Translations under genes and position numbers: made by a program
The notes under the pieces: generated by a model
Told to the model about the DNA's origin: nothing
Seen by the model: only the letters and a program-made list of their open reading frames with translations
The model's database searches: none
Source: Luteirhabdus pelagi
Lineage (GTDB): Bacteria > Bacteroidota > Bacteroidia > Flavobacteriales > Flavobacteriaceae
Assembly (NCBI RefSeq): GCF_016827595.1
Contig: NZ_JAECMS010000002.1
Coordinates: forward strand, 62,001-126,000
DNA length: 64,000 nucleotides
Direction: 5' to 3'
Shown here: positions 1 through 64,000 of the stretch, piece by piece
How positions within the stretch are numbered: position 1 is the first letter of the stretch
How the letters are laid out: every line of letters starts with the position of its first letter

Positions 1-207
1 GTAGATATCGTTATTGTGTATGATGAAGAAGCCTTCGCCCGTCAGGAAGCTGAAACCTTCAACGATTATTTACGATTGTTCCGTCACTTTTACAGTGAAG
101 AGGAAGGTGTAGATGTTGATGAAAATCTTCAACAGGAAGACTCGGTGGAAATGTTGAATGATACTATTCCAGATGAAGTGATCGAGGCGATTATGGAAAA
201 CCAATAA
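1..207 (+). CDS. C-terminal end of an unidentified protein (5' truncated by window)
   Basis: An open frame runs from the first base to a TAA at 205-207, giving 68 residues of the C-terminus of a longer protein that starts outside the window. The visible part is very acidic (many Glu and Asp) and begins with a hydrophobic strand-like stretch VDIVIVYD. I do not recognise the family. The ATG inside it at 16 is probably not a start, because the frame is open upstream. The stop overlaps the ATG of the next gene by one base (TAATG), so the two are probably translationally coupled and in one operon. Confidence 0.6.
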   Translation, partial: VDIVIVYDEEAFARQEAETFNDYLRLFRHFYSEEEGVDVDENLQQEDSVEMLNDTIPDEVIEAIMENQ

Positions 208-869
208 TGCGACTGTTTCCCACAAAAACACCCTCAATAATAAAACGGCTGTATCCGAAAAGGATATGGTCGTTTTCTCGTTCTACTGAAACCGTATTCC
301 TCACTTTCGATGATGGTCCTATTCCTGAAGTCACTCCTTGGGTACTCGACACATTAGCGGAGTATCATGCGAAAGCGACCTTTTTCTGTATTGGTGAAAA
401 CATCCAAAAGCATCCAGAAGTCTTCAACAGAATTCTAACCGAAGGTCATGCTGTAGGCAATCATACGCAGCATCATGTAAATGGTTGGAAAACCCAAACG
501 CAAACATATCTTCGAGAGGTTGAAAAAGCGGAAACGACAATTTCTAATTTTTCAAATCGAAAATCGAAAATCGAAAATTCCAAAATGCTATTTCGTCCTC
601 CCTACGGTAAGCTTACGTCAGCCCAGGCAAAGCAGCTTCAACAGAAAGCATATACTATTGTAATGTGGGACGTACTCACTTACGATTTCGATACGACGCT
701 TTCACCCGAAAAATGCTTCACCCAAACCAAAAAAGCAATTCGACCGGGTAGTATTGTTATCTTTCACGATAGCCTAAAGGCAGAAAAAAACCTTCGATAT
801 GTGCTACCGAAGGTTTTAGATCTTATTACTTCCAAAGGTTGGAAAACGGAAGGATTATTTAATACTTAG
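207..869 (+). CDS. polysaccharide deacetylase (NodB homology domain)
   Basis: This 220-residue protein is a carbohydrate esterase family 4 type deacetylase, which removes N- or O-acetyl groups from peptidoglycan or other polysaccharides with a divalent metal. Visible motifs are the metal/catalytic motif TFDDGP near residue 31, the metal histidines in GNHTQHH near residue 87, FRPPYG near residue 130 and the late IFHD near residue 188. There is no obvious signal peptide, so it may be cytoplasmic or anchored by its basic N-terminus. The start overlaps the upstream stop by one base. Three perfect 7-nt repeats (AAATCGA, 554-574) lie in frame just before the FRPPYG motif. The 3' end overlaps the convergent next gene by 15 bp. 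Confidence 0.88.
   Translation: MRLFPTKTPSIIKRLYPKRIWSFSRSTETVFLTFDDGPIPEVTPWVLDTLAEYHAKATFFCIGENIQKHPEVFNRILTEGHAVGNHTQHHVNGWKTQTQTYLREVEKAETTISNFSNRKSKIENSKMLFRPPYGKLTSAQAKQLQQKAYTIVMWDVLTYDFDTTLSPEKCFTQTKKAIRPGSIVIFHDSLKAEKNLRYVLPKVLDLITSKGWKTEGLFNT
554..574 (+). repeat. tandem heptanucleotide repeat (AAATCGA x3) inside the deacetylase gene
   Basis: Three perfect head-to-tail copies of the 7-mer AAATCGA, followed by a partial copy (AAATT). They encode part of the linker between the helix after the metal histidines and the FRPPYG motif. Three copies equal seven codons, so gain or loss of one copy would shift the frame. Confidence 0.75.
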
Positions 870-2288
870 GTTTTCTGAGAATACTACCAACGTATCATTG
901 CCCGACCCGGTAAGTCGCTGAACAAATACTTCTATATAGTCTCCTGTTTGTAAATTTGTAACGGCATTCAGCGCAACATTTTGGATATCAGAATCATTGG
1001 TTATCCGAACGGTAGCATTCGATTCCGTGATCAAGGTTCCATTTTTTGCCAGCACGAATGTATAAAAGTCACTAGTCGCGCCAATAACTCGAATCGACAG
1101 GGAAGCATTAACCTGAAAGCTCCTTGCCTTCTCTCCCTGATAGATTAGCCGATTTCCGCCAGCGGAATTGAAACGGAACAGATTATCTGTCGAAAATGTT
1201 CCACCTTCAATTTCCCTTGCAGTCCCGTTTCCGATAGTTTGTGAAAATCCAGTCGTTAGACTCCCCGTGAAATAAAAATTTCCAGCCGCTACATCATCTG
1301 TTTCAAGAGGCACACCAGAAGATCTTACATCCCATCCTACAGGAAAATTATAGCCCGTATACGGTTCTGGATTAAACCCATTAATGCGAGTACCATCACC
1401 AATAAAACTAATCTCGGAAATAGACGCATCATTTGTTATACTCGGGTTGGAACTAACATCAATTCCCGTTTCACCCGTTTCAGATACGATTCTACCGTTA
1501 GCGATTTGAAAATTACTGAAAGTTCCCGATAAATTTAAAAACGTTCCCGTATTCGTAGTAGTCCAAAACGCATTCTGCATAAAAAAAGAGGTAATATCTG
1601 AAACATCAAAACCATCGGTATTATTCACATATTGCACCACATTGAAAAAGACGACATTTAGCCCAGTAAGTGTTCCCACACTGCTAGCTCCTGCAATGAT
1701 ACTACTGTTTATCACCAAGTTTCCACCACCTGAAAGATTAAAAACTTGATTGCCATTTCCATTGATGGTCACATTTCGAATGCTTCCAGAGCCTCCTTGA
1801 AACAATGTTCCACCAGAACCATTAATAAGAATATCCTGTCCCACGTCTACTCCTTCAATATAAGCGCCATTCATATCGATGGGAAAATCGAGGGTAATGG
1901 CACCGTTTATTTCATATAGGTAATTCGTTTGTAGTTGGTAGGTCGATCCACCACCAGCAGTTAATTCTTCATTTAAATCGGCTACCGACTTCACCAATTT
2001 ATAATTGTCTCTTTTAACATCATCGGCAAGTAACCTAATCCACGAACTCGAAGCTGTATCATAATAGAAAAAAGCATCTTCATCGGTATCGTAAACAAAA
2101 AGACTCTCGGCAGGACTGCTAATATTGTTTCGTTGTACGGTCGTCATACGTGGTGCCAAAAAACCGTGTTCGGTCGACTCGATTTCCAACATTGCACTCG
2201 GATCGGGATTGGTAGTACCTATTCCAACTTGGGAATATGCCATTGGGATAACTGCCAACAGCAGCAATAATCTAGTAATTGTCTTCAT
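855..2288 (-). CDS. secreted protein with N-terminal QVGIGTT module and beta-rich body
   Basis: A 477-residue protein with a clear signal peptide (MKTITRLLLLLAVIPMAYS) followed by QVGIGTTNPDPSAMLEI, a start shared by many flavobacterial surface proteins. The middle (about 100-310) is rich in Gly, Asn, Ile and Val with short periodic turns, which looks like a right-handed beta-helix. The last 110 residues look like a compact beta-sandwich of the tail-fibre or C1q-like kind; both fold guesses are inference. I chose the ATG at 2288 over an in-frame TTG six codons upstream because it begins the signal peptide exactly. No T9SS sorting domain is visible. A second QVGIGTT protein lies on the far side of polA. 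Function unknown. Confidence 0.75.
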   Translation of the reverse strand: MKTITRLLLLLAVIPMAYSQVGIGTTNPDPSAMLEIESTEHGFLAPRMTTVQRNNISSPAESLFVYDTDEDAFFYYDTASSSWIRLLADDVKRDNYKLVKSVADLNEELTAGGGSTYQLQTNYLYEINGAITLDFPIDMNGAYIEGVDVGQDILINGSGGTLFQGGSGSIRNVTINGNGNQVFNLSGGGNLVINSSIIAGASSVGTLTGLNVVFFNVVQYVNNTDGFDVSDITSFFMQNAFWTTTNTGTFLNLSGTFSNFQIANGRIVSETGETGIDVSSNPSITNDASISEISFIGDGTRINGFNPEPYTGYNFPVGWDVRSSGVPLETDDVAAGNFYFTGSLTTGFSQTIGNGTAREIEGGTFSTDNLFRFNSAGGNRLIYQGEKARSFQVNASLSIRVIGATSDFYTFVLAKNGTLITESNATVRITNDSDIQNVALNAVTNLQTGDYIEVFVQRLTGSGNDTLVVFSENLSIK

Positions 2289-2528
2289 GGGGATAACATT
2301 TTTCAAAAAATTTTCGGCAAATCTATAACTGTTTGACGTATAAATTAGCTATTAAATCGATATTTTTTTATAAAGTTGTGCTAATTTTCTGTCAACTTTC
2401 TTAAATATTTACGAAGCCATTGAAGAATTGGTTTTCTCCTTTCTGAAGATCAATATCTTGACCCATGGAAGCACACTAATATAACCCCATGGTAATCTTT
2501 CAATAAACTTAATTGAAGTCCATTACGC

Positions 2529-2610
2529 TATCTTTGAAGTGTCGAAACTTTTGGATTCCAAATAACAGACTTAGCCATTAAGCCGCTTTTGAGGAGGAGC
2601 GGCTTTTTTT
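2529..2610 (+). ncRNA. candidate small RNA or polA leader ending in a strong terminator
   Basis: The 370-bp gap between the divergent QVGIGTT gene and polA contains no convincing gene. It does hold a -7 box TATCTTTG (2529-2536), a small hairpin TTTGG-ATT-CCAAA around 2550-2562, and a canonical intrinsic terminator at 2580-2610. No plus-strand gene precedes this terminator, so it would end a transcript of about 70 nt started at the -7 box. The matching -33 TTG (2513-2515) is only 13 nt away, which is short, so the promoter is weak evidence. Alternatives are a polA leader attenuator or the remains of a lost gene. Nothing else was recognised in 2307-2528 or 2611-2674. Confidence 0.35.
2580..2610 (+). 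terminator. intrinsic terminator upstream of polA
   Basis: An 8-bp perfect stem, AAGCCGCT (2580-2587) with AGCGGCTT (2598-2605), is followed by a T run to 2610. The loop contains GAGGAGG, which resembles a Shine-Dalgarno core. Confidence 0.75.
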
Positions 2611-2674
2611 ATTCCATTTACAACGGTTTCTGAAAGCTTCTTTTTATTTTTGAAGGGAACCTCAACCATTTTCA

Positions 2675-5512
2675 ATGTCAGATCAAAAACGACTTTTCCT
2701 TCTCGATGCTTATGCCCTCATCTTTCGTGGCTATTACGCATTAATAAAAAATCCACGAATTAACAGCAAAGGGCAGGATACCAGCGCCATCATGGGATTT
2801 GTAAATTCCCTCTTCGATGTTATTCGGCGGGAAAAGCCTGGCCATTTAGCGGTCTGCTTCGATAAGGATGGAAGTGCCGAACGTACCGAGATGTTTGAGG
2901 ATTATAAAGCCAATCGCGACGAAACCCCACAGGTTATTCGCGAATCCATCCCGATTATTCAAGATATTCTAAAAGCCATGCACATTCCCTGTATCGAAAT
3001 CTCCGGTATGGAAGCCGACGATATAATTGGTACGTTGGCAAAGCAGGCTGAAAAGGAAAATTATCAGGTGTTTATGGTAACGCCCGATAAGGATTTTGGT
3101 CAGTTAGTCTCAGAAAACATCTTTATGTACCGTCCCGCCCGAATGGGAAATGCCATCGAAATCTGGGGTATTCCCGAAGTGCAAAAACGCTTTGGGGTTG
3201 AGCGTCCAGAACAGGTTATTGATTACCTCGGAATGATGGGCGATAGCAGCGATAATATTCCTGGCTTACCCGGCGTAGGCGACAAAACCGCTAAAAAATT
3301 CATCAAGCAATTTGGCTCGATGGAAGGTCTGTTGGAGAATACCGACAAGTTGAAAGGAAAAATGAAGGAAAAAGTGATCGATAATGCGGAGCTTGGTCGA
3401 CTGTCGAAAAAACTAGCGACCATTTTCACCGATTGCGATGTTACCTTCGATGAAAAAGACTACGAGCTTTCGCAACCCGATGCCCAAAAAGTACAGGAGA
3501 TTTTTGAAGAATTGGAATTTAGAAGGTTACGCGACCAATTTTTGAAGTTGTTTTCAGGTGAAGACGAATCCGATTCCGCTACCCAGGTTTCCAACACCGA
3601 ATCGGCCGAAAAACTTTCAAAACCCGCTGGATCTGGTCAGTTTTCACTTTTCGGAGGGGATGGCGAACCCGCCGAGGATATCAAGAAATACAATTCGCGG
3701 AAAACGATTGATGATACCGAGCATTTCTACCAACTCGTCCAACCGGGAATGGGTACAAAATTATTTCTTCAACAGTTACAACAGCAAAAAAGTGTGTGTT
3801 TCGACACCGAAACCACAAGTTTGGATGCATTGGAAGCCGAACTCGTCGGAATTGCCTTCTCATGGGAAACCGGAAAAGGTTTTTATGTTCCGATTCCTGA
3901 GGATAAAGAAGAAGCGCAAAAAATGATTGAAACGCTTCGTCCCTTTTTTGAAGATGAAACAATTGAGAAAATCGGTCAGAATCTGAAATACGACATCAAG
4001 GTTTTAGCCAATTACAATATTGAAGTGAAGGGAAAGTTATTCGATACCATGTTGGCGCACTACCTCATCAATCCCGATATGCGTCATAACATGGATGTGC
4101 TGTCGGAAACTTATTTGAACTATACTCCAGTTTCCATCGAATCGCTCATAGGGAAGAAAGGAAAGAATCAGAAATCGATGCGGGATGTTTCAGTAGAAGA
4201 CCAAACCGAATATGCCGTAGAGGATGCCGACGTTACGCTTCAACTAAAAAAACACTTTGAAAAAGAGTTGGGCGAAGCCAATACACAAACCTTATTCGAC
4301 GATATCGAAGTACCCTTATTGCGCGTGTTAGCCGATATGGAATTGGAAGGCATTCGATTGGATGTCGATTTTCTAAAAGAGCTTTCCGATGCGCTGGACA
4401 CCGATATTCTTCAACTGGAAAAAGACATCTATGCCGAAGCCGATGAAGAGTTCAATATTGCTTCACCAAAACAGTTAGGTGAAATCTTGTTCGGAAAAAT
4501 GAAGTTGGTCGACAAACCGAAGAAGACCAAAACTGGTCAGTACTCCACTGCCGAGGATGTACTTTCCTATCTCGCAAAGGATCATAAAATTATCAGAGAT
4601 GTCCTTGAGTATCGCGGACTAACCAAACTGAAGAGCACCTATGTAGATGCCTTACCGGAACAGGTTTCACCAAAAACCCATCGCGTGCATACCGATTATA
4701 TGCAAACGGTAGCGGCTACCGGACGATTAAGCAGTAACAATCCAAACCTTCAGAATATCCCGATTCGTACGGAACGCGGTCGACAAGTACGAAAAGCATT
4801 CGTCCCGAAAGATGAAAACCATGTTTTGTTAGCGGCGGATTATTCACAAATTGAGCTTCGTATCATCGCAGCCTTAAGTGATGAAGATACGATGATTGAA
4901 GCGTTTAAAAACGGTGAGGATATTCACGCCTCCACTGCTTCAAAAGTATTCAATGTCCCGATTGCTGACGTAACCCGCGAACAGCGTAGCAATGCGAAAA
5001 CGGTAAACTTTGGAATTATTTATGGTGTTTCGGCCTTCGGATTGAGCAATCAGACGGATTTGTCTAGAAGTGAAGCCAAGGAACTTATCGATACCTATTA
5101 CAAAACCTATCCGAAACTTCGAAATTATATCAGCGAGCAGGTTGATTTTGCTCGCGAGCATGGCTATGTACAAACGGTTTTAGGACGAAGACGATATCTA
5201 AATGGTATTAATGGGCGAAACGCTGTAGTACGTGGTGCCGCAGAGCGGAATGCGGTAAATGCTCCGATTCAGGGAAGCGCCGCTGATATTATTAAGATCG
5301 CAATGATCAATATTCACAAGAAACTGAAAGCGGAACGCTATAAGAGTAAGATGCTACTTCAGGTACATGATGAATTGGTCTTCGATGCACATAAAGACGA
5401 ACTCGACAAACTTCAACAGATGGTACAATCTGAAATGGAGAATGCCTATAAAATGAAGGTTCCCTTAGATGTTGAATTGGGTGTAGGTGAAAATTGGTTG
5501 GAGGCGCATTAA
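2675..5512 (+). CDS. polA: DNA polymerase I
   Basis: A 945-residue family A polymerase with all three activities, used for Okazaki fragment processing and repair gap filling. The first 300 residues are the 5'-3' exonuclease/flap domain. The 3'-5' exonuclease domain keeps its acidic motifs: FDTETTSL near 376, GQNLKYD near 434 and YAVEDAD near 512, so proofreading should be active. Polymerase motif A (DYSQIELR) is near 721, motif B (RSNAKTVNFGIIYG) near 770 and motif C (VHDEL) near 897. Length matches the family. The stop overlaps the convergent downstream gene by 4 bp. It is probably transcribed alone; an orphan terminator ends 64 bp before the ATG. Confidence 0.98.
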   Translation: MSDQKRLFLLDAYALIFRGYYALIKNPRINSKGQDTSAIMGFVNSLFDVIRREKPGHLAVCFDKDGSAERTEMFEDYKANRDETPQVIRESIPIIQDILKAMHIPCIEISGMEADDIIGTLAKQAEKENYQVFMVTPDKDFGQLVSENIFMYRPARMGNAIEIWGIPEVQKRFGVERPEQVIDYLGMMGDSSDNIPGLPGVGDKTAKKFIKQFGSMEGLLENTDKLKGKMKEKVIDNAELGRLSKKLATIFTDCDVTFDEKDYELSQPDAQKVQEIFEELEFRRLRDQFLKLFSGEDESDSATQVSNTESAEKLSKPAGSGQFSLFGGDGEPAEDIKKYNSRKTIDDTEHFYQLVQPGMGTKLFLQQLQQQKSVCFDTETTSLDALEAELVGIAFSWETGKGFYVPIPEDKEEAQKMIETLRPFFEDETIEKIGQNLKYDIKVLANYNIEVKGKLFDTMLAHYLINPDMRHNMDVLSETYLNYTPVSIESLIGKKGKNQKSMRDVSVEDQTEYAVEDADVTLQLKKHFEKELGEANTQTLFDDIEVPLLRVLADMELEGIRLDVDFLKELSDALDTDILQLEKDIYAEADEEFNIASPKQLGEILFGKMKLVDKPKKTKTGQYSTAEDVLSYLAKDHKIIRDVLEYRGLTKLKSTYVDALPEQVSPKTHRVHTDYMQTVAATGRLSSNNPNLQNIPIRTERGRQVRKAFVPKDENHVLLAADYSQIELRIIAALSDEDTMIEAFKNGEDIHASTASKVFNVPIADVTREQRSNAKTVNFGIIYGVSAFGLSNQTDLSRSEAKELIDTYYKTYPKLRNYISEQVDFAREHGYVQTVLGRRRYLNGINGRNAVVRGAAERNAVNAPIQGSAADIIKIAMINIHKKLKAERYKSKMLLQVHDELVFDAHKDELDKLQQMVQSEMENAYKMKVPLDVELGVGENWLEAH

Positions 5513-6249
5513 TAGCGATATGCTTGATAAATAATTACTAAATTATCGACATGGGAATCCACATTCAATCGGAAACCGCTGCTTGTGAAATTAGCCAAGG
5601 ATGCAGAAGTTATTCCCAAATTGTTTCCGTTATTATTGGCATATCGTATTCCTACACAGTGGCTATCGGAAGAATATCGTGAAATATCATTTATCGAGTT
5701 TCCCGATCCTCCATTAAAAATAACCTGCTGTTGTATTGTACCGCCGTCATCGTAGGCAAACCCTTGCATAGAACCGTACGTATTTGGAATACCGTTGTTG
5801 TTATTTCCAACACCATTATCGGCATTGATATTATAGGACTCTATGTTAGCATAGGCGGTAAAAACAACGCGTTTTGGTTGAAACGGTAAGCCATTAACAA
5901 TTAAATTCCCAGTGCCGGTGATTGTTGCCTTACCAACCCACATAGAGGGGGTATTATCGATTAACTTATCCCAAGAGGCACCATTCCAAAAATAAAAGCC
6001 AGCTTCAGTTAATCCACCTGTTCCAGTATTGTAGACCATGGTACTTTCCGCTAAAGGTGTTCCCTCCGGATTCGTAACAGTTGTAATATCAGTATCTGAG
6101 GCAAGTGCCACACGAGGAATGAGTAACCCACTATTGGAAGATTGGATATCTAATTGTGCTTCGGGAGCAGTTGTTCCAATACCCACTTGCGCCAACATAA
6201 CACTAGAATAAAGAAATAAGCAAAGTTGAAATTTGAGGAGAAACTTCAT
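5509..6249 (-). CDS. secreted protein with QVGIGTT module and tail-fibre-like C-terminal domain
   Basis: A 246-residue protein with a signal peptide (about 20 residues, ending LAQ) followed directly by VGIGTTAPEAQLDIQ and a GLLIPR motif, the same N-terminal module as the protein at 855-2288. The C-terminal half (from about residue 105) has a pattern TITGTGNLIVNGLPFQPKRV, then an AYANI stretch and a late SGFRLNVDS, which recalls a beta-sandwich domain common in phage and bacterial surface proteins. That resemblance is from memory of the family pattern, not a search. No T9SS sorting domain is visible. It is convergent with polA, sharing 4 bp. Function unknown. Confidence 0.7.
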   Translation of the reverse strand: MKFLLKFQLCLFLYSSVMLAQVGIGTTAPEAQLDIQSSNSGLLIPRVALASDTDITTVTNPEGTPLAESTMVYNTGTGGLTEAGFYFWNGASWDKLIDNTPSMWVGKATITGTGNLIVNGLPFQPKRVVFTAYANIESYNINADNGVGNNNNGIPNTYGSMQGFAYDDGGTIQQQVIFNGGSGNSINDISRYSSDSHCVGIRYANNNGNNLGITSASLANFTSSGFRLNVDSHVDNLVIIYQAYRY

Positions 6250-6358
6250 GGTTATTTAGTTTTTATGCGAAACTATAATACCTACGGAAAAAACCTACAA
6301 TCCGGATTTTGAAATCTCAGACTTTTCGATGAACGGATAATTATTTCGACAAAACCAT

Positions 6359-9001
6359 TTATAATACAAACCGGTAGGTCGCTTTAATCAAAAACGTATT
6401 CCTAGGCCGCTGTTGCAATAACTGTGTATCGATAATCGTATTGAAGTCGTTATCTGCATCGCCGAGTCCATTAATGCCCTGCGACCAAACCAAAAATACT
6501 TCTGAACCGGGAATGTATTCCCACCGAATCACGAGGTTTGAACGAAACTGAACAAACGCAAAGTCTGGGTTTCCAAAGGAATAATCGGTCGTCCCATCAC
6601 GATTTTCGTCAATCAAAAAGCCACCGTCTTGTTCCGAGATTTGGTTTGTATCATACAAACTGACCCTTTCGTTTAAATCCTCCGCAGTAGCATTTGTCAC
6701 ATAGTTGAAGTTGCTATAACGTCCGCGACTAATAAACGGTTGCCCATAAAATTGAATTGTAAGATCTGGATTGATGTTATAATTCACTCGTAGCGTCGTA
6801 CTAATTGTTTGCTGGTCTATTTCTCCCGTAATGTATCTTGTGGTTCCATTAAAATCCTGCTGACTTACATATTGGGTTTTATTAGGGCTATTTTCAAATT
6901 CGGTGTTCAATGACATACTCAAGGCATCCAATGGCTGATAGTTCAAGCGAAGCTCGTAGCGTCGCAAGCCAAAATTGTCCTGTTTAGCTTGGGAATGCAC
7001 ATACCCTATCGTACCGCTTAATTTTTTCCGACCATCGGTTCCCATAAAGGCGAAAAAGTAATTCTCTTCACTATACCGCCAGCGCGGACCGCCACGCAAA
7101 AACGAATTGATATAAATGCGAGGCTTATGTGCTCCGCCTATTTCACCCCACCAATTATTCTTGAAATTGAACCATGAGCCTATTTCATATTGCATGCGAT
7201 TATAGTTTCCTTCAAAATCGTAACTCGAAAATTGATTGAAACGAATATTTCCCTGTCGATACCATGAAGTCGGTTTGTTGAAGAATCGAAACACATTGGC
7301 ATATTGCCGAATTTCATCAGCTTGCCGGAGAAAACCGATATCGTTCAACTCCAATTCCGGACTACGCCAATTCCCTCCTACATTATAACGCCAATCGCCA
7401 CCACCACCTTTTCCGATTTCAAATCGGCCGCCCGTTCCCATTAAAGAAGTCCGGGTGGTATCCACCGAAACATGGCTGGCATCGCTCCGCTGAAAAAGGT
7501 GCACAATACTTTGTTGGGTTTGGGTGATGGCTTCCTCGCTACCATTTACCTGACTCATCACTGCGCTTCCTTCCACATAGTACTTTCGTTCTTTCCAATT
7601 ATGCTTAAAGTCCAATCCGCCAGAATACGCATTTTGGTGAAGAAAATTCAATTTGCCTTCCAAATCGCGATGCGTACCTGTAATGATTCCTCCTATAAAA
7701 CTATTTCGGTTGTTGAAGTCCTTTTGAACCCTTCCCACTACATAATTTGTTAGCGGTTCAACCAACACCTCCTCTTCAGAACCATCCTCATTAATAACAT
7801 CTGCATATTCTTTATCGGTCACGCTTTCCAACACGCCAATCGACCAGCCATCCTGGGTTTTCCCGCTAAATTTCGCGGCACCCAAAATAGTCGTATTGTC
7901 TGGTTGATCCACATAGGCAATCGCACTTCCCACCGCCGAGCCTTGCGGCGTTCTTCCGATACGGCGAGAGAAAAACAAGTTGTCCTGATTTCCGGCAAAA
8001 TTGTAATCGAAAATATTCTTATTCTCTACAAAAAACGGTCGTCGCTCCTGAAAGAAAATCTCAAAACCGTCCAAAGCGATAGCGCCTGGGTCAGCATCTA
8101 CTTGACCAAAATCGGGGTTTATGGTTACATCTAAGGTTAAATCGTTGGTTACGCCAATCTTCGCATCCAGTCCTGCGGTAAATCGCGTATCGCTTCCGTC
8201 GAGAAAAGGATTACCCTCTTCTCCTTCATAGGTATCGAGTTGTGCCAATCCGTACGGCTGAATCTCGATCTGTTTTTGTGGCTGTAAGCCTTTCAACCCA
8301 CGAAGCTCTCCAAATTCACTTACCCAACCGGGTGCATTGGGTAATACTGGCTGCCATAGCGAACGCTCTTCATTTCTAAAATAACGTCGCGTGCTTTGCA
8401 GCCCCCAAACCTGGTTATCGGCTTTCCCGAAGCGTAACTGACTTAATGGAATTCGAATTTCAGCCGTCCATCCTTCAGCATCTACCTGCGTTTTCAAATA
8501 CCAAATCGGGTTCCAGCTACTGTCCCAGTTATTGCCGTTATTTGAAATAAATTCATCGCCCTTCACTCCAGAAACAGAAGCCGTAAAGGAGAATCCAGTT
8601 CGATCGTCGTTATAGCTATCGATATTAATTTCCACCCAATCGCCCGCAAAACCGTCACGACGTGAAAGGCGTTTTTCAATTTTATCAGGTTCCGCATCAT
8701 AACATCGAAACGCCACGTAGAGATTTTTGTCGTCGTAAAGAATTTTGAATTTTGTCTGCTCGGTTGGAGGCGTCCCGTTATCGGGTTGGTTTTCTACATA
8801 GTCGGTCGCCCAATCGACCAGCGACCATGCCGCGTCATTTAAATTCCCATCGATTTTGGGCGCTTCATTTTGGTCAATGGAGGTGGTTGTATAGACCCGT
8901 TTTTCTGGTTTTTTGAGACTGTCGGAAGGGGTTTCTGTTTGGCTAACTCCAACAAATGAAAACAGTATGCTAATGGCTAAAGCAATTGATAAACGCTGCA
9001 T
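6359..9001 (-). CDS. DUF5916 outer membrane protein with CBM9-like N-terminal domain
   Basis: An 880-residue protein with a signal peptide (cleaved near GVSQ, residue 20). After it comes a family 9 carbohydrate-binding-like beta-sandwich (about 40-230; EAPKIDGNLNDAAW, then LYVAFRCYD), followed by a long region of alternating aromatic and polar residues ending in Phe-Val-Leu, typical of an outer membrane beta-barrel. This arrangement matches the DUF5916 family of Bacteroidota, whose role is not established; surface binding or uptake of a glycan is a guess. It is divergent from the gene at 9145, with 143 bp between them for both promoters. Confidence 0.85.
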   Translation of the reverse strand: MQRLSIALAISILFSFVGVSQTETPSDSLKKPEKRVYTTTSIDQNEAPKIDGNLNDAAWSLVDWATDYVENQPDNGTPPTEQTKFKILYDDKNLYVAFRCYDAEPDKIEKRLSRRDGFAGDWVEINIDSYNDDRTGFSFTASVSGVKGDEFISNNGNNWDSSWNPIWYLKTQVDAEGWTAEIRIPLSQLRFGKADNQVWGLQSTRRYFRNEERSLWQPVLPNAPGWVSEFGELRGLKGLQPQKQIEIQPYGLAQLDTYEGEEGNPFLDGSDTRFTAGLDAKIGVTNDLTLDVTINPDFGQVDADPGAIALDGFEIFFQERRPFFVENKNIFDYNFAGNQDNLFFSRRIGRTPQGSAVGSAIAYVDQPDNTTILGAAKFSGKTQDGWSIGVLESVTDKEYADVINEDGSEEEVLVEPLTNYVVGRVQKDFNNRNSFIGGIITGTHRDLEGKLNFLHQNAYSGGLDFKHNWKERKYYVEGSAVMSQVNGSEEAITQTQQSIVHLFQRSDASHVSVDTTRTSLMGTGGRFEIGKGGGGDWRYNVGGNWRSPELELNDIGFLRQADEIRQYANVFRFFNKPTSWYRQGNIRFNQFSSYDFEGNYNRMQYEIGSWFNFKNNWWGEIGGAHKPRIYINSFLRGGPRWRYSEENYFFAFMGTDGRKKLSGTIGYVHSQAKQDNFGLRRYELRLNYQPLDALSMSLNTEFENSPNKTQYVSQQDFNGTTRYITGEIDQQTISTTLRVNYNINPDLTIQFYGQPFISRGRYSNFNYVTNATAEDLNERVSLYDTNQISEQDGGFLIDENRDGTTDYSFGNPDFAFVQFRSNLVIRWEYIPGSEVFLVWSQGINGLGDADNDFNTIIDTQLLQQRPRNTFLIKATYRFVL

Positions 9002-9144
9002 GGTTGGTTGATTGATTCACCTTAATAGACCGATGCTCAGTCGTTTCGTGACACTTTTAATAGTAAAACTTTCATTTTTAACATTTTTAGCTTGACAGAA
9101 TTCCTTTCTCAAATGCCTATCTTTAAGGGCTTGAATCCAATTTT

Positions 9145-10203
9145 ATGCGAAAGCTCATTTCGAAGAAAAAACCTGCTTACCCTATTTCCGAAGACCTATT
9201 GGCCTATCTTCAAAAACATGGTCGGACGATTAAAATCCCTATTTATTATGACGATTTGCTTCGGTTTCAGGGTTCCATCGCTATCCATGATGACAAGGGC
9301 GAGGATACGCTGTGGGTAAGTGTTTATTATGCTGAAAGCGAGCGCGACGAGATTGAATATAGTTTGAAGCAGATGTATTCTATCCTTCATTCCGACGGAA
9401 GTGATTCGCTACTGCCCTACCTGAATATCGATAGCATCGATTTTTGCACTTTCGGAAATTCGAAACCTTTTAGAGTGAAGGTTCGAAACATTCTAAACGA
9501 CAACTACATCTTTCTCTATATCAAAAAAGCGGATGCTTCGCGCATCTACGGTTTAGAATTGGAACACCTGCTTTCACCAAACCATATCAATTTTTTGGTG
9601 CATGATACAACCTTAATTGAAGAACACATCTCCGGAATTCCGGGCGACGATTTTTTAGAGGATAACTTGGATGATTGTTCCGATCGCGACAAGCGCGAGA
9701 TAGCGAAGGAATTTGTGAAGTTCAACGAGCGCTGTTTTGTTCGATTACTGGGCGATATGCGTTCCTATAATTATGTTATGGTGCTAACCCACGATTTCGA
9801 TAGAATCCAATATCGAATTCGCGCCATCGACTTCGACCAACAGAGTTATGAAGGGAATGCAAAGGTGTATAAACCTCAGTTTCTAAAAGAAAACAATAAG
9901 CTGGTCAACATGACCATGGATGTTCTTCAGGAAGCCTCGATAGAACAATATAAACGTGAAGAGCGATCCCTTTTGGCCAAACGTGCCGTTAGCGAAAGTA
10001 GAAGATTGAAGGAAGTGATGGATTGTATGAAGAATGATGCTATTTCACCTCCAGGGAAAATCGAACAATTAAAGATGGGATTGTTTGAACTTACCGGCGA
10101 TGTACGCTTTAAAAAGTCGAGAAACATGGGGGAAGTACTACAAAGCGCCTTGGATTTCGTGATTCGAAACTACAAAAACGAAAATCCGTTTATCATCAAA
10201 TAG
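9145..10203 (+). CDS. uncharacterised protein with aminoglycoside-phosphotransferase-like kinase motifs
   Basis: A 352-residue soluble protein with no signal peptide; I do not know a named family for it. Read as a kinase fold, the parts fall in order: a strand YIFLYIKK with Lys127/128, a helix with Glu138/140, a hinge-like IEEHISGIPGDDFL (158-171), a catalytic-loop-like GDMRSYN (203-209) and a metal-loop-like AIDFDQ (227-232). That order matches protein-kinase-like small-molecule kinases, where GDxxxxN and DFD bind ATP and Mg. The assignment is inference. The C-terminal 110 residues are helical and charged. A -7-like box TATCTTTA lies at 9118-9125 with a TTG at 9092. It stands alone between a divergent OMP gene and pyc. 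Confidence 0.8.
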   Translation: MRKLISKKKPAYPISEDLLAYLQKHGRTIKIPIYYDDLLRFQGSIAIHDDKGEDTLWVSVYYAESERDEIEYSLKQMYSILHSDGSDSLLPYLNIDSIDFCTFGNSKPFRVKVRNILNDNYIFLYIKKADASRIYGLELEHLLSPNHINFLVHDTTLIEEHISGIPGDDFLEDNLDDCSDRDKREIAKEFVKFNERCFVRLLGDMRSYNYVMVLTHDFDRIQYRIRAIDFDQQSYEGNAKVYKPQFLKENNKLVNMTMDVLQEASIEQYKREERSLLAKRAVSESRRLKEVMDCMKNDAISPPGKIEQLKMGLFELTGDVRFKKSRNMGEVLQSALDFVIRNYKNENPFIIK

Positions 10204-10242
10204 CAGAACGTTAATTCTTTACGAAAAAGATAGGATTGTTTT

Positions 10243-10272
10243 ATTATGCATGCATAATGAATTGTATCTTTA
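10243..10272 (+). promoter_or_regulatory. 16-bp perfect palindrome plus -7 box upstream of pyruvate carboxylase
   Basis: ATTATGCATGCATAAT (10243-10258) is its own reverse complement and sits 6 bp before a -7-like box TATCTTTA (10265-10272), 57 bp before the pyc ATG. The position, overlapping the -33 region, fits an operator for a dimeric regulator. Confidence 0.5.
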
Positions 10273-10314
10273 AGGGGTAAAGTCTGTTTCATCATATTGA
10301 ATTCCTAACCCGTC

Positions 10315-13300
10315 ATGAAAATTAAGAAAGTCCTAGTCGCCAACCGTAGTGAAATCGCCATCCGCGTTTTTCGTGCCTGCACCGAGATCAATCTTCAAAC
10401 CGTTGCCATATACACCTACGAAGATCGCTACTCGCAGCACCGTTATAAAGCCGATGAAGCCTATCAAATCGGTGCCGACGATGAACCCTTGAAGCCGTAT
10501 CTCGATATGGATGCCATTATTGCCTTGGCAAAATCGAAAAATGTGGATGCTATTCACCCTGGGTATGGGTTTCTTTCTGAAAACTCAACCTTCGCCCGAA
10601 AATGTGCCGAGAACGATATCATTTTTATCGGTCCCAATCCTGAAGTGATGGATGCCTTAGGCGATAAAATTCAAGCCAAGAAAATCGCCAAGAAATGTAA
10701 CGTTCCTATCATTGAAAGTAGTAAAGAAGATTTAACCGACCTTTCAGCTGCCCTTTCGGAAGCCAAGGAAATTGGCTATCCTGTTATGTTGAAGGCTGCT
10801 TCCGGCGGTGGTGGACGCGGGATGCGAATTGTCCGCAATGAAGAGGAATTAAAGAACAACTTCGAATCGGCTAAAAGTGAAGCGGGAAATGCCTTTGGCG
10901 ACGATACCATGTTTTTGGAAAAGTATGTGGAAGATCCCAAACACCTGGAAATTCAGATTGTAGCCGATACACACGGAAACGTTCGCCATTTATATGAACG
11001 CGACTGCTCGGTACAACGACGGCATCAAAAAGTGGTCGAGGTAGCGCCTTCCTATAATGTTTCCGATAGTGTGAAGCAGCAATTGTACAAATACGCACTT
11101 GCCATTGCCAACGAGGTAAACTATAATAATGTAGGAACGGTCGAGTTTTTGGTCGACCCAAAGGATAACGTCTACTTCATTGAAGTAAATCCAAGAATCC
11201 AGGTGGAACACACGGTTACCGAAATGGTAACAGGTATCGATCTTATAAAATGCCAGATTTTTATTGCTGGCGGGTACAAATTATCCGATAAGCAAATCAA
11301 GATATACGATCAGGAATCCCTGCGAACCTACGGTTTTGCCCTCCAATGTCGTCTTACCACCGAAGACCCCAACAACAATTTTACTCCAGATTATGGTACA
11401 ATCACCACCTACCGAAGTGCCTCGGGTATGGGCATTCGACTGGACGCGGGAAGTATTTACCAATCCTATAGTGTCAGTCCGTTCTTCGATTCGATGCTGG
11501 TGAAGGTTTCAGCCCATGGACGCACCTTGGACGGTGCGGTGCGAAAAATGGTTCGGGCCTTAAAGGAGTTCAGAATTCGCGGGGTGGAAACCAATATTCA
11601 TTTTCTTCAGAATGTAATTCAACATAAAACCTTTAAAGAAGGAAAAGCAACGGTAAACTTCATTCAAAATACGCCTTCCCTATTCGATATAAAACCATCG
11701 CAAGACCGAACAACCAAAATCACAACCTATTTAGGGGAAGTCATCGTAAACGGCAATCCAGATGTGAAGGAGTTCGACGAAAATAGAAAATTTCGGAATC
11801 CAACCGTACCTCAATTCAATCCTAATGGTGAGTATCCCAAAGGAACCAAAGATTTACTTACCGAATTGGGCCCCGATGAATTTTCAAAATGGTTGAAAAA
11901 GCAAAAAAAGATTCATTATACCGACACCACTATGCGCGATGCGCACCAATCGCTGTTGGCAACCCGTATGCGGACCTACGATATGGTGAAAGTAGCAGAG
12001 AGTTTTGCAAAGAACCATCCCAATACTTTTAGTATGGAAGTGTGGGGCGGTGCTACTTTCGATGTGTGTATGCGATTTCTAAATGAAAGTCCGTGGTCAC
12101 GTCTGCGGGAACTTCGAAAGCGCATTCCGAATATCCTATTCCAGATGCTACTACGCGGAAGCAATGGTGTTGGCTATAAGGCGTATCCTGATAATTTAAT
12201 TGAAAAGTTCGTGGAAACCTCCTGGGAAAACGGGGTTGATATCTTCCGTATTTTCGATTCGCTCAATTGGGTGAAGGCCATGGCGCCAAGTATGGAATAC
12301 GTTCGTACTAAAACAGGTGGATTGGCGGAAGCCGCCATCAGTTATACGGGTGATATCCTCGATACGAATGAAACAAAATATACCCTTCAATATTATACCC
12401 AATTGGCAAAAGACCTTGAAAATGCGGGTGCCCACATCATCGCAATTAAGGATATGGCTGGTTTGTTGAAGCCCTATGCCGCTTCTGAGTTGGTTTCGGC
12501 CTTAAAAGACACGGTTTCGGTACCGCTTCACCTGCATACGCATGACACTTCTTCTATCCAATCGGCTACCTATATGAAGGCTATTGAAGCTGGCGTGGAT
12601 GTGGTGGATGTCGCCTTGGGCGGATTATCGGGCTTAACCTCGCAGCCGAATTTTAATTCGGTGGTGGAAATGACGAAGTCGCACGACCGTTACCATGATT
12701 TCGATATTGAGAAGTTAAATCGCTTCTCAAATTACTGGGAAGATGTTCGCGATTATTACTATCCGTTTGAAAGCGGATTGAAAGCAGGAACCGCCGAAGT
12801 GTATCGCCATGAAATTCCCGGTGGCCAATATTCGAATTTACGTCCGCAGGCAGAAGCCCTCGGTTTGGGCAATCGCTTTTTAGAGGTGACGCGGATGTAT
12901 GAGAAGGTGAACAAGCTCTTCGGAAACCTGATAAAGGTTACTCCGAGCTCAAAAGTCGTAGGCGATATGGCCATTTTTATGGTGACGAATGATCTTACGG
13001 TTGAAGATGTAATGGAACGCGGACAGGAGCTGTCTTTTCCTGAATCGGTCATCAGCTTTTTTAAAGGCGATTTAGGACAACCGTTGGGCGGATTCCCAGA
13101 AAAGCTTCAAAAAATCATCTTGAAAAATGTGGAACCGTATACAGATAGACCAAACGCTCATTTAGAACCCATCGATTTCGATACCGAGTTTAAGGCCTTT
13201 AAACGAAAGTTTCAGAAAGGCTTCAGCAGACCGATCGAATTTGAAGATTTCCTGTCGTTTAGCTTATATCCTCGAGTATTCGAGCAAGCCCATGAGCGGT

Positions 13301-13770
13301 ACAAGCGATTCGGAAATACTTCAATCCTACCCACCAAACTATTTTTCTACGGCATGAAGCTTCGCGAAGAGGCCATGATCGAACTGGAACCTGGAAAAAC
13401 CATTAGTGTACAATTACTATCGGTAAGTATTCCGAACGATGAAGGCATGCGAACGGTTTTCTTTTCGGTGAATGGTGAGAACAGATTTGTCCAAATAAAG
13501 GATAGCTCCATCGAATCGAAGACCGAGACCCACATCAAAGCCGATCCGGAAAGCCCCGGTCAGTATGGCGCACCGCTTCAGGGAATGTTATATAAGGTAT
13601 TGGTGAAGAAAGGTCAGACGGTGGAAGAAAACGATCCACTGTTCGTCATTGAAGCCATGAAAATGGAAACGACCGTTACCGCTTCCAAAGCAGGGAAAGT
13701 AGCCTCCATCGATTTACCGACAGGCACAATGGTGATGAAGGGTGATTTGGTGATGACGGTGGGGGAATAA
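10315..13770 (+). CDS. pyc: pyruvate carboxylase
   Basis: A 1151-residue single-chain, biotin-dependent pyruvate carboxylase that makes oxaloacetate from pyruvate, bicarbonate and ATP to refill the citric acid cycle. Domains in order: biotin carboxylase with ATP-grasp (1-455; glycine-rich KAASGGGGRGMR), carboxyltransferase (about 530-800; starts TDTTMRDAHQSLLATR), the allosteric/linker region, and the biotinyl carrier domain (about 1080-1151) with AMKM at the biotinylated Lys1116. Length is normal for the alpha4 type. The start ATG follows a candidate operator and promoter at 10243-10272. It appears to be monocistronic. Confidence 0.97.
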   Translation: MKIKKVLVANRSEIAIRVFRACTEINLQTVAIYTYEDRYSQHRYKADEAYQIGADDEPLKPYLDMDAIIALAKSKNVDAIHPGYGFLSENSTFARKCAENDIIFIGPNPEVMDALGDKIQAKKIAKKCNVPIIESSKEDLTDLSAALSEAKEIGYPVMLKAASGGGGRGMRIVRNEEELKNNFESAKSEAGNAFGDDTMFLEKYVEDPKHLEIQIVADTHGNVRHLYERDCSVQRRHQKVVEVAPSYNVSDSVKQQLYKYALAIANEVNYNNVGTVEFLVDPKDNVYFIEVNPRIQVEHTVTEMVTGIDLIKCQIFIAGGYKLSDKQIKIYDQESLRTYGFALQCRLTTEDPNNNFTPDYGTITTYRSASGMGIRLDAGSIYQSYSVSPFFDSMLVKVSAHGRTLDGAVRKMVRALKEFRIRGVETNIHFLQNVIQHKTFKEGKATVNFIQNTPSLFDIKPSQDRTTKITTYLGEVIVNGNPDVKEFDENRKFRNPTVPQFNPNGEYPKGTKDLLTELGPDEFSKWLKKQKKIHYTDTTMRDAHQSLLATRMRTYDMVKVAESFAKNHPNTFSMEVWGGATFDVCMRFLNESPWSRLRELRKRIPNILFQMLLRGSNGVGYKAYPDNLIEKFVETSWENGVDIFRIFDSLNWVKAMAPSMEYVRTKTGGLAEAAISYTGDILDTNETKYTLQYYTQLAKDLENAGAHIIAIKDMAGLLKPYAASELVSALKDTVSVPLHLHTHDTSSIQSATYMKAIEAGVDVVDVALGGLSGLTSQPNFNSVVEMTKSHDRYHDFDIEKLNRFSNYWEDVRDYYYPFESGLKAGTAEVYRHEIPGGQYSNLRPQAEALGLGNRFLEVTRMYEKVNKLFGNLIKVTPSSKVVGDMAIFMVTNDLTVEDVMERGQELSFPESVISFFKGDLGQPLGGFPEKLQKIILKNVEPYTDRPNAHLEPIDFDTEFKAFKRKFQKGFSRPIEFEDFLSFSLYPRVFEQAHERYKRFGNTSILPTKLFFYGMKLREEAMIELEPGKTISVQLLSVSIPNDEGMRTVFFSVNGENRFVQIKDSSIESKTETHIKADPESPGQYGAPLQGMLYKVLVKKGQTVEENDPLFVIEAMKMETTVTASKAGKVASIDLPTGTMVMKGDLVMTVGE

Positions 13771-13807
13771 GCTGATTTTTCAATTGAAAAAATAAAATTC
13801 CCACTGC

Positions 13808-13837
13808 TTGTTATTCAAATAAATAATAGTACATTTG
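13808..13837 (+). promoter_or_regulatory. rplM promoter, Bacteroidota consensus
   Basis: TTG at 13808-13810 and TACATTTG at 13830-13837 are separated by 19 bp, which matches the Bacteroidota housekeeping promoter (TTG, 19-21 bp, TAnnTTTG). It predicts transcription from about 13842, giving a leader of roughly 70 nt before the rplM GTG start. Confidence 0.75.
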
Positions 13838-13872
13838 CACCCCGATTTATCCAAAAAGAAGGAATGTTTAAC

Positions 13873-13896
13873 CTGTTGGTAGGTGAATGCCAACGG
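13873..13896 (+). promoter_or_regulatory. hairpin in the rplM 5' leader, candidate L13 autoregulatory element
   Basis: CTGTTGGT (13873-13880) pairs with GCCAACGG (13889-13896), 8 bp with two G-U pairs and an 8-nt loop, between the promoter and the GTG start at 13912. A ribosomal leader class upstream of L13 genes is known in Bacteroidia; membership here is inferred from position and shape only. Confidence 0.5.
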
Positions 13897-13911
13897 AAAA
13901 TAATAATACAA

Positions 13912-14361
13912 GTGGATACACTAAGTTATAAAACTGTATCGGCCAATAAGGCAACTGTAAACAAAGAGTGGTTGCACGTTGATGCCGATGGGCAAACGTT
14001 AGGACGCCTTGCAAGTGAAGTAGCAAAATTGCTTCGCGGAAAGCACAAGCCTAACTTTACCCCTCACGTAGATTGTGGCGATAATGTAATCGTTACAAAC
14101 GCTGAAAAAATTCAACTTTCCGGTAAAAAATGGGATTCGAAGGAATACATTCGTTACACTGGTTATCCAGGTGGTCAGCGAAGCCTTACCGCGAGAGAAC
14201 TTTTCGAAAAAGACTCCACCCGTTTGGTTGAAAAAGCCATCAAAGGAATGTTGCCAAAGAATAAATTGGGTGCGGAAATGTTCAGAAACCTAAAAGTATA
14301 TGCAGGAGCTGAGCACGACCAAGAAGCGCAAAAACCAAAAACCATTAACCTTAACCAGTAG
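13912..14361 (+). CDS. rplM: 50S ribosomal protein L13
   Basis: L13 (149 residues) is an early-assembling large-subunit protein. The sequence carries [16 protein letters not shown], the [16 protein letters not shown] stretch and GMLPKNKLG, all typical of the family. The frame stays open upstream to an ATG at 13864, but I place the start at GTG 13912 (encoding [13 protein letters not shown]), because flavobacterial L13 proteins begin with this motif and because the earlier ATG would put the leader hairpin inside the gene. rpsI follows after 7 bp, so the two are one transcript. Confidence 0.95.
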
Positions 14362-14368
14362 TAAGTAA

Positions 14369-14755
14369 ATGGATACAATTCACAAAATAGGAAGAAGAAA
14401 AACCGCTGTTGCGCGTGTATACCTTTCCGAAGGAAAAGGAAACATTACCGTAAACAAGCGTGAAATGGAAAAATACTTTACCACTGGTATGCTTCAGTAC
14501 AAGGTAAAGCAACCGATGCTAATGACCGAAAACGATAAGAATTTCGACATTTCTGTAAATGTTATAGGAGGCGGAATTACAGGTCAGGCAGAGGCAATTC
14601 GTCTAGCACTTTCCCGTGCGATGTGCGAATTGAACGAAGAAAATCGTGGCATCTTAAAGCCAGAAGGACTGTTAACACGTGACCCACGAATGGTGGAGCG
14701 TAAGAAATACGGACAGAAGAAAGCCCGTAAGAAATTCCAGTTCTCTAAACGTTAA
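14369..14755 (+). CDS. rpsI: 30S ribosomal protein S9
   Basis: S9 (128 residues) sits at the small-subunit head with its C-terminal tail reaching the P-site tRNA. The sequence opens with the family motif IGRRKTAVARVYL and ends KKARKKFQFSKR, the basic tail with the terminal KR that contacts tRNA. The start is 7 bp after the rplM stop. Downstream are 257 bp of structured noncoding sequence before rpsB. Confidence 0.98.
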   Translation: MDTIHKIGRRKTAVARVYLSEGKGNITVNKREMEKYFTTGMLQYKVKQPMLMTENDKNFDISVNVIGGGITGQAEAIRLALSRAMCELNEENRGILKPEGLLTRDPRMVERKKYGQKKARKKFQFSKR

Positions 14756-14767
14756 TATTTTCAGATG

Positions 14768-14845
14768 GTCGTGCCGCACTTGTTGTGGTCTTATAACCTA
14801 CAAGGTGCTTGCCTTAAAGCGGTGCCGTAACAAGTACGGCACGAC
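14768..14845 (+). promoter_or_regulatory. competing inverted repeats between rpsI and rpsB
   Basis: A 17-nt arm (14768-14784) pairs with 14829-14845 with one mismatch, closing a 44-nt loop. The right arm can instead pair with a nearer copy: GTGCCGTA (14822-14829) with TACGGCAC (14835-14842), 8 bp with a 5-nt loop. The two hairpins exclude each other. A run of eight T follows at 14865-14872, about 20 nt after the stem, too far for a textbook terminator. It may be an attenuator, a processing site or an extragenic palindrome. Confidence 0.55.
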
Positions 14846-14880
14846 TCTCATTTAAGTTCTTATATTTTTTTTATTAATCA

Positions 14881-14991
14881 AGCTGTTAGCGGCCTTCCGC
14901 CAGAAGGTTGCAATTAGTTTAGCATCTAAACCACCTATGCATTTCAGCACTTAGCGGTGACGAAATCAAAAAAGGAGGTTGCTATCTAAAC
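14881..14991 (+). promoter_or_regulatory. structured rpsB leader with a buried Shine-Dalgarno-like sequence
   Basis: Between the T-rich tract and the rpsB ATG there are several pairings: GTTTAG (14917-14922) with CTAAAC (14926-14931) or, alternatively, with a second CTAAAC (14986-14991), and AACCACCT (14929-14936) with AGGAGGTT (14973-14980), 7 of 8 paired. AAAGGAGG at 14971-14978 is a near-perfect Shine-Dalgarno sequence but lies 34 nt before the start codon, too far for direct use. This looks like a regulatory leader; the ligand could be S2 itself. Confidence 0.5.
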
Positions 14992-15012
14992 AGGAACGTA
15001 AACTAGTACAAA

Positions 15013-15933
15013 ATGGCAGATAACAAAATGGTCAAGGGACTCCTTGACGCTGGTGTGCACTTTGGCCACCTAACCCGTAAATGGAATCCAAACATGGCGC
15101 CCTATATCTACATGGAGCGTAACGGAATCCACATCATAAACCTTTACAAAACCGAAGCAAAGCTTCAGGAAGCTAGCGAAGCAATGAAGAAAATTGCGGC
15201 TAGTGGACGTAAGATTCTTTTCGTTGCTACCAAAAAGCAAGCAAAAGATATCGTTGCGGATAAAGCAGGCAATGCAAACATGCCGTATATCACTGAGCGT
15301 TGGCCAGGTGGTATGTTAACCAACTTCGTTACCATCCGTAAAGCTGTTAAGAAAATGGCTTCTATCGACCGTATGAAGAAAGACGGAACCTTCAACACGC
15401 TTTCGAAAAAGGAGCGTTTGCAAGTAGACCGTCTTCGAGCAAAGCTTGAGAAGAACTTAGGTTCTATCAGCGACATGAGCCGTCTTCCAGGAGCGCTTTT
15501 CATCGTAGATACGACACGTGAGCACATTGCTGTAAAGGAAGCACAAAAATTGAATATCCCAATCTTCGCTATGGTCGATACCAACAGCGATCCTCGTGAT
15601 ATCGATTTCCCAATTCCATCTAATGACGATGCGTCTAAGTCGATCGAAAAAATCGTTGGACACGTTTCCGAAGCGGTTATCGAAGGCTTAAAAGAGCGTA
15701 AGTCGAACAAGGACAGCAAGAACGAAGGTGATGATGACAATGCTCCAAAAAAGGAAAAGAAATCCAAAAAGGAGAAAGAGTCTAAAGGAAAGACACGTGC
15801 TGCTGAAAAGCTAGAGACCGAAGTTCCTTCTACCGACAAAGAAGACAAAAAAGACATGAAAGAGGCTAAGAAGCCTGTGAAGTTGGAGTCGAAAGAAGAA
15901 ACGTTGGAGAAAGCAACAAAGGAAGAAGAATAA
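15013..15933 (+). CDS. rpsB: 30S ribosomal protein S2 with long charged C-terminal tail
   Basis: S2 binds the small-subunit body near S1 and the mRNA exit. Family motifs are visible: LLDAGVHFGH near residue 8, RWNPNMAPYIY-like KWNPNMAPYIYMERNGIHIINL near 24, TERWPGGMLTNF near 94 and FAMVDTNSDPRDIDFPIPSNDDA near 192. The core ends around residue 232, and a further 74 residues are made almost only of Lys, Glu, Asp, Ser and Ala, probably disordered. Total length is 306, well above the roughly 240-250 of most bacteria. It precedes tsf, the usual partner, with a hairpin between them. Confidence 0.97.
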   Translation: MADNKMVKGLLDAGVHFGHLTRKWNPNMAPYIYMERNGIHIINLYKTEAKLQEASEAMKKIAASGRKILFVATKKQAKDIVADKAGNANMPYITERWPGGMLTNFVTIRKAVKKMASIDRMKKDGTFNTLSKKERLQVDRLRAKLEKNLGSISDMSRLPGALFIVDTTREHIAVKEAQKLNIPIFAMVDTNSDPRDIDFPIPSNDDASKSIEKIVGHVSEAVIEGLKERKSNKDSKNEGDDDNAPKKEKKSKKEKESKGKTRAAEKLETEVPSTDKEDKKDMKEAKKPVKLESKEETLEKATKEEE

Positions 15934-15952
15934 ATAACGATTTTTTTAAATG

Positions 15953-16000
15953 AAAAGGTCGTTTGGCACACTTCTCTAGAAGTACATTGAACGACCTTTT
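15953..16000 (+). terminator. hairpin between rpsB and tsf (terminator or attenuator)
   Basis: AAAAGGTCGTT (15953-15963) pairs perfectly with AACGACCTTTT (15990-16000), 11 bp. Inside the loop ACTTCT (15970-15975) pairs with AGAAGT (15978-15983). The right arm itself supplies the T run. The position 27 bp before the tsf ATG suggests partial termination that lowers tsf relative to rpsB. Confidence 0.6.
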
Positions 16001-16026
16001 ACATAATTCTATAAAAACCAAAAGAG

Positions 16027-16854
16027 ATGGCTAAAATAACCGCCGCAGAAGTAAATAAACTACGTAAAACCACCGGTGCCGGAATGATGGACTGTAAAAA
16101 GGCCTTGGTTGAAGCCGATGGTGATTTTGACACAGCGATTGAAATCCTTCGTAAGAAAGGTCAAAAAATCGCAGCGAAACGTGCAGACCGCGAGTCTAGC
16201 GAAGGTGCAGTTATCGCGAAGGTGAATGACGATAACAAAAAAGGTGTTATCATTTCCCTTAACTGCGAAACCGACTTCGTTGCTAAAAATGACGACTTCG
16301 TAAAATTAGCGCACGATTTTGCTGGAATGGCGTTGAATTATGATTCTAAGGATGCATTCTTAAATGCAGACTTCAACGGAATGACCGTTCAGGAAAAATT
16401 GACCGAGCAAACAGGTGTTATCGGTGAAAAACTAGAGATTGGAGCCTTTAAGACATTGGAAGCTCCTTTCGTAGGATCGTATATCCACGCTGGAAACAAG
16501 ATTGCCGTTCTTACAGGTTTGTCTAAAGATGTAGACGGCGCTGAAGAAGTAGCGAAAGACGTTTCTATGCAAGCTGCTGCCATGAACCCAGTTGCTTTGA
16601 ATGAAGAGGGCGTAGATCAGGAAACAATCGATAAGGAAATCGAGATTGCGAAAGATCAGCTTCGTGAAGAAGGAAAGCCTGAAGAAATGTTGGACAAGAT
16701 TGCAAAAGGTAAATTGAACCGTTTCTTTAAGGACAACACCTTGGTAAACCAAGCATTTATTAAAGATAACAAGCAGAGCGTTTCCGACTATGTGCAAACA
16801 CTAGGAAAAGATGTATCTGTAGTAGCTTTCGAGCGCGTAGCGCTAGAAGGATAA
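16027..16854 (+). CDS. tsf: translation elongation factor Ts
   Basis: EF-Ts (275 residues) is the nucleotide exchange factor for EF-Tu. The N-terminal UBA-like domain reads VNKLRKTTGAGMMDCKKALVEADGD and is followed by the AIEILRKKGQKIAAKRA helix; the core contains the conserved LNCETDFVAKNDDF (near residue 78) that inserts Phe into EF-Tu. The usual internal duplication is reduced, as in other Bacteroidota. The start ATG is clear. It ends before a strong bidirectional hairpin. Confidence 0.98.
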   Translation: MAKITAAEVNKLRKTTGAGMMDCKKALVEADGDFDTAIEILRKKGQKIAAKRADRESSEGAVIAKVNDDNKKGVIISLNCETDFVAKNDDFVKLAHDFAGMALNYDSKDAFLNADFNGMTVQEKLTEQTGVIGEKLEIGAFKTLEAPFVGSYIHAGNKIAVLTGLSKDVDGAEEVAKDVSMQAAAMNPVALNEEGVDQETIDKEIEIAKDQLREEGKPEEMLDKIAKGKLNRFFKDNTLVNQAFIKDNKQSVSDYVQTLGKDVSVVAFERVALEG

Positions 16855-16877
16855 TACTTCTTGTCGAAACAGAATTG

Positions 16878-16906
16878 AAAAGGTCGCTCATGTAGCGGCC
16901 TTTTTA
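16878..16906 (+). terminator. terminator of tsf, overlapping the end of the convergent protease gene
   Basis: AAAAGGTCGCT (16878-16888) pairs with AGCGGCCTTTT (16894-16904) with one G-U pair and a 5-nt loop, followed by more T. The arms share GGTCG with the rpsB-tsf hairpin. The stop of the minus-strand gene lies within the right arm. Confidence 0.75.
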
Positions 16907-18295
16907 TTTTTGTATTAACGTAATTGCTTTTGAAGTAATGTATTTCCCTTCTTCTGAATAAACGCTAATTTTATAGTCCCCAATTACTGGAAACTTATAC
17001 GGGAAATGAGTGATGTAACTATTCTCTGGAACATCGTTAACATAAAAGCTTGTGTAATAAGAATATTGTCCAGATTTTGTCTTTCGGTGTACGTTTACCT
17101 TGAAACGTTTAGTTCCTAATCTTTTTAATCCGTTACTTACATATATCCATATTTTATTCGCTCCCACTGCCGGATTAATTCTAAATCGAGTATGTTTTCG
17201 TTCCTCAGCTGAAGGAAATTTGCCGCCATTATCCGCCGTTGAAAATACAGCAAAATACATGCTAGCAAAACTATAACTCGTAGTAGGCCTATATGTTTCC
17301 TTGGGCTTCTTTGGCTTGCGTAACGCGATGTCTAAATTGATGGCAAAGGCAGATTTAATTTTTTGTTTCGTACCAGGAATCGTATTAATGGAAGAAGCTC
17401 TTTCTGGAAATGTTAAGCCAGCATCTACCAATTGTTTATGTGCTTTGTTGTCTAAAGCAGAAATAAAATACATGCCATTAATGCCTCCAATTAATCCAAT
17501 ACCAGTTTTGTTTCCCTTGGCGGTAGCAATGCCCACTACCTTATTGTTTTCATTAAAAACAGGCCCACCGCTGTTACCAGGATGAATTTCAGCATCTGTT
17601 TTGATGTAGCCGTAGTCGGGATTCATCACATAGTCGTAGCCACTCATAATTCCAATACTTAGTGTGCTTAAATCGCGCATCATCCAATCGGCAGCTCCAT
17701 CGTAATTCATAGGGAAACCATAAACGCACAATTGTTCCCCTTGTCGAATTTTATCGGCATTGTCTAATGGCACAGGCTTAAATCTCGTGCGTATAGGATT
17801 TCCTTTATCGTCACTCACAATTTTTAACATTGCTCCATCGTACCCACCATCGCCTAGCGCTATTACTTCCGCCTTGTAAAGTTTATAATCGTTCTCTCCT
17901 CGACCGTGAAATACTTGAATATATGGCTCTGTGTAACCTGTCCGACGCACCGAAACTAAACTTTTATCCTTCGTCAATTCTTCTGAATACGTCTCGATTG
18001 CAGTGTATGCCTTTCCGTCAGTATGTTTAAAGGAATAATTGAGATATCCTTTGACACATTTTTCTACGACATGTTTATTCGTAAACAAATACCCATCCTC
18101 CGTTACAATAAAACCAGAACCCCTTTCTACTAAACCTTTACCTTCACCCTCTTTTTCTAATTCTGGATCAATCAATAGAATCTTAACGACGCCCTGGTAG
18201 TATTGAGAGGCAATCAGTTTAGTGTCGAGTCCCGCCTCCCCGCAGGAAGATATCACCAAAACAAAAATGCTGAACACAAGGGTAAGTTTCTTCAT
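16904..18295 (-). CDS. trypsin-like serine protease, lipoprotein
   Basis: A 463-residue S1-type protease anchored as a lipoprotein. The chosen ATG at 18295 gives a signal peptide ending in the lipobox VISSC (Cys18); a longer in-frame ORF to 18358 would bury it. The chymotrypsin fold is shown by GSGFIVTEDGYLFTNKHVV (catalytic His), a GYDGAMLKI strand with the likely Asp, and HPGNSGGPVFN (catalytic Ser). No PDZ domain is visible, unlike HtrA/DegP; instead the C-terminal 100 residues form a beta-rich Ig-like domain. It lies on the opposite strand, between tsf and pyrH, breaking a gene cluster that is usually continuous. Likely periplasmic; substrate unknown. Confidence 0.85.
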   Translation of the reverse strand: MKKLTLVFSIFVLVISSCGEAGLDTKLIASQYYQGVVKILLIDPELEKEGEGKGLVERGSGFIVTEDGYLFTNKHVVEKCVKGYLNYSFKHTDGKAYTAIETYSEELTKDKSLVSVRRTGYTEPYIQVFHGRGENDYKLYKAEVIALGDGGYDGAMLKIVSDDKGNPIRTRFKPVPLDNADKIRQGEQLCVYGFPMNYDGAADWMMRDLSTLSIGIMSGYDYVMNPDYGYIKTDAEIHPGNSGGPVFNENNKVVGIATAKGNKTGIGLIGGINGMYFISALDNKAHKQLVDAGLTFPERASSINTIPGTKQKIKSAFAINLDIALRKPKKPKETYRPTTSYSFASMYFAVFSTADNGGKFPSAEERKHTRFRINPAVGANKIWIYVSNGLKRLGTKRFKVNVHRKTKSGQYSYYTSFYVNDVPENSYITHFPYKFPVIGDYKISVYSEEGKYITSKAITLIQK

Positions 18296-18478
18296 ATCAA
18301 AATTGGAAAAGAGGGAATTACAAGCGATTGATTCCTTAAAAATAGGAATAGTTTTCAAAACCTGTTCGAAAAACAGCTACTAATCGGTTAAGCATCAGTT
18401 TTATAAGAGCAACGAAAGGCATTAAAATAGAATTTTGGTAAAGTCTTCATTAATTCTGCATTAAAATTCACTTTTGCT

Positions 18479-18486
18479 TACTTTTG
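18479..18486 (+). promoter_or_regulatory. pyrH -7 box
   Basis: TACTTTTG matches TAnnTTTG, 36 bp before the pyrH ATG. A near copy of the same decamer (CACTTTTGC) lies 10 bp upstream. No good TTG is seen at the -33 distance. Confidence 0.45.
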
Positions 18487-18522
18487 CATCAGCATTCTCA
18501 ATTCAATACCATTACAAACTCC

Positions 18523-19230
18523 ATGATTTACAAACGAATTCTCCTAAAACTATCAGGCGAGGCCTTAATGGGCAATCGTCAGTATGGAATCGATCCACAA
18601 CGCCTTCAGGAATATGCGCAAGAAATTAAGGGCATTACTGAAAAAGGCGTAGAAGTTGCCATCGTAATCGGTGGCGGAAATATTTTTAGGGGAGTCGCAG
18701 GTGCCAGTCGCGGTATGGACCGTGTACAAGGCGACCATATGGGAATGTTGGCTACGGTGATCAACGGTTTAGCACTGCAGAGCGCCTTAGAAAACGAAGA
18801 GGTACCAACCCGTTTGCAAAGTGCCGTAAAAATCAACGAAGTAGCAGAACCCTTCATCAGAAGAAAAGCGATTCGCCATTTGGAAAAAGGACGTGTGGTT
18901 ATTTTTGGTGGTGGAACGGGTAATCCATACTTCACCACCGATAGTGCAGCGGTTCTTCGCGCAATTGAAATAAATGCCGATGTAATTTTGAAGGGAACGC
19001 GTGTTGATGGAATCTACACGAGCGATCCGGAAAAAGACAAGGCAGCTACGAAATTCGACTATATTACCTTTGAAGATGTTTTGAAAAAAGGCCTGAAGGT
19101 TATGGACACTACCGCCTTCACTTTAAGTCAGGAAAATCAGTTGCCCATCATCGTATTCGACATGAATACCAAAGGCAATTTGTTCAAAGTGGTTTCCGGT
19201 GAAAAAATTGGAACAAAAGTAAATTTGTAA
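18523..19230 (+). CDS. pyrH: UMP kinase
   Basis: A 235-residue uridylate kinase of the amino-acid-kinase fold, making UDP from UMP for pyrimidine nucleotide synthesis. Typical motifs: [15 protein letters not shown] at the start, [12 protein letters not shown] near 47 and [17 protein letters not shown] near 130. I chose the ATG at 18523, which gives the standard N-terminus, rather than a TTG 39 bp upstream that overlaps the promoter box. frr follows after 46 bp, the usual partner gene. Confidence 0.97.
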
Positions 19231-19276
19231 ATGTTGGCACGATTCGTGAAATTTGAGTGCATAAATTGAAATAACT

Positions 19277-19831
19277 ATGGAAGACGATATTCAATTGGTT
19301 CTGGATGAAGCCAAAGAGGCAATGGACAGGGCCATAAAACACTTAGAAAGACAATTGGCAAATATTCGTGCCGGTAAAGCTTCTCCCTCAATGTTAAATG
19401 GTGTAAAAGTGAATTACTATGGATCTGAGACGCCTTTGACACAAGTTGCAAACATCAATACGCCCGACGGAATGACGATTAGTGTTCAGCCATGGGAGAA
19501 ATCGATGATCCCTGAAATTGAAAAGGGAATTCAAGTAGCAAACCTAGGCTTTAATCCACAGAACAATGGTGAAAGCGTCATCATTAATGTACCGCCATTG
19601 ACAGAAGAACGTCGTAAAGATCTTGTAAAACAGGCGAAAGCGGAAGCTGAAGAAGCGAAGGTTGGGGTTCGAAACGATCGAAAAGTTGCCAATAACGATA
19701 TCAAAAAGTTGGAAATTTCCGAAGACCTTCAGAAAAACCTTGAAATCGATATTCAGGCAATGACCGATGCACATATCGAAAAAATCGAACAAATGTTAGA
19801 GAAAAAAGAGAAGGAAATCATGACGGTATAG
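19277..19831 (+). CDS. frr: ribosome recycling factor
   Basis: A 184-residue RRF that, with EF-G, splits post-termination ribosomes. It has the family's LANIRAGKASPSML, the VNYYG-TPL segment, ISVQPWEKSMIPEIEKGI and the hinge NVPPLTEERRKDLVKQAK. Length is standard. Co-transcribed with pyrH and followed by a strong terminator. Confidence 0.98.
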   Translation: MEDDIQLVLDEAKEAMDRAIKHLERQLANIRAGKASPSMLNGVKVNYYGSETPLTQVANINTPDGMTISVQPWEKSMIPEIEKGIQVANLGFNPQNNGESVIINVPPLTEERRKDLVKQAKAEAEEAKVGVRNDRKVANNDIKKLEISEDLQKNLEIDIQAMTDAHIEKIEQMLEKKEKEIMTV

Positions 19832-19864
19832 GTCATTCTTTTTCGTTAAACATTATACAAACGG

Positions 19865-19890
19865 GCGGCCCTTAGGCCGCTTTCTTTTTA
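19865..19890 (+). terminator. terminator of pyrH-frr
   Basis: GCGGCC (19865-19870), loop CTTA, GGCCGC (19875-19880), then a T-rich tract. The tract runs directly into a -7-like box TATCTTTA (19889-19896) for the next gene. Confidence 0.85.
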
Positions 19891-19919
19891 TCTTTACCTT
19901 CAAAATCTGCAGCCCTTCT

Positions 19920-21185
19920 ATGCGTCACTTGTTCGTTTTGTTCGTTTTCCTCATGGCGATCAATAGCTTCGCACAGGTTCCCACAATAGAAACCGAGCAA
20001 GACACTACCGCCACCCGCGAAGAGAAAAAAGACAACCCCTTTCAAACAGGCTTCTATCCCATTGGTTTTTTCGATGTGGATATGCGTTACCTCATCAAGT
20101 ATAACAACTACGAGGGAATTCGTTTAGGTATTGGCGGCGTAACCAACGACAAGCTCTTCGAGCGCTATAAATTCGGCGGCTATTTTGCACGCGGTTTCAA
20201 AGATCGTGATATCAAGTTTAGTTTGGGCGGAAGTGTTCGCGTGAACAAAGATTATAAGACGTGGATTAATCTTTACTATATCGACGATATTCGAGAGGTA
20301 GGATCCTTTGCCTATCTTACCGACTCTAGGGTATATTCTGTTTTTGAACCGCGCTTGGTAAACGTTACCCAGTTCTTCAAACACCGAACCTGGCAAACGA
20401 ATATACAGCACGAATTTGCCGAAAAAATATTGGCAGAAGTCCGCTTCTCCAGAAGTAGAATCGAGCAAACCTTATCGTATAAATACTTAAACGATGGCAC
20501 GCTTTACGATTCCTATGAAATTGCCGAAGCAACTGCTTCGTTCAGAATAAGTCCGAAAACAGATTTCATCACTACCAAAGATGGCCGAATCGAATACTTC
20601 GATGGCTTTCCTAAAATCAGTGCGCAAGTAACACAAGGATTTTCTGGTATCACCCGAAGCGATTTTAACTATACCAAGTTCGGGCTGAAATTGGATTACT
20701 ACATTAAACGAACCGACCTCTCCTCTACCAATTTCTTATTGGAGGGAAAATATGCGCTTGGCGACGTTCCGTTAACCCATCTTTTTCACGCATACCCCAA
20801 CAGTCCGACAAAGGATCAAATTTTACAACGCTTTTCGGTAGCCGGACGGCAAAGTTTCGAAACCATGTACTTCGGCGAATTCTTTTCCGATAAGTTAGTC
20901 ACTTTCCAAGTGAAACACAGCCTTCGCCGCTTTAAGTTTTCAGAACGCTTTAAACCCGAATTGGTGTTGATTACACGTCACGCCTTGGGTAACATGGACG
21001 ATACTAATAAGCACTTGGGCGTTACCTTCAACACCCTCGATCAGTTGTATTCGGAATCCGGTTTCGAATTGAATAAGCTGTTCTTTGGATTCGGCTTAAG
21101 TTTCGCCTATCGCTATGGATTTTACAACTTACCCGACTTCGAGGATAACATCTCTTTCAAATTCACCTTCTACCTGAAAGTTTAG
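19920..21185 (+). CDS. outer membrane beta-barrel protein, DUF5686-like barrel without N-terminal domain
   Basis: A 421-residue protein with a signal peptide (ends NSFAQ, residue 19). The mature part begins with an acidic linker and then NYEGIRLGIGGVTNDKLFERY and KFGGYFARGFKDRDIKF, which resemble the C-terminal barrel of DUF5686 proteins. Those are typically near 800 residues with a carboxypeptidase-regulatory-like domain first; here only the barrel part is present. The rest alternates polar and aromatic residues and ends in FKFTFYLKV, fitting an outer membrane barrel. It may be transcribed together with the RND gene that follows after 49 bp. Function unknown. Confidence 0.8.
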   Translation: MRHLFVLFVFLMAINSFAQVPTIETEQDTTATREEKKDNPFQTGFYPIGFFDVDMRYLIKYNNYEGIRLGIGGVTNDKLFERYKFGGYFARGFKDRDIKFSLGGSVRVNKDYKTWINLYYIDDIREVGSFAYLTDSRVYSVFEPRLVNVTQFFKHRTWQTNIQHEFAEKILAEVRFSRSRIEQTLSYKYLNDGTLYDSYEIAEATASFRISPKTDFITTKDGRIEYFDGFPKISAQVTQGFSGITRSDFNYTKFGLKLDYYIKRTDLSSTNFLLEGKYALGDVPLTHLFHAYPNSPTKDQILQRFSVAGRQSFETMYFGEFFSDKLVTFQVKHSLRRFKFSERFKPELVLITRHALGNMDDTNKHLGVTFNTLDQLYSESGFELNKLFFGFGLSFAYRYGFYNLPDFEDNISFKFTFYLKV

Positions 21186-21234
21186 GAATAAAAAGATAGG
21201 GAAACCATGAAAGCCTTTAGGGGATTCCGTACCT

Positions 21235-23682
21235 TTGCGCCGCAAAATTAGGGGTTTGGATAAACTTTTCAGTATCGGTTTTTGGAGTGCAGTGGCGCGG
21301 TTTATTTTACGGAATAGACTTTTTATTCTTATTGCCATTGCTGCAGTGACCGTTTTTTTTGGCCTACAGTGGAAAAACATGCGGTTTACCTATACCGAAG
21401 CCAATCTTCTGCCCGACGATCATGAAATAAACCTTCAATACAATCAGTTCCTTCAAAAGTTTGGGGAAGAAGGAAACCTCATCGTTATTGGGGTGAAGGA
21501 TAGCGCGCTCTTCACCCCAAAAAACTTCAATAAGTGGAATGCCCTAGCATCTCAGCTTCAACAATATGATGAAGTAGCGATGACGCTTTCCCTTGGGAAT
21601 CTTCAACAGCTCGCAAAGCGTGAAGATACCGTAGGTTTTGAAATGAAGCCCTTGTTGGAAGATTCTATTACTTCCCAAAAAGGCATTGAAAACTTTAAGG
21701 AACAACTGTTTAAAAAACAACCCTTTTATGAAGGTTTGGTCTATAATCCTGATGAAACTTCGGTCCGAACTGCAGTATATCTCAAAAAAGATATCGTCAA
21801 CACCGCTGCTCGGAAAGATTTCATTTTAGAAGACTTAATTCCGCAGATCGATCGCTTCGAAGCGGAAACAGGTATTACCGTTCACACCTCAGGAATGCCG
21901 TATATTCGAACGCTGAATTCAAAAAATATCATCGACGAGATTGGCTTGTTTATCGGTGCTGCGCTACTCGTCACTTCCCTTATCTTTTTCTTCTTCTTTA
22001 GAAGTGTTCGCGCGACCATCATTTCGATGGTTACCGTAATTATTGGCGTGATGTGGGCTTTCGGAATTCTGGGATTGCTTCACTATGAAATTACTGTATT
22101 AACGGCCTTGATTCCTCCGCTAATCATCGTCATCGGTATTCCGAATTGTATTTTTCTTATCAACAAATATCAACAGGAGATAAAACGCCACGGAAATCAG
22201 GCAAAATCACTGCAGCGCGTTATCACAAAGGTTGGAAACGCAACCCTAATGACGAATGTAACGACCGCTTCAGGATTTGCAACCTTCATCCTTACCAACA
22301 GTCAGTTGCTAAAGGAATTCGGTATCGTTGCCTCTATCAACATCATCGCGATCTTTCTGTTAAGTCTTTTCATCATTCCGATCGTCTACAGCTATATGGC
22401 GATTCCGAAGTACAAGCACTTAAAACACTTGAACAAACGATGGATTGGAAGTTTTGTCGATTGGATGGAACGTATGGTGAAGGAACACCGTATCGCAATT
22501 TTCATCGCTTCCATTTGCTTGCTTTGTGGTGGTATCATCGGTATTTACAACATTCGTATTTCCGGGAGCATTATTGAAGACATGCCGAAGAAAGCTGAAT
22601 TCTTCAAAGATATCCGCTTCTTTGAAAAAGAATATGAAGGCATCATGCCGTTGGAAATCCTAGTCGATACCAAACGGAAAAAAGGTGTGATGAAGTTGGC
22701 AACTTTAAAGCGAATGGATCGCCTTCAGGAGTATTTAGAGGAGATTCCAGAGCTTGCCAAACCGATTTCAGTAGCCGAATTGGTGAAGTATTCGAAACAG
22801 GCCTATTACAATGGCAATCCAGATTATTACCAACTCCCAAATAGCCAAGAACGGACCTTTATCCTATCCTACGCGAAAAATAGCGGTGCCGATACCGATT
22901 TATTGAATAGCTATGTGGACAGCACCGGTCAGTTTGCCCGTATCACCACCTACATGAAGGATACGGAAACGGAACGCTATGAACGGATAGAGGAAAATAT
23001 CAAGGAAGAGATTGAAAAGATCTTCCCTTCGGAACGCTATGAGGTGACGCTAACGGGTAAGGCACTCGTATTTCAAAAAGGAACAAAATATTTAGTCACC
23101 AACCTGGTCATCTCACTATCGCTTGCCATTTTACTTATCGCTCTGTTTATGGCATGGATGTTCCGAAGTTTTAAAATGATTTTAATATCGTTACTCCCAA
23201 ACTTATTGCCGCTGATTATTACCGCCGGACTGATGGGCTTTATCGGGGTGCCAATTAAGCCTTCCACTATTTTGGTGTTTAGCATTGCCTTTGGTATTTC
23301 GGTCGACGATACCATTCACTTTTTAGCGAAATACCGACAAGAATTAATGGCAAATAATTGGCGGGTGAAAAAATCGGTCTATGCTGCCCTTCGTGAAACA
23401 GGCGTAAGTATGTTCTATACGTCTATCGTATTATTTTTCGGCTTTTCAGTCTTTACCATTTCAAGTTTTGGCGGCACCGTAGCGTTGGGCGCCTTGGTAT
23501 CGGCAACCTTGTTATTTGCAATGCTTGCAAACTTGTTGCTATTACCTGCTTTGCTATTATCGCTAGAGAAAGAAATCGCCAATAAAGCGACTTTCAAGAA
23601 ACCTGCGTTACGGATTATCCCTGAGGAAATTGATGCCGATGATGAATCGGAGCAGGAAGAAAAAAATCGCACTTCAAAATAA
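21235..23682 (+). CDS. RND/MMPL family exporter
   Basis: An approximately 815-residue inner membrane protein with two repeats, each of a hydrophobic helix, a large periplasmic loop and five further helices, the plan of RND and MMPL-type exporters. Helical blocks are at about 25-43, 235-400 (with GIPNCIFLINKYQQE) and 430-450, 625-780 (with the mirrored SVDDTIHFLAKYRQE). No ATG is available before the first helix, so the start is a TTG: 21235 is the longest, but it lies in a -7 box (TACCTTTG, 21230-21237), so TTG at 21256 is a good alternative. The acidic C-terminus (DADDESEQEE) is cytoplasmic. Bacteroidota relatives are often linked to lipid or hopanoid export; that is a guess here. Confidence 0.88.
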   Translation: MRRKIRGLDKLFSIGFWSAVARFILRNRLFILIAIAAVTVFFGLQWKNMRFTYTEANLLPDDHEINLQYNQFLQKFGEEGNLIVIGVKDSALFTPKNFNKWNALASQLQQYDEVAMTLSLGNLQQLAKREDTVGFEMKPLLEDSITSQKGIENFKEQLFKKQPFYEGLVYNPDETSVRTAVYLKKDIVNTAARKDFILEDLIPQIDRFEAETGITVHTSGMPYIRTLNSKNIIDEIGLFIGAALLVTSLIFFFFFRSVRATIISMVTVIIGVMWAFGILGLLHYEITVLTALIPPLIIVIGIPNCIFLINKYQQEIKRHGNQAKSLQRVITKVGNATLMTNVTTASGFATFILTNSQLLKEFGIVASINIIAIFLLSLFIIPIVYSYMAIPKYKHLKHLNKRWIGSFVDWMERMVKEHRIAIFIASICLLCGGIIGIYNIRISGSIIEDMPKKAEFFKDIRFFEKEYEGIMPLEILVDTKRKKGVMKLATLKRMDRLQEYLEEIPELAKPISVAELVKYSKQAYYNGNPDYYQLPNSQERTFILSYAKNSGADTDLLNSYVDSTGQFARITTYMKDTETERYERIEENIKEEIEKIFPSERYEVTLTGKALVFQKGTKYLVTNLVISLSLAILLIALFMAWMFRSFKMILISLLPNLLPLIITAGLMGFIGVPIKPSTILVFSIAFGISVDDTIHFLAKYRQELMANNWRVKKSVYAALRETGVSMFYTSIVLFFGFSVFTISSFGGTVALGALVSATLLFAMLANLLLLPALLLSLEKEIANKATFKKPALRIIPEEIDADDESEQEEKNRTSK

Positions 23683-23707
23683 GACGGATTTCTCGGTAGG
23701 CTTTCCG

Positions 23708-23738
23708 TTGTCAATTCCCCATTAAAAAATTATATTTG
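23708..23738 (+). promoter_or_regulatory. asnS promoter
   Basis: TTG (23708-23710), a 20-bp spacer and TATATTTG (23731-23738) match the Bacteroidota promoter, giving a leader of about 60 nt before the asnS ATG. Confidence 0.7.
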
Positions 23739-23806
23739 ACCCTCATAAACATTGGGGTGCGACTCTTTTACAATGAAGGCAAACCTCAGTTTTAAATGAA
23801 AAAACC

Positions 23807-25252
23807 ATGATGCAACCGCATACCGAAATAGCTACTGCCCTAACGAAGGAACCTTCCTTGCACGAAATAACCGTTCGCGGTTGGGTACGCGCCTTTAGAA
23901 GCAATCGTTTTATCGCCTTAAACGACGGATCTACTATCAAGAACCTTCAATGTGTCATCGATTTTGAAAATTTTGATGAGCATACGATGAAACGTATCAC
24001 TGTTGGAGCGGCTATTGAAGTAACAGGCGTGTTGGTGGAGAGCCAAGGGCACGGTCAAGCAGTTGAAGTAGAAGTTAAGGAAGTCACCGTTTTGGGCGAT
24101 GCCGATACCGAGGACGTAAAGAAAACAATCCTTTCGCCAAAGCGACACACCTTCGAAAAACTTCGGGAACAAGCGCATCTACGTGTACGAACCAACACCT
24201 TCGGAGCGGTAATGCGAACACGAAGCAAATTGGCCTTTGCCATTCACGATTACTTTCAGAAGAACAACTTTTACTATATGCATTCGCCCATTATTACCGG
24301 CAGCGACGCGGAAGGTGCGGGTGAAATGTTTAAGGTGACTACCTTCAATGAAAATTCACCTAAAAAGGAAGATGGCACCTTTAATTATGAAGAAGATTTT
24401 TTCGGAAAGGAAACCAACCTTACGGTAAGCGGTCAGTTAGAAGCGGAGACCTATGCAATGGGGCTTGGAAAGGTCTATACGTTCGGACCTACCTTTCGAG
24501 CGGAGAACAGCAATACGTCGCGTCACCTAGCCGAATTCTGGATGATTGAACCGGAGGTCGCCTTCTGCGACTTGGACGGAAATATGGATTTGGCTGAAGA
24601 CTTTATCAAGCATGTGTTGAAATATGCCTTGGAGCATTGTGCCGATGATCTTGAGTTTTTGGAGAACCGACTGTTGGATGAAGAAAAACGAAAGCCTCAA
24701 AACGAGCGTAGCGATATGGCTTTGCGCGAAAAGTTAAAGTTTGTATTAGAGAATAATTTCAAGCGAGTGACGTACACGGAAGCCATCGAAATTCTTCGCA
24801 ATAGTAAGCCAAATAAAAAGAAAAAATTCAACTATCTAATCGATGAATGGGGCGCCGACCTTCAAAGCGAGCACGAACGCTATCTGGTTGAAAAACACTT
24901 CAAATGTCCTGTAATCCTATTCGATTATCCAGCTAAGATAAAGGCCTTCTATATGCGGTTGAACGAAGACGAAAAAACCGTACGCGCCATGGATGTTTTA
25001 TTTCCGGGCATCGGGGAAATCGTGGGTGGTTCGCAGCGTGAGGAACGCTACGATGTGTTGAAAAAGAAAATGGAAGACATGGATATCCCAGAAGAGGAAC
25101 TTTGGTGGTATTTGGAGCTTCGTAAATTCGGCACCTGTGTGCATAGTGGTTTCGGACTTGGTTTCGAGCGATTGGTTCAGTTCGTAACAGGAATGGGAAA
25201 TATACGGGATGTGATACCGTATCCACGTACCCCTGGAAACGCAGAGTTTTAG
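23807..25252 (+). CDS. asnS: asparagine--tRNA ligase
   Basis: A 481-residue class IIb aminoacyl-tRNA synthetase charging tRNA-Asn. The N-terminal OB-fold (about 20-110; [20 protein letters not shown]) reads the anticodon. The catalytic core has motif 2 around [21 protein letters not shown] and motif 3 [15 protein letters not shown] near the end, followed by [12 protein letters not shown]. Two adjacent ATG codons are possible at the start. Presence of AsnRS means direct charging of Asn rather than only the amidotransferase route. It ends with a strong terminator. Confidence 0.98.
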
Positions 25253-25274
25253 ACCACATATTTGAATATTATTG

Positions 25275-25309
25275 AATCTGCCAAGTTTAAACTTTGGCAG
25301 ATTTTTTTT
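25275..25309 (+). terminator. terminator of asnS
   Basis: AATCTGCCAA (25275-25284) pairs with TTGGCAGATT (25294-25303) around the inner palindrome GTTTAAAC, followed by a run of T. Confidence 0.9.
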
Positions 25310-25329
25310 AATACTACTCCAAAATTACT

Positions 25330-25368
25330 GTTTATCAATAATTTTTGTATATTTATTATTTGATAAAC
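25330..25368 (+). promoter_or_regulatory. inverted repeat operator candidate upstream of DUF2975/XRE pair
   Basis: GTTTATCAATAAT (25330-25342) is an inverted copy of ATTATTTGATAAAC (25355-25368) except for one extra T. The repeat ends 9 bp before the ATG and covers the likely promoter, so the HTH protein encoded downstream is a natural candidate to bind it. Confidence 0.5.
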
Positions 25369-25377
25369 AATAATTAT

Positions 25378-25866
25378 ATGAAGAAGAATATTCTGCTTAA
25401 GAATTTAATCGACTTGTTTTTTATAATTCACGCTATTGGAATTATAGGCTTTATTTTTATTCTTCCCTTTGGCGTTTTTAGCACAAACACCGTTGAAGTA
25501 CCGGTCGCTGGGATTGAGAACATTCAGAACTTGCCTACTGTATATTGGATCGGCATTGCTACATCCTTACTCTCCTACCTAGTTTTTCTTTGGGGTTTGT
25601 TCGCATTGAAAAAAACGGGCAACGCCTTATTACATGAAAACTTTTTTAGGGATGAAATTATCCATCCACTGCGTAAGTGTGGGAATCGCTTCGTATTTGC
25701 AGGCGGTCTTTTGGCCGCAAGTTATGGTCTCTTTTGGGTGGCCAATATGTTGGAGGGCAACATAAAACTCACCTATGGCACTAATATTATGATTCCATTA
25801 TTGCTATTGATTGTAGGCTTATTTTTATGTTACAGAGCAATGCACTGGAACAAGGAAAAAATATAA
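25378..25866 (+). CDS. DUF2975 family membrane protein
   Basis: A 162-residue inner membrane protein with four hydrophobic helices (about 10-38, 55-80, 103-122, 130-152). The arrangement and the following small HTH gene match DUF2975 proteins, which are regularly paired with a short XRE regulator in many phyla. The start is the ATG at 25378 (MKKNILLKN); an upstream ATG in frame lies within the inverted repeat. The helix content and LLHENFF-DE segment between helices 2 and 3 fit the family. Role unknown; a membrane sensor or target of the regulator is inferred from the pairing. Confidence 0.78.
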   Translation: MKKNILLKNLIDLFFIIHAIGIIGFIFILPFGVFSTNTVEVPVAGIENIQNLPTVYWIGIATSLLSYLVFLWGLFALKKTGNALLHENFFRDEIIHPLRKCGNRFVFAGGLLAASYGLFWVANMLEGNIKLTYGTNIMIPLLLLIVGLFLCYRAMHWNKEKI

Positions 25867-25894
25867 AGGAAGAAAACGAATTAACAGTGTAAAC

Positions 25895-26101
25895 ATGCCT
25901 ATTCAAATTCATTTGGATGAAATCATAAAGTCCAGAAATACTACAAGCAAAGAATTAGCTCAAACCATTGGAATAACGGAAGCAAACCTGTCCATTCTTC
26001 GTTCTGGGCGCGCAAAAGCTGTTAGGTTTTCTACATTGGATGCTATTTGTGAGGCATTGGATTGTCAACCTGGGGAAATTCTGAAGTACTCCAACTATTG
26101 A
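25895..26101 (+). CDS. small XRE-type helix-turn-helix regulator
   Basis: A 68-residue protein made almost entirely of a Cro/C1-type helix-turn-helix: IIKSRNTTSKELAQTIGI, then EANLSILRSGRAKAVRFSTL with the recognition helix, then CEALDCQPGEILKY. It is 28 bp downstream of the DUF2975 gene and certainly co-transcribed. The family is a known partner of DUF2975. It probably represses its own operon through the dyad at 25330-25368 (inference). Confidence 0.9.
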   Translation: MPIQIHLDEIIKSRNTTSKELAQTIGITEANLSILRSGRAKAVRFSTLDAICEALDCQPGEILKYSNY

Positions 26102-26164
26102 TTAATACCCCTTTAACAGAATTTCCTATAGGCTTTTGCTACCTTAGCATAAATTCATAATTCC

Positions 26165-26593
26165 ATGGAAGTCTATGAGTTCGCGATACGATTGGGAGCT
26201 GCTACTCTAGCAGGGCTTCTCATCGGTTTAGAACGGGAATGGAAGGACAAGGAAGCCGGGTTAAAAACAAATATGCTTGTCGCCATTGGTGCTGCGGTAT
26301 TTGTCATGATTTCACTACAATTCTATGGCGAAAAACACGTAGACATTACGCGGGTATTAGGACAAGTGGTAGTCGGAATCGGATTTATCGGTGCGGGTAC
26401 CATTCTCAAGAAAGAGGAAAGCAATACCGTGAAAGGGATTACCACTGCGGCCACCATTTGGTGCAGTGCTGCCGCTGGTTGTGTGGCTAGTATGGGAATG
26501 TATTGGGAACTAGGCATTCTAACTATAGTGGTCGTTATTATAAATTACATTTTCGGCCATATCGATAAACGAATAAACAAAAACGAAAGCTAA
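26165..26593 (+). CDS. MgtC/SapB family membrane protein
   Basis: A 142-residue protein with four to five hydrophobic helices and the MgtC-family core GLLIGLEREWKDKEAGLKT near residue 20, followed by GIGFIGAGTIL and TTAATIWCSAAAG. MgtC proteins of pathogens act in low-Mg survival by modulating the F-ATPase, but environmental relatives have no firm role. It lacks the C-terminal ACT-like domain of longer MgtC. It sits 23 bp upstream of nhaA, probably in the same transcript, so a role in ion balance is plausible. Confidence 0.88.
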   Translation: MEVYEFAIRLGAATLAGLLIGLEREWKDKEAGLKTNMLVAIGAAVFVMISLQFYGEKHVDITRVLGQVVVGIGFIGAGTILKKEESNTVKGITTAATIWCSAAAGCVASMGMYWELGILTIVVVIINYIFGHIDKRINKNES

Positions 26594-26616
26594 CTGTAGT
26601 TTAAAAAACACCTAGA

Positions 26617-27936
26617 TTGAAAATAAGCAAAAATCCTGTAGAGTCCTTTATAAACAAATCTACCGCCGGTAGTTTTATATTATTGCTTTTTACCATAATT
26701 GCCCTGGTCTGGGCGAATTCCCCCTGGCAAGAAAGCTATCACTCCTTCTTCAACGAAACATTCTCCATCGGTTTTTCAGAAACCGATTTTATTATTTCAA
26801 AACCGCTATACCTATGGATTAATGATGGACTAATGACCATCTTTTTCTTTTATGTCGGATTGGAGATAAAACGAGAAATCCTTGATGGCGAACTTACATC
26901 CATGCGAAAAGCAACCATGCCTGTTTTTGCGGCGCTAGGCGGCATAATCGTTCCCATCGCTATATTCTTCATCTTACATGACCAAGAGCGCGGTACGGCC
27001 GGTTGGGGGATTCCTATGGCCACCGATATCGCCTTCTCATTGGGGATTCTTAACTTATTGGGAAAGCGAGTGCCCTTAAGCCTAAAAATCTTCTTAACCG
27101 CCTTCGCCATCATCGATGATATTGGTGCTATTTTGGTTATCGCCTTCTTTTATAGCCACGGCATGCACTTTTTATATCTAGGTATCGCTTTGGCCATTCT
27201 GCTTTTCTTAGGCTTTTTGGCCTATAAAAAATTTCACTCAAAATACTTACTGCTGATCAGCTCCATCGCCATATGGATACTCTTTCTGAAATCAGGCATT
27301 CACCCGACCATCGCCGGCGTACTTATAGCAATGGTGATTCCAGCCACCCGTAGTGTCGATTTGGACAATTTTTTCCAGGAAATACGGAAATCGGTCAATA
27401 TCTTTCAAAAAACAGAGCCTCGAAGGGTTATTCTTTCCGATAAGCAACAAGAAGCAGTAGATCAAATTAATGTAATTACAGATCGCGTACAATCGCCCAT
27501 GCAGCAATTGGAGCACGGACTGAGTGGCTGGGTTACCATTGTTATTATGCCCATCTTTGCCTTGGCAAACGCAGGTATCACAATCAATTTGGATTCGTTG
27601 AGTCAAACACACTTAATTTCACAGATTGCAATTGCCCTTGTGGCAGGAAAAGTAATCGGAATCGCCTCATTTAGCTATTTCGCGTATAAGCTTAAAATTG
27701 CTGATCTGCCTACCGGTATCGGCTTCCGTGAAATTATAGGCGTCGGATTCCTTGGAGGCGTTGGGTTTACCATGTCGCTCTTTATTGCAGAATTGGCCTT
27801 CCGATCCAACGACCTACTCACCTCTTCTAAAATTGGTATTCTAGTCGGAACCATAGTAGCCGGTGTGCTAGGTTATTTCATTCTTAAATATCAACTGAAA
27901 CGAAAGGAACAGCAAAAAGCAGCACGACCAGACTAA
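26617..27936 (+). CDS. nhaA: Na+/H+ antiporter NhaA
   Basis: A 439-residue inner membrane antiporter exchanging sodium for protons, fitting a marine habit. Family marks include WANSPWQESYHSFF near the first helix, YVGLEIKREILDGEL, ATDIAFSLGIL with the first key Asp, AFAIIDDIGAILVIAFFYS with the Asp-Asp pair, and GVGFTMSLFIAELAF late. The start is a TTG at 26617, because the first ATG in frame would lose the first helix. About 40 residues of basic and glutamine-rich loop and tail are added. Ends with a bidirectional terminator. Confidence 0.96.
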   Translation: MKISKNPVESFINKSTAGSFILLLFTIIALVWANSPWQESYHSFFNETFSIGFSETDFIISKPLYLWINDGLMTIFFFYVGLEIKREILDGELTSMRKATMPVFAALGGIIVPIAIFFILHDQERGTAGWGIPMATDIAFSLGILNLLGKRVPLSLKIFLTAFAIIDDIGAILVIAFFYSHGMHFLYLGIALAILLFLGFLAYKKFHSKYLLLISSIAIWILFLKSGIHPTIAGVLIAMVIPATRSVDLDNFFQEIRKSVNIFQKTEPRRVILSDKQQEAVDQINVITDRVQSPMQQLEHGLSGWVTIVIMPIFALANAGITINLDSLSQTHLISQIAIALVAGKVIGIASFSYFAYKLKIADLPTGIGFREIIGVGFLGGVGFTMSLFIAELAFRSNDLLTSSKIGILVGTIVAGVLGYFILKYQLKRKEQQKAARPD

Positions 27937-27941
27937 CAACA

Positions 27942-27969
27942 AAAAACCCATCGAAATCGATGGGTTTTT
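27942..27969. terminator. bidirectional terminator between nhaA and atpC
   Basis: AAAAACCCATCGA (27942-27954) and TCGATGGGTTTTT (27957-27969) form a 13-bp perfect stem with A and T tails that serve both strands. Confidence 0.9.
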
Positions 27970-27995
27970 ACTAACTCTAGAATGGCAATCTCAGC

Positions 27996-28271
27996 TTAGT
28001 CGGCCAATACAATTGCTTTATTGTTGTTCATTTCCAAGGTTCCACTGCTAATTTGCAGCACCCATTTATCGCCTTCTTTCGTGAATTTCTTCTCAAATCC
28101 TTCAGCAATAGTCGGGTTTCCTGAAAACTTCACCTTCCCTTCACCCAATAGCGAAACTATAGGTGCGTGGTTATTCAACATTTGGAATTCGCCTTCCACA
28201 CCGGGAACGGTTACCGAATCTACTTCGCCGCTCACTAAAGATGCTTCTGGGGTTACGATTTCTAAATACAT
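27996..28271 (-). CDS. atpC: F1 ATP synthase epsilon subunit
   Basis: A 91-residue epsilon subunit containing only the N-terminal beta-sandwich (LEIVTPEASLVSGEVDSVTVPGVEGEFQMLNNHAP). The C-terminal two-helix inhibitory domain of most bacterial epsilon subunits is absent, as is common in Bacteroidota. It follows atpD after 77 bp that hold a periodic repeat array. The other F-type ATPase genes are not in this window. Confidence 0.95.
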   Translation of the reverse strand: MYLEIVTPEASLVSGEVDSVTVPGVEGEFQMLNNHAPIVSLLGEGKVKFSGNPTIAEGFEKKFTKEGDKWVLQISSGTLEMNNNKAIVLAD

Positions 28272-28278
28272 ATATACA

Positions 28279-28339
28279 AGTTATGAGTTATGAGTATATG
28301 AGTTACGAGTCACTCTGAACTCCAAACTCCAGACTCTTA
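28279..28339. repeat. heptad-periodic inverted repeat array between atpD and atpC
   Basis: GAGT occurs at 28285, 28292, 28300 and 28307, and its complement ACTC at 28312, 28319, 28326 and 28333. The spacing is 7 nt throughout except one step of 8. The left half includes two perfect AGTTATG copies (28279-28292). Folding gives four GAGT/ACTC pairings separated by small internal loops. Confidence 0.7.
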
Positions 28340-28348
28340 ACTAGTTTT

Positions 28349-29872
<1,524 letters not shown>

Positions 29873-29915
29873 TTAGTACTGTTAGGAGGCTCAACACCTA
29901 CCCTAAAAATCGCTG

Positions 29916-29947
29916 CAAAGATAGTTTTTTCTATTCTAATAACACAA
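29916..29947 (-). promoter_or_regulatory. atpD promoter
   Basis: On the minus strand, TTG (29947-29945), a 21-bp spacer and TATCTTTG (29923-29916) match the Bacteroidota promoter and predict a leader of roughly 55 nt before atpD. Confidence 0.65.
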
Positions 29948-29973
29948 TGGAAAATTGTTATTTTTCTTAGTGT

Positions 29974-30093
29974 GGGGGCTGCACTTTCGCCAAGGCTACA
30001 GCGCACCGCGCTATTCGCTGCAACGCTTCGCCATTCGGCTGCAGGGTTTCCGCTGCTACAAGCCTGCCTGAGGCAGGTCGCTGCCCCGATAGC
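29974..30093. repeat. GC-rich intergenic repeat-like element
   Basis: This 120-bp stretch is much richer in G and C than its surroundings and is built of short related words (GCTGCA, GCTAC, CGCTATTCGC, CGCTTCGCCATTCGG). It contains the hairpin CCTGCC-TGA-GGCAGG (about 30064-30078) and has terminal complements GGGGC and GCCCC. It has no open frame with coding signs. The word GCTATCGGGGCAGCG (minus strand) recalls repetitive intergenic elements of flavobacteria. A repeat family is likely but was not checked against a genome. Confidence 0.5.
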
Positions 30094-30103
30094 ATTTTGT
30101 TTT

Positions 30104-31543
30104 CTATTGCTTCACCACTCGAACGGCGGCCTGTCCATTTACTCGTGCCATATACAGCCCTTGTGAAAGGCTTGAAAGATCGATGGTCACCGTCCTTTCT
30201 CCGATGGCATCAAAAGCTAAGAGTTGCTTCCCTGTAATATCGAATACTTCAATCGTATCGATAGGCATTGTTTCTAACTGAAACGTAACCAAACTAGAAA
30301 CGGGATTTGGAAAGACGCTAACGGAGGCACTATTATTGGCAGGTAATTGTAGCGGCAATGTTTCATCCCGAACGATAAACAATCCTCCATTATCCGAAAA
30401 ATTGGTAATGGCAATATTGTTGCTTTCAAAAAATGGATAAACATTCCAGGCTCCCGGATCGCCAATACTGGCACTCGTATTATCATCTGCCGGCCACGTA
30501 TCGAATACGCCTATTTCCTCCATATTCATGTTCTCGACATCGCTCAGGTCTATCACCCGCATTCCCGCAGTATACGCAGCTAAATACGCCTTATCATCTT
30601 TCACATATACATTATGGTCTACGGCAGGTGTTTCACCCAAATATTGCATATGCACAACTGGATTATCGAGGTCTGTAAAATCCATTATGATTAACCTCAA
30701 ATCATTTCCTACGAAAATTTCGTCTAATTCATCGGTAACGATGAAATAGTGTTGGTCTTCGGTAAACCACCCTTGATGAGCATACGTTGCGTTATTATAA
30801 CTCAAAGTTGCTATGGTTTGGGGACTTCCCTTATCCGTAACATCTACAATAACGACTTCATTCTCGTTGCTCCCCACAAAAATCTCACGTCCCTGATAAT
30901 CGGGATCCGGACCAATATAGGTAACAATCTGTGCATCGTGCGAATAATCATCGGCACTATGTCCTCCAGCAGCAACCGGATTTGTTGGGTCCTGGATATT
31001 TACAAAATGGGCACCGCCATTAAAGGTATCGCCGCCTAGGGCATACGCAAATCCTGAGTCTTCATTAATAGCAATATTATGGGCGCTTCCGAAACCCGTA
31101 TATAACGCATCAGCGGAAAAGGTTTGGGGTGGATTGGTGACCTCTCTTAATTTGGTTAAATCGAATACCTGCATTCCATGATTTTCAATCTCGCTTACGA
31201 TAAAAGTATGGTTCTGATACACCTTCATATCCCTCCAATTACCCCATAATGCATCTTGACCATTAGAGGGAAGCTTTCCTAAATAAACAGGATTAACAGG
31301 ATCGGTAATATCGATAAAAGCGGTTCCGTTGTTCAAACCCATCAGTACATATTCCTTTCCATCTTGAGGGTCGGTCCAACCCCAGGAATCGTTTCCGGAT
31401 TCGGCATCAAAGTTGGATAATGGTATTTGGCTCATTAGCGCATAGCCTTCACACGGAAAATCGGCAGACAACCCATTCTCACATGGCGTTTGGGCGTTTA
31501 CAATGGACAACGAAAGAAGAAATAAAAAAGTAAAATGTTTCAT
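30104..31543 (-). CDS. secreted choice-of-anchor B protein with T9SS sorting domain
   Basis: A 479-residue secreted protein: signal peptide (ends IVNAQ, residue 18), then repeated LVIVD-like strands such as TAFIDITDPVNPVYLGKLP and VVIVDVTDKGSPQTIATLS that form a beta-propeller, matching the choice-of-anchor B family. The last 75 residues (VSVFPNPVSSLVTFQL to RVVKQ) are a type A T9SS sorting domain, so the protein is exported across the outer membrane and probably attached to the cell surface. It follows the aminotransferase gene by 32 bp and may share its transcript. Confidence 0.9.
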   Translation of the reverse strand: MKHFTFLFLLSLSIVNAQTPCENGLSADFPCEGYALMSQIPLSNFDAESGNDSWGWTDPQDGKEYVLMGLNNGTAFIDITDPVNPVYLGKLPSNGQDALWGNWRDMKVYQNHTFIVSEIENHGMQVFDLTKLREVTNPPQTFSADALYTGFGSAHNIAINEDSGFAYALGGDTFNGGAHFVNIQDPTNPVAAGGHSADDYSHDAQIVTYIGPDPDYQGREIFVGSNENEVVIVDVTDKGSPQTIATLSYNNATYAHQGWFTEDQHYFIVTDELDEIFVGNDLRLIIMDFTDLDNPVVHMQYLGETPAVDHNVYVKDDKAYLAAYTAGMRVIDLSDVENMNMEEIGVFDTWPADDNTSASIGDPGAWNVYPFFESNNIAITNFSDNGGLFIVRDETLPLQLPANNSASVSVFPNPVSSLVTFQLETMPIDTIEVFDITGKQLLAFDAIGERTVTIDLSSLSQGLYMARVNGQAAVRVVKQ

Positions 31544-31575
31544 TTGAAGGATTTTGAGTTGCTAAATGTAGCCAA

Positions 31576-32472
31576 TTATTTCAGTGGTTCGCAATACGAT
31601 CGAATGTTATCTGAAAATAAGGTTAGGACTCGTTGCTGCGTTGCATCGTTTCTATCTATTATTCTCCCATCTATTTCCACAACTGGCGTTAACTCGCCCA
31701 TAGTACCGGTGGCAAACACCCCATCCGCGTTATAGAATTGTGTCAGCGAAATATCGGCTTCAACAATAGGGATAGTATTCTTTCGGCACATTTCAATGAC
31801 GGTTCCACGGGTAATACCAGGCAAGCAAGCGTGAGCAAAAGGGGTATAAACAACACCATCTTTCACCATAAAAAGATTGCTTCCATTCAATTCGGCAACA
31901 AAACCACGCTCGTCCAGCATCAATCCCGCATCTTTTCCCGCCACATTTGCCTGTATTTTCGCGATGATATTGTTCAGCAAATTGTTATGATGGATTTTGC
32001 TGTCCAAAAACTGTGGGGCATTTCGACGTTGACTGCTGCTAATAACCTTAATCCCGGAAGCATTGTCATAGACCAAAGCTTTCCATTCGGCAAGCACGAT
32101 CAAACACGGCCCCGATTGGTTTACTCTTGGGTCCATTCCGCTGGTAATCTTTTCACCTCGTGTGAGTGTTAGTCGAATATGAACATCGTCGGTCATTTCA
32201 TTGGCCTCCAATGTTTTTTCAATTGCCGCTTTTATTTCATTTTTGCTCGGAATATCACTAAAATGAAGTGCTTTCGCACTTTCATGCAGTCGCGTTAAGT
32301 GTTTCTCTAAGCATACAATTCCTTCGGGATATACCCGTAAGCCTTCCCAAACCGCATCGCCACCCTGTACCGAACTATCAAAAACCGAAACCTTGGCTTT
32401 TTCTCTGGGATACAATTGATCCTTTATAAATACCTGAATATTGTTATTGCGTTCGTCAAATTTTTGAAGCAT
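31576..32472 (-). CDS. class IV aminotransferase (branched-chain/D-amino acid type)
   Basis: A 298-residue PLP enzyme of fold type IV. The N-terminal SSVQGGDAVWEGLRVYPEG matches the family's FEGIR region, Lys159 in LDSKIHHNNLL is the likely PLP-binding lysine, and ERGFVAELNGSNLFMV and ATGTMGELTPV are the usual cofactor-binding segments. Substrate cannot be read from sequence; branched-chain or D-amino acids are the nearest types. It is 3 bp downstream of a sulfotransferase-like gene. Plants have a single protein (branched-chain aminotransferase-like) that fuses what look like these two parts, so the pair probably acts in one pathway. Confidence 0.88.
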   Translation of the reverse strand: MLQKFDERNNNIQVFIKDQLYPREKAKVSVFDSSVQGGDAVWEGLRVYPEGIVCLEKHLTRLHESAKALHFSDIPSKNEIKAAIEKTLEANEMTDDVHIRLTLTRGEKITSGMDPRVNQSGPCLIVLAEWKALVYDNASGIKVISSSQRRNAPQFLDSKIHHNNLLNNIIAKIQANVAGKDAGLMLDERGFVAELNGSNLFMVKDGVVYTPFAHACLPGITRGTVIEMCRKNTIPIVEADISLTQFYNADGVFATGTMGELTPVVEIDGRIIDRNDATQQRVLTLFSDNIRSYCEPLK

Positions 32473-32475
32473 GGT

Positions 32476-33201
32476 TTAGTCGTTTTTTAGGGCGTGTTTG
32501 TAAAGTGAATTATAAAGCGGTTCAGCCTCCTCAACAAGTTTCTGAAGTCTTTTTTCCAATGTCACATCGATGCTCTGTTGTTTTTCAAATCCGGTCGATT
32601 TATGGACATTCCCATACCAATAAGTGGCCCACATGCCATCTTCAATAATGCCACCAATAGACCAATGCAACATATCTTCTTGAAACGGTAGCCCCATTTC
32701 GTTAAAGAGCAGTTGCAGATAGCGTTTCGGATTCTTCATCAGTTCGTCACTATCGATAACGATAGGTTTTTTATCGTGCTCACGCAGGTATCGAAATAAT
32801 TGCAACGCCTTCTGATACCCGATATCTTCGAGGGTGGGTTCTTTGATCTTTTTAGAAAATGAAGCGATTAAATTTTGTGGCTTTCGAATTAAGATAACAT
32901 TGGTCCAATTCAATAGGAAGTCAGGCCTTTCTGGTAAAATATGATGCGCCATTCCCTTAACAAAAACGTTCTTTACGGTCGCCTGATTTTCGATTCCTTC
33001 GATAATTTCATTCAACTTCTTTGGCATACTCCCCATTATTTCATCTGCGATGGGATGCTGTTCTTTTCGATCGGAATGATTCAGATAATATGCGTAAAAA
33101 GGTTCATCCAACACTTCAAAATTGCTGTGTTGGGCGAAGGAGTACATCAGCGCTGTCGAGAGGTTCCGCGGTCCTGAGAGTAGATTCACAATGGTGTTCA
33201 T
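32476..33201 (-). CDS. sulfotransferase-like P-loop protein
   Basis: A 241-residue soluble protein starting INLLSGPRNLSTALMYSFAQ-like (MNTIVNL then LSGPRNLST, residues 8-16), which is a phosphosulfate-binding-loop type P-loop, followed by LDEPFYAYYL. The later NVILIRKPQNLIASF is the sulfotransferase strand-helix with the 3'-phosphate-binding Arg and Ser. The acceptor is unknown; relatives are often only loosely annotated, and kinase-like function is possible. It is the first gene of a tight pair with the class IV aminotransferase. Confidence 0.8.
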   Translation of the reverse strand: MNTIVNLLSGPRNLSTALMYSFAQHSNFEVLDEPFYAYYLNHSDRKEQHPIADEIMGSMPKKLNEIIEGIENQATVKNVFVKGMAHHILPERPDFLLNWTNVILIRKPQNLIASFSKKIKEPTLEDIGYQKALQLFRYLREHDKKPIVIDSDELMKNPKRYLQLLFNEMGLPFQEDMLHWSIGGIIEDGMWATYWYGNVHKSTGFEKQQSIDVTLEKRLQKLVEEAEPLYNSLYKHALKND

Positions 33202-33249
33202 GCCACTAAAATAATCAATTCTTTATTTTCAACTACTCTTCACCCCAAA

Positions 33250-33288
33250 ACAAAAAAAGCGCTTCTTCATAAAAGGAAACGCCTTCTG
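33250..33288 (-). terminator. probable terminator of glmS
   Basis: Read on the minus strand, AAGGCGTTTC and GAAGAAGCGCTT form an imperfect stem with a 7-nt loop, followed by seven T (33258-33252). It lies 23 bp after the glmS stop. Confidence 0.5.
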
Positions 33289-33310
33289 TAATACTATTTT
33301 TTCGTTGCTA

Positions 33311-35161
33311 CTATTCCACCGTCACCGACTTTGCCAGGTTCCGTGGTTGGTCGACATTCTTCTCCAACATTACCGCAATATGATAGGATAGTAATTGCAG
33401 CGGGATCGTATTGATTAAAGGTGAAAGGGCTTCAGGTGTTAAGGGCACTTCAATAATATAATCGGCCAAGTCGCGAACAGTTGTATCCCCTTCTGTAACT
33501 ACAGCAATGATCTTTCCTTTCCGCGCCTTGATTTCTTCAATATTGCTTACCACCTTATCGTAATGGTTGCTATTGGTAGCAATAACCACTACTGGCATTT
33601 GTTCGTCGATAAGTGCAATTGGACCGTGCTTCATCTCTGCAGCAGGATACCCTTCTGCATGGATATACGAAATCTCCTTAAGTTTCAGGGCCCCTTCCAA
33701 GGCAACTGGAAAATTATACCCTCTTCCCAAATAAAGAAAATTTGCCGCCGACTTGAATACCTTTGCTATTTCAACGATTTTTTCGTCTCCTTGCAGTGCT
33801 TCTTCAACACTATCCGGAATCATGTCTAATTCACGAAGGTGCTTGATATAATCGCTTTGCGAAATAGTTCCTTTCGACTTTGCAATTCGCAACGCCATCA
33901 TGGTTAATACTGTAATTTGAGTCGTAAACGCTTTGGTAGATGCCACCCCGATTTCGGGTCCGGCGTGCGTGTAAGTACCACTATGTGTTTCACGGGAAAT
34001 GGTTGACCCTACCACATTACAAACACCGTAAACGAAAGCCCCCTTTTCCTTTGCCAATTTAATTGCCGCCAGAGTATCGGCCGTTTCACCACTTTGTGAA
34101 ATGGCGATGACCACATCATTTTCAGTGATAATAGGATTTCGATATCTAAATTCCGAAGCATATTCTACTTCCACTGGAATTCTCGCCATATCCTCGAAAA
34201 TGTATTCTGCTACCAAACCGGCGTGCCATGAAGTTCCACAGGCTACGATAATAATTCGATCTGCATTTACGAATTTCTTGATGTAGTCTTCAAGACCTCC
34301 TAATCGGATAATGCCTTGATCGGCCAACAATCTTCCACGATAGGTATCGTGAATCACCTTTGGCTGTTCGTAGATTTCCTTCAGCATAAAGTGCTCGTAG
34401 CCGCCTTTTTCAATCTGCTCTAAATTAAGCTGAAGCTCTTGAACGTATGGGTTTTCGACTAATTTATCATTTTTAATCTTACGTACGCGTACTTCACGTC
34501 CGAGGCGCACGATAGCCATTTCTTCATCCTCTAGATAAATGGCATTATTGGTAAATTCAATAAACGGCGTCGCATCGCTGGCCACAAAAAATTCATCGTC
34601 ACCAATTCCAATAGCCAGAGGACTTCCTAGTTTCGCTACAACGATCTCATCGGGTTTATTGCGGTCGAATACAGCAATAGCATACGCACCTACTACTTGG
34701 TTCAAAGCAATTTGGACTGCCTTCCCAAGCTTTACATCTTCCTGCTTTTTAACTTCCTCAATTAAATTTACCAATACTTCGGTATCGGTATCGCTTGTGA
34801 ATGTATACCCTCGATTTTGGAGCTCCTTCTTTATAGACGAATAATTTTCGATTATCCCATTATGGATAATAACTAAATCGCCACTATTTGAGTAATGTGG
34901 GTGACTGTTAACATCGTTAGGGACGCCATGGGTCGCCCATCGAGTATGGCCAATGCCTAAATTACCCCTGAGCGGTATATTCTTTTCTGCCTTGGCCTCA
35001 AGTTCAGAAACCTTTCCCTGTGTCTTACACAATTGGATTTCCTTTCCATCATACAATGCTATTCCAGCACTATCATAGCCACGGTACTCCAAACGCTTCA
35101 ATCCATTTAAGACAATAGGATAGGCGTCTTTTTTTCCGATATAGCCTACAATTCCACACAT
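33311..35161 (-). CDS. glmS: glutamine--fructose-6-phosphate aminotransferase (isomerizing)
   Basis: A 616-residue GlmS, which makes glucosamine-6-phosphate for peptidoglycan and lipopolysaccharide. The N-terminal glutaminase domain starts MCGIVGYIG with nucleophile Cys2, and has RWATHGVPNDVNSHPH. Two SIS sugar-isomerase domains follow (ACGTSWHAGLVAEY near 300; LGRGYNFPVALEGALKLKEISYIHAE near 470), and the end NLAKSVTVE is the conserved C-tail. No glmS ribozyme is seen upstream; only 8 bp separate it from the DUF4270 gene. Confidence 0.98.
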   Translation of the reverse strand: MCGIVGYIGKKDAYPIVLNGLKRLEYRGYDSAGIALYDGKEIQLCKTQGKVSELEAKAEKNIPLRGNLGIGHTRWATHGVPNDVNSHPHYSNSGDLVIIHNGIIENYSSIKKELQNRGYTFTSDTDTEVLVNLIEEVKKQEDVKLGKAVQIALNQVVGAYAIAVFDRNKPDEIVVAKLGSPLAIGIGDDEFFVASDATPFIEFTNNAIYLEDEEMAIVRLGREVRVRKIKNDKLVENPYVQELQLNLEQIEKGGYEHFMLKEIYEQPKVIHDTYRGRLLADQGIIRLGGLEDYIKKFVNADRIIIVACGTSWHAGLVAEYIFEDMARIPVEVEYASEFRYRNPIITENDVVIAISQSGETADTLAAIKLAKEKGAFVYGVCNVVGSTISRETHSGTYTHAGPEIGVASTKAFTTQITVLTMMALRIAKSKGTISQSDYIKHLRELDMIPDSVEEALQGDEKIVEIAKVFKSAANFLYLGRGYNFPVALEGALKLKEISYIHAEGYPAAEMKHGPIALIDEQMPVVVIATNSNHYDKVVSNIEEIKARKGKIIAVVTEGDTTVRDLADYIIEVPLTPEALSPLINTIPLQLLSYHIAVMLEKNVDQPRNLAKSVTVE

Positions 35162-35169
35162 AATATTTT

Positions 35170-36789
35170 CTAGTTAGGTTCAGTATAATATAACTGCAAT
35201 TTCAATCGTTTTTCCTCATCGGGAGAATTATTCCCGTGGAGCACCGTACCGTATGGGGACAATAGAGCAGGTCCGGGTATTTCTTGAAGTTGCAAATTTT
35301 CTTGCATAGGTCCTTGTATACCAGTATTCCTTACAGATCTAAAGTTACTGATATTGACATTATTGGTAACGACTAAGCCTAAAGGCACATTTGTAGAATC
35401 ATTGTTAATAAGATTGCTAACATGAGTACTTATTCGAACCTTATAGTAGTCTCCATTTTCATCTGAGTCGCGCTGTAGAGGCTCTAGGTGAAGTGTTCTA
35501 GCTAAGCTAGGATCACTTGCCACGGTTGGATCTAACACATAATCGATCAATACGGTTCCATTTGTGGCATCAAAAATCATGATACGCTCAGGCTCCGTTG
35601 AAAGTGGCGATACTTTTTCTTGATCAACATAGAATATCAGATTAGCTTCGTTAACTAATAATTCTCGATCGCGTAAATCCTCCAATTCATCTGCTACTCC
35701 ATTACCGTCCAGATCCTCGCCGAAAAGATTGATTATAGCTGCAATATTTGGTCCACCTTTTAAATAGAGTGTTTCTGTGCCATTTTCAGAGTCTTGATTT
35801 TCAATGGCGCTAACCACATCTTGGTTCAATTCCGTATTAAAAGTGTTAATTCCTATACCGCCGTACAAATTCAATCGGAAGGAGTCCTGCTCGAAAACTG
35901 GTGGATCACCCACTTCCTCCGGTTCCAATTGATAAGTATAATATAGCGTTATATACGCCCCTGGGAATCCTGCATTGGGGTTCGCAATGGGGTTGAACAA
36001 AAACATATTCCCTTCATTGTTCGGATTATTTACCTTGAAGTAAAGTCCACGAAGATAATCTCTAAAATTACTATTGCTAATTAAATTGTTGGAACCTTCT
36101 TGGTCGATGATTTTTTCCTGAAAGTATTCGGTGGGTAATAGCACCCGCAATCCTGGATCCAAGGTTTCCGTAATAGAATCCTGCCCCTCGACCTCCTCCA
36201 CCAAGTCTATGGCCTCATCATTTGGTACGAAATCGCTGATTTCATAAATTAATTCTCCCAATTGCGCCGATGATTCGAACAAACTTCCTTGATTTGAGTA
36301 GTACTTTTGAGGTTTTTCAAAATTACTATTCGGGTCTAAATCGCGAAGAAAATAGTTCGACTCATAAATTGAAATATTTATTGACTCTTCACCATACACC
36401 GAATCCAATTCGAAGGTTGTATCCTCGCCGTCAGTGGTACTCTGACTATAATATGGAATATATAACGATACACTATCGAGTGTAGCATTATTACCAAAAG
36501 TAGGTTCCGTTGAACTTAACAATACCTGTGTTAGATAATTGGAAGTAGTCTTCCCATATACAGGATCGTAGTACGTTCCTAATTGATAGGATGAAAGTCC
36601 ATTACTCTGGACCGACCTTAAGATTTTATTGTACGCAACCACTGTTTTGGTCTCATCGGGCTCTTGGATCAAGGTGTTATCGCCCACTATTTCCGATCCT
36701 AATACGTCAAAATCCTCTTCACAGGAGGCGAAAAAGGTTATCGCCACTATCAATGCCATCATTCCAGGCAGGAAATGGGTTCTTTTCAT
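35170..36789 (-). CDS. DUF4270 lipoprotein
   Basis: A 539-residue Bacteroidota-specific protein. The signal peptide ends in the lipobox TFFASC, followed by EEDFDVLGSEIVGD, a typical DUF4270 opening, and YQLGTYYDPVYGKTTSNYLTQV. The rest is beta-rich with many Asn, Asp and Thr and ends LQLYYTEPN. I placed the start at the ATG at 36789; a TTG two codons earlier is possible. It is encoded between a glycogen-synthase-like gene and glmS in one operon, an order often seen in flavobacteria. Molecular function is unknown. Confidence 0.87.
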   Translation of the reverse strand: MKRTHFLPGMMALIVAITFFASCEEDFDVLGSEIVGDNTLIQEPDETKTVVAYNKILRSVQSNGLSSYQLGTYYDPVYGKTTSNYLTQVLLSSTEPTFGNNATLDSVSLYIPYYSQSTTDGEDTTFELDSVYGEESINISIYESNYFLRDLDPNSNFEKPQKYYSNQGSLFESSAQLGELIYEISDFVPNDEAIDLVEEVEGQDSITETLDPGLRVLLPTEYFQEKIIDQEGSNNLISNSNFRDYLRGLYFKVNNPNNEGNMFLFNPIANPNAGFPGAYITLYYTYQLEPEEVGDPPVFEQDSFRLNLYGGIGINTFNTELNQDVVSAIENQDSENGTETLYLKGGPNIAAIINLFGEDLDGNGVADELEDLRDRELLVNEANLIFYVDQEKVSPLSTEPERIMIFDATNGTVLIDYVLDPTVASDPSLARTLHLEPLQRDSDENGDYYKVRISTHVSNLINNDSTNVPLGLVVTNNVNISNFRSVRNTGIQGPMQENLQLQEIPGPALLSPYGTVLHGNNSPDEEKRLKLQLYYTEPN

Positions 36790-36819
36790 AAGCAATTTTA
36801 AAATTCTGAAAATGTGTTT

Positions 36820-37626
36820 TTACAATACTTTGTTCTCGTAAAAATCGAGATACGCCTGAGCAAACTCTTCTCTTTTCTGGTAAGGCAGCACCGGTTTATC
36901 GATCTCTTCGATGTAGTCTTCCAACTCTTTAGGCAGTTCTTCCGACCCTTTCACAACAGCATCACTATTGGCTACAGCTACCTTCATCAAGTTTTCATAA
37001 GTAGACTCTTTAAGGTTGGCAACTGCGTCGTCTTCCATACCGTCGAACAACAATTTCTCTGTTACATTATCTGCTAACGTTCCAGGAAAGCCTTGATTGT
37101 ATACAGAAGTAATTATTTTACTGTTTTCAAACAATGGTTCGGTTCCGTAGTAATTTCTGAGATATAATGGTAAAAAAGAGGCCAGCCACCCATGGACATG
37201 GATAATATCGGGGCCCCAATTCAATTTTTTTACAGTTTCAATAACACCTTTAGCAAAGAAAATAGCTCGCTCGTCATTATCGTCAAAATAATTGCCATCT
37301 TCATCGGCGTAAGTAGCTTTTCTTTTAAAATAATCGTCATTGTCGATAAAATACACCTGCATCCGCTCCTTAGGTATAGAAGCTACTTTGATGATAAGCG
37401 GCATATCCAAATCGTTTACAACTAAGTTCATTCCGCTTAAGCGGATTACTTCGTGCAATTGATGGCGGCGCTCATTGATATTTCCATACCTAGGCATAAA
37501 AATTCGTATTTGGCCACCGTTATCATTGACCATTTTGGGAGCTTCAAACGACATCGAAGAAATCTCGGTCTCTGGGAGGTAAGGAATTACTTCTGAAGAC
37601 ACATACAAGATTCTTTTATCTTTCAT
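36820..37626 (-). CDS. glycogen/starch synthase-like protein, N-terminal half only
   Basis: A 268-residue protein with the fold of the first half of glycosyltransferase family 5 synthases: RILYVSSEVIPY at the start, IRIFMPRYGNI near 40, FFAKGVIETVKKLNWGPDIIHVHGWLASFLPLYLR near 125 and a final charged helix. The usual ADP-glucose-binding KxGGL loop is replaced (residues 18-26 read LPETEISSM), and the entire second Rossmann domain is absent. So it is unlikely to make glycogen by itself. The gene is first in an operon with the DUF4270 lipoprotein and glmS and divergent from panC, a conserved flavobacterial arrangement. Its role may be regulatory or in envelope sugar metabolism (inference). Confidence 0.85.
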   Translation of the reverse strand: MKDKRILYVSSEVIPYLPETEISSMSFEAPKMVNDNGGQIRIFMPRYGNINERRHQLHEVIRLSGMNLVVNDLDMPLIIKVASIPKERMQVYFIDNDDYFKRKATYADEDGNYFDDNDERAIFFAKGVIETVKKLNWGPDIIHVHGWLASFLPLYLRNYYGTEPLFENSKIITSVYNQGFPGTLADNVTEKLLFDGMEDDAVANLKESTYENLMKVAVANSDAVVKGSEELPKELEDYIEEIDKPVLPYQKREEFAQAYLDFYENKVL

Positions 37627-37662
37627 ACAGGTTTACTTTATTGGCTATCGGTTTCAAAAGTG

Positions 37663-37709
37663 CAAAATTACGAAAATTTATGTAGATTGCCCGCAATCTG
37701 CTAATTTTG
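37663..37709. promoter_or_regulatory. divergent promoter region with inverted repeat between glycogen-synthase-like gene and panC
   Basis: Two identical -7 boxes face outward: TAATTTTG on the plus strand (37702-37709, for panC) and TAATTTTG on the minus strand (37670-37663, for the glycogen-synthase-like gene). Between them AGATTGC (37684-37690) and GCAATCT (37693-37699) form a 7+7 inverted repeat with a CC centre. Confidence 0.5.
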
Positions 37710-37729
37710 GCACGGATAGACAGTATTAC

Positions 37730-38578
37730 ATGAAGCTTCACAAAACAAGAGAGTCGCTATTAGACACCCTCTCTTCCTACAGACAAAATAAGACTATCGG
37801 CTTTGTACCTACTATGGGAGCCCTTCATCGTGGTCATTTGGCGTTGATATCGCAGTCTGTTTCCGAAAACGATATCACGGTTGTGAGTATTTTTGTGAAT
37901 CCGACCCAATTTAATAATCAGGCCGATTTGGAAAAATATCCAAGGACGCTTGAAAATGATCTTCAATTACTAAAAACGCTTAAGGGAAACCTTGTCATCT
38001 TTGCGCCAACAGCTGAAGTTGTATACGACCAAAAGGTATTGTCGAAATCGTACGATTTTGGCGGATTGGAAAATGAAATGGAAGGCAAGCATCGCCCAGG
38101 CCATTTCGACGGAGTTGGCACCGTACTCAACATCTTTTTTAGACTCATTCGGCCAAATCGTGCTTATTTCGGTGAAAAGGACTTTCAACAACTTCAAATC
38201 GTCAAGAAGCTGGTTGAGATTGAAATGCTTAATGTCGACGTTATCGGCTGTCCAATTGTCAGGGAAGCGAATGGCTTAGCCCTTAGCAGTCGCAATCAAC
38301 GACTGTCACAAGAGGAAAGAGAGGAAGCCGCTCTATTGTATCAAACACTCGTTCAGATTCGTGAAAATTTTGCTAATTCTTCTTTGACAGAATTGAATGC
38401 AATGGCCTCTGAAGCATTTACCAATAACGATTTTCTTTCACTCGAATACTTTGAAATCGCCAATGCTACTACATTGAAAACTGCGGAAGAGAAAAATCAT
38501 AATGTTCCTTATCGCGCTTTTCTAGCGGTTTTTGCAGGTGATGTTCGGTTAATTGATAATATGCAGGTCTCTCCATAA
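37730..38578 (+). CDS. panC: pantothenate synthetase (pantoate--beta-alanine ligase)
   Basis: A 282-residue ligase joining pantoate and beta-alanine with ATP to make pantothenate, precursor of coenzyme A. Signature segments: [17 protein letters not shown] (nucleotide-binding HxGH), [30 protein letters not shown] and the [14 protein letters not shown] loop. Length is standard. panD, which provides the beta-alanine, follows after 101 bp. The leader is short, about 15-20 nt from the -7 box at 37702. Confidence 0.97.
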
Positions 38579-38667
38579 TAATTTGGGCATGTCTTTTGCT
38601 CATTTTCTATGGGATATTCGAATCTGATAAAAAAGAATCCCTGAATTTTTGTTTTAACCCCTTTTAT

Positions 38668-38675
38668 TATCTTTG
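38668..38675 (+). promoter_or_regulatory. -7 box immediately before panD
   Basis: TATCTTTG matches the Bacteroidota -7 consensus and ends 4 bp before the panD ATG. Transcription from it would start at or next to the ATG, giving a leaderless mRNA. The nearest TTG (38649-38651) is 16 bp upstream, a little short. Confidence 0.4.
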
Positions 38676-38679
38676 CACC

Positions 38680-39030
38680 ATGCAAATACACGTTGTAAAA
38701 TCGAAGATTCACCGCGTAAAGGTTACTGGAGCCGACCTCAACTATATCGGCAGTATTACCATAGATGAAGATCTGATGGATGCCGCAAATATTGTGGAAG
38801 GTGAAAAAGTGCAAATCGTCAATAATAACAACGGCGAACGTTTGGAAACCTACGCAATACCCGGTCCGCGCAACAGCGGTGAAATCACCTTAAACGGCGC
38901 AGCTGCTCGCAAAGTAGCCCCTGGCGATGTTTTGATATTGATTACCTATGCGATCATGGAGGTTGAAGAAGCCAAAAAATTCTCTCCTGCCTTGGTCTTT
39001 CCTAATGAAGAAAACAATCTGTTAGAATAA
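38680..39030 (+). CDS. panD: aspartate 1-decarboxylase
   Basis: A 116-residue pyruvoyl enzyme that makes beta-alanine from aspartate for pantothenate. The proenzyme cleaves itself between Gly24 and Ser25 in [11 protein letters not shown], which is intact, and the N-terminal [16 protein letters not shown] and the [20 protein letters not shown] segment are typical. The frame is open to a TTG at 38596, but the ATG at 38680 gives the standard N-terminus. It is followed by a GTG start 2 bp after the stop. Confidence 0.97.
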
Positions 39031-39032
39031 GG

Positions 39033-40010
39033 GTGTCGAAGTCACTCTCCAAATTTCTGAAAATTGCCATACCCTTAGCCTTGGGGATTTTTTTGGTGAT
39101 TTATTCCTACTTAAAATTTACCCCGGAACAATTAGCTGAAATACAACAGTATTTCCAAAAAGCCGACTATGGCTTTGTAGCATTATCGGTGGCCTTAAGC
39201 ATCTTGAGCCATATGTCGCGTGCCTACCGATGGAACTATTTGTTGCAACCCTTAGGGTATCGCCCGCACTTTCTAAATAATTTCATGGCGATTTCCATAG
39301 CATACCTCATGAACCTCTTTATTCCGAAGAGTGGTGAGATATCGCGAGGTGTGGTGGTCAATAAATATGAAGGGATCCCTTTCGATAAAGGCTTTGGCAC
39401 CATCATTTCGGAACGTGTGGTCGACTTGCTTTTTTTGTTTCTGTTAACCGTACTGGCGCTCTCCTTAGAATTTGACACCCTATATGGATTCCTGACGTCC
39501 GAAATGGAACCTCAAAAAATATTGTACTTATTGGGAGCGATGGTTGTCGTAGGCATCATATTCCTTGCTTTTTTAAAGCTATCGAACTCGACACTTCGAA
39601 ATAAGATTGTAGGATTTCTAAAGGGACTTAAGGAAGGTGTGCTTAGCATCTTTAAGATGAAGCACAAAATAGCGTTCCTTTTTCATACCGTACTCATTTG
39701 GAGTCTTTACCTATTATCCTTTTATGTAGCACTTTTCGCATTACCTGAAACAACCTATATACCCTTGGGAACGATTATTATCGCCTTCGTAGTAGGAAGT
39801 TTCAGTTTCGCTTTTACCAACAGTGGCTTTGGAACCTATCCTGTTTTTGTAGCTGGTATTTTAGCACTTTTCGGTATTTCGCTAACCGCTGGAACGGCCT
39901 TTGGATGGATTGTATGGTCGTCAAATATCGCATCGATTATCGTTTTTGGCGGACTATCCTTTCTATTTCTTCCGCTGTTCAACAAGAATCGAATCGTAAG
40001 AGAAGGATAG
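39033..40010 (+). CDS. flippase-like membrane protein (lysylphosphatidylglycerol synthase TM family)
   Basis: A 325-residue inner membrane protein with about eight hydrophobic helices. The segments YRWNYLLQPLGYRP, AYLMNLFIPKSGEISRGVVVNKYEG and FGTIISERVVDLLFLF are typical of the UPF0104/LPG-synthase transmembrane family, which acts as a lipid or polyprenyl flippase without the synthase domain. The start is a GTG two bases after panD; no ATG is near, and coupling to panD is likely. The substrate is unknown. Confidence 0.87.
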   Translation: MSKSLSKFLKIAIPLALGIFLVIYSYLKFTPEQLAEIQQYFQKADYGFVALSVALSILSHMSRAYRWNYLLQPLGYRPHFLNNFMAISIAYLMNLFIPKSGEISRGVVVNKYEGIPFDKGFGTIISERVVDLLFLFLLTVLALSLEFDTLYGFLTSEMEPQKILYLLGAMVVVGIIFLAFLKLSNSTLRNKIVGFLKGLKEGVLSIFKMKHKIAFLFHTVLIWSLYLLSFYVALFALPETTYIPLGTIIIAFVVGSFSFAFTNSGFGTYPVFVAGILALFGISLTAGTAFGWIVWSSNIASIIVFGGLSFLFLPLFNKNRIVREG

Positions 40011-40063
40011 TTTCACTTTTTCAAATTTTAGTATCTTTCGAATCGTTTAAACCGAACGCACCC

Positions 40064-41212
40064 ATGAAAAAACTATTCCTACTTATTGCATTTCTATTTT
40101 CCTTTCAACTACTAACAGCCCAAATTATTTATGAAACGTTTCAGAGTGAACGTTTGGGTGAATCGCGAAAGTTGAAGATTCAATTGCCTCGAAATTACGA
40201 TACCAACGAAGAAAAGGTGTATCCTATCGTATTGGTATTGGATGCCGATTACCTTTTTGAACCCGTGGCCGGAAATGTAGATTACTTTAGTTATTGGGAA
40301 GACATGCCCGAAAGTATTGTCGTTGGAGTGATGCAGGGCGATAAACGATATGATGATGGCTATTATGACGATACCAACTTTATGCCCGCTGATTCAGGAG
40401 CCGCTTTTTTTGAATTCCTAGGCTTAGAGTTAATGCCGTATATCGACGAACAATATCGTACTGCTAAGTTTATCATTGCGGTCGGACACGATTATACCGC
40501 AAACTTTATCAATTACTACCTCTTTAAAGATCCTATCCTATTTAACGGTCTTATCGTTTTAAGTCCAGATTTGGCTCCTATGATGGAAAGTAGGATTCCG
40601 GAGCGCATCCCGGCCATAGAAAATAAATTGTTTTATTATCTTGCTACTGGAACTGATGATATACAAGGATTGCGGGAAAGCACAAATGTTTTGAACAATT
40701 CGCTAAAAGGTGTTGAAGCGAAAAACTTCAATTATTATTTCGACGATTTTCAGGATGCTACACACTATTCATTGGTGGGAAGAGGCATCCCAAATGCCCT
40801 GGAGAAAATCTTCGCTGTCTACCGTCCGATTAGTAAAAAGGAGTTCAGCGATAAGTTGATGAATAAAACTACGAATCCGCATACTTATTTAGTCGAAAAG
40901 TACCAGATTATTGAAGACCTCTTCGGATTAACAAATCCTATTCGTATTAACGATTATATTGCCACTGCTACAGCTGCAGAAAAGAAAGAGCAGTGGGAGG
41001 CGCTTTTAGAAATTTCAAAAATGGCGAAAAAGCAGTATCCCGATAAAAATATCGGCGATTACTATATGGGTCGCTACTATGAAGAAACCGGTGAGCCTAA
41101 AAAAGCGATGCGCGTTTTTCAAGGGGCTTTCGACAAAGAGGAAACCGATTTTATTACGGTTGATATGATGTTGGACAAAGCCGATAAAATAAAGGCCGAC
41201 TTCGGATACTAA
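40064..41212 (+). CDS. secreted esterase-fold (alpha/beta hydrolase) protein with altered nucleophile
   Basis: A 382-residue protein with a signal peptide (ends LLTAQ, residue 20) and the fold of the esterase D/Fes family: YPIVLVLDADYLFEP near 53, then a nucleophile elbow that reads AVGHDYTANF (139-148). In active members this elbow is G-x-S-x-G; here Asp143 stands in place of Ser. The later DATHYSLVGRG keeps the His region. The C-terminal part (about 330-382) has a TPR-like repeat (YYMGRYYEETGEPKKAMRVFQ). It may be a non-catalytic binding protein. The ORF is open from 39905, overlapping the previous gene, but the signal peptide fixes the start at 40064. Its stop overlaps the convergent regulator by 4 bp. 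Confidence 0.82.
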   Translation: MKKLFLLIAFLFSFQLLTAQIIYETFQSERLGESRKLKIQLPRNYDTNEEKVYPIVLVLDADYLFEPVAGNVDYFSYWEDMPESIVVGVMQGDKRYDDGYYDDTNFMPADSGAAFFEFLGLELMPYIDEQYRTAKFIIAVGHDYTANFINYYLFKDPILFNGLIVLSPDLAPMMESRIPERIPAIENKLFYYLATGTDDIQGLRESTNVLNNSLKGVEAKNFNYYFDDFQDATHYSLVGRGIPNALEKIFAVYRPISKKEFSDKLMNKTTNPHTYLVEKYQIIEDLFGLTNPIRINDYIATATAAEKKEQWEALLEISKMAKKQYPDKNIGDYYMGRYYEETGEPKKAMRVFQGAFDKEETDFITVDMMLDKADKIKADFGY

Positions 41213-41859
41213 AGCTCGAGAATCAGTTTTTTATTCACCAAAGCCCAATTGGTAAGCATATTAGTGCCCTTTTCCAGGACTAGCTTGTCTATAATATTGC
41301 TGCGATGTTTTTCGACCGTACGTGAAGAGACACATAAGGTATCGGCAATATCGTTGGTAGATTTCTGTTGGGCCACTAGCTTTAAAATGGTCACTTCTGA
41401 AGGGGTTAATAAATTGAGTTTTTGTAATTCGTAGGAAGCATCTTCCAATGCTGCTTTGGCGAACGATTTGCTGAAGTATTGTCCATCGTTTAAAACCACT
41501 TCAAAACAACGCTCTATTTCCTCGAAAGCATCTTCCTTCAACAAATAACCATCTATTTGAAGCTTCTTTGCCTGAATGACATATTCGGTTTCCTTGTGAA
41601 AGGAAAGGATTATAAATTTCGTTTTCGTTCCTTTTTCCTTTGCTTGCTTAATGACCTCAAACCCTGAAAGCTTTGGCATATCGATATCCAATAAGGCAAT
41701 GGTGGGCTTTTCGGTAAGAATGGCTTGCAAGGCCAATTCGCCATTATTAGCCTTAGCTACAACATTATAGCCATTACGAGTCATTTCATCGTACAAACCA
41801 CTTAGGAGCATTGGATGGTCATCGGCAATAACTAAAGTAAGAGACGATTTATCTATCAT
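41209..41859 (-). CDS. response regulator, NarL/FixJ family
   Basis: A 216-residue response regulator. The receiver domain (about 8-125) has the acidic pair in IADDHP, phosphoacceptor Asp58 in LLDIDMP, Ser/Thr in IILSFH and Lys in LLKEDAF. The C-terminal LuxR-type helix-turn-helix (about 150-210) reads LLTPSEVTILKLVAQ then DTLCVSSRTVEKHRSNI. Its ATG overlaps the stop of the kinase gene by 4 bp (ATGA), so kinase and regulator are made together. Targets cannot be inferred. Confidence 0.96.
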   Translation of the reverse strand: MIDKSSLTLVIADDHPMLLSGLYDEMTRNGYNVVAKANNGELALQAILTEKPTIALLDIDMPKLSGFEVIKQAKEKGTKTKFIILSFHKETEYVIQAKKLQIDGYLLKEDAFEEIERCFEVVLNDGQYFSKSFAKAALEDASYELQKLNLLTPSEVTILKLVAQQKSTNDIADTLCVSSRTVEKHRSNIIDKLVLEKGTNMLTNWALVNKKLILEL

Positions 41860-43871
41860 GGCAGGGGGATGGTTAGTTTTACGGTTGTTCCTTTATTTGG
41901 CGCCGAATCGATCGCTAGTTTTGAATGGAGTATCTTAGCTCGCTCCATCAATGTTTTCATGCCTAAACTAGTGTTTAGGTTCATCTTTTCGGAATACAGA
42001 AAGCCCTTTCCATTATCTTTGATAGTAGCATGAATAGCCTTTCCCTCCCTTTCGATTACCACGGAGGCTGCTTTCGCTTCGGCATGCTTCACCATATTGC
42101 TCAATACTTCCTGCACTATTCTATACAAATGTAAGGCTTCTGTGGTCGGAATCGCATCATCAATATTATCAATCTCATTGGTAAAGAAAATTGGAGTATT
42201 CGCATCTACCTCATTCACCAAACTTTCAATCGCCTTCGTTACGCCCAAACGTTCCAATGCTGCTGGGTGTAATCCTCTAGAAATACTTCTAAGTTCTTCC
42301 AATGTTGTTCCAGCCAAGGTTTCCATATCGGGATCGCCGCTAGACTTCGTCCGCTTTGTTAACAACATCAATTTTTGACCAACGCTATCATGAAGTTCTC
42401 GGGCAACACGGGTTCGTTCCTCTTCTTGCGCCTTAATCAAATCTTGTGAGAAACGCTCCTGCATCATGCGCTTCTTTTCCGCACTTCGTCTGGAACGATA
42501 TAACAGCACGCCTCCGAACGACAACAACAACCCGATTCCTCCAAAAACAATCCATTGGTTTTTTAAGCGATTTTCAGCATCCAACAATGCAATATCATCT
42601 TGTTGCGCCTCAATCGTAGCATCTCGCTTTTCCGTTTCATAAAGGGTTTGATAATACGATAGTCCTTTTATTTTTTGCGCATTTCCCAAGGAATCTTTGA
42701 TTACTTCAAATTTCTTAAAATGATCGTATGCAGCCGATTTATTTCCCATCCTTTCGTACACATCGGCTAAAAACTTTTCGGCCTCTTGAACCTCTTCATA
42801 ATGAGATCCTGAACGCTCTATTTCTAAGTGTTCTTTTCCGTAGCGTAAGGCCCGGCCATAATTTCCATTAGCAAATTCAAAGTTCTTGAGTGCTTCCACA
42901 TAGGTTTCTCGATTTCTGCCTTCCAAATCTGAAACCTCGTTCTCCATTTTTTCCAAATAGCTTTCCGCCAAGGCTAGACTGTCTGCTTGTGCATAGGCTA
43001 TTGCCATTGCAGAATAGAGCGGTGCTCTAAAAAACTGGTTACGACTTATTTTTCCGTTGGAAGCGATTGCCAATTTCAAATATTGAATTCGCTCTTTATC
43101 GTAACCTTGCTTTCTAGCATCGGTAGCAGCGTTATAATAAAGTGATATTAACTGCCCATTATTCCCCATCTTTTTGGCAAGCTCGATTGCCTCCGTTCGC
43201 TCCTTTTCAGCTTCTTCAAAAAAGGCATTTTGACTATAGAGAATTGCAAGGGAATTCTTCGCTCCAAGGATATTCGATGAATCCTTAGTCTCGGAAAATA
43301 ATGCGGCTGCTTCCTGCAGAATTTTGGAAGCTTCCGCAAATTCGCCTGCAAAGCTTAACGAACCTCCTTTATACAATTTCGCTAATCCTTCAAAGCGCTT
43401 ATCTTTTGCTTTAATCGCTTTCACTATGGCAGAGTCGTAGAAACGAATAGCCTCTTCATGTTCATCCAAAAAATAGTGACTGTCGGCTCCTTCAATATAG
43501 AATTTGGATGCTGCTTGATCAAAAGAATGGGTTTGCACCTTTGGTAAAAAATTTAGGAACAGCTCTTTCCCTTTCTCTGGAGCACCTTTTTCATTATTTT
43601 GTATAAAAATGAGGTTTGCGGTATGCCACGTAGCGATTCGTAAAGAGTCCACTTCTAGTGCGTAGGTTACCGTTTCCTTGAAAATACTGTCATTCTGAAC
43701 ACTGGTATAGGTAATCATGTACTCCGCGAGACTGTCCATCCAAACCAATTTTTTGTCCTTCTCGGAAGCTGCAATTTTCGCTTTCAATTGCTGGATATCT
43801 TCTTCTGTATTGCGCTCCTGCGCAAAAAGCGAAATAGGAAGTAGGCATAGCAAGAGGGCAAATCGTTTCAT
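41856..43871 (-). CDS. TPR-containing sensor histidine kinase (HisKA_3 type)
   Basis: A 671-residue kinase with an N-terminal signal peptide (ends SLFAQ), a periplasmic array of TPR-like helices (about 40-415), one transmembrane helix (440-462), and a cytoplasmic HisKA_3/HATPase module. The phosphoacceptor is His494 in ARELHDSVGQKL, followed by the ATP-binding NMVKHAEAK and DNGKGF boxes. TPR kinases of this plan are common in Bacteroidota; the signal is unknown. It is the first gene of the operon with the response regulator and is divergent from radA with only 44 bp between. Confidence 0.95.
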   Translation of the reverse strand: MKRFALLLCLLPISLFAQERNTEEDIQQLKAKIAASEKDKKLVWMDSLAEYMITYTSVQNDSIFKETVTYALEVDSLRIATWHTANLIFIQNNEKGAPEKGKELFLNFLPKVQTHSFDQAASKFYIEGADSHYFLDEHEEAIRFYDSAIVKAIKAKDKRFEGLAKLYKGGSLSFAGEFAEASKILQEAAALFSETKDSSNILGAKNSLAILYSQNAFFEEAEKERTEAIELAKKMGNNGQLISLYYNAATDARKQGYDKERIQYLKLAIASNGKISRNQFFRAPLYSAMAIAYAQADSLALAESYLEKMENEVSDLEGRNRETYVEALKNFEFANGNYGRALRYGKEHLEIERSGSHYEEVQEAEKFLADVYERMGNKSAAYDHFKKFEVIKDSLGNAQKIKGLSYYQTLYETEKRDATIEAQQDDIALLDAENRLKNQWIVFGGIGLLLSFGGVLLYRSRRSAEKKRMMQERFSQDLIKAQEEERTRVARELHDSVGQKLMLLTKRTKSSGDPDMETLAGTTLEELRSISRGLHPAALERLGVTKAIESLVNEVDANTPIFFTNEIDNIDDAIPTTEALHLYRIVQEVLSNMVKHAEAKAASVVIEREGKAIHATIKDNGKGFLYSEKMNLNTSLGMKTLMERAKILHSKLAIDSAPNKGTTVKLTIPLP

Positions 43872-43915
43872 AAGTCGTCATTTCCTACGGTAAATATATT
43901 TATTTTAGCAGGTCT

Positions 43916-45277
43916 ATGGCGAAAACGAAAACAACTTTTTTCTGTCAAAATTGTGGCAGTCAGTACGCTAAGTGGCAAGGAAAATGTACCTCTTGTGGCG
44001 AATGGAACACGATAGTGGAAGAAGTCGTTCAAAAGGCGGATAAAAAGGATTGGAAATCACCCTCCGCTTCAAAAAAACGAGCCGCGAAGCCACAAAAAGT
44101 CTCCGATATTTCTACCAGTCCACAAGCCAGAATGGACACTAAAAACAACGAGCTCAACCGCGTATTGGGAGGCGGATTAGTTCCTGGATCGCTTACACTC
44201 TTGGGAGGCGAACCCGGTATCGGAAAGAGTACCTTAATGCTTCAGGTGGCACTTCAATTGCCGTATAAAACCTTGTATGTTTCAGGTGAAGAAAGCGCGC
44301 AGCAAATCAAGATGCGGGCGGAACGCATTCAGCCGGTATCCGAAAACTGTTTCATCCTTACCGAAACCAAAACCCAAAATATCTTTCGCAATATTGAAGA
44401 AATCGAACCGGATATTGTGGTCATCGATTCTATTCAAACCCTTCACACCGATTATGTTGAAAGCAGTCCGGGAAGCATTTCACAGATTCGGGAATCGACT
44501 TCAGAATTAATCAAGTTTGCCAAAGAAACCGATACGCCCGTTATTCTCATTGGTCATATTACAAAAGAAGGAAGCATCGCCGGACCAAAAATCTTGGAAC
44601 ATATGGTCGATACCGTATTGCAATTTGAAGGCGATCGCAACCATATTTATCGCATACTTCGCTCTCATAAAAATCGCTTCGGAAGTACCAACGAACTCGG
44701 CATTTATGAAATGCAGGGTAGCGGACTTCGGGAGGTGGCAAATCCTTCCGAAATTTTGATTTCCAAGAATGAAGAAGACTTGAGCGGAACGGCTATTTCG
44801 GCAACTTTGGAAGGTATGCGCCCGCTGATGATCGAAATTCAAGCCTTGGTCAGCACCGCCGTTTATGGAACGCCCCAACGAAGTGCTACCGGTTATAACG
44901 TGAAACGCCTAAACATGCTCTTGGCGGTGTTGGAGAAGCGTGCCGGCTTTAAGCTTGGCGCTAAGGACGTATTTTTGAATGTGACGGGTGGTATTACAGT
45001 CGACGATCCCGCTATCGATTTGGCGGTGGTGGCAGCCGTACTCTCTTCGAACGTAGATATTGCTATCGATAAGCGGCTTTGCTTTGCTGCGGAAATCGGT
45101 TTGGCTGGTGAAGTTCGACCTGTAACTCGTGTAGACCAACGTATCTTGGAGGCAGAGAAATTAGGATTTGGCAGTATTGTTATTTCGAAGTACTGCAAAC
45201 TTCCGAAACAGGAGTATACCATCAACATTATTCGCGTGGCGAAGGTGCACGATGTAGTACAGCATCTCTTCGGATAA
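43916..45277 (+). CDS. radA: DNA repair protein RadA
   Basis: A 453-residue RadA/Sms, a RecA-like helicase that helps branch migration in recombinational repair. The N-terminal zinc finger has Cys10, Cys13, Cys24 and Cys27. A Walker A GGEPGIGKSTLML lies near 97-109, the RadA-specific KNRFGSTNELGIYEM near 250, and the C-terminal Lon-protease-like domain starts around 285. All parts are present. The ATG follows 44 bp after the divergent kinase gene. Confidence 0.98.
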   Translation: MAKTKTTFFCQNCGSQYAKWQGKCTSCGEWNTIVEEVVQKADKKDWKSPSASKKRAAKPQKVSDISTSPQARMDTKNNELNRVLGGGLVPGSLTLLGGEPGIGKSTLMLQVALQLPYKTLYVSGEESAQQIKMRAERIQPVSENCFILTETKTQNIFRNIEEIEPDIVVIDSIQTLHTDYVESSPGSISQIRESTSELIKFAKETDTPVILIGHITKEGSIAGPKILEHMVDTVLQFEGDRNHIYRILRSHKNRFGSTNELGIYEMQGSGLREVANPSEILISKNEEDLSGTAISATLEGMRPLMIEIQALVSTAVYGTPQRSATGYNVKRLNMLLAVLEKRAGFKLGAKDVFLNVTGGITVDDPAIDLAVVAAVLSSNVDIAIDKRLCFAAEIGLAGEVRPVTRVDQRILEAEKLGFGSIVISKYCKLPKQEYTINIIRVAKVHDVVQHLFG

Positions 45278-45308
45278 TTCGGCACAATTTCTGCACCTTT
45301 AACGTGCT

Positions 45309-46430
45309 ATGAAAAAGATTCTTATAGGGACGTTGGCGTTTGTAATACTTACCGCCTGTTCCCAAATTCAAAAGGCGACGGATGTCATTACCAATCCCAC
45401 CGCTCGTGAAGTGTATGCCCGGAACTTTTCCGAAGAAAACGTTCAATATCAACAATGGAAAACCGCCTTCGAAGCAGGGAAACGGGATAGTTTAGCAATT
45501 TCACTTCCGTATTTGGAAAGTGGTCAATACCAATATCCAAATCGAAACGCCCATAGTTACAATATCGACCTTCAAGAAGGAGAACAGCTTCAGGTGAAGG
45601 TAATGAAGGATGTGGATAGCGTGCATGTGTTTATCGATCTCTTCAAACTTTCGGAAGGTCAGCTTCAACAAAAACCACTAGCACAAGCAGAGGAAAATGA
45701 AACTCAATTAACCTTTGAAGCAAAAGAAACCGCAGCATATAAACTCATTATTCAACCCGAAATGGAGGCAAACACTCCTTTTCAAGTATCCGTTTTCACA
45801 CAACCCACCTTCGGGTTTCCGGTAGCTGGGAAGGGAAATAAAGATATTCAAAGCTATTGGGGCGCTACACGTGATGGCGGAAGAAGAAGCCACGAAGGGG
45901 TCGATATTTTTGCACCACGCGGAACGCCAGTAGTTGCCGCAACCGACGGACGTGTAAGTAGTACAGGAAATCGAGGTCTTGGCGGAAATCAGGTATGGCT
46001 TCGCGAAGGCCTATTTGGAGGTTCCTTGTATTACGCTCACCTCGACAGCATCATTGCTATAAGAGGGCAAAGGGTTAAAAAAGGAGACACGCTCGGACTT
46101 GTTGGGAACAGTGGAAATGCTCGTACCACCGCACCACATTTACATTTTGGGATCTACAAAGGATATTCAGGTGCTATCAATCCGCTACCTTTTATTGAAC
46201 AAAAAGACATCCCCAATCTAGGAGAACCATTTTCGTCAAAAGTAGCGGCGGTAACACGAAATAAAGCGGAGTTGCGCCTAGGGCCCTCCACATCTTTCAC
46301 ACAAATCGCTTCCCTTCAACAAAAAGATACCGTTGAAATATTGGGTAAAACAGGAAACTGGTTTCACATTCAACCTTCTGATTCACTCAAAGGCTTTATG
46401 CACCGTTCCCTACTGAAAGTGAGTCCTTAG
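45309..46430 (+). CDS. M23 family metallopeptidase lipoprotein
   Basis: A 373-residue lipoprotein (lipobox ILTAC, Cys17). The first 165 residues form a beta-rich domain, then a LytM/M23 domain with zinc ligands His195 and Asp199 in SHEGVDIF and the HxH pair His277/His279 in PHLHFG, plus His244 in YYAHLD, so the enzyme looks active. The last 70 residues are an SH3b-like domain (KAELRLGPSTSFTQIASL) for wall binding. It would cut peptidoglycan cross-links from the periplasmic side. It follows radA by 31 bp and may share its transcript. Confidence 0.92.
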   Translation: MKKILIGTLAFVILTACSQIQKATDVITNPTAREVYARNFSEENVQYQQWKTAFEAGKRDSLAISLPYLESGQYQYPNRNAHSYNIDLQEGEQLQVKVMKDVDSVHVFIDLFKLSEGQLQQKPLAQAEENETQLTFEAKETAAYKLIIQPEMEANTPFQVSVFTQPTFGFPVAGKGNKDIQSYWGATRDGGRRSHEGVDIFAPRGTPVVAATDGRVSSTGNRGLGGNQVWLREGLFGGSLYYAHLDSIIAIRGQRVKKGDTLGLVGNSGNARTTAPHLHFGIYKGYSGAINPLPFIEQKDIPNLGEPFSSKVAAVTRNKAELRLGPSTSFTQIASLQQKDTVEILGKTGNWFHIQPSDSLKGFMHRSLLKVSP

Positions 46431-46433
46431 AAT

Positions 46434-46479
46434 TAACGTTTCGTTAAGCGAAGGACGCAAACAGAGCGTGTATCTTTAG
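46434..46479 (+). promoter_or_regulatory. dyad and -7 box upstream of the acyl-CoA dehydrogenase
   Basis: TTAACG (46434-46439) and CGTTAA (46443-46448) form an inverted repeat with a 3-nt centre, 23 bp before a -7-like box TATCTTTA (46472-46479). The dyad covers the -33 region, fitting a repressor site. Confidence 0.4.
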
Positions 46480-46500
46480 GTATCAACTAAAATTGCCGCT

Positions 46501-47865
46501 ATGTCTATTTTTTCAAAAATCAAGCAAACCATAAAATTGATGAAGGACGTCGATCTGGACGCCCTCGGTAAACTTTCACAGAAAGTCGATTTACCGGAAG
46601 TAATGACCGCAGTAGGCGAATTGGATGATCGACAGCTGAAAGGCTTGATGAAAATGTTGAAAAGCCAAGGCAAAAAAGGACAACATAAACTCCCTCCTAT
46701 CGATGGCGATTTTTATGATCTAAGCTTAAAACTCACCGAACGACAGCGAAAGATACAGTTGGAGGTTCGACAGTTTATGGAAAAAGAGGTGAAGCCAATT
46801 GCCAATGAATATTGGAATCGTGCCGAATTCCCGTTTGAAATTATTCCGAAAATGGCTGAACTGGATATTTGCGGCATTGCGTATGACGGTATCGGACCAG
46901 AAGAACAAACCTTTTTGATGGAAGGAATCATTGCGATGGAGTTGGCGAGAATCGATGTGTCTATTTCCACCTTTTTCGGCGTGCATAGCGGATTGGCCAT
47001 GGGCTCGATTTATGTTTGTGGTAGTGAAGAACAGAAGCAGGAATGGTTACCGGCCATGCAGAAGATGGAAAAAATTGGCGCCTTTGGACTAACAGAACCC
47101 GATGTAGGTTCTGGAGTGGCAGGTGGTTTAGGAACGACTTGTCGAAGAGAAGGTGATGAATGGGTATTAAACGGTCAGAAGAAATGGATCGGGAATGCCA
47201 CCTTTGCTGATGTGGTAGTGATTTGGGCTACGGATGAAGATAGTGGTCGTGCCAAAGGATTTTTGGTTCGTAAAGGCACTGAAGGCTTCAAAGCCGAGAA
47301 GATGGAAAACAAAATGGCACTTCGAACGGTCCAAAATGCATTAATTACGATGAAGGACTGTCGGGTTCCTGAAAGCGACCGCCTTCAAAAATGTGAAAGC
47401 TTTAAAGACATAGCGAAAGTATTGAAAATGACACGCGCTGCTGTTGCTTGGCAGGCGGTTGGTTGTGCTAGAGGCGCCTATGAAAGTGCGTTGAAGTATA
47501 CCAAAAAACGGGAACAGTTCGGTAGGCCGATTGCTTCCTTTCAATTAATCCAAAATCATTTGGTAGAGATGGTCAGTAACCTTACGGCCATGCAAACGCT
47601 GTGTTTCCGTCTTTCAGAATTACAGGATGAAGACTTATTGACCGATGAGCATGCTTCGTTAGCGAAGGTATTTTGTAGCCTACGAACGCGCGATGTAGTA
47701 AGCCGCGCCCGTGAGGTGATGGGTGGAAACGGTATTTTACTTGAACACGATGTTGCACGTTTTGTTGCAGACGCGGAAGCGATTTACAGTTATGAAGGTA
47801 CCAAGGAAATCAACTCGTTGATTGTGGGTCGTGCTATAACAGGTTATAGTGCTTTTGTAAGCTAA
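46501..47865 (+). CDS. acyl-CoA dehydrogenase
   Basis: A 454-residue FAD-dependent acyl-CoA dehydrogenase that oxidises acyl-CoA to enoyl-CoA. The FAD/substrate region AFGLTEPDVGSGVAGGL is near 198, NGQKKWIGNATFADVVVIWA near 224, KKREQFGRPIASFQLIQ near 336, and the C-terminal SYEGTKEINSLIVGRAI carries the likely catalytic Glu. An extra 65-70 residues at the N-terminus (helical, Lys- and Leu-rich) precede the usual 385-residue core. It resembles the glutaryl-CoA dehydrogenase branch but the substrate is not certain. It ends directly against the convergent aldo/keto reductase, with no spacer. Confidence 0.92.
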   Translation: MSIFSKIKQTIKLMKDVDLDALGKLSQKVDLPEVMTAVGELDDRQLKGLMKMLKSQGKKGQHKLPPIDGDFYDLSLKLTERQRKIQLEVRQFMEKEVKPIANEYWNRAEFPFEIIPKMAELDICGIAYDGIGPEEQTFLMEGIIAMELARIDVSISTFFGVHSGLAMGSIYVCGSEEQKQEWLPAMQKMEKIGAFGLTEPDVGSGVAGGLGTTCRREGDEWVLNGQKKWIGNATFADVVVIWATDEDSGRAKGFLVRKGTEGFKAEKMENKMALRTVQNALITMKDCRVPESDRLQKCESFKDIAKVLKMTRAAVAWQAVGCARGAYESALKYTKKREQFGRPIASFQLIQNHLVEMVSNLTAMQTLCFRLSELQDEDLLTDEHASLAKVFCSLRTRDVVSRAREVMGGNGILLEHDVARFVADAEAIYSYEGTKEINSLIVGRAITGYSAFVS

Positions 47866-48903
47866 TCAAGGTGCCGGATTCGGTTGTTCTCGATGAATCG
47901 CCTCAATTTTTCGTAGGATTTCTGGTGAAAGCGTCACCATTGCACTGTTGATATTTTCCTCCAATTGTTGAAGATTGGTAGCACCGATGATGGTGGAAGA
48001 AACGAAGGGCTGCTGATTTACAAATGCCAATGCTAATTGAGTGAGTGAAAGATCATATTCTGAAGCAAGCTGATGATACGCTTTCGTAGCCTTCCGACTC
48101 GCGTCGCTGCTGTATCGTTGATAGCTTGGGAACAATGTTACTCTCGATTTTTCCGGCTTCGCGTTGTTTAGATATTTACCCGTCAATACTCCAAAAGCTA
48201 ACGGTGAATACGCCAAATACCCGTAGTTTTCTTTTTCCAACACTTCGGTTAAGGCAATTTCATCACGACGATTTAGTAGGTTATACGCGTTTTGGATGGT
48301 CGCCATTTTTAGTCCGTCTTTTTTCGCTATTTCCGCATACTTCATCGCTCCCCATGGGGTTTCATTACTCAATCCCACATATCGAATTTTACCAGCCTTC
48401 ACGAATTCCTGTAACGCATCCAACACTACTTCGAAATTCTCCTCCCACTCCGCATTTCTTCCGTAGGAATACTCTCGAATGCCAAACACATTCACATGGC
48501 GTTCGGGCCAATGCAATTGGTACAGATCCAAATAATCGGTTTGCAATCGTTTAAGGCTGTCATGTAGTGCTTTTTCGATGGAAGCTTTGCTAAAGTCGAG
48601 CGGATTTCGAATATGGCTCATCTTCCGATTGGGACCTGCAATTTTTGAAGCCAAAACGATATCCTTTCGTTTTCCCGTCTGTTTCAGCCAAGAGCCGATA
48701 TAGGATTCGGTTCGGCCTTGCGTTTCAGGATTTGCAGGAATGGGATACATTTCGGCCGTATCGATAAAGTTTGCATCATTTTCAATCGCATAATTCAATT
48801 GCTCATGCGCTTCCACTTCGGAGTTCTGTTCACCCCAAGTCATTGTGCCAAGGCAAATTTCACTTACAGATAAATCGGTATTTGGCAAAAGGGAATGCTT
48901 CAT
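47866..48903 (-). CDS. aldo/keto reductase, Tas-like
   Basis: A 345-residue NADP(H)-dependent aldo/keto reductase. GTMTWGEQNSEVEAHEQL, FIDTAEMYPIPANPETQGRTE (with the catalytic Asp and Tyr), LASKIAGPNR (catalytic Lys) and LDLYQLHWPERHVN (catalytic His) follow the Escherichia coli Tas protein closely. Its physiological substrate is not known. The ATG follows the stop of the OmpA-like gene directly, so it is the last gene of an xth-ompA-like-akr operon. Confidence 0.93.
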   Translation of the reverse strand: MKHSLLPNTDLSVSEICLGTMTWGEQNSEVEAHEQLNYAIENDANFIDTAEMYPIPANPETQGRTESYIGSWLKQTGKRKDIVLASKIAGPNRKMSHIRNPLDFSKASIEKALHDSLKRLQTDYLDLYQLHWPERHVNVFGIREYSYGRNAEWEENFEVVLDALQEFVKAGKIRYVGLSNETPWGAMKYAEIAKKDGLKMATIQNAYNLLNRRDEIALTEVLEKENYGYLAYSPLAFGVLTGKYLNNAKPEKSRVTLFPSYQRYSSDASRKATKAYHQLASEYDLSLTQLALAFVNQQPFVSSTIIGATNLQQLEENINSAMVTLSPEILRKIEAIHREQPNPAP

Positions 48904-49854
48904 CTACATCTCGTTCAAGAGTTTGGAAATCTCATCCAGTTTGGGTGTTAAAATCACTTCTATTCGACGGTTCTTTGCCCGACCTTCCGAAGTACTATTC
49001 GTCGCTACCGGAGCGTATTCTCCTCGTCCCGCCGCGGTAAGATTATCCTTCGGAATACCCGAATTTTGTGTTAGCAGCGTTACAATGGCGGTTGCACGTT
49101 TTGTTGAAAGATCCCAATTATCCTGTAGCGGACCATTGCCACCATACGGAACATTATCGGTATGGCCTTCAATTAGGACGGCAATTTCAGGGTTTTGCGC
49201 CAAAACACCCCCCAATTGCTGTACTGCTTCGCGACCGCGACTGTTTACCGACCAACTCCCGCTATCGAACAATAATTTGTTCTCCATAGAAACATATACT
49301 TTTCCATCGCGTTGTTCGACGGTAAGGCCATTGCCTTCAAAATTCGTAAGCGCTGCGGAAATGGCATCCTTCAAATTTCGCATCTTGGCATCTTTGGCAG
49401 CGATAATTCCTTCCAACTCGTCCACACGTTGGGAACGGGATGCTAATTCCTTTTGTAATTGTTCCAATCGAGCTGCTTCAGCATTTAACGCCTTTTCCTT
49501 TTCTTCCAACTGCTTCAGCAAATTGCGGTTACGTTCCAAGTTTTCGGTCAAGGCTGAAGAGCTATTCTCCTCTAATGCATCGTAAGAAGTTTTCAGTCGA
49601 TCGTAATTACTTTCGCAGGCCGACAATTCCATCTCCAATCGACTTTTTTCACCTTTTAAGGTTTCAATTTCGTCTCGAAGATAATCGGCAGAATATGTTT
49701 TACCGCTACTATCGGCATTATCGAGTTGCGCCATCAAACTTTCGTTTTCAGCTTTTAGGGCATCGTACCGGTCTTGTAAATCTTCGTGAATCTTTGAGGA
49801 TACACAAGAGGTAAAAAAAGCTACGCTTATAAGTAAGATGAAGGGTTTTTTCAT
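48904..49854 (-). CDS. OmpA family lipoprotein with coiled coil
   Basis: A 316-residue lipoprotein (lipobox FFTSC). Residues about 25-165 form a long coiled coil of Glu, Leu, Lys and Arg heptads, and the C-terminal 130 residues are an OmpA-like peptidoglycan-binding domain (LLFDSGSWSVNSRGREAVQQL; IEGHTDNVPYGGNG; NWDLSTKRATAIVTLL; GRGEYAP). It would tether the outer membrane to the wall, similar in plan to MotB-like or Pal-like lipoproteins. The ATG at 49854 starts the signal peptide; an upstream in-frame start overlaps the previous gene. Confidence 0.92.
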   Translation of the reverse strand: MKKPFILLISVAFFTSCVSSKIHEDLQDRYDALKAENESLMAQLDNADSSGKTYSADYLRDEIETLKGEKSRLEMELSACESNYDRLKTSYDALEENSSSALTENLERNRNLLKQLEEKEKALNAEAARLEQLQKELASRSQRVDELEGIIAAKDAKMRNLKDAISAALTNFEGNGLTVEQRDGKVYVSMENKLLFDSGSWSVNSRGREAVQQLGGVLAQNPEIAVLIEGHTDNVPYGGNGPLQDNWDLSTKRATAIVTLLTQNSGIPKDNLTAAGRGEYAPVATNSTSEGRAKNRRIEVILTPKLDEISKLLNEM

Positions 49855-49864
49855 GGCATAAGTT

Positions 49865-50629
49865 TTATAGGTCAAGTTCTACCAACAGCGGACAGTGGTC
49901 GCTGTGTTTGGCTTCTGGCAATATAACGGCTCGTTTCAGTTTTTCTTGTAGAGGTTCCGAAACCATATTGTAATCGATGCGCCACCCTTTGTTGTTATTT
50001 CGGGCATTGGCGCGGTAGCTCCACCATGTATACTGATGTGGATCTTTATTGAAATGGCGAAAACTATCGATAAAGCCACTATCGATAAATTGTCCCAACC
50101 ATTCACGTTCGACTGGTAGAAAACCTGAAACGTTTTTATTGCGAACCGGATCATGGATATCGATGGGTTTGTGACATATATTATAATCGCCGCTGATGAC
50201 TAGATTAGGAATGAACTTTTTCAACTCATTCACATATAGTTGAAAGTCGTCCATAAAGGTCAACTTATGGTCCAATCGCTGAATGTTGGTGCCACTTGGT
50301 AAATACAGGCTCATAATTGAAACACCCTCAAAATCGGCCCGCAGGTTTCGTCCCTCCGCATCCATATAATCGATACCGGTCCCGTATTCCACATGTTTGG
50401 GTTTCTTTTTTGAAAGAATTGCCACACCGCTGTAGCCCTTTTTCTGGGCACTAAACCAATAATGATAGGGATAGCCGGCTGCTTCAATGGCTTCGGTATC
50501 TACCTGTTCTTTCATCGCCTTTGTTTCCTGAAGGCAGATTACATCTGGGTTTGCCTGTTGTAACCATTCCAAAAATCCCTTTCGCATGGCGGCACGAATT
50601 CCGTTTACGTTATAGGAAAGTATTTTCAA
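49865..50629 (-). CDS. xth: exodeoxyribonuclease III
   Basis: A 254-residue ExoIII/AP endonuclease for base excision repair. Motifs: ISYNVNGIRAA-like start, LQETKA with the metal Glu near 34, GDYNICHKPIDIHDP near 148, and the C-terminal HSDHCPLLVEL with the catalytic His. The frame is open to a GTG at 50692, but I placed the start at TTG 50629 (MKILSYNVNGIRAAM), which gives the family's normal N-terminus and length; no ATG is available. It opens an operon with the OmpA-like lipoprotein and aldo/keto reductase. Confidence 0.93.
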   Translation of the reverse strand: MKILSYNVNGIRAAMRKGFLEWLQQANPDVICLQETKAMKEQVDTEAIEAAGYPYHYWFSAQKKGYSGVAILSKKKPKHVEYGTGIDYMDAEGRNLRADFEGVSIMSLYLPSGTNIQRLDHKLTFMDDFQLYVNELKKFIPNLVISGDYNICHKPIDIHDPVRNKNVSGFLPVEREWLGQFIDSGFIDSFRHFNKDPHQYTWWSYRANARNNNKGWRIDYNMVSEPLQEKLKRAVILPEAKHSDHCPLLVELDL

Positions 50630-50754
50630 ACCAATTGAATTTTTTAGTTCTCGGCTAAAGTACGGAAGATTGTTTTTTCTGTCCACCCCCACTTTGAAAG
50701 GTTTTCAAGAATTAGTCCACAAAATAAATCGCATTGTTGTAAGTTGTATAGTTG

Positions 50755-53700
50755 ATGAAAGTATGGCCCTTACTTTTTGCTTTGTGTATTGGAAGCATAG
50801 CCTTGGCACAGGAGATACCTTCGAACGAACGATCGATTCGTGTTCCTGTTTCCGATAGCATTGTATTGGATTCAGTTTCCCTGAATCCTGACCGCTTCCG
50901 AATTCTGGATCGACAGGGAAAGGTGATCGACACCTCCTTGTACCGTGTCGATTTTCAACGGGCGTTGCTATACTTTACAGAGGAAACAACAACGTCGGAA
51001 GATTCCATTACGGTAGAATACCTCCGATATCCCGACTTCTTGACACGCGATTATTTTGAGTTCGATCCTTCCCAAATTGTTGAGAACACGGGTGCAATCG
51101 AGCGATTATACGCTTTGGATGAACCTTCGGGCCAAGAGCCTATTATACCGTTCGATGGGTTAAATACCTCGGGGAGTATTTCTAGGGGGATCACGATCGG
51201 AAATAATCAGAATGTGGTAGTGAACTCGCAGTTGGATTTACAAATAACGGGGAAGTTAAGCGATAAGGTAGGAATTCGAGCCTCGATTCAGGATGCCAAT
51301 ATCCCGAATCAGGAGGGTGGTTATTCCCAAAATTTAGATGAATTTGACCAAATCTTTCTCGAACTGTTCGGTGACAATTGGAAGATACGTGCCGGGGATG
51401 TCGATTTACAGAATAATGACAGCTATTTTGCGCGGTTTACCAAAAAGGTGCAGGGAATTTCCCTAGGTGGCACTATGACGCATGAAAATGGCTCGCAGAC
51501 CTCAGCATTTGCTTCGGGTGCCTTGGTTAGAGGTGTATTTCAGCGAAGTCAGTTTCAGGGCGAAGAAGGAAATCAAGGGCCGTATAAATTGGTCGGACCC
51601 AACGGTGAATTGTTTATTCTGATCGTTTCAGGAAGTGAACGGGTGTATGTAAACGGACTGTTATTAGAACGCGGGGAGAATAATGATTATGTCATCGATT
51701 ACAATGCGGGTGAAATTCGCTTCAATCCTACCTATCCTATAACTTCCAATATGCGAATCGTGGTGGAATATCAATACACCGATAGGAATTATACGCGCTT
51801 TATCGGCTATGGCGGTGCCGAACATAGGTCGGAAAAGCTTCAAATTGGTACCTATGTCTATTCTGAAAGCGATGCAAAGAACCAACCACTTCAACAGAAC
51901 CTCTCGGAAGAGCAGGTTGAAATTTTGAGTAATGCAGGTGATGACCAAGATGAAATGACGGCTCCATCGGCGGTACCTACGACCTTTTCAGAAAATAAAA
52001 TTTTATACAGGAAGGAAATCTTGAATGGGGAAGAGATCTTTGTGTATTCGAACAATCCTGAAGATGAACTATTTACGGTTCGCTTCACTTTGGTTGGCGA
52101 CAATCAAGGGGATTATATTATAAGTGAAACGGGTGCCATAAACCGAATTTTTGAATATGTGGCTCCGGTCGGTGGTGTTCCACAGGGAAATTACGCTCCG
52201 ATTATTCCGTTGAATGCTCCTACGAAGCTACAGATTGCTGGTGTAAATGGTCGTTATACTCCCACCGAAAAAACGGACGTGGCTTTTGAAGTCGCCGGAA
52301 GCCGGAATGACCTGAATTTATTTTCGAATTTAGATGATGCCAATAATGATGGCTTTGCAGGCCGCTTGGCCGCAAAGCAACAACTCTTGAAAACGGCAGA
52401 TACTTTAGTGGTGAATGCCTTCGCGACGGGGGATTTTATTCAACGTGATTTTAGGACAATCGAGCGCTTATACAATATTGAATTCAATCGGGACTGGAAC
52501 CTTACGAACCCAATGGGCAATCAACAGTATATTACGGCAGGATTTGAAATAGCCGATCCCGATGTTGGCGGTGGGCGCTACGAGTTTCAACATTTGGGAT
52601 ATTCTGATAATTTTAGTGGCGTACGACATGTTATTTCTTCGGCTATTAAGATGAAAAAACTCACCAACACATTGCAGGCCAGTGTATTGAATAGCAAAAG
52701 CGATTCGCTGGACACTGAGTTTAGTCGATTATACAATGTGACGGCCTATTCTTTTGATAAGGCTTGGATTGGTGGAAAGCTTGGGTTAGAGGAGAATAAG
52801 GTATTAATCAAGGAAACAGAGCAATTAGATCCAATTAGCCAACGGCTTCAATCGTATGAAGTATTTGCAGGTATCGGCGACAGCACCGATGTGTATGTAA
52901 CGGCAGGGTATCGACAGCAGATTAATGACAGTGTTCGAGAGGGTGCTTTGGAACGCGCCAACAGGGCGCGGACTATTTATGCACGTTCGAAGATCATTCA
53001 ATCCAAGACCTCACAACTGTCGGTGTTTGCGAATTATCGGGAAGTGGAATATGCAAATCGGGTGGACAGTTTGGGAAATAACTTGCGGCAGACGGAAAAA
53101 TCCTTGAATTCAAGAATTTTGTACAACCAATCGCTATTTCAAAATGCGATCCGATTTAATACTGCATTGGAATCTAGCAATGGAGTAGTACCCCAACAGG
53201 AATTCACCTATGTAGAAACCGAGCCTGGACAGGGTATTTATACATGGAACGATTACAACAATAACGGAATTCAGGAATTAGAGGAATTTGAAATCGCCCA
53301 ATTTCAAGATCAGGCGGAGTATGTTCGGGTATTATTGCCGAACCAGATTTTTATCAAAACGCGACAGAATAAATTTAGTCAGATCTTAACCCTAAACCCT
53401 CAACAATGGTCGCAAAAAGAAGGCTTCTTAAAGCTATTGTCAAAATTTTATAATCAGACCTCTTATGTTATTGATCGTAGGGTTCGGCGAAATGACGATG
53501 GTTTCAATTTGAATCCGTTTAAGGATGGTGGAGACGATCAATTGGGGTTGACCTTGAATTTTAGAAATGCGTTGTTCTTCAACAGAGGGAAACAGCAGTA
53601 TACGACTAGCTATACATTTGTTTCAACATCGAATGACAACTTATTATCGGTTGGGCTTCAGTCTTCAGAATTACAGAGTCATCAGTTGAAATTCAACCAT

Positions 53701-54192
53701 AAAATATGGGAAAGTTGGTTGTTGAACTTCAACGGTGCCTTAGGCATTAATGAAAGCACCTCGCAGAACTTTCCAGGCAGAAATTTCAAATTGGATACGT
53801 ATGAGTTTCAACCAAAAGTGTCGTATTTGTTGAATCCGCAAACAAGGTTTGACGCTTTTTATCAGTTTGGCAACAAGAATAACGCTTTGGGAGCGGAAGA
53901 ATCCTTGGATCAACAAAAAGCCGGCCTGGCCTTTGCGTATGCGAATGCTGCGAAAATCTCAATTAATGGGGAATTCACCTTTATTCAAAATGAATTTTCA
54001 GGAAGTGCCTTTTCGCCAGTGGCCTATCAGATGTTGGAAGGTTTGCAGCCAGGTACAAATTTTACCTGGCAACTATTATTTCAAAAACGAATTACGAAGT
54101 ATTTAGATGCCAACCTTTCCTATTTCGGAAGGAAGAGCGAAACCAGTAAGGCGGTTCATACAGGTAGTGTTCAGCTACGGGCATTCTTTTAA
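50755..54192 (+). CDS. very large predicted outer membrane protein, uncharacterised
   Basis: A 1145-residue protein with a signal peptide (MKVWPLLFALCIGSIALAQ). I do not recognise a named family. The first 350 residues look like beta-sandwich repeats (FRILDRQGKVIDTSLYRVD; ITVEYLRYPDFLTRDYFEFD) and then DLQITGKLSDKVGIRASIQDANIPNQ, a motif also seen in SprA-like and other Bacteroidota outer membrane proteins. The remaining 750 residues alternate aromatic and polar residues, include EF-hand-like NDYNNNGIQELEEFE near 845 (DxNxNGxxExxE, calcium-loop-like) and end in a Phe (SVQLRAFF), the signature of a C-terminal barrel strand. It is monocistronic and followed by a bidirectional terminator. Confidence 0.75.
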   Translation: MKVWPLLFALCIGSIALAQEIPSNERSIRVPVSDSIVLDSVSLNPDRFRILDRQGKVIDTSLYRVDFQRALLYFTEETTTSEDSITVEYLRYPDFLTRDYFEFDPSQIVENTGAIERLYALDEPSGQEPIIPFDGLNTSGSISRGITIGNNQNVVVNSQLDLQITGKLSDKVGIRASIQDANIPNQEGGYSQNLDEFDQIFLELFGDNWKIRAGDVDLQNNDSYFARFTKKVQGISLGGTMTHENGSQTSAFASGALVRGVFQRSQFQGEEGNQGPYKLVGPNGELFILIVSGSERVYVNGLLLERGENNDYVIDYNAGEIRFNPTYPITSNMRIVVEYQYTDRNYTRFIGYGGAEHRSEKLQIGTYVYSESDAKNQPLQQNLSEEQVEILSNAGDDQDEMTAPSAVPTTFSENKILYRKEILNGEEIFVYSNNPEDELFTVRFTLVGDNQGDYIISETGAINRIFEYVAPVGGVPQGNYAPIIPLNAPTKLQIAGVNGRYTPTEKTDVAFEVAGSRNDLNLFSNLDDANNDGFAGRLAAKQQLLKTADTLVVNAFATGDFIQRDFRTIERLYNIEFNRDWNLTNPMGNQQYITAGFEIADPDVGGGRYEFQHLGYSDNFSGVRHVISSAIKMKKLTNTLQASVLNSKSDSLDTEFSRLYNVTAYSFDKAWIGGKLGLEENKVLIKETEQLDPISQRLQSYEVFAGIGDSTDVYVTAGYRQQINDSVREGALERANRARTIYARSKIIQSKTSQLSVFANYREVEYANRVDSLGNNLRQTEKSLNSRILYNQSLFQNAIRFNTALESSNGVVPQQEFTYVETEPGQGIYTWNDYNNNGIQELEEFEIAQFQDQAEYVRVLLPNQIFIKTRQNKFSQILTLNPQQWSQKEGFLKLLSKFYNQTSYVIDRRVRRNDDGFNLNPFKDGGDDQLGLTLNFRNALFFNRGKQQYTTSYTFVSTSNDNLLSVGLQSSELQSHQLKFNHKIWESWLLNFNGALGINESTSQNFPGRNFKLDTYEFQPKVSYLLNPQTRFDAFYQFGNKNNALGAEESLDQQKAGLAFAYANAAKISINGEFTFIQNEFSGSAFSPVAYQMLEGLQPGTNFTWQLLFQKRITKYLDANLSYFGRKSETSKAVHTGSVQLRAFF

Positions 54193-54196
54193 AATA

Positions 54197-54224
54197 AAAA
54201 AGCTCCCTAGAAAGGGAGCTTTTC
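54197..54224. terminator. bidirectional terminator at 54.2 kb
   Basis: AGCTCCCT (54201-54208), loop AGAA, AGGGAGCT (54213-54220), with A and T flanks on both sides. It serves the plus-strand gene at 50755 and the minus-strand gene that ends at 54245. Confidence 0.9.
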
Positions 54225-54244
54225 AATTAGAAGATTCAAAAATA

Positions 54245-57175
54245 TTATTGAACAATAATCTTCTCAACTTTTCCGAATTGGCTGTTTCCAACACGTACTA
54301 GGTACACGCCGCTGCTTACATACGACATATCTAAAGTATAGTTGAACGATCCGTTTTCTAGATCCTTACGATAGAAAACCAACTGTTGTCCCAATACATT
54401 ATGAACGGTAACTTCTAGCTTGTCGATATCGCTTTGGGTCGTCAATGAAATATCAAAAATCTTTTGATCTGAACTTGAAATAATCAATTCACTGTCAGCC
54501 AAAGCATTTTCATTCACACCTAATTCTTCCACGATATTCACGCGATAATCTTCTGTTTCACCAAAAGTTGTCTCATCACAAGCATCTTCTGGCACTGCAG
54601 CGTTCCAGTTTGTTTTGGCACGCATTAAGTGTTCACCAAGAGTTGCTCCTGCAGGGATTACCGCATCGAATGTTTCGGTGTAGTTTCCACCGGCTTGACC
54701 GTTGGCAATTTCGTAATTATCTACAATCTTCTCATCGCTCGTAAATACGAAATCGTCGTTAAAGTCGATCCAAACCGTTACAAACTGGTCTCCATATTCG
54801 GTAGTTACAGTACATGGTACAGTAGTATCCTGTTGAAGGTCTGTAATCAGGTTTGTGAAGTCACCATAACCATCAGGCTCGCAATCTGAAGTGTTGCTGA
54901 TAGTACCCAATTCAAATAAACGGATACCGTCACCTAGCGTACAGTCACTTTGAGGTTGACAGTTTGAATTCACTACAGTTTTGGTAGCCTCATCGTTTGT
55001 TTCATCAGAATCGCCTGCTAAATCTGTATATGCGGCGAAGTTATACGTTCCAAACGCCGATAAATCGGCTGTTTGGGTGAAGGTATAATCAACATCTGAG
55101 TTCCCTTCCAATGGACCTGCAACAGTTTCGGTAACTGGCGTTCCATCGTTAATGGTATAGCTTACATCGAAATCACTTTGAGGTTCACCTCCATAGTTAT
55201 TGATGGTTACTGTAACCGTTTCAGAAGCCGTTAAGTTTTCACCTGAACTAGGAGAAAGGATACTGCTAACACCAATATCATTAGGTTCAAGGTAGGTAAC
55301 CTCTTTGGTTGTGCTATCGTTTGTATTGTCTTCATCTGCTCCATAATCGGTTGATGAAGTAATAGAATACGTTTGACCTACTGTTGAAAGATCTGCTGTT
55401 GCTGTAAATGTATACGTAGCTGTTTCAGCAGAGTTAATGGTTCCTGTGAAGGTTTCAGTCACTACAGGACCACCGTCAACTTGATAAGTAACATCAAAGT
55501 TTGAAGCTGGATTCTGCCCATAGTTGAAAATGGTAATTTCTACTGTTTCAGCAGCACTTAGTGTACCTGTAACAGGTTGATCGATACTTACCACTCCAAC
55601 ATCATCGTTGAAATTTGGTGCAATTTGGAAAACTCCAACGACATCCTTACGACCACTGTTCATATATTCATTAATGAACCAGAATTCTTTGTCGTTTACT
55701 GGATCAAGGTCGATTTTGCTATAATCTCCGTAACGTAAACCTGGAATATTTGCATTACCTGAAGCAATAAGCTCTTCACCTACTGTCATGGTTCCTAGTG
55801 GATCGGCAGCATAGCGGCCTGTGTAATAAGAACTAACTCTAAAATCGGTTGGATTAGGCGTATCTGGACCAGCCATTCCTGAGTATCCCATACCGATATT
55901 TCCTTGAAGGTCCATCATCATACTTGCATGCCATGCATGTTTTCCATCAGGGGAAGTATAGGTTCCTTCCTGATAAATGCTCCATGGTTGTCCATCGCCA
56001 GCCTGACGAAGTTCTAACCAACGAACACCTGCGCGTTCTCCAGAAGTAGCATCTGTGTCTACAACAAAGTTGAAAACTGCAGAGTTATGGCTACCAAATT
56101 TTCTAAATTGTGCTTGGTTCATGATAGTTGCCTGTAGTGCATCAATCGGAATACCACCACCAGGCTGTGTCAAGTTTGAAAAGCTACCACCGTCGAAGAC
56201 AGAAATAAATTCTGTCGTAACCAATTCTGTTGGACTAGAAACGGTAGAGTTTGATGGCGTATCCCAATCTACATCGATCGTCCATAGTTTCACATGATCT
56301 TCAGAAACACCACTCCATGCATCATCCTGTAGATAAACAATTGGAGCAGCTCCAGGAGCTGGGTGATTATCGTCTGTAATGTTTAGAGCTTGTGGGCTGT
56401 AAAATCCGTTTGTAGCAATTCCGGGTAGATCGAAAGTCAACACCTGAGCGGAAGGGTCTCCCGCTAGGAAAGCATCACGTTCCAACGCATACACTCGGTT
56501 GCTAGCGTTTGAAGTATTATCAGTAATATAATACCCATCGCTCCAAACAGATAGTTTTTGATAGTCATTGATAGTATTAATGGTATATGTATACCAACCA
56601 TCATTTATTGGGTCTGGCCCATCGGAAACGGCCACTTGAGCACCACCTCCAAGGAAAGTGATAACCCATCGTTCCGCGAGGTTATCGTATGATACCGTCA
56701 AATCGCAACATCCTCCGCTAGGGAAAATTGCCGTTGGAGCGGTTTGAGGCACCAATTGGTTACCAGATTTATCATAAATTGTGAAACCAGTATTAAAAAC
56801 TACAAATACATGGTCTGGTCCTACTGCCAATGAAGGGTCTGTAGGTTGTGAGTTTGACGCTGCAGCATCAAAAACAAGGGATGGTGATTTCGCTTGATAC
56901 GCCTTTTCCAATTGATGTGGATTTGAGGCAAAGAAATCGTTTTCGGTTTGTTGATCTTTTCCAGGAACAACTACGTTTCTTGAGGAACGACCATCTTGCA
57001 TTTCTGCTTTTTTGGTGGTTGCCGGAGGTAAATTCGTTCTGGAAGCAATTGATGGCACATGTTGGAAGTTGTCTACCGTCCCGATCTCTATGGGCTTATG
57101 CTGATCGGTTTCTTGAGCAGAAACTCCCAAAATCATGGCAAAGAGAAAAATAAAAGTAGAAAATCTAATTTTCAT
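54245..57175 (-). CDS. T9SS cargo protein with two CARDB domains and a GEVED domain
   Basis: A 976-residue secreted protein, first of three tandem paralogs. Signal peptide (ends GVSAQ), then a 500-residue N-terminal beta-domain shared with its neighbours (PTDPSLAVGPDHVFVVFNTG; VYLQDDAWSGVSEDHVKLW; GVFQIAPN), then two CARDB adhesion-type repeats (about 535-735; GVVSIDQPVTGTLSAAETVE and GVSSILSPSSGENLTASETV), a GEVED domain (about 740-885; ends FGETEDYRVNI), and a C-terminal type A T9SS sorting domain (about 900-976). The start ATG at 57175 begins the signal peptide. The Asp-rich composition suggests calcium binding. Likely a surface adhesin or glycan-binding protein (inference). Confidence 0.88.
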   Translation of the reverse strand: MKIRFSTFIFLFAMILGVSAQETDQHKPIEIGTVDNFQHVPSIASRTNLPPATTKKAEMQDGRSSRNVVVPGKDQQTENDFFASNPHQLEKAYQAKSPSLVFDAAASNSQPTDPSLAVGPDHVFVVFNTGFTIYDKSGNQLVPQTAPTAIFPSGGCCDLTVSYDNLAERWVITFLGGGAQVAVSDGPDPINDGWYTYTINTINDYQKLSVWSDGYYITDNTSNASNRVYALERDAFLAGDPSAQVLTFDLPGIATNGFYSPQALNITDDNHPAPGAAPIVYLQDDAWSGVSEDHVKLWTIDVDWDTPSNSTVSSPTELVTTEFISVFDGGSFSNLTQPGGGIPIDALQATIMNQAQFRKFGSHNSAVFNFVVDTDATSGERAGVRWLELRQAGDGQPWSIYQEGTYTSPDGKHAWHASMMMDLQGNIGMGYSGMAGPDTPNPTDFRVSSYYTGRYAADPLGTMTVGEELIASGNANIPGLRYGDYSKIDLDPVNDKEFWFINEYMNSGRKDVVGVFQIAPNFNDDVGVVSIDQPVTGTLSAAETVEITIFNYGQNPASNFDVTYQVDGGPVVTETFTGTINSAETATYTFTATADLSTVGQTYSITSSTDYGADEDNTNDSTTKEVTYLEPNDIGVSSILSPSSGENLTASETVTVTINNYGGEPQSDFDVSYTINDGTPVTETVAGPLEGNSDVDYTFTQTADLSAFGTYNFAAYTDLAGDSDETNDEATKTVVNSNCQPQSDCTLGDGIRLFELGTISNTSDCEPDGYGDFTNLITDLQQDTTVPCTVTTEYGDQFVTVWIDFNDDFVFTSDEKIVDNYEIANGQAGGNYTETFDAVIPAGATLGEHLMRAKTNWNAAVPEDACDETTFGETEDYRVNIVEELGVNENALADSELIISSSDQKIFDISLTTQSDIDKLEVTVHNVLGQQLVFYRKDLENGSFNYTLDMSYVSSGVYLVRVGNSQFGKVEKIIVQ

Positions 57176-57372
57176 GAATGTTGGGTTTAAAATTAAAAGC
57201 CCTAAAAATAATGGATTGAAGAGCATTTAACAAGGCTTTTAGGAACTATTGACATTTATTAACTTATCGAAATTTAAACATGGAATACTAATGGTTGTCG
57301 AGCTCCAATGTAAGTGTTTGTCGAAGAATGATTTAAGTCATATAGATACTTGTTTTTATAAAATTACAAATA

Positions 57373-57401
57373 AATAGCCCGGCCAGATTGGCCGGGCTAT
57401 T
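57373..57401 (-). terminator. terminator of the 57425 gene
   Basis: A 13-bp perfect stem, AATAGCCCGGCCA (57373-57385) with TGGCCGGGCTATT (57389-57401), loop of three. On the minus strand it is followed by a T-rich tract. The rest of the 249-bp gap holds no recognised gene. Confidence 0.9.
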
Positions 57402-57424
57402 AACATCTAAACTATTTATCATTG

Positions 57425-59599
57425 TTATCTAACAATAATCTTTGAAGATTTTTGGAGCTCTCCTTCTCCTAATGAAACTAGATACGTTCCAGATGCCACA
57501 TATGACATATCTAAATTGTAAGTATAACGGCCACCTTCATTAACAAGGTAATTAGAGGTTAGCAATTTACCATTAATATCATATACGGCTAAATGTAACT
57601 TGTCGTCATAAATAGTTCGTAATTGAATATCGAAATGCTTGTTATCGGCAGAAGAGATAATAAGTTCTGCGTTTTCAATTTGAAGATCTGCAATAGAGAG
57701 TTCTTCCTCATTTCGAACATTTTCTCCATAAATATCATTTTCTGAAAAAGCATCTGTACCCAAAGATGTACGGGTTTCTATTCTATAGGTTTGAAGCCCT
57801 GATAAATCTGCGGTTTCAGAGAATGTATATGTATCAACAGCACCCGGTGCCAATGAACCAGTATAGGTTTCTTCCACCAATGCTCCGCCATCTATAGAAT
57901 AGCTTACCGGAATATTGCTCTGTGTAGCCGTACCGTAATTTTGGATTTCGACTGTGATTTCCTCAGCATCCGTTAGTTCACCTGTATTGGGTGTTAAATT
58001 TATAATTGCTACATCATTCGCTTCTGGAACAGCATGTTCGAATACGCCCACTACGTCACGACGTGTAGGATCGAAGTATTCTGCAATATGCCAAAACGTT
58101 TGGTCGTTAGTAGGATCTATACTCAAATGTACATAATCGGCCACTCGAGTCGTTGGGCTATTTCCACCCTGAGCAATTAGTTCTTCAGCAATAGTCATAT
58201 CCCCAAGTGGATCATCAGCCAATCGCCCCGTATAACGAATAGAAAGACTTTCGGTACTGCTTAGACTACTATATCCAATCCCGATATTTCCGAAGATGTC
58301 CATTGCCATACTTCCTGAAAAAGCATGTCTTCCATCAGGAGCGGTATAGGTACCTTCTTGATGGATTGTCCATGGTTCTCCCTGCTCGGTCTGACGAAGT
58401 TCGTACCAACGAATTCCCGCTAATTCTCCACCAGTAGGATCGGTGTCAACTACAAAGTTCAATAATGCTGAATTATAACCATCAAACATTCTAAACTGTG
58501 CTTGATTCATTACCGTCGCTTGAAGTGCATCGATATCAGGTCCTGCAGGCTGATCTAAATTCGCGAAAGATCCGAAATCGAACACACTAATGAAATCGGT
58601 TGTCGGAATAATCTGTGCTGGGTTTGAAATTGTGGAATTACTCGGCGTATCCCAATCGACATTAATGGTCCAAATCTTTAAATGATCCTCGGAAACTCCG
58701 CCCCAAGCGTCATCCTGAAGATACACAAGTGGAAAGTTTCCTATTTCTGGCTCAGAACCTCCTGTTGCATTGAAGCCGTGTGGGCTATAGAATCCGTTAG
58801 TAGCAATTCCTGGAAGCGGGAATGCTAAAAATTGTGCCGGCTCACCTTTTGCCATTTTTTCGCGTTCGACAGCGAATACACGGTTCGAGGAGCCGATATT
58901 AGCTGTTACGTAGTACGCATCTGACCAAAGTGCAAATTTTGTATAATCTGGAAAAGCGCCTGTTCCAAAACCAGTGGTGTATACATACCATCCATCATTT
59001 ACAGGATCTGGCCCTTGACAAACCGCGACGTTAAATCCGTTTGGATTGTTGTCGAATTCTGTGATTACAAAACGTCCTCTTGGTTCTCCTGGTTCATTTT
59101 CGATATAGGGGTCGAAGAAAATAATTGGGTCTCCGATAGCATTTCCTGGAAAAATGGTAGCAAGCGACGCTTCACCAGTTAATGGCGTTCCTGTTTTATC
59201 AAAAATTCGGAAAGCAGAATTCCAGCCGCCGATAAAATGATTCGGCCCTGCTGCTCCTGTCGGATCTGAAGGGGTTGCTTGAGAAATATCTGCTTCGAAT
59301 GTTAATATTGGTGCTTTCCCAGTTCTGAAGGGAGGGTCTGTCTGAAGCGCACCATCGATACCACTAGAGCCTTTCCCTGGGACGATAGTATTACCTATTT
59401 TTCGTTTTGGCTTACCTTCCATCGGAGTATTATCTGCTTCAATAAAAGTGCCGTTTCGCATTTGTTCAGCAATACTAGGAACCACGTGCGGTGGTGCCAT
59501 CAGCCCAGCATCTGTCGGACCTAAATTACTCGCATCTTGAGCAAAAGCAAAAGATCCTGCCATCATAAGAATGGCTGTGATTACGTAATTAATTTTCAT
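57425..59599 (-). CDS. T9SS cargo protein with one CARDB domain
   Basis: A 724-residue paralog of its two neighbours. Signal peptide (MKINYVITAILMMAGSFAFA), the same N-terminal domain (PSDPTGAAGPNHFIGGWNSA; AFRIFDKTGTPLTGEASL; VYLQDDAWGGVSEDHLKIW), then a single CARDB repeat (about 535-630; NLTPNTGELTDAEEITVEIQ) and a T9SS sorting domain (about 650-724). It lacks the GEVED domain and second CARDB repeat of the paralog at 54245 and is therefore shorter. The N-terminal domain is closest to the 59795 paralog. Surface protein of unknown ligand. Confidence 0.88.
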   Translation of the reverse strand: MKINYVITAILMMAGSFAFAQDASNLGPTDAGLMAPPHVVPSIAEQMRNGTFIEADNTPMEGKPKRKIGNTIVPGKGSSGIDGALQTDPPFRTGKAPILTFEADISQATPSDPTGAAGPNHFIGGWNSAFRIFDKTGTPLTGEASLATIFPGNAIGDPIIFFDPYIENEPGEPRGRFVITEFDNNPNGFNVAVCQGPDPVNDGWYVYTTGFGTGAFPDYTKFALWSDAYYVTANIGSSNRVFAVEREKMAKGEPAQFLAFPLPGIATNGFYSPHGFNATGGSEPEIGNFPLVYLQDDAWGGVSEDHLKIWTINVDWDTPSNSTISNPAQIIPTTDFISVFDFGSFANLDQPAGPDIDALQATVMNQAQFRMFDGYNSALLNFVVDTDPTGGELAGIRWYELRQTEQGEPWTIHQEGTYTAPDGRHAFSGSMAMDIFGNIGIGYSSLSSTESLSIRYTGRLADDPLGDMTIAEELIAQGGNSPTTRVADYVHLSIDPTNDQTFWHIAEYFDPTRRDVVGVFEHAVPEANDVAIINLTPNTGELTDAEEITVEIQNYGTATQSNIPVSYSIDGGALVEETYTGSLAPGAVDTYTFSETADLSGLQTYRIETRTSLGTDAFSENDIYGENVRNEEELSIADLQIENAELIISSADNKHFDIQLRTIYDDKLHLAVYDINGKLLTSNYLVNEGGRYTYNLDMSYVASGTYLVSLGEGELQKSSKIIVR

Positions 59600-59740
59600 T
59601 AGAAATAGTTTAGTTAATTTTTATTAAAGAGGGATAAAAATAAAACTTTAAAGTTCTCTTAACAATTATTAAGAGCTAAATTTCAGGAATTAACAAAATA
59701 GAAACGCCCACAGGATTAATAGGGTAATAGCCTGAGATAG

Positions 59741-59767
59741 AAAAAAAGCGGACCACTAGGGTCCGCT
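59741..59767 (-). terminator. terminator of the 59795 gene
   Basis: AGCGGACC (59747-59754) pairs with GGTCCGCT (59760-59767) with a 5-nt loop; on the minus strand seven T follow (59747-59741). Confidence 0.9.
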
Positions 59768-59794
59768 CTAAATTTATGAATGGAAAACAAATTG

Positions 59795-62467
59795 TTATTT
59801 TACCACAATTTTAGCTGATTGATACGTTTTACTTGCTTCATCTCCTATTTTAATTAGGTAAACTCCAGATGAAACATACGACATATCTAAATCGTAAACA
59901 TAGCGATCTCCATCTTTCGATAGATTATTAAAGGCTAATGTTTGACCTAACATATTATAAACAGCTATAGACGCTGTACCATCGAAAGATGTTACTAACG
60001 AAATTTCAAACTGATTGTTTGGCAGTGAGGTAACAATTAATTCTCCTTCGGAAATCGTTGGATCCGGAGTAGATAGCACTCCCTCAATTACCACGGTATA
60101 ATCCTGAACTTCTCCAAAAGCAAAATCGCTACAAGGATTGTTAATGTCGCCATCGGCAGAAGTATCAATCGCCTTCGCTCTCAAAACGTGAGAACCTAAA
60201 GCAGCCCCCACCGGAATTGTAAGAGTGAAATCCTCTAAAACACCTGCCTCCTGGAAGAATTCACCAGCAATAAGTTGTTCAGAAGCATCAAAAGTACCAT
60301 TATCATCGAAGTCGATCCAAACAGAAAGCGCTTCAACGCCAGGTCCACCAGACCAATTCTGCTGTGCCTGTAAAGTATAGACATTCGAACCGCTTTCGTT
60401 GCTCAATTGTGTTGACAGATCTGTTCTATCAGAATATCCTTGAGGACTTCCCGCAGGCTCTGTATTACAACCACTTCCTCCGTCATCTGCATCAATAGTA
60501 TTGAGGACAAACTTCTTTATACCATCAACATTACATCCTTGAGTAGCAGTAGGGATACAATAAATTAAACCATTCGTAACATCTTTGGTAGTTGCATCGT
60601 TGGTCGGATTAGAATCGCCAGGAAGATTGGTACGTGCCTCTATTGTATATGTCTGCCCGGCTGTAGATAAATCTGCAGTGGTAGAGAAAAGGTATGGTAC
60701 CATTTCACCCGCGGCGATCGTTCCGCTATAAGTTTCCACAACAGGTGTCCCTGCATCAATTGTATATTGAACTTCGGGATCTGTAACATCATTACTACCA
60801 AAATTTCGTATCATAATGCTAACATCTTCTGCAGCAGTTAATGGCCCATCTACTGGTGTAGTAATTTCAGTAACCCCTATATCATCTGGTTGCGGCGGTG
60901 TAAGTGAAAAATTGGCCACCACATCACGACGTGTTGGATCAAATACCTCAGCGACGTGCCAGAATGAATCATCTACAGGGTCTACTGTTAAATGAGTATA
61001 ATCTGCCAGTCGGTTAGACGGATTGTTACCTGTACTCTGGAAAATAAGTTCCTCAGAAACCGTCATAACGTTAAGCGGATCGCTAGCGAAACGTCCCGTA
61101 TAATAAATGGCAACACGCTCAGTACTCGTTACCGTTGTATAGCCCATACCAATATCTCCATTGCTGTTCATGGCCATACTACCAGAAAATGCATTTTTAT
61201 TGTTAACCGGTGAAACATAGGTTCCTTCTTGATGAATAGTCCAAGGTTGTCCATCTGCTGTTTGACGCAGCTCATACCACCGAATACCAGCTAACTCACC
61301 ACCACCTGTATCCGTATCGATTACAAAGTTGAACACGGCGGAGTTATAAGTGCCAAAACGACGATATTGTGCTTGGTTCATAATAGTCGCCTGCAAGGCA
61401 TCTTGATCGGGTCCAGCGGGTTGGGGTAAATTACTAAAGCTTCCACCATCGAATACCCCTATAAAATCTTCGGTAGTAATTTCCTGAGCCGCTGAAATCG
61501 TAGAATTCGCAATATTACTCCAATCTACTTCAGCGTTCCATATCTTAAGATGGTCATCACTTACTCCAGCCCAAGCATCATCTTGCATATAAACGATTGG
61601 TACAGGTGTGCCAGCAGGTGCTAACTGATCGTCTGTGGTATGAAAAGCCTGTGGGCTATAAAAACCAAATGTTGAGATTCCTGGTAATGGGAAGCCTACA
61701 AACTGCGCAGGGTCTCCGTTCAACATTTCATTTCGCTCCACGGCAAATACACGGTCACCATTCGCTCCATTATTTACATTGGCCGTAACCATATAAACAT
61801 CTCCAAATACAGAAAATTTTGTGTAATCTGGAAATGCCCCAGTTCCGAAGCCAGTGGTATAGACATGCCATCCATCATTAACGGGGTCTGATCCTTGACA
61901 AACCGCAACGTTAAATCCGTTCGGATTATTATCGAATTCTGTGACTACGAAACGATCTGCTTCTGCATCATAAAAAACAATTGGGTCACCAATTGCATTT
62001 CCTGGAAACAGCGTTGCAAGAGAGGCTGCTGGCGTTAGCGGATTTCCATTTTTGTCGAATATTCGAAATGCGGTATTCCATGCCGCAACGTAATGGTTTG
62101 GGCCTGCCGCTCCCGTCGGATCTGAAGGGGTAGCCGTATTAGTCGTCGATAAAAAAGTTAGTGTTGGCGGCTGAACACGCTGCAATTCAGTTGCTTGCTG
62201 CTCCTGAAGTTTTTCGTCAATTTGACCTTCCTTTGGGAATCCTTTACCCGGCACCACTCTATTCCCGTGGCGGCCTTTAGGATGACCCATCTTATCGCTT
62301 GAGTCTTCCGCAAGCTTAAGGGTTCCATTTTGAATTTGTTCTGCAATACTAGGTACATAAACTGGACCCTCTAAGGTTCCACTTGATGTCGGTCCAAATT
62401 TATCTTGAGCCGAAAGTGATAAAGCGCCTAGAAAAAGCAGTGTTACTAAGTAATACTTCAACTTCAT
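59795..62467 (-). CDS. T9SS cargo protein with CARDB and GEVED domains
   Basis: An 890-residue paralog, the third of the tandem set. Signal peptide (MKLKYYLVTLLFLGALSLSA), an N-terminal domain nearly identical in plan to the 57425 protein (PSDPTGAAGPNHYVAAWNTA; FPGNAIGDPIVFYDAE; DDAWAGVSDDHLKIW), one CARDB repeat (about 550-645; GVTEITTPVDGPLTAAEDVS), a GEVED domain (about 650-800; ends FGEVQDYTVVIEG) and a T9SS sorting domain (last 75). A Gln-rich linker (QEQQATELQRVQ) near residue 90 is unique to it. Likely first-transcribed or separately transcribed, since each gene has its own terminator. Confidence 0.88.
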   Translation of the reverse strand: MKLKYYLVTLLFLGALSLSAQDKFGPTSSGTLEGPVYVPSIAEQIQNGTLKLAEDSSDKMGHPKGRHGNRVVPGKGFPKEGQIDEKLQEQQATELQRVQPPTLTFLSTTNTATPSDPTGAAGPNHYVAAWNTAFRIFDKNGNPLTPAASLATLFPGNAIGDPIVFYDAEADRFVVTEFDNNPNGFNVAVCQGSDPVNDGWHVYTTGFGTGAFPDYTKFSVFGDVYMVTANVNNGANGDRVFAVERNEMLNGDPAQFVGFPLPGISTFGFYSPQAFHTTDDQLAPAGTPVPIVYMQDDAWAGVSDDHLKIWNAEVDWSNIANSTISAAQEITTEDFIGVFDGGSFSNLPQPAGPDQDALQATIMNQAQYRRFGTYNSAVFNFVIDTDTGGGELAGIRWYELRQTADGQPWTIHQEGTYVSPVNNKNAFSGSMAMNSNGDIGMGYTTVTSTERVAIYYTGRFASDPLNVMTVSEELIFQSTGNNPSNRLADYTHLTVDPVDDSFWHVAEVFDPTRRDVVANFSLTPPQPDDIGVTEITTPVDGPLTAAEDVSIMIRNFGSNDVTDPEVQYTIDAGTPVVETYSGTIAAGEMVPYLFSTTADLSTAGQTYTIEARTNLPGDSNPTNDATTKDVTNGLIYCIPTATQGCNVDGIKKFVLNTIDADDGGSGCNTEPAGSPQGYSDRTDLSTQLSNESGSNVYTLQAQQNWSGGPGVEALSVWIDFDDNGTFDASEQLIAGEFFQEAGVLEDFTLTIPVGAALGSHVLRAKAIDTSADGDINNPCSDFAFGEVQDYTVVIEGVLSTPDPTISEGELIVTSLPNNQFEISLVTSFDGTASIAVYNMLGQTLAFNNLSKDGDRYVYDLDMSYVSSGVYLIKIGDEASKTYQSAKIVVK

Positions 62468-62705
62468 AGTAATTGATTTAAGTTAATTTCTTAAGGGAAA
62501 CATAAAAATACAAGCAATTACTAAGAAAACAATGCGATATTTAAAGATTTTTATCACAACAAACCATTGACACCCAATATTTTTAAAAAGATTTGAACCC
62601 TAAAACAACCTCTCTTGACTTTCGCTGTTTTTGTTAAAATTCAGTAAATAAACAACACTTAAATGGCATATAATTTGTAATTTCAATCTTGAAAAACCAT
62701 ATCTT

Positions 62706-63044
62706 ATGTTAGCAAAAGTTATATACCTATGCAGTTTCTTATTAATATTTGCCTGCAATAGCACTAAAAACATGAATGATTCTGAAACTTCCAGCGAGTC
62801 CGATTCAGTACAAATGACGGAAGACGGATATAGCAAAGCAACCATCATGGCAAACCGCTCCTCTGAGGGCTGTCCCTATATCATGGAAGTTGAAGGTTTA
62901 TCCTATAAAATAGACCCTATCAATCTCGATGCTTCCTATAAGAAAGATGCAATGAAGGTATGGATAAAATTTACTGGCCTACGAATGGCAAATCGCTGTG
63001 AGGATGCCAATCCTGTAAGAATCGATGAAATCCAAACACGTTAA
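62706..63044 (+). CDS. small lipoprotein, uncharacterised
   Basis: A 112-residue predicted lipoprotein with lipobox LLIFAC (Cys17), a Ser/Glu/Asp-rich linker (residues 25-45) and a small conserved-looking core with two further cysteines (GCPYIMEVEGLSYKIDPINL; MANRCEDANPVRIDEI). The core pattern of a short beta-domain with one disulfide is all that can be said; I do not recognise the family. It is divergent from the 59795 gene across 238 bp of AT-rich intergenic DNA in which I see no other gene, and convergent with glyS with 7 bp between. Confidence 0.72.
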   Translation: MLAKVIYLCSFLLIFACNSTKNMNDSETSSESDSVQMTEDGYSKATIMANRSSEGCPYIMEVEGLSYKIDPINLDASYKKDAMKVWIKFTGLRMANRCEDANPVRIDEIQTR

Positions 63045-63051
63045 GCGATTT

Positions 63052-64000
63052 TTATGTCGTTAACCAAGACTGAAACGAAATGCTTTTCCGTAATCGCTGC
63101 GGAAGATCTTCTATAGCGATGCGCTCCTGTTCCATTGTATCCCTGTCTCGTAATGTTACCGTTCGATCTTCTTTGGTTTGATGATCCACTGTAATACAAT
63201 ACGGTGTACCAGCTGCATCCTGACGTCTATAACGACGTCCTACGGCATCCTTTTCATCATATAGCACGTTATAATCCCATTTCAGAAGCTCGACGATTTC
63301 CTCGGCTATCTCTGGAAGTCCGTCTTTCTTTAACAATGGAAAAATGGCTGCCTTTACGGGAGCTAAAATAGATGGTATCTTCATAACCGTACGCGTATTC
63401 CCATCTTCTAAGGTTTCTTCCTGTAGGGCATTGCTTAAAACCGCCAAGAACATTCGGTCTAACCCGATGGATGTTTCCACCACATAAGGAACGTAGCTTT
63501 CCTTTAATTCCGGATCGAAGAACTGCAGTTTCTTCCCTGAATGCTCTTCATGCGCTTTTAAGTCGAAGTCGGTTCTAGAGTGAATTCCCTCCAATTCCTT
63601 GAATCCAAACGGAAAATTAAATTCAATATCAGCTGCAGCGTTTGCGTAATGCGCTAACTTTTCATGGTCGTGGAAGCGATAATTCTCTTCACCCAACCCC
63701 AAAGAAAGGTGCCATTTTAAACGTGTTTCTTTCCAGTATTCGTACCACTTCAACTCCTCGCCAGGACGCACGAAAAATTGCATTTCCATCTGCTCGAATT
63801 CGCGCATGCGGAATATGAATTGACGTGCCACAATCTCATTACGGAAGGCCTTTCCTGTCTGGGCAATCCCGAAAGGAATTTTCATACGCCCAGTCTTTTG
63901 GACATTTAGAAAATTTACGAAAATCCCCTGGGCCGTTTCTGGACGTAAGTAAAGTTGTGTAGCACTATCGGCAGAGGCACCCAATTTGGTGCCAAACATA
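63052..64000 (-). CDS. glyS: glycine--tRNA ligase, C-terminal part (5' end outside window)
   Basis: The 316 C-terminal residues of the single-chain, eukaryote-like class II glycyl-tRNA synthetase. Visible: motif 2 region YLRPETAQGIFVNFLNVQK, IAQTGKAFRNEIVARQFIFRMREFEQMEMQFF, motif 3-like ETSIGLDRMFLAVL, then the anticodon-binding domain (from about KIPSILAPVKAAIFPL to the end, with GTPYCITVD and VTLRDRDTMEQERI). The frame continues past position 64000. This dimeric type is normal for Bacteroidota and differs from the alpha2beta2 GlyQS. Confidence 0.96.
   Translation of the reverse strand, partial: MFGTKLGASADSATQLYLRPETAQGIFVNFLNVQKTGRMKIPFGIAQTGKAFRNEIVARQFIFRMREFEQMEMQFFVRPGEELKWYEYWKETRLKWHLSLGLGEENYRFHDHEKLAHYANAAADIEFNFPFGFKELEGIHSRTDFDLKAHEEHSGKKLQFFDPELKESYVPYVVETSIGLDRMFLAVLSNALQEETLEDGNTRTVMKIPSILAPVKAAIFPLLKKDGLPEIAEEIVELLKWDYNVLYDEKDAVGRRYRRQDAAGTPYCITVDHQTKEDRTVTLRDRDTMEQERIAIEDLPQRLRKSISFQSWLTT

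What the first reader, a model, noticed from the sequence alone, without database searches (positions are those of the whole stretch)
28279..28339. Heptad-spaced GAGT/ACTC array between atpD and atpC
Four GAGT words followed by four ACTC words at 7-nt steps make an inverted array with a strict period that neither coding nor a normal hairpin explains. It could be an RNA ladder stem controlling the beta/epsilon ratio, a protein-binding array, or a replication-slippage product that also exists as an inverted copy. A different 7-mer array lies in the deacetylase gene, so 7-nt periodicity may be a genome habit.
Basis: seen in the sequence. Interest (0 to 1): 0.6.

Follow-up and report, generated by a model that had tools for sequence, protein, structure and literature searches.

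The report
Shape-conserved heptad hairpin between ATP-synthase genes
Between the genes for the beta and epsilon parts of ATP synthase, many bacteria of the Flavobacteriaceae carry a short RNA hairpin built from 7-letter repeats, whose position and shape are kept while its letters are swapped wholesale from species to species; it may set how much of each part is made, but that is untested.

Summary
The array is real. On the mRNA strand it is a 23-pair imperfect hairpin filling the 77-nt atpD–atpC spacer (fold z -3.2). GAGT steps are 7, 8, 7 and ACTC steps 7, 7, 7. It is not a single-strain oddity. Of 81 spacers (this one plus 80 fetched, nearly all Flavobacteriaceae), 48 pass both a heptad rule and a fold rule; 17 are short (10-24 nt). 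Among other same-strand junctions with gaps up to 150 nt in four genome samples, 8 of 630 pass. Class-wide, 9 of 73 spacers pass, in the own family and six others. The words differ (GAGTT, GAGAT, GGTTGAT, GCAGT, GCTTAAA, AATTCC and others), with at least 22 word-class changes on an atpD/atpC tree, yet arms fit their own partner far better than foreign ones. Typically 4 nt after the stop codon and 14 nt before the start stay outside the hairpin (here 3 and 4). None of 46 is followed by a U-run in the operon direction. Best reading: an intercistronic stem-loop of the mRNA-decay/stoichiometry kind, favouring beta over epsilon, conserved as shape and supplied by 7-nt repeat turnover. Main rival: neutral arrays tolerated because they fold out of the way. 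Function is inferred; no expression data.

The parts
28349..29854 (-). atpD, ATP synthase F1 beta subunit (501 aa), upstream gene of the pair
   Evidence: Pfam ATP-synt_ab E 7.9e-66
28272..28348 (-). 77-nt atpD-atpC spacer, wholly occupied by the inverted heptad array
28313..28345 (-). 5' arm of the hairpin in mRNA sense (GAGT words)
   Evidence: MFE structure
28310..28312 (-). 3-nt apical loop
   Evidence: MFE structure
28276..28309 (-). 3' arm of the hairpin in mRNA sense (ACTC words); ends 4 nt before the atpC ATG in this fold
   Evidence: MFE structure
27996..28271 (-). atpC, ATP synthase F1 epsilon subunit, 91 aa (beta-sandwich domain only)
   Evidence: Pfam ATP-synt_DE_N E 7.9e-19 over residues 1-91
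27942..27969 (-). terminator-like hairpin after atpC

Best explanation
In the atpD-atpC mRNA the array forms an intercistronic stem-loop that starts a few nt after the atpD stop codon and ends shortly before the atpC start. Shown here by computation: position, predicted fold, heptad period, arm-to-arm fit, polarity, recurrence, replacement of the words, and the absence of a U-run in the operon direction. Inferred: once the downstream mRNA is cut or decays, the stem blocks 3'-to-5' exonucleases and keeps atpD mRNA longer than atpC mRNA, and/or damps atpC translation, favouring beta over epsilon (3:1 in F1, recalled). What is conserved is the shape, not the letters: 7-nt slippage, and perhaps copying from other heptad arrays in the genome, supplies new repeats, and those that fold with the right geometry are kept.
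For: Both rules (best period 7 with lag-7 match at least 0.40; fold z below -2): 48 of 81 spacers against 8 of 630 other same-strand junctions with gaps of up to 150 nt in four genome samples. Looser test: 39 of 64 spacers of 35 nt or more against 7 of 241 flanking noncoding segments of the same 80 loci. In 46 array spacers of 60 nt or more split at the midpoint, own halves pair at -21.3 kcal/mol and swapped halves at -12.0; 0 of 20,000 permutations reach the own mean. Polarity: 5' arm G over C in 43 of 46, 3' arm C over G in 40 of 46. Unpaired ends median 4 nt after the stop and 14 nt before the start, sum 19 (IQR 15-21) against 29 (IQR 15-41) in shuffles; 16 class-wide arrays give 3.5 and 14. 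0 of 46 have a run of four U within 10 nt after the hairpin in the operon direction. Word classes change at least 22 times among 49 array rows. Class-wide, 9 of 73 spacers pass both rules, in 7 families, own included. Window against sister species: of 9 changed pairs in the consensus stem, 6 changed on both sides, 3 on one side, 0 broken. Precedent for intercistronic stem-loops setting operon ratios: PMC8219983 and PMC5927463 (passages).
Against: No expression, decay or probing data. 17 of 81 family spacers and 42 of 73 class-wide spacers are short and carry no array, so it is not required. Own arms are not always the single best partner: with optimised splits the own 3' arm ranks first in 11 of 46, as spacers of one word class can pair with each other. 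Within word classes pairing is kept only moderately: of 63 changed cells, 10 double, 28 single kept, 25 broken; pair-wise shuffles reach 10 doubles in 2.6%; without the window pair 4 doubles, 25 singles and 25 broken remain. The window/sister alignment is uncertain in the middle. Palindromic arrays can be created by template switching without selection. The window's own hairpin leaves only 4 nt before the atpC start, less than the typical 14. Whether other operon junctions are as often occupied across the family was not tested; controls are four genome samples and the atp flanks.
Confidence: 0.48

Rival explanations
1. Neutral, tolerated insertion: heptad arrays arise by slippage and template switching, and at this short junction survive only when they fold into a hairpin that hides the extra length, so that the ribosome still sees the usual short spacing. 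No regulatory role.
For: Nucleotides left outside the hairpin (median 19) match the length of the 17 array-less spacers under 35 nt (median 19, range 10-24). Many array-less species exist. Pairing inside word classes is often broken. Other heptad arrays lie in these genomes.
Against: A tolerance filter alone does not explain why this junction is occupied in 48 of 81 and others in 8 of 630, nor recurrence at the same junction in other families, nor the usual polarity. The match in length fails class-wide to some degree: 16.5 nt outside 16 arrays against 13.5 nt for 42 short spacers.
Confidence: 0.3
2. Sequence-specific protein-binding array (DNA or RNA) between atpD and atpC.
For: Regular spacing of a short word; MacGregor 2015 proposed binding proteins for TAACTGA heptamers in Beggiatoaceae (PMC4679880, sections read).
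Against: Words differ completely between close relatives at the same place: at least 22 changes among 49 rows, 8 inside the Aequorivita clade (19 of its 20 rows counted).
Confidence: 0.05
3. Intrinsic terminator or attenuator between atpD and atpC.
For: Stable hairpin between the genes; in the window it is followed by a T-run on the opposite strand, and 19 of 46 arrays have such a run on the antisense side.
Against: 0 of 46 have a U-run after the hairpin in the operon direction; the terminator scan does not call it on either strand. The antisense runs overlap the atpD stop codon TAA and may be incidental.
Confidence: 0.07
4. Remnant or empty form of a mobile element whose ends are inverted heptad arrays, such as those around IVP (PF05635) genes in this genome.
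For: One IVP gene (C22:378890-379177) has GAGTTA/AACTC arrays on both sides with words like those of the atp array; short inverted repeats are seen by eye near others.
Against: No spacer of the 81 exceeds 112 nt, so none holds an IVP gene; only partial matches of up to 32 nt elsewhere in the genome, no second full copy.
Confidence: 0.06

Closest known systems
Intercistronic stem-loops of differential mRNA decay / selective RNA processing and stabilization (malE-malF, puf; Dar and Sorek PMC5927463; SLOFE PMC8219983, whose abstract lists ATP synthases among its operons)
   Same: Stable hairpin between co-directional genes of one unit, no U-run, first gene needed in excess (recalled for beta over epsilon).
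   Different: As far as the passages I saw tell, those hairpins are ordinary sequence; here they are inverted heptad arrays with wholesale word replacement. Protection of atpD mRNA is not tested here.
Heptamer direct repeats of Beggiatoaceae, Cyanobacteria and Bacteroidetes (TAACTGA; MacGregor 2015, PMC4679880)
   Same: 7-nt unit, intergenic, indels in 7-nt steps, found in Aequorivita and Gramella with other heptamers beside it.
   Different: That paper follows one word, nearly always as direct repeats; the atp junction, the hairpin and the word replacement were not described in the parts I read.
REP/BIME elements (recalled)
   Same: Repeated palindromic intercistronic units that can stabilise upstream mRNA.
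   Different: REPs are copies of one sequence; here sequence differs between species and only geometry recurs.
STRR heptanucleotide repeats of cyanobacteria (recalled)
   Same: Heptanucleotide unit in intergenic DNA.
   Different: Not described, as far as I recall, as conserved hairpins at one operon junction.

Membership tests
Intercistronic decay-barrier / SRPS stem-loop | Stable hairpin between genes of one operon | tested here: met
   fold z -3.2; 54 of 64 longer spacers z below -2. Co-transcription itself is inferred from strand and gap
Intercistronic decay-barrier / SRPS stem-loop | No uridine tract after the hairpin | tested here: met
   0 of 46
Intercistronic decay-barrier / SRPS stem-loop | Upstream gene mRNA more stable or abundant, 3' end at the stem | not testable with these tools
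   no transcriptome data
Heptamer tandem repeats (TAACTGA type) | Intergenic tandem 7-nt units | tested here: met
   lag-7 z 5.2, TRF period 7
Heptamer tandem repeats (TAACTGA type) | The word TAACTGA in direct repeat | tested here: not met
   words are GAGTNNN/ACTCNNN, inverted
Intrinsic terminator | Stem followed by a U-run in the direction of transcription | tested here: not met
Rfam RNA families | Match at gathering score | tested here: not met
   in 27900-28500 only three sub-threshold matches, within 27903-28017, none over the array
REP/BIME (RAYT-linked) | Linked RAYT transposase and conserved palindrome | not tested
   -

The most novel reading that the evidence does not exclude
A regulatory RNA element whose identity is carried by geometry alone: an intercistronic hairpin at a fixed junction and near-fixed distance from stop and start codons, repeatedly rebuilt from interchangeable heptad arrays so that its whole sequence is replaced between close species while its function (beta over epsilon) persists. 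Heptad arrays would then act as a renewable raw material for RNA hairpins in Bacteroidia.
Probability: 0.38. Interest if true: 0.8.

Novelty: new variant of a known kind. Interest (0 to 1): 0.62.

Why it matters
Functional RNAs are usually found by conserved sequence or by position-wise covariation. This one would be missed by both, because the whole sequence is replaced at a time; it shows up only when spacing, period and self-fit are compared at one orthologous junction. If functional, it gives a natural series of dozens of different hairpins at the same place in the same operon, and a direct way to ask how bacteria keep subunit ratios when beta and epsilon share one transcript, and what generates 7-nt repeats in Bacteroidota.

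Tried and rejected
GAGTNNN as a special word: 63 matches in the genome, but the backward-read control pattern gave 64, so that motif alone says nothing; the heptad arrays of this genome use many words.

A full second copy of the atp array in the genome: none, only partial matches of up to 32 nt. A search with the GGTTGAT-type spacer in ten genomes found more arm-like matches in the two genomes that carry this word at atp (24 and 45) than in the other eight (0-15). That hints at a shared pool of words, but those counts include self-matches and repeated matches inside one array, so I do not lean on it.

Stop codons in all three frames as a purpose: 40 of 46 against 65% of shuffles; a mild excess that any 7-nt repeat containing a stop codon would give; not pursued.

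Covariation inside word classes is too weak for a claim. Genome-wide intergenic 7-periodicity: not present. Rfam: nothing over the array. One search chose the split point on own arms, which favours own arms; one search repeats it with a plain midpoint. One search read all class-wide loci as if on one strand; corrected. The first mechanical word assignment put three AATTCC-type spacers and four unclear ones under GAGTT; I reassigned these seven rows by eye, and the minimum stays at 22 changes.

Papers: PMC4679880 abstract and outline plus sections 10 and 23; PMC8219983 and PMC5927463 passages only; the rest as search listings. No description of heptad hairpins at atpD-atpC was seen in the listings of searches, which cover open-licence PMC papers only and list at most 20 papers each.

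Full report
What is there. The window carries atpD (28349-29854, -) and atpC (27996-28271, -), confirmed by Pfam. The 77-nt spacer is filled by the array: GAGT at 28285, 28292, 28300, 28307 and ACTC at 28312, 28319, 28326, 28333. In mRNA sense it folds into one imperfect hairpin of 23 pairs with a 3-nt loop, -21.7 kcal/mol, z -3.2; lag-7 self-match z is 5.2. The chain of eight words was seen in 0 of 200 base-shuffled windows. A terminator-like hairpin follows atpC, the next ORF upstream of atpD is 249 nt away, and an nhaA-type antiporter gene is convergent, so atpD-atpC looks like a two-gene operon (inference).

Is it a genome habit? In 400 kb of this genome and 400 kb of the sister species, noncoding 7-nt clusters number 10 and 12, against 0-3 at each of the lags 4-6 and 8-11. 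Of the 18 lag-7 clusters of this genome, 15 (9 of the 10 noncoding) have a lag-7 cluster within 1 kb of the aligned flank in the sister species; flanks are mostly 92-98% identical. By eye the paired arrays differ by whole 7-nt units or single letters, while the atp array itself has diverged more, 73% mean column identity in a partly uncertain alignment. Intergenic DNA as a whole is not 7-periodic. Arrays are thus a recurrent but local feature.

The orthologous junction. The nearest is Thermobacterium salinum, 96% identical over atpD+atpC. With the window this makes 81 spacers. 17 are 10-24 nt; 64 are 35 nt or longer. Of the 64, 54 have 7 as the best period (range 3-12) and 54 fold with z below -2. 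Mean self-match in spacers of 60 nt or more is 0.52 at lag 7, 0.44 at lag 14 and 0.37 at lag 21, and 0.25-0.31 at the other lags from 2 to 29. With both rules applied to spacers of 35-150 nt, 48 of 81 pass; among other same-strand junctions with gaps of up to 150 nt in samples of four genomes (this one, the sister, two Aequorivita), 8 of 630 pass (counts after removing the atp junctions themselves: 2 of 200, 3 of 198, 2 of 112, 1 of 120). Of the 8, by eye only one (an Aequorivita junction) is a clear inverted heptad array. A Fisher test gives 4e-44, but related species are not independent, so I rely on the contrast rather than on the p-value. In the flanks of the same 80 loci 7 of 241 noncoding segments have a 7-nt array by a looser rule, five of them at the hairpin just after atpC, against 39 of 64 spacers.

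Words change, shape stays. The words fall into classes (GAGTT/GAATT, GAGAT, GAGTA, GGTTGAT, GCAGT, GCTTAAA, AATTCC). On a tree of atpD+atpC DNA the classes need at least 22 changes among 49 array rows and 8 within the Aequorivita clade (19 of 20 rows counted) (4 unclear rows left out; tree 'quick', 22 of 78 inner branches weak; classes assigned by word counts with seven rows reassigned by eye). Well supported neighbours with different arrays include L050/L052 and L047 against L045+L046. Yet the arms fit: split at the midpoint, 46 arrays of 60 nt or more pair with their own second half at -21.3 kcal/mol and with foreign ones at -12.0; 0 of 20,000 permutations reach the own mean, and on average 89% of foreign halves pair less well. 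The own partner is not always the very best (first in 11 of 46, among the first three in 25), since spacers of one word class fit each other. The 5' arm is G-biased in 43 of 46 and the 3' arm C-biased in 40 of 46; L048, L053 and L054 are reversed. This polarity points to the RNA rather than to the DNA duplex (inference).

Window against its sister: GAGTT has become GAATT in the 5' arm and AACTC has become AATTC in the 3' arm (direction not known). Of 9 changed pairs in the consensus stem, 6 changed on both sides, 3 on one side and none broke, but the alignment is uncertain in the middle. L073 has GAGTT in the 5' arm and AATTC in the outer words of the 3' arm, a G-U state between the two. Over all 11 groups 63 cells changed: 10 double, 28 single kept, 25 broken; 2.6% of shuffles reach 10 doubles. 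Without the window pair, 4 doubles, 25 singles and 25 broken remain. Letter-by-letter conservation of pairing is therefore only weakly supported outside the window pair; the stronger evidence is replacement of whole arrays by other arrays that also fold.

Geometry. The hairpins leave a median of 4 nt after the stop codon and 14 nt before the start codon, sum 19 (IQR 15-21), against 9, 9.5 and 29 (IQR 15-41) for shuffles. Array-less spacers under 35 nt have a median of 19 nt (range 10-24). Two readings follow: the hairpin keeps the effective spacing (neutral tolerance), or it is placed as a functional stem. The window's own hairpin has 3 nt and 4 nt outside, so it is tighter than typical. Stems have a median of 21 pairs; the longest unbroken helix has a median of 8.5 and a maximum of 21.

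Beyond the family. atpC was found in 144 of 149 sampled Bacteroidia genomes. I examined 89 of the 143 matches outside the own genome and could measure 73 spacers (two of the short ones with an uncertain start): 42 short, 2 over 150 nt, 29 in between; 12 pass the heptad rule (8 families) and 9 pass both rules (7 families), own family included each time. Sixteen class-wide arrays, four of them with period 8, leave 3.5 and 14 nt outside the hairpin. So arrays recur at this junction in several families, with varied words, though less often than in Flavobacteriaceae. I did not survey other junctions class-wide.

Mechanism. No U-run follows any of 46 hairpins in the operon direction, so termination is unlikely. 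Intercistronic hairpins that protect the upstream cistron from 3'-to-5' decay are established: Dar and Sorek report a stable hairpin at the 3' end in 26 of 34 gene pairs with a stabilised first gene (PMC5927463, passages), and stem-loops in Clostridium operons, ATP synthase included, were used to predict stoichiometry (PMC8219983, passages). F1 contains three beta and one epsilon (recalled), so a stem between these two genes would favour the needed ratio. This is inference; translation damping is an alternative within the same reading. The neutral-tolerance rival stays open at about 0.3.

Closest prior work on the repeats is MacGregor 2015 (PMC4679880; abstract and sections 10 and 23 read): heptamer direct repeats, mainly one word, in Beggiatoaceae, cyanobacteria and five Bacteroidetes including Aequorivita, with indels in 7-nt increments and a suspected regulatory role. 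The hairpin at one orthologous junction with word replacement was not described in those parts, nor seen in the listings of my searches.

Noticed in passing
L028 (own genome C22:377390-380677), L025-L027, L029, L030; L033-L040 in the sister genome: IVP / four-helix-bundle genes (PF05635): one (L028) has GAGTTA/AACTC heptad arrays inverted on its two sides, and short inverted repeats are seen by eye near others, as if the mRNA could close into a stem with the ORF in the loop, like 23S rRNA intervening sequences (recalled). At the L028 site the sister species has a broken copy (L040, one stop inside) with AATTC words instead.
   Followed up: partly
window 529-605: Heptad array AAATCGA inside the polysaccharide deacetylase gene, with an array at the matching place in the sister species.
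   Followed up: partly
window 27996-28271: The epsilon subunit is only 91 aa and matches the beta-sandwich domain alone; no match to a C-terminal helical (inhibitory, recalled) domain.
   Followed up: no
L010, L012, L014, L016, L017, L021: GC-rich palindrome (CCCGCCCGAACG...CGTTCGGTACGGGCGGG) recurring inside heptad-array regions of the own genome; looks like a REP-type element.
   Followed up: no
L054 spacer and +277 downstream (also L043, L050, L051, L079 downstream): The hairpin after atpC in Aequorivita and relatives uses words like AAATCCCAAATTCC, as does the atpD-atpC array of L048/L053/L054: a possible donor for that array.
   Followed up: partly
L173, L174, L185, L204, L212: atpD-atpC spacers with period 8 instead of (or, in L174, as strongly as) 7 in other Bacteroidia families.
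   Followed up: no
L268-L277 (Aequorivita, 200 kb): Sixteen noncoding 7-nt array clusters in 200 kb, one a long direct array of ACTACTG units; denser than in the window's genome sample (10 in 400 kb).
   Followed up: no
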